24,016 bases of DNA, from the IMG/VR virus record IMGVR_UViG_3300028920_002949, positions 1-24,016 of that record; one strand, written 5' to 3'. Shown piece after piece: positions 1-24,016 of the stretch. The notes beneath the pieces are model-generated. The model did no database searches, was not told where the DNA came from, and saw only the letters and a list, made by a program, of their open reading frames with translations. The stretch's first letter is position 1. Each line of letters opens with the position of its first letter. Position numbers and translations under genes: made by a program. Source of the stretch: a virus.

Positions 1-381
1 CGATCCATCGAAAAACACCTTTGGCACTTCATCGTTGTAGTCAAGACCAGAGGCATCCCGCGTGAACCCAATCCCGCAATATCCCTTTTCGTTCATCTTT
101 ATACGCGCGCGGAATGCGCCGGGGTTGTTGGTCGAAACTAATGCGGTGCGGACACCGTTGGCGTCCCATACGCCCGCGCCCTTGAACTTGATAACGCCAC
201 TATCAACAGTAACGTTTGTTCCGCTGTCCACTTCAGTCAGGTGGCCGAAATCAGTAAAGTTGTCATCCTGCCATGACTGCTGGAGCTTCAGCCGACACGT
301 GCGACCACCAGAGCCGGGAACGTGCTCCAGCTTATCGGAGTCGGAGAGCGTCAGAGCGTCTCTGAACCAGCGCGTGCCCAT
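1..381 (-). CDS. Phage structural protein, LamG/jelly-roll-like, 3' end outside window
   Basis: An open frame starts with ATG at 381 (MGTRWFRDAL...) immediately after the TAG of the preceding gene, behind a GAGGAGAGG ribosome site, and stays open for all 127 codons to the left edge, so the C-terminus is missing. The visible protein has alternating hydrophobic strands, including VDSGVIKFKGAGVWD and FRARIKMNEKGYCGIGFT, which looks like a beta-sandwich (LamG/concanavalin-type) fold as found in phage tail or surface-binding proteins. That fold is inferred from the pattern only. Base composition is clearly lower in GC (about 52% in 61-120) than the packaging genes, suggesting a separately acquired tail or receptor-binding module. 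It could equally be another beta-rich virion protein. Confidence 0.6.
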   Translation of the reverse strand, partial: MGTRWFRDALTLSDSDKLEHVPGSGGRTCRLKLQQSWQDDNFTDFGHLTEVDSGTNVTVDSGVIKFKGAGVWDANGVRTALVSTNNPGAFRARIKMNEKGYCGIGFTRDASGLDYNDEVPKVFFDGS

Positions 382-750
382 CTACCTCTCCTCGGGAGCG
401 GCCGCCGGGTTGAATTCGCCAGTGGTCGGCGGGTCGCCGATAGCGTCTCTGCGGCGGATGGCCTCAGTACGCACGCGGTCGCGCTCGACAATCATCTCGG
501 CCGCGACTGACTTAGACACCCCCAACGCTTCTAAGTCCGCGCTTGTGACTGTTGGGGCTGTGGCGTAGCCGCCGATTATCTCAGCCTTGAAGCCAGACCC
601 GCCGAGCACGCGATTAGAGCTATCGGTGCGCCAGTCGTCCAGAACATCCTGCGGGTCCTGCTGCGAGGGGCCAGACTCGTCCGCTATGTCGATGGCTTCC
701 AGCAGCGCGTCACAGTAGGCCCGCAGCGTGCGGATTTTGTTGGGGTCCAT
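382..750 (-). CDS. Hypothetical phage protein (122 aa)
   Basis: ATG at 750 is preceded by GGGAGGAC at a suitable distance; the longer frame upstream runs through non-coding-like sequence, so this start is chosen. The protein begins MDPNKIRTLRAYCDALLEAI, is helical and acidic in its first 40 residues, has a short glycine-rich centre (VLGGSGFKAEIIGGY), and ends in a charged helix (EMIVERDRVRTEAIRRRDAIG) with a proline/alanine-rich tail. No family is recognised. It is followed without gap by the structural gene at 381 and preceded by the membrane-protein cluster, so a virion or assembly role is possible but unproven. Confidence 0.6.
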   Translation of the reverse strand: MDPNKIRTLRAYCDALLEAIDIADESGPSQQDPQDVLDDWRTDSSNRVLGGSGFKAEIIGGYATAPTVTSADLEALGVSKSVAAEMIVERDRVRTEAIRRRDAIGDPPTTGEFNPAAAPEER

Positions 751-755
751 GTCGG

Positions 756-857
756 CTAGTCCTCCCACGGCCAGGGCCAGGTAATCACGGCCAGCACCAG
801 CAGCGCGATGATGCAAACCGGCGTTATCCAGTCCGGCGTTGTTACGGCCCCCCGGTG
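756..857 (-). other. Possible small hydrophobic peptide without a canonical start codon
   Basis: Between the TAA at 842 and the ATG at 750 a 33-codon minus-strand frame ends with TAG at 756-758. It encodes the pattern DWITPVCIIALLVLAVIT followed by WPWPWED: one transmembrane segment with an aromatic/proline tail. This composition looks like a genuine one-pass membrane peptide and its end dovetails with the SD of the next gene. However, the frame has no ATG, GTG or TTG before the hydrophobic core; the first such codon is a GTG inside it. Either a rare start (GTA or ATA) is used, a base is wrong, or the gene is decayed. A holin-like or lysis accessory role is only a guess from neighbouring membrane genes. 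Confidence 0.3.
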
Positions 858-1297
858 TTAGCAGCCGGCGCGCCACCGCCCGCGTAGTGGTACGCCAGGC
901 CGCCGCCCAGGGCGGCCAGCAGCAGCGTGGACAGCAGGCTAATCAGCACGCCGGCCACCACCTGGCGCCAGTCGATGCCGCGCGTTGCCACTGCGGCCGC
1001 GGCCTGCGTGTCGGCGGTGCATGCGTGGCGCTCCAGGTGCCGGCCCAGCTCGGTGCACGGCCGGGCCGGGTGCGCGGTGGCGTCGGCGCGGTGGTCAACC
1101 AGGCCCTGGCACGGTTGTGCGGGGTGTAGGCTCGGGGCGTTGACGTGGTCGGCCATCTGCTGGCGCAGGCCGGCCAGCTCTTCGCGGGTCTGGCCCACCA
1201 GGCCCTTGACGCTCGAAAACTCCGTGCCGCAGTCTTTGCGCAGGCCGCGCACTTCGGCCAGCAGGTCGCCAATGCGGTCGGGGGTCTGGTCAGGCAT
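842..1297 (-). CDS. Hypothetical protein with coiled coil and C-terminal membrane anchor
   Basis: ATG at 1297 follows AGGTGACG and gives a 151-residue protein starting MPDQTPDRIGDLLAEVRGLR. Residues 1-55 form a heptad-like helix (DLLAEVRGLRKDC..., REELAGLRQQMADHV), the middle is rich in His/Cys/Pro/Ala, and near residues 110-140 there is a single strong transmembrane segment (VVAGVLISLLSTLLLAALGGG) followed by a short Gly/Ala tail. It lies 7 bp after the multi-pass membrane gene at 1305-1988. A coiled coil plus one C-terminal membrane helix fits several phage lysis or superinfection-exclusion proteins, but no family is recognised and no endolysin is visible nearby. Confidence 0.65.
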   Translation of the reverse strand: MPDQTPDRIGDLLAEVRGLRKDCGTEFSSVKGLVGQTREELAGLRQQMADHVNAPSLHPAQPCQGLVDHRADATAHPARPCTELGRHLERHACTADTQAAAAVATRGIDWRQVVAGVLISLLSTLLLAALGGGLAYHYAGGGAPAANTGGP

Positions 1298-1304
1298 CTG
1301 CGCG

Positions 1305-1988
1305 TCACCTGTCAGGCTGCGACGTCCAGCCAAGCTGGCGCCGGCGCTTGTCCACGTATTTGTCCAGGTCGCTTTCGCTGGGGATGTAGCCTCGCATGTG
1401 ATCGCGGAAGTCCTCCCAACGCGTTTTGGCCCGCTCGCCGGCGCTCAGCAGCACGTCGCCCAGCTGGCGGTCCTTGCGCAGCTGGTAGACCACCCACCCG
1501 CCCAGCAGCAGCGCCACGGCGCCCAGTGCCGCCCACATCACCCACGGGTGTGCCAGCAGCCAGGCGATGCCCAGGCTGGCCACGCCGGCCAGCACGAACG
1601 CCACAACGCCGACCAGGAACTTGACGCGGTAGCCTGCCGCGAACACTACGCCCAGGACGCACAGCACCGCCAGCAGGAAACACACGCCGGCAGTGATATG
1701 CATTACGCGCTGCCGGGCCGCGGCCTCGGCGGCCCGGGCGCGTTGCTCGGCGTCGACGGCGGCCGCGCGGTGCTGGGCCGCGTCGCGCTCCAGGGCGTCG
1801 GCCCTGGCGTGCTCTTTCTCGGCGTGGGCGCGCCACTCCGCGGCGCTGCGGGGCGACTTCCCCTTCTCGGGCATGCGCACGTTGGGCACGCCGGGAATGC
1901 CGCCGCGCGGGGTGCAGCCCCCGCCGGCGATCGCAGCGCCCACCAGCGCCAGCGCGCACAGTACCTCGACGCGGGTTCGGTGTGACAT
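1305..1988 (-). CDS. Predicted membrane lipoprotein with coiled coil and three transmembrane helices
   Basis: ATG at 1988 lies a few bases after an AGGAGGT site, the best SD in this area; the larger open frame upstream is antisense-like. The 227-residue protein starts MSHRTRVEVLCALALVGAAIAGGGC, a signal peptide ending in a weak lipobox. An alanine/arginine/glutamate-rich coiled coil (AEWRAHAEKEHARADALERD...) follows, then three hydrophobic helices (HITAGVCFLLAVLCVLGVVF; FLVGVVAFVLAGVASLGIAW; WVMWAALGAVALLLGGWVVY) and a basic C-terminus (DKYVDKRRRQLGW). It sits at the junction between head genes and the window's left end, with another membrane gene downstream. A lysis (spanin/holin-like) or envelope role is possible; function is not recognised. 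Confidence 0.7.
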   Translation of the reverse strand: MSHRTRVEVLCALALVGAAIAGGGCTPRGGIPGVPNVRMPEKGKSPRSAAEWRAHAEKEHARADALERDAAQHRAAAVDAEQRARAAEAAARQRVMHITAGVCFLLAVLCVLGVVFAAGYRVKFLVGVVAFVLAGVASLGIAWLLAHPWVMWAALGAVALLLGGWVVYQLRKDRQLGDVLLSAGERAKTRWEDFRDHMRGYIPSESDLDKYVDKRRRQLGWTSQPDR

Positions 1989-1993
1989 CACGG

Positions 1994-2353
1994 CTACCTC
2001 CTGATGCGATGCGTCTGCCGCACGACCTCGAGCTCGTCGCGGGCCGCCAGCTGAACGTCGACAAACGGCACGGTCTCGAGCACCTCCTCGCAGGCGTAGA
2101 CCACCCCGTCCAGCTTGTAGGCGTCGCGCGTGTCGGGGCTGGTGACCAGGCCGTCGGTGACCGTGAGGATGCCGCGCCTGACTTGATGTTGCGCGTCCTC
2201 GTACCGCATCTCGGCGACGCGCCCGGGGTTCCAGACCACGTTCACGAGCGTGACCTTGTTGGCCTCGACGCCCAGCGGCCACCACTCCGCCGAGACCGTG
2301 TCGGAGATCTCCGAAGCGGCCTCGGCGAGTTCGGTGTCGGCGAAGGTGGACAC
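1994..2353 (-). CDS. Putative head-tail connector/head completion protein
   Basis: GTG at 2353 follows GGGAGTAG and gives 119 residues. The layout, an N-terminal helix (FADTELAEAASEISDTVSAEWWPLG) followed by short strands (KVTLVNVVWNPG, RRGILTVTDG, DAYKLDGVVYACEEV), resembles the small beta-barrel connector/attachment proteins (lambda FII-like) encoded after the capsid genes. This is an inference from pattern and position, not a firm family match. The stop TAG at 1994 lies inside the SD region of the downstream membrane gene, so the two are probably translated from one transcript. Confidence 0.6.
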   Translation of the reverse strand: MSTFADTELAEAASEISDTVSAEWWPLGVEANKVTLVNVVWNPGRVAEMRYEDAQHQVRRGILTVTDGLVTSPDTRDAYKLDGVVYACEEVLETVPFVDVQLAARDELEVVRQTHRIRR

Positions 2354-2402
2354 GATCTACTCCCGGGACACGGGACACGTGAAGCGGGACACGCGCGCGC
2401 CC

Positions 2403-2927
2403 CTACTCGAAGCGGCCGACGACCTGTGCCTTGCGGATGCGGATGTCGGGCTCGCCGTCGATCTCGGCGACCACGGTCCGGGACGTCACGTCGTTGACCG
2501 TGATGCGCCGCGGCTCGCCCTTGTAGTCAACCAGGAGCTGGTCGCCTTCGGCGATCCCGTCGAGCTCGAAGCCCTCGCCGATTTTGACGAGCTCGAACTC
2601 GCGGGCCGGGTCGACCTCCGGCTCGGCGGGGCCGGTGCCGCTATCGACGTTTGGGTCGCTGACGTCCATCGCGTTCGAGGCGTAGTTGCCGGCGTCCATG
2701 TCCGGAAGCGAACCGCCTTCGCCGTCGCGATCCTCGAGACTGCCGGCGACGACCACCGGCGCGGGCGGCTCGGTGCCGATCAGCTGGCCGTCGGCGTTCA
2801 CCGGCTGCCCCCAGCGATAGCCGCAGCTACCGCAGACCGCGGGCCGGAAGAACTTGTGGTGGTAGGGATAGCGCTCGCCGTTGAATTCGGCTGGGGCGCT
2901 ACACTCGGGGCAAAGCAGCTCTTTCAC
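2403..2927 (-). CDS. Zinc-ribbon phage protein in the head module, function unknown
   Basis: GTG at 2927 (VKELLCPECSAPAEF) is chosen because AAGGAGAG lies 6 bp upstream; the open frame continues further upstream but into a palindromic intergenic stretch. Of 174 residues, about 6-38 form a zinc ribbon with CPEC and CGSCGYRW pairs around a His-rich loop (YPYHHKFF). A disordered acidic linker follows (around DMDAGNYASNAMDVSDPNVD), then a C-terminal strand-rich domain (LLVDYKGEPRRITVNDVTSRTVVAEIDG). It lies between the unknown protein at 3004-3420 and the connector candidate. I do not recognise the family; nucleic-acid or protein binding through the zinc ribbon is plausible. Confidence 0.65.
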   Translation of the reverse strand: MKELLCPECSAPAEFNGERYPYHHKFFRPAVCGSCGYRWGQPVNADGQLIGTEPPAPVVVAGSLEDRDGEGGSLPDMDAGNYASNAMDVSDPNVDSGTGPAEPEVDPAREFELVKIGEGFELDGIAEGDQLLVDYKGEPRRITVNDVTSRTVVAEIDGEPDIRIRKAQVVGRFE

Positions 2928-2955
2928 GTCGAACTCTCCTTTCTCAAGCCGCCGA

Positions 2956-2969
2956 GGGGGCCGGCCCCC
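2956..2969. repeat. 14-bp perfect GC palindrome between head genes
   Basis: GGGGGCCGGCCCCC is self-complementary and lies between the stop of the gene at 3004 and the SD of the gene starting at 2927. In the minus-strand transcript it could fold as a hairpin or act as an RNA processing/stability element. There is no U-tract, so a classical rho-independent terminator is not supported. Confidence 0.45.
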
Positions 2970-3003
2970 GGGTGAGAGACCGGCGCCCCGCACGGCGACA
3001 AAG

Positions 3004-3420
3004 TCATTCCTTCCCGGCCTCGCTCTCGACGAAGCGCTCGTAGAGGTCAATGTGTTCCTCGCCCAGGCGCCCGGCGCGGTCGGCTTCTTTGAGCGCCTTG
3101 ACCAGCAGCTCCATGCCCGCGGTGCCTATCTCGACCTCGGCGGTGAGGTCCAGGGGCACGGGGACCTTCTTGCCGGCGTCGGGATCGAACGCCAGCACCG
3201 GCCGGCGCTGGCCACTCTCTAGATCCGTCTCGATCCGGTGGGTATCGAACATCACCGTGCCGCCGTCGGCGTCGCGGATGTTCCAGCGCGCTATCTCGTC
3301 CTCGCTGGGCGCGAGGGCCATGCGCGTGTCGCGCCGCACGCGCATGGTGGCGATGCTGCCCTTGGGGGGCAGCAGACCGATCAGCTGGAAGCGCTCGCGG
3401 AGGTGCAACTTGACCTTCAT
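3004..3420 (-). CDS. Conserved-type phage head-module protein, unknown function (138 aa)
   Basis: ATG at 3420 has GAGAGGAGAG immediately upstream. The protein starts MKVKLHLRERFQLIGLLPPKG and continues with the pattern (ATMRVRRDTRMALAPSEDEI, ...AEVEIGTAGMELLVKALKEADRAGRLGEEHIDLYERFVE) that I associate with a small alpha/beta protein found in many uncultured siphophages: an N-terminal amphipathic helix, a beta-rich centre and two C-terminal helices. No activity is known to me for this type. It lies directly after the decoration-protein gene, separated by a strong hairpin, and before the zinc-ribbon protein, so co-expression with the head genes is likely. Confidence 0.7.
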   Translation of the reverse strand: MKVKLHLRERFQLIGLLPPKGSIATMRVRRDTRMALAPSEDEIARWNIRDADGGTVMFDTHRIETDLESGQRRPVLAFDPDAGKKVPVPLDLTAEVEIGTAGMELLVKALKEADRAGRLGEEHIDLYERFVESEAGKE

Positions 3421-3456
3421 GGAAACTCTCCTCTCTCTCCCGGGGTCCGGTAGTGG

Positions 3457-3487
3457 CCCCCGGGGCGGCCCAGTGCCGCCCCGGGGG
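3457..3487 (-). terminator. Strong GC hairpin after the decoration gene
   Basis: Bases 3457-3469 (CCCCCGGGGCGGC) are exactly complementary to 3475-3487, giving a 13-bp perfect stem with a 5-nt loop. It sits in the short gap between the stop at 3508 and the ATG at 3420. There is no U-run after the stem on the minus strand, so it may attenuate transcription or stabilise the 3' end of the capsid/decoration message rather than terminate fully. Confidence 0.55.
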
Positions 3488-3507
3488 ATTGCCTCAGTTG
3501 CCCTGGA

Positions 3508-4542
3508 TCAGTCGACGGCCGCGAAGAACGGCACGCGATAGGTCGACCCGTTGACCGAGACGAGGAAGTACCCGTCTGCGGTCGAGTAGGTCCCGGCCGA
3601 TTCCACCGCGCACGCGCTGGCAGCCTCGAACTTGATCAGGTTGACGATGTCCGGGTTCTTCCCGTCGGCCTCGACGTGGAGGATCGAGTCGAACGGGGTG
3701 GCCGTTCCGGCCCCCGCCGCCTGGCAGTCCACGTTGATCGCGCAGAACTCGCCAGTGGGGTTCGCGGAGATCTGCGCCTGCAGGCTGATGACCGACACCT
3801 GCCCGGTGTAGGTCGGCGCGCCGTCGGACTGTCCGCCGGTGGCGTAATCGTCCTCGAACTTGAAGCGGGCCGCGTAGCCGCCCTCGGTGCTGGCCAGCAG
3901 CACTCCGGACGCGCCCTTCATGCCCGCCTCGACCAGCAGAGCGCCCAGCTCGGCAACGTCGAAGCCCGAGCCGGAGTAGCACTGCACGTGCCTGGCGATC
4001 AGCGCTCCTTCCGTCTGGTCCTGCAGGTTCGAGAGGCGCATGCGGCTGGCGGGCTTGCTGGCGGTAGCCAGGCTGCAGCCGATATGCTTCTCTTCCCACT
4101 CGTCCGCGGCGGCCCAGCTCTCGGGGTTCGAGAACGTCCCGATCTTGCGGCCGTTGAGCTGGCTTTCCTTGTTGAGGGCGACCAAGACGTAGCCCTGGGT
4201 GGCCCCGGCCGCGTAGACGGCCGTGCCCATCAGCATGTCGCCGGTGGCGTTGACCGGGGTTCCGGTCGCCGCGCCGGTACCGGCGGTTCCCCCGTAGGGG
4301 TCGCCGTCGCTGTCGAACCAGACGTTCTGTCCGGCGGTGAACGCCTCGTTCTTGGCGTCGACCTTGACCACGCCCTCGACGAGGGCGCCCACCTGGTAGC
4401 CGTTACTGACGTCGGCTTCCAGTACTCCGCACAGCCCGGCGATCTCGACCACGTCGCCGCCGCTCTTGTCGGCGGACGCGGTGTAGTCGAGCACCTTGCC
4501 CGGCTGGTAGATCCTTGCCTTGGGGGCAGCTTCAACTGTCAT
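3508..4542 (-). CDS. DUF2190-type head decoration protein fused to a C-terminal beta domain
   Basis: ATG at 4542 follows GGAGGACAGGG. Residues about 6-125 carry the DUF2190 pattern seen in capsid decoration/cement proteins encoded next to the major capsid gene: ARIYQPGKVLDYTASADKSGGDVVEIAG, a strand-rich centre (VGALVEGVVKVDAKNEAFTAGQNVWFD) and YVLVAL. DUF2190 proteins are usually near 110 residues; this one has 344. The extra part (about 150-344) contains HVQCYSGSGFDVAELGALLVEAG, a VSVISLQAQI strand, and a C-terminal YFLVSVNGSTYRVPFFAAVD motif that resembles other phage virion proteins ending in a short beta unit. The fusion probably coats or extends the capsid surface. The decoration role is by family and position; the second domain's role is unknown. 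Confidence 0.75.
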   Translation of the reverse strand: MTVEAAPKARIYQPGKVLDYTASADKSGGDVVEIAGLCGVLEADVSNGYQVGALVEGVVKVDAKNEAFTAGQNVWFDSDGDPYGGTAGTGAATGTPVNATGDMLMGTAVYAAGATQGYVLVALNKESQLNGRKIGTFSNPESWAAADEWEEKHIGCSLATASKPASRMRLSNLQDQTEGALIARHVQCYSGSGFDVAELGALLVEAGMKGASGVLLASTEGGYAARFKFEDDYATGGQSDGAPTYTGQVSVISLQAQISANPTGEFCAINVDCQAAGAGTATPFDSILHVEADGKNPDIVNLIKFEAASACAVESAGTYSTADGYFLVSVNGSTYRVPFFAAVD

Positions 4543-4594
4543 TGCCCTGTCCTCCTATCCTTTCCGATTCAGAGAGAGCCCGGAAGGCCCCCGG

Positions 4595-6784
4595 TTAAGC
4601 GCCCGCCATGAACACGGCGCCGCGGTGGTCCTGCTGCGCCACGCCCACGTCCTGGTAGCCGCGGAACCCGATGCCGAGGTGCTGCGGCGGTACCCCGACC
4701 TGCTCGATGGTCGGCACGTCCACGCCGTTCAGGAACGCCAGGTCGAAGGCCGGCACGTCCTCGGGGTCGCCGAAGAGGTACCAGCCGGTGGCGCTGGCCG
4801 AAGCGTGGAAGCTGCTGTTCGAGAGGTACGGGGTGCTGAGCGGCACGTACCGCCCGGCGTGGATGTTGCGGCCAGGCTGGATCGCCGCCGCGTCGGTGGC
4901 GCCCAGGGCCGTGACGATCAGGTTCTGGCCCTTGTAGATCTCCTCGGCCGTGGTGCGCAGCTCCGACGGGACCACCAGGAACTTGGCCATGATGACCACC
5001 GGCTTGCCCTGCGGATCGGTCTGCTGCTCGAGGTACTGCACGGCCGTGCTGAGGCTGGTGGTGCTTAACGCGGTGCCCGCACCCGAACCGTAGTTGCCCT
5101 TGGCGCCGGCGAAGAAGCTGCCGGTGTTGGCCAGGATCAGCGTGAAGCCGATCTCCTCGATGGACAGGGCCGCGCCGCGGCCCATGAGCCGCGGGACTCT
5201 CAGGAACGCGCCGAGATCGTCGTTGACGATCATCTGGCGGTCCAGCTCGAAGTACCTCCCGTAGGTGTCGGCCTGCTGGGTGAAGCTCTGCTCGCCGACC
5301 TCGCCGTGCTTCAGCTCCCCGCCCACGGTCACCTTTTTGAAGACCATGTCGCTGGTCAGGCGATAGCGGGTGTGCTGCTTGAAGTCCGAGACCTGGCTGA
5401 TGCCGAAGATCTTGCGGATGACCGACTCCGGCTTGCGGTATGCCTCAAGCATCACCTTGTTGGCGGTGTTGCTGAGGATGCCGGTGAGCGAGAGGGACGT
5501 GGCCGCCGCGCGGATCCAGCGGTCGGTACCCTCCTCGCGGCGCGAGAGGACCACGCCGTCCAGCGCCGCCGCCTCGGCGATCAACGCCTTGAGCGGGATG
5601 CGCCGCATGCGATTCGCGGAGTCCAGGGTCTGCGCCTGGAAGTCGCGGGTCAGCACCTCGTCGCTGACGCGCGCCTGCATGCACATGGCCGCCTCCAGCG
5701 CCCGCGCGTCGGTGGAGCCGTCGACCACCACCACACCGGCGGTAACCGGGGTCACCGCCGAGTAGCTGGCCTCCAGAACCTGCTGCTGGAACTCCTCGAC
5801 GCTGGTCTCTTCGGACCGCGCGGCTGCCGCGAGAGCCTGGACCTTCTTGACCGTCTTCTCGCCCTTGCACCAGCCGGCGGCCAGCGCCCGGGTGCAGGTC
5901 GCCTCGATGCCCGCCTGGCGCACGCGCTCGGCACGCACCGCCGCGGCGGCGGCGTCCGCCGCATCCGGCGCATGGTGCTGCCCGGCCTGTACCGGCTGCG
6001 GCTGTGCCCCGCCGTCCGGATCGTCCCCGGCATCGGCGCCGGCGTCGTCGCCGCCGTCCACCCTGCCGTTATCCCCCGCGGCGGCCTCGGCCTCGAAGCC
6101 CCGCTTGAGGAGCGCGAGCTCCCCGTCGCTGAGCTGGTCGGGGTCGTAGCCGTGCGCCCGAAGCCATGTGTTGAACTCCATTCCTGATCCTCCTACGAAC
6201 TGCGCGGCTACGTTGCCGCTGGTTTTGCCGTCGGCCCCGAGGGCCACGAAACTGATCTCGCGAATGACCGCACCGCGTACTACGGTGAGCGGCCCCTTGA
6301 ACGTCTTGTCGTTGACCTTGACGCTGGCGCCGGCGCGGACCTCTTCGAGAATCAGCGTGGTGGGGTCGGCACCTATCGACGCCTGCCAGGGAAAGCCGTT
6401 CTTCGCGCTGTCCACCACCGTCCGCGCGGCCTCGCCGCCGCCGCTGATCACGCCGCTGGCCAGGATGCGTTTGCCCGAAACCTCGGCCTCGCCGTGCCCG
6501 ACGATCTGGCTGGGATCGTGTTCCAGAAGCGCGCGGATCGGGTTGGCCATGCGCGCGGTCGACAGGTCCACCACCACCCGGCCGTACCAGTTGATCCACA
6601 TCTCGCCGCCGGTGTAGCCCACCATCGTGAAGGTCGGCAGCGAGGGCTCCCCGCCCTCGACGGCCGCCGAGGCGGCGGACACCTGCACCGGCCCCTCGCC
6701 GCCGGCCACCATCCGGAACGGGCGCTGCTGGCGCTGCGCGTCGGCGGCCGAACTGCATACGAACGGTGGCAGGAAGTTGCGCAT
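4595..6784 (-). CDS. Fused prohead protease and major capsid protein
   Basis: ATG at 6784 lies behind GAGGAGC, 10 bp after the portal stop, and encodes 729 residues. Residues 50-200 look like an S78/U35-type prohead protease: LLEHDPSQIVGHGE with His89/His97, then FPWQASIGADP with Ser136 as candidate catalytic residues. Residues 202-330 are a scaffold-like part: a short helical segment (MEFNTWLRAHGYDPDQL), an acidic Gly/Asp/Ala/Gln linker and an alanine-rich helix. Residues 340-729 match the large capsid proteins of protease-capsid fusions, with RYRLTSDM, EQSFTQQADTYGRYFELDRQMIVNDDLGAF, a SIEEIGFTLILAN helix and a final GYQDVGVAQQDHRGAVF segment. The protease would cleave the scaffold during maturation. 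A nested start at 6181 may give capsid subunits separately. Family assignment is firm; cleavage sites are unknown. Confidence 0.88.
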   Translation of the reverse strand: MRNFLPPFVCSSAADAQRQQRPFRMVAGGEGPVQVSAASAAVEGGEPSLPTFTMVGYTGGEMWINWYGRVVVDLSTARMANPIRALLEHDPSQIVGHGEAEVSGKRILASGVISGGGEAARTVVDSAKNGFPWQASIGADPTTLILEEVRAGASVKVNDKTFKGPLTVVRGAVIREISFVALGADGKTSGNVAAQFVGGSGMEFNTWLRAHGYDPDQLSDGELALLKRGFEAEAAAGDNGRVDGGDDAGADAGDDPDGGAQPQPVQAGQHHAPDAADAAAAAVRAERVRQAGIEATCTRALAAGWCKGEKTVKKVQALAAAARSEETSVEEFQQQVLEASYSAVTPVTAGVVVVDGSTDARALEAAMCMQARVSDEVLTRDFQAQTLDSANRMRRIPLKALIAEAAALDGVVLSRREEGTDRWIRAAATSLSLTGILSNTANKVMLEAYRKPESVIRKIFGISQVSDFKQHTRYRLTSDMVFKKVTVGGELKHGEVGEQSFTQQADTYGRYFELDRQMIVNDDLGAFLRVPRLMGRGAALSIEEIGFTLILANTGSFFAGAKGNYGSGAGTALSTTSLSTAVQYLEQQTDPQGKPVVIMAKFLVVPSELRTTAEEIYKGQNLIVTALGATDAAAIQPGRNIHAGRYVPLSTPYLSNSSFHASASATGWYLFGDPEDVPAFDLAFLNGVDVPTIEQVGVPPQHLGIGFRGYQDVGVAQQDHRGAVFMAGA
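6179..6194 (-). promoter_or_regulatory. Internal Shine-Dalgarno and in-frame ATG inside the protease-capsid gene
   Basis: On the minus strand AGGAGG (6194-6189), a 7-nt spacer and ATG (6181-6179) lie in frame with the large gene, at residue 202, just where the protease part ends and MEFNTWLRAHG begins. The spacing is optimal and the SD is stronger than that of the full-length start. Initiation here would yield a 528-residue scaffold-capsid protein without the protease, analogous in principle to lambda's nested C/Nu3 arrangement. Confidence 0.6.
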
Positions 6785-6794
6785 CAGAAGCTCC

Positions 6795-8393
6795 TCATCT
6801 CGAATTCATCGCGGCCAGTGCTTCGGCGATGGCCGCGGGGTCCACCTGCTCGGCGACCGCCTCGGCCACCCGGTCAGCCATCAACCAGCCCGCGGCCTGT
6901 ATCGAACCCTCGCCGTTGGTGGCGCCGGCCGGCGCGCTGAGTTTGAGCTCGCGCACCAGGTCGTAGTCCCTGGCCAGGCGACGCAGCCCCTGCTCGGCGC
7001 TGAGGCCCTGGCGGGCCCACTCGCGCGAGAGGTTGGTGGTCAGGCTGGCCAGGCGCACCTGCTGCGCGACCGCCTCTTTGTAGGGGTCGACGTGCTCGAT
7101 GCCGTCGAAGTGCCAGGTGTGAGGCTCGGTGGCGCCGGGGCGCCACTTGTTCCAGACCAGGGCCCCTGGCGTGAACTGGTAGAAGTCGTTCCAGCGCGCG
7201 TAGACGGTGGTGCAGTCCAGACCCAGCTGGTACTGCGCGCACTCGATCCACTTGAAAAATGCCTGGTGGTCCAGGCGGCCGGAACTGTAGTTGTAGCCGC
7301 TGCTGTCGCCCAGGGCGATGTTGGCAGGCTCGTACAGGCAGCGGCCCATCTCGTTCAGGATCTCGCGCTTGAACTCGCGGTACGTGGCCGCCGGCTGCTG
7401 GGCCTGCATCTGCTGCATCTTCCAGCCGGCCGGCATGGTCAGCCCCGATCCGTATTCCAGGTCGATGACGTCCAGCGGATCGATAGTCACCGGCTCGGCG
7501 CCCGGGTGATCGCTGTAGACGATCCACGAGAAGGCGGCCACGTTCTCGGCGGCGGTAAGCACTGCCAGAGTCAGCCGCCGGAGCTGCGCGCCGAGCGGCA
7601 GTGCGGGCTGGATCTCGCTCACCCCGCGGCGCTGCGCGCGCAGCGGACGGAAGCGGTGGATAATCTCGTCCGCGGGCTTCGACGTATACGAGCCCAGCGC
7701 CAGGCCCTGGTATGTGGTGATCGAGTTCGACCCGCCGGGGTGCTCGTCGAGGATGTCGTAGTTGAGCGGGTTGCCCAGTTCGTCGTACTCGATGCCGTCG
7801 TAGTAGTGGCGCCGGCGAAGCTTGTCGACCTGGCCACTGACCCGCGCGGCCTCCACGACTATCAGGTCCAGCTTGACCGGGCTGCGCAGCCGCTGGTTGA
7901 CTACCATCGCCAGGAAGACCTCGCCGTCCTGCGTCTCGAGGATCTCCGCCAGCTTGAGCTTCTCGCCCAAACGGACCTCGTCGGCCCAGTCCTGCCAGCT
8001 GCGTTCCTTCGTGCGGTCGTACTCCTCGCTGCCGCCGAATTCGTTGGTATCCAGCTGCAGACGGGGGCAACGCCCGACCACGTACATCGCGCGCGTGTCC
8101 ACCTGGGCGCGCAGGTAGCAGTTATTGCGCAGCTCGTACGCCGCACGGTTGCGGAGCTTGGCCCGCACCCCCGGCGAAGCGACCACGTCGCCGCTGGCCC
8201 CGGTGGCCTGCGCCCACACGTTGGCAAGCTGGTTCGAGTCGCGCGCGGCGTCGTAACTGCCATGCGCGCGGCGCATTGGCCGCACCCGCGAAAGGCGCAG
8301 CGGCCGGCCGTACTGGTCGAGGATGATGCCCCGAGACTGCGCGGCAGCCTGCACGGGCATCGGACCGGATAGAGGCATCGCCTTGACCTGCAT
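6795..8393 (-). CDS. Lambda-type portal protein
   Basis: ATG at 8393 overlaps the preceding stop in a TGATG junction. The 532-residue protein matches the lambda gpB portal family: an N-terminal arm with RNRAAYELRNNCYLRAQVDTRAMYVVG, SWQDWADE, EVFLAMVVN, the central VVEAARV...YYDGIEYDELGNPLNYDI, ADEIIHRFRPLRAQRRGVSEIQPAL and the LGDSSGYNYSSGRLDHQ wing/stem segment. The C-terminal 60 residues are an alanine-rich tail. The portal forms the dodecameric ring at one capsid vertex through which DNA is pumped and to which the connector attaches. Position between the gpW-like gene and the protease-capsid gene reproduces the lambda order. Length is normal for the family and no catalytic or structural gaps are seen. 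Confidence 0.9.
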   Translation of the reverse strand: MQVKAMPLSGPMPVQAAAQSRGIILDQYGRPLRLSRVRPMRRAHGSYDAARDSNQLANVWAQATGASGDVVASPGVRAKLRNRAAYELRNNCYLRAQVDTRAMYVVGRCPRLQLDTNEFGGSEEYDRTKERSWQDWADEVRLGEKLKLAEILETQDGEVFLAMVVNQRLRSPVKLDLIVVEAARVSGQVDKLRRRHYYDGIEYDELGNPLNYDILDEHPGGSNSITTYQGLALGSYTSKPADEIIHRFRPLRAQRRGVSEIQPALPLGAQLRRLTLAVLTAAENVAAFSWIVYSDHPGAEPVTIDPLDVIDLEYGSGLTMPAGWKMQQMQAQQPAATYREFKREILNEMGRCLYEPANIALGDSSGYNYSSGRLDHQAFFKWIECAQYQLGLDCTTVYARWNDFYQFTPGALVWNKWRPGATEPHTWHFDGIEHVDPYKEAVAQQVRLASLTTNLSREWARQGLSAEQGLRRLARDYDLVRELKLSAPAGATNGEGSIQAAGWLMADRVAEAVAEQVDPAAIAEALAAMNSR

Positions 8394-8638
8394 CAGCTCT
8401 GCCCCGTCTTGGGGACCGTGCCGCCGTTATGGATGGGACTGATGCGCAGCCCGCGCGGAGTGGTGGTCGCCGTAACCAACGCCTGGCGCTGGTAGTACTC
8501 CCGCATCAAACGTAGGTCGGCCAGGTCGTGCTTCGTGAACGACCGGCCGTTGACGCTGACCTGCTCGTACTTGCTGCCGAGGATGTCTTCGATGGCCTCG
8601 TCGATGAGAGTGACCATCTCGCTCGCTGTTTTTGCCAT
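8393..8638 (-). CDS. gpW-like head-tail joining protein
   Basis: The ATG at 8638 gives 81 residues (MAKTASEMVTLIDEAIEDIL). The longer open frame to 8746 would include an AT-rich, non-coding-like stretch. The layout, two helices flanking a short hairpin (SKYEQVSVNGRSFTKHDLADLRLMREYYQRQ), fits the small gpW family, whose members plug the portal after packaging. Position between large terminase and portal is that of lambda W. The SD is weak, and the gene lies after the only notable gap in the packaging module. Its stop overlaps the portal start by TGATG, pointing to coupled translation. Confidence 0.7.
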   Translation of the reverse strand: MAKTASEMVTLIDEAIEDILGSKYEQVSVNGRSFTKHDLADLRLMREYYQRQALVTATTTPRGLRISPIHNGGTVPKTGQS

Positions 8639-8735
8639 GCTACTACATAGGCAGTTTCGGCCGGCTTCTGTAGCGGTTCGGGAATATATCGCGCCGAAGC
8701 GCAGTATACTGCGGTTTATATCACTTGGGCGAGCT
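8639..8735 (-). promoter_or_regulatory. AT-rich intergenic gap with a 14-bp palindrome, candidate regulatory site
   Basis: This 97-bp gap is the only AT-rich interval within the packaging genes. It contains the perfect palindrome CGCAGTATACTGCG (8700-8713), an adjacent GCGC-TTCG-GCGC mini-hairpin on the minus strand (8691-8702) and flanking TATATC/TTATATC sequences. TATACT inside the palindrome resembles a -10 box, but no good -35 is visible, so I cannot name a promoter. An operator, an attenuator or a processing site are all possible. Confidence 0.4.
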
Positions 8736-9038
8736 CTAACCCTCACGGGTCATTTCGACGGTGTTCCAGCGCCGTCCGCAGCTGAGGCACTCCCGCCGGC
8801 GGATCACCCGGCCTGGCATCGCGCGCTTGCGGATAGGCACCGTGCGCATCCCACCGCAACCCGGACAGGCGATACCCACGCCCTCTTCCTCCGGCGCGCC
8901 CCGCTTTTCGCCGCGCACCACCGGTGCGCCGCAATGCCGGCACCTGCCGCCGTCGATGTGCCGGCAGCCGCACCGCCGGCATACGCGGGAGCCGTCCGGA
9001 CCACGCTGCAGATCCGACAGCCGCAGGCTCTTGGCCAT
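8736..9038 (-). CDS. Double zinc-ribbon protein next to large terminase
   Basis: ATG at 9038 directly abuts the TAG of the terminase gene. The 100-residue protein has Cys pairs at 20/23(25), 33/36, 58/61 and 84/87, giving two zinc ribbons. The second (ACPGCGGMRTVPIRKRAMPGRVIRRRECLSCGRRW) is very like the N-terminal zinc ribbon of NrdR and of small phage proteins with the RRRECLSCGRRF pattern; no ATP-cone follows, so it is not a full NrdR. DNA binding is likely from the fold. Its N-terminus repeats a ten-residue motif found at the very end of the terminase (KSLRLSDLQR here, KSTRLSDIQR there). The location suggests a packaging accessory role, which is inference. Confidence 0.75.
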   Translation of the reverse strand: MAKSLRLSDLQRGPDGSRVCRRCGCRHIDGGRCRHCGAPVVRGEKRGAPEEEGVGIACPGCGGMRTVPIRKRAMPGRVIRRRECLSCGRRWNTVEMTREG

Positions 9039-11066
9039 CTATCGCCGCTCCCGCGCGCGCTGGATGTCCGAAAGCCGCGTGCTCTTGCCGCCGCCGCCGG
9101 CCGCCGGCCGCCCGGCATCCAGGTACAGCCGGAAGCGCCAGGCCGCCGCCAGGCACATCACCGCGCAGTCCAGACCGTGGTTCTCGCCGCGCTTCTCGAA
9201 GTCCTCGGTGCCGTCGGGCTTCGTGACCCGCTCCTCCGCCATCATCTGGCGCATGTAGATCTCGCGGAGGTCCGCCGGCAGCCAGAGGCCCCCGACTTCA
9301 CCGGGGCGCGCCAGCCGCGCGTAGAAGTCCTTCTTGAAGAACCAGGGATTGAAGACGTGCAGCTCGAGCCGGTGCTTGAGCTTGTAGCCCGTGCGCGTGA
9401 CGTCGTAGGTCTTACCGCTGAACTTCAACGGCGGGAACTGCGCGCGGACCGATCCGCCCTTCGACGGGTGAAAGATGCGCGTGCCGTGCGCGTCGTTCCA
9501 GCTGGCGCAGCGCTCGATGACCTCGGCCTCGTTCACGTTCTCGTCGGGGTCGTTGTCCTGGCGCTTGTACCAGCCGGAGTCCATCAGCGCGATCCCCGCG
9601 CCCTCGCCTACCGCCAGGCTGCCCAGCGCGCCGTCGGCCGTGACCACCGGGTAGTCGCGCGTGCAGGCCCGGTAGACGCGCTGCCAGGCTTCCTCGCCGC
9701 TGGCGGCCACGTCCTCGCGCCCGGCGTCGATGAGCCACCCGGTAAAGCCCGCGCCCCAGCCCCACACCATCCAGTACTGCAGGGCCTTATGAACGTCGAT
9801 GCCCGCAGTGAGGAAGCGCACGCCCTCGGGTACCTGGCCGCAAAGCCGGCCGATCTTCTTGCGCGAGACCATGAACTCGTAGGTGGGCCGGTCGCCCTTC
9901 TGGCGGTAGTTGCGGCCCAGCCACGAGTTCATGAAGTTCTGCTCGAGCTCGGCGCGGCCTTCGCTGGTCAGCCACTCCCTGGCGATCCGCGAGAAGGTCA
10001 GCTGCGAGCTCAGCACCGCCCAGAGGTGCACGCCCACGTGGCCGTGCGGGCGCCCGCCGCTGATCACCCGCCACTCGCCGCGTTCGATGATGCGGTCCTT
10101 CTGCTGCTCGCTCCAGTGCCGCTCGCACTTGCCGCACTCGTACCAGGCCAGGCCCTGCGCGTCGATCTCCTCGGGGGTGTGAAGGGCGTGGCCACGCTCG
10201 TCCTTCGGCCAGTTGATGCGCCCGGCCGGGCCGGTAACCTTGACGTGGATCTCCTCGCCCTTGACCTCGCGGGTGATGATCTCGGCCTCGCCGTCCCAGT
10301 AGAGCGCCTGGGCGGTCCTGCAGTAGGGACACTTCACGTAGTAGCGCATCTGGCAGGGCGCGGAGTTCATCTCGCGGAAGCTGTAGCCGCTTTCGACGCT
10401 GGGGGTCGTGCCCTTGACGTGCAGCTTGTCGCGCCACCAGCGCATGCGCTCGGCACCCAGCTTGATCGGGTCGCCCTCCGGCCCGGAGTGGCGCGGGTAC
10501 TTCTCGAACTCGTCGTTGATGACCACCGGCACCGAGATCTCGCCCAGGTCGGTCGGCGAGCCCGCGCCGGCGAAGCGCGTCATCGCGCCGTTCGTGTAGT
10601 CCACCTGCTTGGCGCTGCGACCCCGCCCCTTCGGCGACAGGTGCGCGAGCTTCGCCGAGGCGTCCAGCACCGGCTGCAGGCGCGTGATGTTGAACCGCCT
10701 GGCAGCCGGATCGGTGGGCTGCACCAGCAATACCCGCGCCCGCCGGTAGGTGTTGGTGTAGAGCGCGAGCACGACGATCATCAGCGTCCAGCCCACCTGC
10801 GTGGACTTCACCACCGTGACCTCGCTCACGTCAGGGTTGCTGAAGAGGTCCAGGATGCCGCGCATGTAGGGCGAGTAGCGCAGGTCCAGCCGCCCGGGGA
10901 TGGGTTCGCCCTCGGGGATCTCGATGTGGTCCTCGGCCCACTCGGCCAGCGACAGCTCCGGCGTGGGCTCGAGCGCCTCGCGCGCCCAGCGCTCGTACCA
11001 GCGCTCGCGCTCGCGGAGATCCTGCTCGTCCCAAACGGCAGGGGCAGAGTGGGCGGAGGGGGTCAT
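9039..11066 (-). CDS. Terminase large subunit, lambda GpA family
   Basis: ATG at 11066 overlaps the upstream stop (ATGA) and encodes 675 residues, close to the lambda gpA length. Visible elements: a Walker A-like KSTQVG at 87-92, a Walker B-like VVINDEFE at 181-188, a zinc-binding pair CPYC (246-249) and CGKC (311-314) typical of GpA proteins, and the nuclease start TAGIDVHK (420-427, Asp424 a metal-ligand candidate) with HGLDCAVMCLAAAW near the end. The enzyme cuts concatemeric DNA and drives it through the portal using ATP. GpA-type terminases act with a Nu1-like small subunit, here probably the gene at 13536-14156. The C-terminal tail (KSTRLSDIQRARERR) is basic and is partly duplicated at the start of the next gene. 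Confidence 0.93.
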   Translation of the reverse strand: MTPSAHSAPAVWDEQDLRERERWYERWAREALEPTPELSLAEWAEDHIEIPEGEPIPGRLDLRYSPYMRGILDLFSNPDVSEVTVVKSTQVGWTLMIVVLALYTNTYRRARVLLVQPTDPAARRFNITRLQPVLDASAKLAHLSPKGRGRSAKQVDYTNGAMTRFAGAGSPTDLGEISVPVVINDEFEKYPRHSGPEGDPIKLGAERMRWWRDKLHVKGTTPSVESGYSFREMNSAPCQMRYYVKCPYCRTAQALYWDGEAEIITREVKGEEIHVKVTGPAGRINWPKDERGHALHTPEEIDAQGLAWYECGKCERHWSEQQKDRIIERGEWRVISGGRPHGHVGVHLWAVLSSQLTFSRIAREWLTSEGRAELEQNFMNSWLGRNYRQKGDRPTYEFMVSRKKIGRLCGQVPEGVRFLTAGIDVHKALQYWMVWGWGAGFTGWLIDAGREDVAASGEEAWQRVYRACTRDYPVVTADGALGSLAVGEGAGIALMDSGWYKRQDNDPDENVNEAEVIERCASWNDAHGTRIFHPSKGGSVRAQFPPLKFSGKTYDVTRTGYKLKHRLELHVFNPWFFKKDFYARLARPGEVGGLWLPADLREIYMRQMMAEERVTKPDGTEDFEKRGENHGLDCAVMCLAAAWRFRLYLDAGRPAAGGGGKSTRLSDIQRARERR

Positions 11067-11374
11067 ACGATGATGAAGCCCATCGCGCGCAGATCAGCGG
11101 CCGTCAGCGACTCCACGCCCTCGGGCCACCCGAACTGCACCAACTCGGCGGGCTTCTCGCAATGGCAACCGCCGAGATGCAGGTCCCACCCGTCCCCGGT
11201 GTCATGCGCCGTGGGCACCAGCACCAGGCCGCAGTTGGTGCAGCAGAGTTTGAGCGGCGGCCAGTTGCGCGTGTGTGGTCCGGTGGAGAGCATTTCGCAC
11301 AGCCGGCAACGCTCGCCGGTCTCCACGCCAGCTATGCGCACTATAACGCCGTGGCGGCACTCTTCGTGGCTCAT
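11063..11374 (-). CDS. Small cysteine-rich, probably zinc-binding protein (103 aa)
   Basis: ATG at 11374 forms a TGATG overlap with the preceding gene and lies behind AAGGAGG. The protein begins MSHEECRHGVIVRIAG and contains CRLC, CCTNCGLVLVPTAHD and a later GGCHCEK, a set of cysteines suited to one or two zinc ribbons. The C-terminal part (ESLTAADLRAMGFIIV) is a helix followed by a hydrophobic end that overlaps the terminase start. No family is recognised. It sits between the Nmad1-type gene and the large terminase and is translationally coupled to both. Confidence 0.68.
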   Translation of the reverse strand: MSHEECRHGVIVRIAGVETGERCRLCEMLSTGPHTRNWPPLKLCCTNCGLVLVPTAHDTGDGWDLHLGGCHCEKPAELVQFGWPEGVESLTAADLRAMGFIIV

Positions 11375-11793
11375 CAGACCTCCTTCTTCTCGGCCTCGTT
11401 CCACCACACGCAGCCGCGGCAATGTGGGGCCATCTTGCGCAGCCGGGCTTCGGCCGGTGATTCGGTCGGGGGGCTGGGCCGGCCATCGGGCTCCAGTTCC
11501 TCGCCCCGGCTCGCGGCCTCTTCCTCCCGTCCCATGCGCCGCGCCACCCGGCGAAGGATCAGGTACCCGATCAGGTCCAGCTCGGTATCATCACCGGCGT
11601 ATTCGCTGCCGCGGGCCACGCGCGAGAGCTTGTCGTCGATGCGCACGTTGATCTGTTCCACCTCCGAGGCCCGGCTGAAAATCCGGACTGGATCAAGCGC
11701 GCTGTTGCCGTAGGCGTGGTTCTTCTCGAGCAGCAACGCTTCGACCTCGTCGCAGACCTTTGAAATGCCCGCTTGGGCGTCAGTGGTGTTCAT
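11374..11793 (-). CDS. DUF1599/Nmad1-type nucleotide-modification-associated protein
   Basis: ATG at 11793 follows GGAGGGAC. Residues 12-85 carry the family pattern: VEALLLEKNHAYGNSALDPVRIFS, EQINVRIDDKLSRVARG and DDTELDLIGYLILRRVA. This is the all-alpha arrangement of acidic residues known from nucleotide-modification associated domain 1 proteins, which resemble all-alpha NTP pyrophosphatases and often occur in phages with altered nucleotide pools. The C-terminal 50 residues are a charged linker ending in CRGCVWW, a probable partial zinc knuckle. Its SD lies within the left copy of the 41-bp repeat, so the upstream cassette insertion reused the original ribosome site. The exact reaction is not known. 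Confidence 0.8.
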   Translation of the reverse strand: MNTTDAQAGISKVCDEVEALLLEKNHAYGNSALDPVRIFSRASEVEQINVRIDDKLSRVARGSEYAGDDTELDLIGYLILRRVARRMGREEEAASRGEELEPDGRPSPPTESPAEARLRKMAPHCRGCVWWNEAEKKEV

Positions 11794-11795
11794 GC

Positions 11796-11836
11796 GTCCC
11801 TCCCTTCGCCGTCGCCGGCTCCACGCGATCCAGCGC
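11796..11836. repeat. 41-bp direct repeat, left copy
   Basis: These 41 bases are identical to 13236-13276; identity stops exactly at both ends. On the minus strand this copy spells the last codons of the gene at 13226-13543 but without that gene's body, and includes the AAGGGAGGGAC ribosome site of the Nmad1-type gene. It marks one boundary of a three-gene cassette. Confidence 0.95.
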
Positions 11837-11853
11837 AGAGATCGCAGAGCCGC

Positions 11854-12699
11854 TTAATCACTTCCCACCCCAGTCCCGGCAATCGCCAGCCGCACCGCCT
11901 CCGCAAAATTCGGCGCGCCGACTGCCAACGTCAGTTGCTCCAGCAGCTCCGCAAGATCCTCGCGCTCCCCGCGCTCGACGCTCAAAAACGCCTGCGCCTC
12001 GGCAAGCTGCTTCTCCTGCGCGTGGCTCCGGTCGGCAAGCATCTCGACCTTCTTTAGTGCGTGATCCAGCTGATACCGCAATAGAGACCGACTCGGCACC
12101 ACTGCCGCACCGCGCTCGGCCTCTAGGGCGTTGATAGCCATCCCCACCACCTGCTCAAGTGGATGCCTATCTAGCTGGTCACCAAAACCCCCGCGTGCGA
12201 GGTGACGCCGGATCACATCGTTGGGATCGTCCCCGTCCTTTCGCTCGGCTTCTGTGTTGTAAGCCACTGGCACAATCACCGCCCCGCAATATACGCAATG
12301 CCGCACCCCGTTTTCGCCCGGGCCTCCCTCTACGAATTCCCATATTCCTCCGCATTCTGTTTCCCACGCGCCGTCGGCGTCTTCGGTCCATTCGCATGTG
12401 TGCTCGCGCTCTGTGATACGCCCCTCGGCCAGCGCGGCAGGCACCAGCGAGTTGTATATGTGATCTACCAGCAACTCGCACTCTTGCCTGCCCAACTTGA
12501 TGCTTGACTCACCCGGCGGCGTCAGCACATCTACCAAGGCAACATCATCACCGCCGTCATCCTCGCCGATTGTGTACTGGCAGCGATAAGACCCTACCGC
12601 CTCTGCGATCTTCTTGCCGATATCCGCCTCCAGCGCCTTGCAGCGCGGGCAGTCGGCCTGTATTCGCGTGATCTCGTGGCTCTGTGATTCAGCGTACAT
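11854..12699 (-). CDS. Hypothetical zinc-ribbon and coiled-coil protein within the inserted cassette
   Basis: ATG at 12699 overlaps the upstream stop (TGATG) behind GGAGGAGG. The 281-residue protein starts MYAESQSHEITRIQADCPRCKALEADIG. It contains a central motif HTCEWTEDADGAWETECGG...GVRHCVYCGAVIVPV that matches a small zinc-ribbon type common in phage proteins (Cys-Glu-Trp, later Thr/Glu-Cys-Gly, then CxYCG), and a C-terminal coiled coil (LLRYQLDHALKKVEMLADRSHAQEKQLAEAQAFL). GC content here (about 55% in 12241-12300) is well below that of the terminase genes (near 78% in 10021-10080), a sign of different origin. Function unknown; regulatory or nucleic-acid binding is possible. Confidence 0.7.
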   Translation of the reverse strand: MYAESQSHEITRIQADCPRCKALEADIGKKIAEAVGSYRCQYTIGEDDGGDDVALVDVLTPPGESSIKLGRQECELLVDHIYNSLVPAALAEGRITEREHTCEWTEDADGAWETECGGIWEFVEGGPGENGVRHCVYCGAVIVPVAYNTEAERKDGDDPNDVIRRHLARGGFGDQLDRHPLEQVVGMAINALEAERGAAVVPSRSLLRYQLDHALKKVEMLADRSHAQEKQLAEAQAFLSVERGEREDLAELLEQLTLAVGAPNFAEAVRLAIAGTGVGSD

Positions 12700-12995
12700 C
12701 ACTCCTCCTCCTGGTACAGCAGGCTCACGGCAAAGTCATGCACGGCCCAGGCCCGTTCGCTATCAGTCCCCCAATCCAATTCCCACCAGAGAGCATCGCA
12801 TCTACCGTATACGCCGTTGGCAGGGCACACAGTACACGGCACCACACGTAGCGTGCGCGTGCACCCCCTTAACCGCGCCAGCCCGCACAGCGCACAATCA
12901 GTGGCCCGCCATTCATCCCACGGGACTTCTGCCGTGGCGATCTTCGCCCAGCGCACGATTGTCGCCTCTATGGCAGCCCTTAGTTTAGCGTCCAT
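12699..12995 (-). CDS. Small cysteine-rich phage protein (98 aa) in the cassette
   Basis: ATG at 12995 forms TGATG with the preceding stop. The protein starts MDAKLRAAIEATIVRWAKIA and has a cluster of cysteines (DCALCGLARLRGC, VPCTVCPANGVYGRCDALWW) resembling the CxLC...C..CP...C zinc-binding phage proteins of unknown role that I associate with accessory gene clusters. The C-terminal helix (RAWAVHDFAVSLLYQEEE) ends in glutamates that form the ribosome site for the next gene. Like its two partners it has lower GC than the surrounding genes. Confidence 0.68.
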   Translation of the reverse strand: MDAKLRAAIEATIVRWAKIATAEVPWDEWRATDCALCGLARLRGCTRTLRVVPCTVCPANGVYGRCDALWWELDWGTDSERAWAVHDFAVSLLYQEEE

Positions 12996-13207
12996 CACCA
13001 ACCGCCCTTCTCGCGCTCGGCCCTCAACTCTTCAAGGAATCTCTCCCGGGCTTGGATTTCAAGTATCGCTTGCTTCGATTCGCCCTCTTTGAGCCCCCGG
13101 TCGAATTCGGCCTTGGCATGCTGCTTCAGCCACGCAATCTCGGCGTTCATCTTGTCCCACTTGGCGTAGCATGATTGTGGCAGATCGTCCGGGTAGCTGT
13201 AGCTCAC
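12995..13207 (-). CDS. Small helical protein (70 aa), first gene of the cassette
   Basis: GTG at 13207 is preceded by GGAGGGG. The protein (MSYSYPDDLPQSCYAKWDKMN... at its N-terminus) is mostly charged helix (AKAEFDRGLKEGESKQAILEI, RERFLEELRAEREKGGW), probably a short coiled coil. No family is recognised. It begins 18 bp after the gene at 13226-13543 and overlaps the next gene by TGATG, so the three cassette genes form one translational unit. Confidence 0.6.
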   Translation of the reverse strand: MSYSYPDDLPQSCYAKWDKMNAEIAWLKQHAKAEFDRGLKEGESKQAILEIQARERFLEELRAEREKGGW

Positions 13208-13225
13208 TTCACACCCCTCCGCGTT

Positions 13226-13543
13226 TCATTCGGCAGTCCCTCCCTTCGCCGTCGCCGGCTCCACGCGATCCAGCGCGCGGTCCAGGACCTCAACCGCCGC
13301 CTGGTGATCGCCGTGCTCGGTGCTGTAGCGCAGCATCGCCCACACGCTGCGCCAGAACTCGCCGCATTCGTTTTCCTTGAGCTGCTGCATCCGCCCGCGG
13401 TAGGTCTTCCAGACGTGCTCTACCTCGCGGGCCGCGCGGATGCTGATGTCGGGCACCACCGCCATGCGCGCGGCCAGCTCGTCCAGGCCCTGCGCGCGCA
13501 TCGCAGCCACGCGCGATCGGAGAGTGCTCGTGCGATCAGCCAC
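13226..13543 (-). CDS. Hypothetical helical protein downstream of the small terminase
   Basis: GTG at 13543 overlaps the small-terminase stop by 8 bp. The 105-residue protein (MADRTSTLRSRVAAMRAQGLD) reads as three to four helices: LRSRVAAMRAQGLDELAARMAVV, IRAAREVEHVWKTYRGRMQQLKE and EFWRSVWAMLRYSTEHGDHQAAVEVLDRALDRV. The EFWRSVWAML/QAAVEVLDRAL pattern may be a small helical bundle. Its last 14 codons lie in the right copy of the 41-bp repeat; in the arrangement before the cassette entered, the frame would instead have ended THEHH after the shared part and overlapped the Nmad1-type start. Function unknown. Confidence 0.68.
   Translation of the reverse strand: MADRTSTLRSRVAAMRAQGLDELAARMAVVPDISIRAAREVEHVWKTYRGRMQQLKENECGEFWRSVWAMLRYSTEHGDHQAAVEVLDRALDRVEPATAKGGTAE
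13236..13276. repeat. 41-bp direct repeat, right copy
   Basis: Identical over 41 bases to 11796-11836, 1440 bp apart. This copy encodes the in-frame C-terminus (ALDRVEPATAKGG) of the gene at 13226-13543, so it is probably the original sequence, and the left copy the duplicate carried with the intervening three genes. Confidence 0.95.
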
Positions 13544-14156
13544 GGCGCCGGCCCTTCTTCGGCCGGGAGTCCTCCAGCAACGGCGAGACGCCGTCGGCGA
13601 ACTCCTGCAGCAGCTTGTGCATTTCCTTGCCGAGGCGCTTCTCCTCGGTCTTGTTCCTGGCTACGCGCCGCGGCCAGCTCTCGAGCCGGGCCTTCATGCC
13701 GCCCCACATCCGCCAGATTGTGGCCTCGAAGTGGTCGACCGGCGCGACCAGGCCCTTGGCCTCCTGGAACTTCAACGCGTCGTGCTCGGCGCCGATCTGG
13801 CGGCGGACCTCGAGCGCGGTCACGTTGACCTCCTTCTCGCGCTCGTGGAGTTTGCGCTCGTGCTCCTTCATCCACGGCACGCAGCGCGTGAGGTCGTAAC
13901 TGCCGTCGGAGTTGCGGGGCATGTTCTTGCGCCCGTAGCGCATCACCTGCTGGCGCGCTACGCCCAGCACCGCGCAGAGTTCCTTCTGCGAGGCACGCTT
14001 CAGGACCGACTCGCGCAGCTCGACCTCGTGGCGCTTCTCGTAGCGACGCACGGCGGCGATCTCCGCGCGGGTGAGCTTCTCATTCCGGGCGCGCTTCTTG
14101 AGCGCGTCCAGGGCCGCCTCGTTCTCGGCCTTCTCGGCGATGGACTTCTCAGCCAC
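13536..14156 (-). CDS. Nu1-like terminase small subunit
   Basis: GTG at 14156 (VAEKSIAEKAE) overlaps the previous stop by 8 bp behind a GGGGG site. Of 206 residues, 55-78 form a helix-turn-helix (ASQKELCAVLGVARQQVMRYGRKNMP) followed by SDGSYDLTRCVPWMKEH, as in Nu1-type DNA-recognition domains. A long helix (HEREKEVNVTALEVRRQIGAEHDALKFQEAKGLVAPVDHFEA) and RMWGGMKARLESWPRRVA follow, the pattern typical of the dimerisation/large-subunit-contact region. The basic tail (RPKKGRRRG) could touch DNA. The small subunit binds the cos/pac site and recruits the large terminase. Its separation from the large subunit gene (13536 to 11066) is partly due to the inserted cassette. Confidence 0.8.
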   Translation of the reverse strand: MAEKSIAEKAENEAALDALKKRARNEKLTRAEIAAVRRYEKRHEVELRESVLKRASQKELCAVLGVARQQVMRYGRKNMPRNSDGSYDLTRCVPWMKEHERKLHEREKEVNVTALEVRRQIGAEHDALKFQEAKGLVAPVDHFEATIWRMWGGMKARLESWPRRVARNKTEEKRLGKEMHKLLQEFADGVSPLLEDSRPKKGRRRG

Positions 14157-14361
14157 AGCAGTGCCCCCGGTACCACGCGTCCCACTTGGCCCGCTGCTCG
14201 TCGGTCCCCACGCCGGCGCGCAGGCCATCGAGCACCGCGGCAGCGTCCGGACGCGCCCGGCGCCAGGCGTCCCGGACCGTCCGCCAGCCGGGATAGCGGT
14301 GGTCGAAGCTTCTCGTGTCGGGGCGCTCGCCCATCGTGGCGAGGTTTTTCATGAGGCCCAT
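14149..14361 (-). CDS. Small hypothetical protein (70 aa) between initiator and small terminase
   Basis: ATG at 14361 forms TGATG with the initiator stop. The protein starts MGLMKNLATMGERPDTRSFD and continues HRYPGWRTVRDAWRRARPDAAAVLDGL, a basic helical protein ending in WYRGHCCG. There is no known domain that I can recognise. Its close coupling to both neighbours suggests it is a real gene; a role in replication or packaging is only positional. Confidence 0.58.
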   Translation of the reverse strand: MGLMKNLATMGERPDTRSFDHRYPGWRTVRDAWRRARPDAAAVLDGLRAGVGTDEQRAKWDAWYRGHCCG

Positions 14362-15482
14362 CAGGCCGCGCCCCCCAGCTCGGCGGCTTCGCGCGCGGCG
14401 ATGTCGCGCAGCGCCCTGCCCCGCAACCCCACCGGCAGCCGGCCGGCGAGCTTGCGCAGGCGGCGGTACTTCCAGGCGGCGCGATCGCGCTCGCGCTTCG
14501 CGAGCCGTTCGGCCCGGCAGGCCCGGGCCACCGCCTGCGCCGGCCGGAACGCCCCGCGCAGGAGGCGCTTGGCGGCGTTGTGGTCGCCGAGCGTGCTCTC
14601 GCCCCCGGTGGCCACCCCCCACCGGAAAAACCCGTCCGGGTTCCGGCAGTCCCGCCAGCGCGCCGCCTTGCCCAGCCAGGAGAGCACGCAGGCCTCGTCG
14701 CGCCCCTCGTGCAGGGCCTCGGCCACCAGGTGCGGCGAGACGCCCGCCGCGGCAGTCGCCCCGGCCAGGTGGGGAGCGAGCGACCGGCCGGTGAGATCGG
14801 GCGCGGGTGATTCGGTACACACGCGCGCGCGCGCGCTTTTCCCGGTTAAGACGGCCTCCAGAGAGCAACCCCCCGTGGGGTTAGTTCTGGTTCCAGTTCC
14901 AGTTCTAGTTCCAGTTCTTAGCACCAATGTGCTGCAGGTTGGTGCAGGTTGGTGCAGATTGGTGCGGCCTGCAGCAGAGAGCTCGGTGCCGGAGGCGCAC
15001 TGAGAATCGGCCGCGCCGCCGGAAGACGAGTCGCCCGTGTCGCTTGCGTCCGGAAGTGGCGCGCCATCACCACCCCCGTCAGGTGTCAGCCGGGCCTCGC
15101 GCAGCGCCGCGGAGTACTCCTCTGCCGGGGCGCTCTCCAGGAGCCGCAGTCGCTCGCCCAGGAGCCTGGTCAAGGCCTCCTCGAAGATGCGGCAGGGCAC
15201 CCGGGTCATGTCCGCGAGGTCCTGGGCGTCCAGCGGTTCGCCGTGATCGTCCACCAGGTATCCGCGCAGCGAGCGATGCTCGACCGCGCTGGCCACGCGC
15301 AGGATCAGGTCCCAGGCCAGCACGTGCTCGTAGCCGTTGGGCTCGCCGCCGATCAGGCGCGCGTACTCCCGCGATGACAGGTTGTTGTTCACGGGCACCC
15401 ACTTGAGCCGCGCGTATCGGCGCGTGCCGCTGCTCTCGTAGAGGTCCTTCCAGTTGCGGATGCGGTAGACAGGCTTAGCCAT
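14361..15482 (-). CDS. Replication initiator-like protein (N-terminal phage replisome-organiser domain)
   Basis: ATG at 15482 follows GGAGG at 9 nt and starts MAKPVYRIRNWKDLYESSG. Residues 1-118 (RRYARLKWVPVNNNLSSREYARLI, HVLAWDLILRVAS, LDAQDLADMTRVPCRIFEEALTRLLGERLRLLES) match the winged-helix N-terminal domain of phage replication proteins that open with the RNWKD/KLKWVPVPN signature. Residues 120-230 are low-complexity (Gly/Ser/Asp, then Thr/Arg/Gly). The C-terminal part has a helical SPHLVAEALHEGRDEACVLSWLGKAARW...DGFFRWGV motif and a long basic helix region, likely for DNA or helicase contacts. In lambda, the O gene holds the origin; here tandem repeats lie at the same internal place. 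The domain call is moderately sure; mechanism is inference. Confidence 0.72.
   Translation of the reverse strand: MAKPVYRIRNWKDLYESSGTRRYARLKWVPVNNNLSSREYARLIGGEPNGYEHVLAWDLILRVASAVEHRSLRGYLVDDHGEPLDAQDLADMTRVPCRIFEEALTRLLGERLRLLESAPAEEYSAALREARLTPDGGGDGAPLPDASDTGDSSSGGAADSQCASGTELSAAGRTNLHQPAPTCSTLVLRTGTRTGTGTRTNPTGGCSLEAVLTGKSARARVCTESPAPDLTGRSLAPHLAGATAAAGVSPHLVAEALHEGRDEACVLSWLGKAARWRDCRNPDGFFRWGVATGGESTLGDHNAAKRLLRGAFRPAQAVARACRAERLAKRERDRAAWKYRRLRKLAGRLPVGLRGRALRDIAAREAAELGGAA
14883..14970. repeat. Tandem hexamers and decamers inside the initiator gene, candidate origin
   Basis: Plus-strand 14883-14918 holds six tandem hexamers of consensus AGTTCY (one starts with GG). Then 14931-14970 holds four degenerate decamers of the form GGTGCAGGTT. 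TTGGTGC (14939, 14949, 14959) recurs three times and is inverted at 14921-14927 (GCACCAA). These encode residues 171-200 (TNLHQPAP...TGTRTGTGTRT), a low-complexity stretch. Iterons inside an initiator gene are the lambda-type ori design; no clear AT-rich unwinding element is seen beside them. Confidence 0.6.
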
Positions 15483-16044
15483 GGTGGAGCACCTCCGGGA
15501 ATTCGTTGTGTTCGCGGCCGTCGAGCAGGCGACCGGCCTTCTTCTTGGTGACGCGGAGCATAGGGGCGGGGTCGCACTCGTCATCCGAGTGGAAGCAGCT
15601 GACGGTGCCATTCCGTCGGTCGACCATGAAGGCCGGGACCTTCTGCGCACGGCCCATGGTCGTATCGAACGCCTCTCCGTCTGCGGGAGGCCTCCACTCG
15701 CCCCATTGTTTGAAGAAGAAGTGCACACCGGCGGCGGCGCACTGGTCTCGCAGCGAGCGAACCCAACCCGGGTGCATGGGGTGGGCGCGACCACCGGACT
15801 CTCCGCCGGCGATGACCCAGTGCAAGAGGTTCGGTCTGCGGCTGGTCGTTCCCTGAGGACCATGCCCGCCGCGGTTCGCGACGTTCAACCAGGCCTGCAG
15901 GTCGACCTCCCCCAGCAGAGGCTCGGCGCTGATACCCCTGCACGCCGCCGGCACGGCCAGCAGTTCCGGGATCCGCTTGTCGGCAGCCTCCTGGTGCTCG
16001 ATGCGCGACAGCTCCAACTCCTCAACGTTGACACGGTCCTTCAC
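15475..16044 (-). CDS. N-terminally truncated DUF5131 (Gp37/Gp68-type) protein, possibly a pseudogene
   Basis: The likely GTG at 16044 (VKDRVNVEELELSRIEHQ) has GGAGGAAG upstream but at a long distance. From EHQEAADKRIPELLAVPAACRGISAEPLLGEVDLQAWLN onward the 189 residues follow the C-terminal half of DUF5131 proteins: HWVIAGGESGGRAHPMHPGWVRSLRDQCAAAGVHFFFKQWGEW. Full members begin with a Cys-rich WNPW-GC...GC--CYAE segment thought to bind a cluster, which is absent here, and the 490 bp upstream show no sign of it in any frame. The remaining part is intact and its stop overlaps the initiator start by 8 bp, so it is still translated or was recently truncated. It may be a decaying gene kept for coupling. 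Confidence 0.62.
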   Translation of the reverse strand: MKDRVNVEELELSRIEHQEAADKRIPELLAVPAACRGISAEPLLGEVDLQAWLNVANRGGHGPQGTTSRRPNLLHWVIAGGESGGRAHPMHPGWVRSLRDQCAAAGVHFFFKQWGEWRPPADGEAFDTTMGRAQKVPAFMVDRRNGTVSCFHSDDECDPAPMLRVTKKKAGRLLDGREHNEFPEVLHHG

Positions 16045-16532
16045 GGCACAGCGTCGCTTCCTCCGATGTCGTCTTGGCTCAAGGGATTCGCGGAACTGAC
16101 CGATACCACGGAAGTTTGCTCGCCCGGGGACGCGCTCAGCGCGTCGGTCGGTCAGTCCGATGTCGCCGGCCCCGGGGAGGCTGCCACCTCCCCGGCCCGG
16201 GTCTCCAAACGAAGTCACGTCACACCCAAAACCGGGTGCGCAATTTGAAAAAGTGCGTGAGCTGCCATACCGCGGGCGACCCCGCCCCCCCCGGAAGGAC
16301 CCGTAAACACGTGGGTTACAACAGAGGGCGAGCCTGCTACGTATCTGGGGGGCTTCCGGTCCACTGGGTCTCGCGATGGACCGACGGCGAGCGCCTCTCG
16401 ACTCCCACGCGGAGCGTGGCATCCTCAAGTAAGTCGGCACCCGCATCCACGCCACCGCGCACCGCAAGCACAGGAGAGGCGCGGGGGTGTTACGCAAGCG
16501 CTCCGGGGCGTGGATTCGTATCCTCAAGTCAC
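16045..16532. other. Gene-free interval with strong hairpins, possible control region
   Basis: No frame on either strand looks coding here; the open minus frame has a composition unlike its neighbours. I see a 9-bp stem (16172-16180 with 16187-16195, 6-nt loop), a 7-bp stem GACGCGC/GCGCGTC (around 16128-16144), CCACGC/GCGTGG near 16404-16418, GGTCCA/TGGACC near 16358-16382, an AT-rich spot at 16240-16250, and a 10-bp direct repeat ATCCTCAAGT at 16421 and 16520. Together they could hold a terminator and promoter for the replication genes, but no consensus -10/-35 is convincing. Confidence 0.45.
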
Positions 16533-17084
16533 TCAGTTCCGATGCAGATTGAAGAGCTGCCCCTGCGCGGGCCTCGGCAGGCGCCCTGTTACGCCGGGAC
16601 GCGTTGACGGCAGGTCAGGCCTCTTGGCCTCGGGCTCGGGGGGATCGTCGCACACGGGCGGCTCGAAGCCCACGGGCAGGCGTCCCTCGGCCCGGGCCTT
16701 CTCGTAGTAGCCAGGCGGCGGGACAAGCTTCCCCTCCAACAAGTCCTTGAGCCTGGTGGCCGGCGTGCGGCAGCCCTTGCGCAGGGGCTTCTCGTAGGGC
16801 ACGCGGCCACGGGTCCAGACGTGCTTGTAGATCTCCACCTTGCGCCCGTCTTGGCGCTTCGACCGGTGGAAGACCCACTCCACACGAGGATCGATCCGCT
16901 CATTCAGACCGCTCTTGCGCGTGCTGGCGCAGCGGTCCCCGTAGAGCTCATCGACGGCCCGATCCAGCTCACGCCCGGTGATCTCCTCCCCACTGAGGCC
17001 GCGCAGGTACGACAGCAAACGGCCCACAGCCGCCTTGCCGTTGGGCTCGCCGTCGGCGGCGAAGGCACGGCCTTCGTTACTCAC
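16533..17084 (-). CDS. Hypothetical protein, possible winged-helix DNA binder (183 aa)
   Basis: GTG at 17084 follows GGGGAGGG and overlaps the upstream stop by 8 bp. The protein (start MSNEGRAFAADGEPNGKAAV) has an N-terminal part (GRLLSYLRGLSGEEITGRELDRAVDELYG...RIDPRVEWVFHRSKR) compatible with a winged helix of the type found in small phage regulators. A basic middle follows (GRVPYEKPLRKGCRTPATRLKDLLEGK), then a proline-rich tail. No family is firmly recognised. It is the last gene before the gene-free interval and lies in one coupled unit with the sigma-like gene, which would suit a regulatory role. Confidence 0.65.
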   Translation of the reverse strand: MSNEGRAFAADGEPNGKAAVGRLLSYLRGLSGEEITGRELDRAVDELYGDRCASTRKSGLNERIDPRVEWVFHRSKRQDGRKVEIYKHVWTRGRVPYEKPLRKGCRTPATRLKDLLEGKLVPPPGYYEKARAEGRLPVGFEPPVCDDPPEPEAKRPDLPSTRPGVTGRLPRPAQGQLFNLHRN

Positions 17085-17334
17085 GCGGCCCTCCCCGCAG
17101 CTTGCAGACCACGCCCCGTGCCTTGACCAGGCGCTCTACGAGGCACAGCTCTCGCTCCTCGTCCCTCTCGGGAACGGCCAGCGCCTTGCAGACCTCTTCG
17201 CTCACGTGCTCAAGCGAGCGCACATAAGCCCTGAGCACGTTCAGGCTTGTCAGGTAGTCCTTCGCCGTGCGGCGCTCCTTCTCCACGAGCAGCTCAAGCC
17301 CCTCGCAGTGCATGCAGCCCTTGCCCCGATCCAT
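17077..17334 (-). CDS. Small helical protein with CxxC motif (85 aa)
   Basis: ATG at 17334 follows GGAGGG just after the sigma-gene stop. The protein starts MDRGKGCMHCEGLELLVEKERRT and is mostly charged helix (YLTSLNVLRAYVRSLEHVSEEVCKAL, LCLVERLVKARGVVCKL). The CMHC pair near the N-terminus may bind a metal or form a disulphide. No family is recognised. It lies between the sigma-like gene and the possible winged-helix gene in the same operon. Confidence 0.6.
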   Translation of the reverse strand: MDRGKGCMHCEGLELLVEKERRTAKDYLTSLNVLRAYVRSLEHVSEEVCKALAVPERDEERELCLVERLVKARGVVCKLRGGPRE

Positions 17335-17343
17335 GCGCCCTCC

Positions 17344-17934
17344 TCAGTTCCGCTCTGCCGCTACCGCTGCGATTCGCCGGCGGATGACGCCGACGATTTG
17401 GCAGACGCGGCTCTCGCTGACCCCCAAGTAATCGGCCGCCCTCTTCATGGTCCCGTGCTCCGCGTAGGCAATGAGCACGTCGCGCTCGCGCAGCGAGAGG
17501 CATACCCCCAGCTGCCTCTCAAGCCGCACGCATGCCTCGCCGTATCCCTCGAGCCCTCCCTCCACGTCCGCCGCCTCAATCGCCGGCAGCAGGAAGCACA
17601 GCGGATGCTCGATGCCCAGCACGTGCATGTTGTCGAGATAGCCCTCGATGCTGTGGACCTTGGTGATCGGGTCCTTGCGGTTGCAGCGATGCTGCATGGC
17701 AGCCCGCCAGGAATCGCGCACCCGGAAGCACACCCGCCTGGCCAGCCAGGTCTTGAACGACGATCCCTTGCCCTTCTCCCAGGTCCGCACCGCCTCGGCC
17801 ATCGCCTCGTTCGCGGCACCATCGATGTCCACGCCCGGGTACTTCAGCCCGAACCGGCTCGCATGCTCGTGGGCGACCTTGTACGCGTAGGCCATGTGCG
17901 TCTCGGCCATCCGCTCGGCTTCGGCCTGCTTCAC
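17344..17934 (-). CDS. Phage-encoded sigma-70-like factor
   Basis: GTG at 17934 follows GAGG 7 nt upstream, 7 bp after the cytosine methyltransferase stop. Residues 12-77 (YKVAHEHASRFGLKYPGVDIDGAANEAMAEAVRTWEKGKGSSFKTWLARRVCFRVRDSWR) have the sigma region 2 pattern, including the promoter-melting/-10 contact helix. Residues 145-190 (CLSLRERDVLIAYAEHGTMKRAADYLGVSESRVCQIVGVIRRRI) are a typical region 4 helix-turn-helix for -35 recognition. The 196-residue length fits small alternative sigma factors lacking regions 1 and 3. The phage probably uses it to redirect host RNA polymerase to its own late or middle promoters; which promoters is unknown. It could also be a sigma-like regulator. Confidence 0.8.
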   Translation of the reverse strand: MKQAEAERMAETHMAYAYKVAHEHASRFGLKYPGVDIDGAANEAMAEAVRTWEKGKGSSFKTWLARRVCFRVRDSWRAAMQHRCNRKDPITKVHSIEGYLDNMHVLGIEHPLCFLLPAIEAADVEGGLEGYGEACVRLERQLGVCLSLRERDVLIAYAEHGTMKRAADYLGVSESRVCQIVGVIRRRIAAVAAERN

Positions 17935-17941
17935 TACGTCC

Positions 17942-19705
17942 TCACGCGCTCAAGAGCGCCCTGCAGAGCGCCTCAGCCATCTGCACCGGCACGCTGTTGC
18001 CGATCTGCTTCACCTGCTCGCCCTTGTTGCCGCAGAAGCGATAGTCGTCTGGGAAGCTGTGCGCCCGCGCCAGCTCGCGAACCGTCAGCATCCGAAACAG
18101 GATGTCCATCAGGCACCGCTGCCCACCAGCCTCGACGACCAGCGGGCGCACCAGGCCGAAACGGTCGTCGGTGGTGATGGTGTCCAGTGGCGCTTCGACA
18201 GGGCATGCACCGCCGGTGCGGTTGTACTTGATCACGAATGGCCGACAGATGCCCATGGCCCCTTCGGTGAGGATCGTGGCCAGCGGATCGCTCACGCTGC
18301 GCGCCACACCGCCGCCGCCTTGCGGCAGGATGAACGGCTCGCACACGGCGAAGCTGTTGCCGCCGGCCAGCACGGTCTGCAGAGGATCGCCTATCGACGT
18401 CGACCGTCTGCGGTAGTCGCCGTTGACGTCCCCGTGGGCGCACTGCACCACGAAGGGCGACACCAGGCACTGCTCGGCCTTGGTCACGAAGGTCGGCAGC
18501 GGGTCCTCGGCGCTCCGGACGCGCGCGCCGTTGCGTCCGGTCTGGCCGATCCCCATCACGAAGGGCTGCACGACCCCGCCGGCGCCGTGGCTGGTCACGC
18601 TGGGCGCAGGATCGTCGACGCTGTGAGTGCGCCCGCCCTGCCCCTTGCGCTCGCCGAAGAACGGCACCACGAACGGCCGCATCAGGCCGAAGTGGTTCGC
18701 GGTGGTCTGAGTCGGAAGCGGGTCTGCGAGAGGCCCGGCCTGCTTCTGGCTCGGCCAGTTGTTCAGCTTCACCATCAGCGGCCGGATCAGCCCGATGTGG
18801 CCACCACCCGCCGTGAGCGTCGGCAGCGGCTTGTCGAGGCGGATCGGCGAGCTCGCCACTTGGCCCTCGCGCGTTCCACGCAAGAGCACCAGGAAGGGCT
18901 CCGCCCACTCGCCGAAGTACTTCTCGATCCCCGCCTCGATGCGCTTCATGGTGTTGGGCTTCAGCGGCCGCTGGACCTTCACCTTGTACCGGCGCGTGTC
19001 CTCCTTGGTGAGGAAGATGCTGTGCCCGGGGATACTCCAATCGATGATCTCGCGCGCTGGCACCCACCTCTTGGCCTGGCCATAGAGATCCTGGCCTCCG
19101 CGCTTCACGTGCGTGACGTCAGGCCAGCCCAGCCGCTTGCGGCCCCTTGTGGCCAGCAGGAAGAAGCGCCTCCTGGTCGTCGGGTCGCCGTAGTTCGCCG
19201 CGGTCAGCGTCTTCCACTCCACGCGATAGTTCAGGCTCTCCATGGCGCGGATGAAGCTCTGGAACGTATCCCCCCGTCGGCTCTTGAGCGGTTTGCCCCG
19301 CGAGTCGAGCGGCCCCCATGTAGTGAACTCGGGCACGTTCTCGATGATCACGTTGCGGACGTAGAGTTCCTGGCACCAGTGGAGGATGTGCCAGGCGCTG
19401 GCTCGGCTCTGCTCGTCGCGAGGCTTGCCCCCGCGGGCGTTGCTGTGGTGCGTGCACTCTGGCGAGGCCAGCAGCAGGTCCAGCTTGCGGCTCGGCACCG
19501 CCTTGCTGGGCTTGAGCTCGTCGATCCCCGTGCAGAAGTGCTCGGCCCAAGGGTGATTGGCGGCGTGCGTCTCGATGGCACGCTCCCAGTGGTTGACCGC
19601 CGCCACTTCCACCTTGAAGCCCATTCCCGCCGCAGCCTGCAGCAGCCCGGTCGTAGTACCCCCAGCCCCGCAGAACAGATCAGCCGCCCTGATGACCTTG
19701 CCCAT
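17942..19705 (-). CDS. C5-cytosine DNA methyltransferase with internal repeats
   Basis: ATG at 19705 overlaps the adenine methyltransferase stop (TGATG) behind GAGGAGG. The 587-residue protein has motif I DLFCGAGG (9-16), the catalytic loop SPEC (81-84, Cys84), ENV (122-124), TTRRRFFL (176-183, motif VIII), FRMLTVRELARAHSFP (motif IX) and GNSVP (569-573, motif X). It transfers a methyl group from S-adenosylmethionine to C5 of cytosine in a recognition site set by the variable region between motifs VIII and IX. There, residues 291-527 consist of about seven copies of a PLPTxTT...G(L/I)xxPFxV unit. Such units occur in phage C5 enzymes, but seven is many. Probable role: protecting phage DNA from host restriction. 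Confidence 0.92.
   Translation of the reverse strand: MGKVIRAADLFCGAGGTTTGLLQAAAGMGFKVEVAAVNHWERAIETHAANHPWAEHFCTGIDELKPSKAVPSRKLDLLLASPECTHHSNARGGKPRDEQSRASAWHILHWCQELYVRNVIIENVPEFTTWGPLDSRGKPLKSRRGDTFQSFIRAMESLNYRVEWKTLTAANYGDPTTRRRFFLLATRGRKRLGWPDVTHVKRGGQDLYGQAKRWVPAREIIDWSIPGHSIFLTKEDTRRYKVKVQRPLKPNTMKRIEAGIEKYFGEWAEPFLVLLRGTREGQVASSPIRLDKPLPTLTAGGGHIGLIRPLMVKLNNWPSQKQAGPLADPLPTQTTANHFGLMRPFVVPFFGERKGQGGRTHSVDDPAPSVTSHGAGGVVQPFVMGIGQTGRNGARVRSAEDPLPTFVTKAEQCLVSPFVVQCAHGDVNGDYRRRSTSIGDPLQTVLAGGNSFAVCEPFILPQGGGGVARSVSDPLATILTEGAMGICRPFVIKYNRTGGACPVEAPLDTITTDDRFGLVRPLVVEAGGQRCLMDILFRMLTVRELARAHSFPDDYRFCGNKGEQVKQIGNSVPVQMAEALCRALLSA
18125..18835 (-). repeat. Seven-fold PLPT/RPFVV peptide repeat in the cytosine methyltransferase
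   Basis: Copies begin near residues 293 (PLPTLTAGGGHIGLIRPLMV), 329 (PLPTQTTANHFGLMRPFVV), 366 (PAPSVTSHGAGGVVQPFVM), 402 (PLPTFVTKAEQCLVSPFVV), 441 (PLQTVLAGGNSFAVCEPFIL), 474 (PLATILTEGAMGICRPFVI) and 506 (PLDTITTDDRFGLVRPLVV), with a period of about 33-39 residues. They are diverged at DNA level, so the repeat is old or under selection for the motif. Confidence 0.85.
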
Positions 19706-20937
19706 CACGCCTCCTCAAACAGCCGCGCCTGGCCCTCTTCAGGCCGCAGGCAATGCGGGCTGAACCAGATCCGCTCTCGGTGAGAATTCCGGTTCTTCCT
19801 GTTGCGGGCGCCGTATCCCCCCCCTGCCTTCCACGGCACCACCTGCCAGCCGCGCGCCTCGAGCTCATCGTGCTCGCCCTCGTAGCCACAGAGGGCTATC
19901 CGCACTTTGGGCTCGTCTTCGTTGTCAATGCACCACGCGCGCACGTCGCTGGCGATGTCCCGGCTGTCGTGGTTGTAGACGACATCCCGACCGGCATCGC
20001 CGTATGGCGGGTCAAGGAACACGGCCGTGACTCCGATGTGGATCGTCGGGCTTGGCCCCAGGACGCGCATCCAGTCGCCGCAGCACACCCGCACTCGCCG
20101 GAGCCTGTGGGCCAGCGCGCAGAAATACTCCACGATGGCCTCGCAATAGCCGGCGTGAATGCCCCGACCCGAGCATCCATGATGACCGGAGACATCGGGC
20201 AACTTGCGGTGGGTGCCGGCCACGTACTTCGCGTGGACGCCCCGACCGCTCGCGCCATCGTTCCCGCTGATGTCGGGCATCTGGCGGTTGACGCCCCGCC
20301 CTCCTTTGCGAATGTCCGGCCGCTTTCTGTGCACGCCCATGTTCCCGCGCGTCAGATTCGGCCGGGCACGCCACTTTCCGTTCTTGCCCTGTGACCTCCC
20401 CGCGTGAACGCCCGCACCGCCCTGCTTGAGCAGCGGCCTCTTGCCGTTGGCGATGGCCTGCACTCCCTTCTCTCGGTGCAGATGCGGACGCGCCGACTGG
20501 GGACCTACCCGGCACCAGCAATCACCAATCCATGCCGAGATGCCCCAAACCCACCAGCCGGCGACCTTGGCGTCGTAGTAGTCGGGGTCGCTGTGCATGC
20601 GCTCGCGGAAGCCGGCCTGGTCGTGCAGCCATTGGTGCCGGGCGTGCAGGTCCGCCTCGTTTACAGGCCAGTCCGCGCAGCGGGCAACCTCCTCAGGGGC
20701 ATGCAGAGACGCCCGCCAGAAGTTGGCCAGGTAGCAGTCCAAGTCGTTGACCGTCTCGTTCTTCGCCGGCCAGATCTCCGGCCGTGCCAAAAGCACAGCC
20801 AGGCTGCCCGCGAAGGGCTCGACGTAGTTGGGCACGTTGCCGAACCGTGGCCAGACGATGTGCGCGCAGCGCCGCTTGCCCCCAAACCAGGGGAACGGCG
20901 CTTTGAGGCCGCTCATCCGCTCGGCCACTACGACCAC
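19705..20937 (-). CDS. D12-class N6-adenine DNA methyltransferase with repeat insert
   Basis: GTG at 20937 has GAGGAG upstream (an ATG at 20916 is the alternative). The 410 residues show the D12 class arrangement: APFPWFGGKRR (13-23, SAM-binding entry), VEPFAGSLAVLL (39-50, FxGxG-like motif I), the WGISAW segment and VFLDPPYG (307-313, catalytic DPPY). The C-terminal strand-helix units (RIALCGYEGEHDELEARGWQVVPWK) follow. It methylates adenine at N6 in a short target. Between the two halves, residues 157-262 are a glycine/histidine/arginine-rich repeat insert (GVHRKRPDI, GVNRQMPDIS, GTHRKLPDVS), a region that varies among phage D12 enzymes. With the coupled cytosine enzyme it probably blocks host restriction. 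Confidence 0.9.
   Translation of the reverse strand: MVVVAERMSGLKAPFPWFGGKRRCAHIVWPRFGNVPNYVEPFAGSLAVLLARPEIWPAKNETVNDLDCYLANFWRASLHAPEEVARCADWPVNEADLHARHQWLHDQAGFRERMHSDPDYYDAKVAGWWVWGISAWIGDCWCRVGPQSARPHLHREKGVQAIANGKRPLLKQGGAGVHAGRSQGKNGKWRARPNLTRGNMGVHRKRPDIRKGGRGVNRQMPDISGNDGASGRGVHAKYVAGTHRKLPDVSGHHGCSGRGIHAGYCEAIVEYFCALAHRLRRVRVCCGDWMRVLGPSPTIHIGVTAVFLDPPYGDAGRDVVYNHDSRDIASDVRAWCIDNEDEPKVRIALCGYEGEHDELEARGWQVVPWKAGGGYGARNRKNRNSHRERIWFSPHCLRPEEGQARLFEEA
20152..20469 (-). repeat. GVHR-x-x-PDI repeat insert in the adenine methyltransferase
   Basis: Residues 157-262 contain about five degenerate units built on G-(V/T)-(H/N)-R-(K/Q)-x-P-D-(I/V) followed by a Gly-rich turn, such as VNRQMPDISGNDGASGRGVH and THRKLPDVSGHHGCSGRGIH. 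The two best copies are about 25 residues apart. This sits where D12 enzymes recognise their target. Related repeats occur in other phage adenine methylases. Confidence 0.75.
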
Positions 20938-20940
20938 CCC

Positions 20941-21243
20941 CTACTCCTCGTCCTCGCCCTTCTCGGCGTCGCTCTCTATCTCGGCGATCTCGTCGACCAG
21001 GACCTCCTGCCACTCGCCGAAGCGCACCTGGTCCAGGAGGGCCATTGCCTTGCCAAGCCGTTCCTTGTTCAGCTTGACCTGCGCCGCCGTTTCCTTCTTG
21101 CGGCGTTCCAAGCGGTACTGCTGCGCGCAGAGCCGGCTGATCGGCCCGCTGAGCCTCAGCACCGCCCTGGCCCTGACCGGGTCCAGCGTCTCGCCGGTCT
21201 TCTCGTCGACGAACATGTCCATGGTCGCATGTGCCTTTGCCAC
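20941..21243 (-). CDS. Hypothetical helical protein (100 aa)
   Basis: GTG at 21243 lies one base after the preceding stop, whose GAGGAGGAG codons serve as SD. The protein (VAKAHATMDMFVDEKTGETLDPVRAR) has a short N-terminal segment, then a basic helical region (LRLSGPISRLCAQQYRLERRKKETAAQVKLNKERLGKAMALLDQV) likely to be a coiled coil, and an acidic end (EIAEIESDAEKGEDEE). No family is recognised. It sits directly upstream of the methyltransferase pair, so it may belong with them, for example as a regulator or partner, but nothing shows this. Confidence 0.6.
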   Translation of the reverse strand: MAKAHATMDMFVDEKTGETLDPVRARAVLRLSGPISRLCAQQYRLERRKKETAAQVKLNKERLGKAMALLDQVRFGEWQEVLVDEIAEIESDAEKGEDEE

Positions 21244-21244
21244 G

Positions 21245-21937
21245 TCACTCCTCCTCCATCGGTTCGAACTCCAGCACCCAGACCCAGGGGTTCGCATCCC
21301 AGCCCCACCCGCGCTTGGCGTTTATGCTGTCCCACAGTCGCTTGAATGTGCGACGAGGGTTGCGTTCCCATGCGTCTGCCGGGCCGACGCCCCAGTAGTG
21401 CCCGCCGTTGAAGCTCTGCAGCCCCTCGGCTATCGCGTCTTCCCGGGTGATCTCCTGCAGCCGCTCAACGCGCACTTCCCGGATCCCCACGCGGTGGCGG
21501 CAGAGTGACCGGTACATGAAGCGACCGGGCTGGGCGCGCAACGGGTGCTTGCGGGCGCACAGCTTCTCCCATTCGGGTGCGGCCAATGAGATATCGAGGA
21601 AAGGCTTACCGTCGGCCAGGTAGTAGCCGCTGACCAAATGAGTGCCGGCGGGATCGTCAGGGTCGAAGCTGGTTACTTCATACGGCTCGCGCAGAAGCAG
21701 CTGGTCACGCGTCCTGCCGTAGGGACAGGTGATGCCGCGCTCTCCGTCGCCATGGACGCTGGAGTAATACCAGCGCACGGTGCCATCCTTATCGCAGACC
21801 TTTCTCCAAAGCCCGCTGTAGCCCTGGTAGTCACACCCGGCGTCTGCAACCACCACCCGCCGCGTCTGGCGCTTGCGCCCCTCCTGGTAGGCCAGGATCA
21901 TCGGCGCAGACATGGTCAGGCAGCGGGGGCTCTTCAA
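21245..21937 (-). CDS. ASCH-like phage protein (putative RNA-binding/morphogenesis type)
   Basis: TTG at 21937 overlaps the upstream stop and follows GAGAGGAAG. The choice is supported because the early part (PRCLTMSAPMILAYQEGRKRQTRRVVV) aligns with the usual N-terminus of this family, P-I-L-F-S-x-P-M-V-x-A-I-L-x-G-R-K-x-Q-T-R-R. Later RDQLLLREPYEV, YRSLCRHRVGIREVRVERLQEITREDAIAEGL and TFKRLWDSINAKRGWGWDANPWVWVLEFE complete the pattern of this phage family (often labelled morphogenetic protein) with an ASCH-like fold. ASCH folds bind RNA or nucleotides, but a role in the phage is not established. Length (230) is normal. It is coupled to the genes before and after. Confidence 0.78.
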   Translation of the reverse strand: MKSPRCLTMSAPMILAYQEGRKRQTRRVVVADAGCDYQGYSGLWRKVCDKDGTVRWYYSSVHGDGERGITCPYGRTRDQLLLREPYEVTSFDPDDPAGTHLVSGYYLADGKPFLDISLAAPEWEKLCARKHPLRAQPGRFMYRSLCRHRVGIREVRVERLQEITREDAIAEGLQSFNGGHYWGVGPADAWERNPRRTFKRLWDSINAKRGWGWDANPWVWVLEFEPMEEE

Positions 21938-22176
21938 GGCTTCTTCCTCTCAGCCATCAACTTGCCGATGAAGTCCTGAATGTCCGCCAGGCAGCCCGCG
22001 CTCCATACCGTCAAGGCGTGCGGATACAGGCAATACCTGCGCCACGCGTTCCACCAGCCGATGGTCGCCAGCGTCTCGCCGCTAAGCGCCCGCACTTCGA
22101 ACTTGTCCGTCCTGCGATCCGGATCACGCGGCAGCTTCTCGATGGTGACGTAGCGGTAGGTGGCGACGGTCTTCAC
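21934..22176 (-). CDS. Hypothetical phage protein (80 aa)
   Basis: GTG at 22176 overlaps the HD-gene stop as GTGA, with GGAGGAG upstream. The protein (VKTVATYRYVTIEKLPRDPDRRTDKFEVR) shows a strand-rich first half and a tryptophan-rich helix region (GWWNAWRRYCLYPHALTVWSAGCLADIQDFIGKLMAERKK). The WRRYCLYP-x-x-x-TVWSxGCLxDIQDF pattern is one I have seen in small conserved phage proteins of unknown function. It sits in the coupled accessory series and its end forms the start of the ASCH-like gene. Confidence 0.7.
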   Translation of the reverse strand: MKTVATYRYVTIEKLPRDPDRRTDKFEVRALSGETLATIGWWNAWRRYCLYPHALTVWSAGCLADIQDFIGKLMAERKKP

Positions 22177-22799
22177 GGCCGCAACTCCTCCATGCCGCAC
22201 CACCACTTGCGCACCTGCGCCAGGAACTCCTCGGCCAGCTGCGCCGGCGTGGCGGCAGCACTGAGCATGCCTATGATGGTCTCAAGCGCGTATGCGCGGT
22301 GCAGCCGGGCCACCCAGATCGGGAACTCCAGCGACCAGCCCTCCCCGCGGCTCTGCATCAGCAGGGCGGCTTCGCTGTCAAGCACGAAGGTATCTATGGC
22401 CGACATCATGTCCGGCGGCATGGCGCCCGACGCCTCGGCGATGAGCCCGTCGATGCGCCTGCGGGCAGCCTCCCATCCGCTGCCCACCAGCCCGGCGCGC
22501 TTGGCCGGTCGCGTCGGGTCGCCGATGTACGCCTCGTGCGCGTCGTGCAGCAGCGCGCCCAGGACGTGCTGGCGCTCGTAGTGCATGCGCTCGGCAACTC
22601 CTGCGCAGACAATCGAATGCGCCGCCACCGACCAGCCGACTGGCACCCGCCGACCGCAGACGGTCAGACCCGTCTGGCCGCTGTATCTGTTCGTCAGCGC
22701 CAGCCCGGCAGCCACGTCAGCCCACACGATGTCGCCGTGATGCGGGCTCGTAAGCGGAAACATTTTGCCGGTGAACGTCTCAATCCAGGGGCTGCTCAT
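22173..22799 (-). CDS. HD-domain nucleotide phosphohydrolase (YfbR-like)
   Basis: ATG at 22799 (MSSPWIETFTGKMFPL) is chosen over an upstream in-frame start because GAAGGAT lies at a suitable distance and the family begins so. The HD signature is clear: WSVAAHSIVCAG with His61, HVLGALLHDAHEAYIGDPTRPAK with His85-Asp86 and His88-Glu89, then an Asp/Glu-rich helix ending in DTFVLDSEAALLM. These bind a divalent metal and hydrolyse nucleotide phosphates (the YfbR type is a 5'-deoxynucleotidase). In phages such proteins are thought to tune the nucleotide pool, which would fit with the Nmad1-type and methyltransferase genes here. The 208-residue length fits. Substrate unknown. Confidence 0.85.
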   Translation of the reverse strand: MSSPWIETFTGKMFPLTSPHHGDIVWADVAAGLALTNRYSGQTGLTVCGRRVPVGWSVAAHSIVCAGVAERMHYERQHVLGALLHDAHEAYIGDPTRPAKRAGLVGSGWEAARRRIDGLIAEASGAMPPDMMSAIDTFVLDSEAALLMQSRGEGWSLEFPIWVARLHRAYALETIIGMLSAAATPAQLAEEFLAQVRKWWCGMEELRP

Positions 22800-23091
22800 C
22801 CTCAGATCCTTCCCAGTACCATCCGCTGAAGAACGCACTCCGCGGCTCGAACACCGACGGCGTGTCGGTCGCCGCCGCCAGGTTGCTGCGGACCATGCGC
22901 TCCAGGATCACGCCCGCGCGGCGCAGGCTGTCCTCGTCGTACCGGTCGCCGCCGGCCAGGTCGCGCGCCACGCCGACCAGCAACATGCAGGTCCCGTCCT
23001 CGTAGCATCGCTGGTGATAGCGCATCGCCACGTGCCAGTCGGCCTGCGGGATGTTCTTGAACTGCTCCTCGATGGTGTCGCCCTCGTACAC
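22780..23091 (-). CDS. Hypothetical phage protein (103 aa)
   Basis: GTG at 23091 lies one base after the preceding stop and precedes MYEGDTIEEQFKNIPQADWHVA-type coding sequence. It is helical (MRYHQRCYEDGTCMLLVGVARDLAG, DSLRRAGVILERMVRSNLAAA) with an aromatic C-terminal part (SAFFSGWYWEGSEDEQPLD). No domain is recognised. Its last 20 bp overlap the start of the HD gene, so the two are likely co-translated. Confidence 0.62.
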   Translation of the reverse strand: MYEGDTIEEQFKNIPQADWHVAMRYHQRCYEDGTCMLLVGVARDLAGGDRYDEDSLRRAGVILERMVRSNLAAATDTPSVFEPRSAFFSGWYWEGSEDEQPLD

Positions 23092-23092
23092 G

Positions 23093-23272
23093 TCACTGCT
23101 CCGCGATGGTCAGCGAGTCGATCACCTGGGCCTCGACGTCGCCGCCGAAAACCACCTCGCCCTCGACCTCGTAGTCCCCTAACTCGCAGAACAGGCACTC
23201 GCGCACCGCCTCCTTGAGCACCTCCGGCTTCACGTCGTCGGGCACGTCCATCACCAGCGCGAACTTCGGCAC
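23093..23272 (-). CDS. Small acidic protein (59 aa), unknown
   Basis: GTG at 23272 follows GGAAGGGAGG at about 9 nt; the longer frame has no support upstream of this site. The protein starts VPKFALVMDVPDDVKPEVLK and continues EAVRECLFCELGDYEVEGEVVFGGDVEAQ, a small alpha/beta unit with two central cysteines (CLFC). Such short proteins with strand-helix-strand order occur often in phage accessory clusters, but I do not recognise this one. Confidence 0.6.
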   Translation of the reverse strand: MPKFALVMDVPDDVKPEVLKEAVRECLFCELGDYEVEGEVVFGGDVEAQVIDSLTIAEQ

Positions 23273-23274
23273 TG

Positions 23275-23451
23275 CTATCGCCCTCCCTTCCTCCGCCGGA
23301 AGCGCAGCTGCTCCCACGCCTCCCGCAGCGAGTAGCCCTCGCCCCAGGCAATGAAGAGATGCACGGCGATCAGCACCGGCGAGAACGCCGCCGCCACGCC
23401 GGCGAGCGCCAGCCCACCCAACACCGCCGCAACACGCCCGAAGCGCCGCAT
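23275..23451 (-). CDS. Small single-span membrane protein (58 aa)
   Basis: ATG at 23451 forms TGATG with the preceding gene. The protein begins MRRFGRVAAVLGGLALAGVA and continues AAFSPVLIAVHLFIAWGEGY, one long or two short hydrophobic segments after a basic N-terminus, and ends with a basic helix (SLREAWEQLRFRRRKGG) that would lie in the cytoplasm. It may be a small inner-membrane accessory protein; no function is known. Its stop lies inside the SD of the next gene. Confidence 0.6.
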   Translation of the reverse strand: MRRFGRVAAVLGGLALAGVAAAFSPVLIAVHLFIAWGEGYSLREAWEQLRFRRRKGGR

Positions 23452-23831
23452 CAGTCCGCCACCGCCCGGCCCGCGCCCCAGCTCTCCTCCGGCACCGGTT
23501 CGGCGGCTGCCGCGGCGCGCGCGCGGTGCTCCTCGATGTCCTCGGGCGCGCAGTAGTGGCGGGTGAATATCACCACGTAGGTGGTCGCCTGGTCGGCGGT
23601 GCCGACGCGCTTGCCGTCCAGGCGCATGCCCATCAGCGTGAACCCGTGCGTGTCGGCCTCGTCGGCCCTGACCCACCGGTCGATGCCTACAGGCTCGACG
23701 TTGCACGGCCCGTCGCGGCGCGCGCAGTAGTCCTCGGTCTCGGGCAGCCAGACGATCTTCGCCCCGCAGATCCGGCACTCGACGACCTGCGCCGTGCGCC
23801 GTGGCGGTGGCTTCTTCTTGCGACGCACCAT
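23451..23831 (-). CDS. Zinc-ribbon hypothetical protein (126 aa)
   Basis: ATG at 23831 overlaps the upstream stop as TGATG. The protein starts with a basic stretch (MVRRKKKPPPRRTAQVVE), then a zinc-ribbon-like section with CRIC, later CARRDGPC, in the arrangement ECRICGAKIVWLPETEDYCARRDGPC. Beyond it is a small strand-rich domain (RWVRADEADTHGFTLMGMRL, TADQATTYVVIFTRHYCAPED) and an alanine-rich tail. It resembles small phage zinc-ribbon proteins whose role is unknown. Nucleic-acid binding is likely from the basic N-terminus. Confidence 0.65.
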   Translation of the reverse strand: MVRRKKKPPPRRTAQVVECRICGAKIVWLPETEDYCARRDGPCNVEPVGIDRWVRADEADTHGFTLMGMRLDGKRVGTADQATTYVVIFTRHYCAPEDIEEHRARAAAAAEPVPEESWGAGRAVAD

Positions 23832-23986
23832 CAGTTCACCATCCCCACTCGCGACTGGCGCAGGATCTCCCGCAGCACCGGCGCATTCGCGATCATCCTG
23901 GCCTCGTCGCGCGTCTTGATGCCCTCGGCTATCACCCTGTTTCTGTCGGCGTCGACCACGCGATACCCCATCAGTTCGTTCGCCAT
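23831..23986 (-). CDS. Small hypothetical protein (51 aa)
   Basis: ATG at 23986 follows GAAGAGG and starts MANELMGYRVVDADRNRVIA. A frame from GTG at the window edge is also open, so the gene could begin outside or at 24016, but the inner ATG has the better ribosome site. The protein (EGIKTRDEARMIANAPVLREILRQ) has a strand pair then a helix, and ends VGMVN at a TGATG overlap with the next gene. No family is recognised. Confidence 0.55.
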   Translation of the reverse strand: MANELMGYRVVDADRNRVIAEGIKTRDEARMIANAPVLREILRQSRVGMVN

Positions 23987-24016
23987 GTTGCGGACCTCTT
24001 CGGCCCTCCACCTCAC

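Follow-up and report, generated by a model that had tools for sequence, protein, structure and literature searches.

In bacteriophage lambda, gene O contains dyad iterons midway along its length; dimers of the O protein bind them, and the tract beside them opens (PMC5043065, PMC7466680). O binds its AT-rich region in single-stranded form as well (PMC7466680). Spacing between the iterons of lambda ori is ~20-24 bp, and beyond them lies a tract that is rich in purines and opens easily (PMC5043065, PMC7466680). In lambda ori, and in the O origins of Stx phages, the repeats occupy the central part of the initiator gene, with the codons of the N-terminal binding domain on one side and those of the C-terminal partner domain on the other. 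SPP1 oriL (gene 38) is another case of a replisome-organizer gene that holds its own repeats together with an opening element (PMC6316719).

We analysed a 24,016-nucleotide stretch of viral DNA (IMG/VR record IMGVR_UViG_3300028920_002949, positions 1 to 24,016; hereafter the window) that contains a locus of similar layout, with repeats in the linker coding sequence of an initiator-like gene, phased dyad iterons and adjacent easily opened DNA. The initial annotation had placed a candidate replication origin inside this gene, and our results support that placement. We consider it probable, judging from sequence, that the linker of the phage's own initiator gene contains a lambda-type origin in which the dyads are bound by the encoded initiator and an RGAA array is the opening or helicase-loading element. 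According to this model, dimers of an N-terminal winged-helix domain would bind GCA-N6-TGC dyads, the resulting nucleoprotein complex would strain the DNA and open the adjoining weakly paired, strand-asymmetric RGAACY array, and the exposed strand would receive the helicase via the C-terminal domain or a host loader. These steps, and origin activity as such, are inferences.

The locus also departs from these precedents. Its proposed opening tract, and that of its family, is a tandem RGAA array with a 5-6-nt unit rather than an AT-rich stretch, the dyads of the window are packed every 10-13 bp, and most relatives (although not the window) carry dyads inside the codons of the binding domain. When a 30-sequence profile was compared with lambda O using hhalign, the probability was 1.8% over only 30 columns. 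As the protein is not a relative of lambda O by sequence, the locus would work like lambda ori without membership of the O family. The repeats differ from those of SPP1 oriL as well, and SPP1 has a second origin elsewhere, whereas a single array of at least five units was found here in five of six long contigs.

An initiator-like gene with a disordered linker

The initiator-like gene is intact and extends from 15482 to 14361 on the minus strand (stop codon 14361-14363), encoding a protein of 373 amino acids (MAKPVYRIRNW...) that is 81% identical to its counterpart in the relative L001. One continuous frame runs from 15482 to 14361, across the repeats, which ruled out a frameshift reading of this gene. 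A DUF5131 gene (15475-16527) lies immediately upstream.

A structure model of the protein was built with AF2 from 30 relatives. The N-terminal domain (residues 1-132; 15087-15482, minus strand), which we propose to be the dyad-binding part, is conserved in the family and winged-helix-like, with pLDDT mostly >90. It is separated from a helical C-terminal domain (residues 225-373; 14364-14810, minus strand), proposed from the AF2 model to contact a partner or helicase loader, by a linker that is predicted to be disordered (residues 152-224; 14811-15029, minus strand; pLDDT about 36-53) and holds all of the repeats. Residues 36-123 align with winged-helix proteins at Z about 3.5-4.4 (VIA-align). 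Because this alignment is weak (Z about 4), we treat the fold name as a lead and not as a result; a Foldseek search with the model found nothing in the PDB at E 0.001. Queried alone, the window protein had no replication-family match in PHROG or Pfam at E 0.001, and a PDB search returned nothing. Its assignment as a putative replication initiator comes through its relatives, which match replication-initiation, primosomal, DnaD-like and O-like PHROGs, including the C-termini of replication proteins. Most relatives and the window protein fall short of the Phage_rep_org_N (PF09681) replisome organisers, and their C-termini are diverse; 5 of 30 family members matched PF09681 (best E 1.5e-4) and the window protein did not.

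Two adjacent repeat classes in the window

The six hexamers that had been described as AGTTCY are real and occupy 14883-14918. On the plus strand they read AGTTCT, GGTTCC, AGTTCC, AGTTCT, AGTTCC and AGTTCT, such that the minus strand, on which we place the proposed strand-opening or helicase-loading array, consists of RGAACY units. The sequence RGAACNRGAACNRGAAC had four matches in the window, all within this array, compared with 0.00 in 100 dinucleotide shuffles. Of all 40-bp segments in the 24-kb window, this one has the lowest stability. In relatives, the least stable segment of the gene often lies elsewhere.

Next to the hexamers, 10-bp direct repeats of TGCAGGTTGG (14933-14965, plus strand; 3.3 copies, TRF score 59) contain dyads. 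Lag-10 periodicity of the window gene was significant (p=0.003) in comparison with synonymous shuffles, and the doubled decamer had three matches in the window versus 0.02 expected by shuffling. Of the four decamers reported initially, three are good copies (14933-14962) and one is a degenerate copy at the edge; the segment is better described as four GCA-N6-TGC dyads on the minus strand, each a proposed initiator iteron. These are dyad 1 (GCACCAATCTGC, 14954-14965), dyads 2 and 3 (both GCACCAACCTGC, 14944-14955 and 14934-14945) and dyad 4 (GCACATTGGTGC, 14921-14932). TTGGTGC does occur three times (14939, 14949 and 14959), and its single inverted copy (GCACCAA, 14921) belongs to dyad 4. The dyads overlap and are 10-13 bp apart across 14921-14965. 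It is this clustering that is unusual, as the single GCA-N6-TGC motif is not enriched across the window (18 observed, 13.2 expected).

A small hairpin, AACCCC-CCGT-GGGGTT, adjoins the hexamers at 14867-14882, and an alternating CG tract is present at 14822-14836. A CG tract beside the array was also found in L001, L007, L009, L011, L019 and L059. Hairpins of the C4..G4 type were present in 7 of the 44 family genes (the window, L001, L015, L017, L019, L051 and L052), compared with 1.5% of random segments, and several of them read CCCCC..CCCCC..GGGGG just behind the array. L139, which belongs to another protein family, has a C-rich/G-rich hairpin behind its array too.

Dyads and RGAAN arrays in the family of relatives

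The family set consists of 44 distinct genes including that of the window, and was gathered by searches from L001 outward; one false relative (L083) was dropped from it. Nearly all members come from uncultured viruses, with L040/L041 apparently from an isolate genome. Comparison of family members with our collection of cultured phages, plasmids and genome contigs identified no relatives there.

The initial annotation regarded two repeat lengths side by side as unusual; in this family they are the rule. Most of the 43 relatives carry the same two-part array behind the N-terminal domain, in which dyads, usually CCGCA-N6-TGCGG at exactly 21 bp, are followed by tandem RGAAN pentamers. Thus, relatives that share the domain do carry repeats in this part of the gene. 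The hexamer form is common only to the window and one close relative, L001, which retains the dyads, RGAACN hexamers, small C4..G4 hairpin and CG tract with a changed peptide; gene-wide lag-6 periodicity in L001 was not significant (p=0.15).

Repeats among relatives were evaluated against synonymous shuffles, which preserve each protein and its codon usage. Lag-5 periodicity was significant (p<0.05) in 35 of 44 genes, with the qualification that the per-gene p values are uncorrected and the relatives are not independent. Lags 4, 6, 7 and 8 were significant in 3-9 genes and lag 11 in 12 genes; lag 10 is a harmonic. Linkers of all family genes contained 71 dyads compared with 11.4 expected, mostly spaced at 21 bp, or about two helical turns. 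Unexpectedly, the codons of the N-terminal DNA-binding domain contained 62 dyads versus 12.9 expected, while the C-terminal part had 1 versus 2.0 expected. Dyads within the first ~310 nt, spaced at 21-22 bp, were found in L011, L015, L017, L034, L051, L055, L059 and L074, and in the first five of these genes short insertions in the N-terminal domain are made of dyad sequence. The excess of dyads and of lag-5 periodicity shows constraint among relatives at the DNA level beyond the peptide. By the periodicity statistic, RGAAN arrays were weak or absent in L023, L049 (which has a different pentamer), L056, L060 and L067. L056, a relative of the initiator, has neither array, and its domain seems to be followed by an additional segment that contains Cys and His.

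A scan that used DNA alone (a dyad followed by RGAAN units) identified seven contigs, all seven of which encode this initiator-like family; five had not been found by protein, and L025 and L028 are the two that had been found before. Five of the six long contigs contained exactly one array with five or more RGAA units, each time within an initiator gene, whereas the sixth had none. Two paralogous initiator genes, both with an RGAA array of their own, are present in the 47849-nt contig G002 (~33.1 kb and ~38.1 kb). The contigs of L057 and L081 stop within the array, as though the repeats broke assembly.

Codon choice and reading frame point to selection on DNA

In the peptide encoded by the hexamers, RTGTRTGTGTRT, every Arg codon is AGA and every Gly codon is GGA, codons that are rare in the phage of the window. 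The probability of this choice is ~1e-8 given the codon usage of the phage's other genes and ~1e-10 given that of its own gene; the same test applied to the array of L001 yielded a probability of ~1e-7. The window dyads, at intervals of 10-13 bp, fall in all three reading frames, and the RGAAN arrays of relatives cycle through all frames. The array is clearly inverted in L009 and L059, and because of this inversion their peptides are quite different. These sequence comparisons indicate that selection in the repeat region is on DNA and not on the peptide, in agreement with the earlier suggestion that the peptide follows from the DNA repeats. Coding sequence in this family would thus be shaped for a DNA function in all frames. 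We also considered a phase-variable tandem-repeat locus and rejected it, since the units are not perfect copies, the length of the window array is divisible by three and relatives keep their frames open through the array.

RGAACN arrays in unrelated phage initiators

A scan for five RGAACN units returned more than 119 viral stretches, 80 of which were examined. Among 79 ORFs covering an array, at least 23 (a raw count) encode replication-type proteins in which we detected no relationship to the window family: a 16-member cluster (phrog_1701/12196 and others), a 4-member DUF1376 cluster, L118, L119 and L126. The hexamer alone is not diagnostic, as many other matches were low-complexity stretches in structural or unknown proteins. 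Replication proteins of the MRDYGKV/YRKIDVR type (phrog_12196 and phrog_1701; Acinetobacter and Escherichia phages) and DUF1376 proteins resemble the window gene in having RGAACN hexamers in mid-gene; their iterons differ, e.g. CTTCGAAG. In unrelated initiators the array is often preceded by different, family-specific repeats, and it encodes QEQEQE, NQNQNQ, TGTGTG or EPEPEP, with PVPVPV on the opposite strand. Cultured carriers include Acinetobacter phage YMC/09/02/B1251, Klebsiella phage ST974-OXA48phi18.2 and Escherichia phages PhiR5_2 and CharmingMan. The array gene of the Escherichia and Klebsiella representatives has repressor-type genes (cI, cro, cII or the like) on one side and, on the other, a gene for a DnaC-like protein or a primase/helicase.

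Dyad sequences differ between clades, whereas RGAAN/RGAACN recurs. As the dyads vary with the initiator and the RGAA motif does not, two roles can be separated. The suggestion that the repeats are binding sites of the initiator holds in part: the dyads are likely initiator sites, but for the hexamers this is improbable, as different iterons accompany one and the same RGAA motif in unrelated initiator families. We tentatively raise the possibility, which we rate at somewhat below even, that tandem RGAAN/RGAACN is a general, unnamed origin element of tailed phages. It would act in strand opening or helicase loading, be read by a conserved host factor and stay constant while iterons and initiators are swapped, forcing TGTGTG, QEQEQE, NQNQNQ or PVPVPV into unrelated initiators. 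We searched the open-access literature and did not find the RGAA array described there, a result that does not prove novelty. The DnaA-trio/DnaD recognition element (TnnT, PMC10201434) was considered and gave no clear fit, as TTCT units occur on the complementary strand in some copies only.

Alternative explanations

Hexamers and decamers might both be initiator sites, as two classes of iteron recognized by different DNA-binding surfaces, with no separate opening element. The two arrays do adjoin each other inside the initiator gene, and the contact of lambda O with its single-stranded AT-rich region (PMC7466680) means that the same protein could contact both arrays. A phage-specific protein that reads both as duplex sites would not be expected to leave the RGAA motif nearly constant next to iterons that differ by clade and family, and we consider this explanation unlikely. 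The dyads might instead form an operator or partition-like site for autoregulation or segregation, the product being a regulator and not an initiator. The N-terminal domain resembles winged-helix regulators and phased dyad arrays are typical of operators too. This explanation appears improbable, as the dyads are intragenic rather than at a promoter, the relatives match replication initiation, primosomal and DnaD-like families, and arrays of the same kind in unrelated families adjoin helicase loader or primase/helicase genes.

Explanations that assign the repeats no function as DNA fare worse. Replication slippage could have expanded a flexible low-complexity linker; the linker is predicted to be disordered, and EP/GT/S low-complexity repeats with the same hexamer are found in unrelated structural proteins. 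We regard this as highly improbable given the rare codons of the array, the period of 5 in all frames, the wholly different peptides encoded by inverted arrays, the dyad excess within the conserved DNA-binding domain under the synonymous null and the single array per genome in five of six long contigs. It is extremely improbable that the purine-rich array acts in RNA, such as by binding ribosomes internally for translation of a separate C-terminal product. The GGAAG/GGGAA units in the arrays of relatives are Shine-Dalgarno-like, but the RGAACY form of the window is a poor match, and the inverted arrays of L009 and L059 would be pyrimidine-rich in RNA. We favour the lambda-type arrangement, with the dyads as iterons and the RGAA array as the opening or loading element.

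GC skew and genomic context

The initial annotation suggested an inflection of GC skew as a sign of the origin. The window shows no sign change at 14.9 kb, and only one of the six long contigs has a skew extreme, its minimum, near an initiator. GC skew lends the origin no support; for mosaic phages such a test has little power.

An initiator linker with dyads followed by an RGAA array provides a sequence rule for origins in unculturable phages. The data suggest one opening element shared across unrelated phage initiators, an idea that cultured PhiR5_2 (recorded host MG1655) and CharmingMan make directly testable. In the window, genes for a cytosine-C5 methyltransferase and a D12-class adenine methyltransferase (17942-19708 and 19705-20937) are located near the replication gene.
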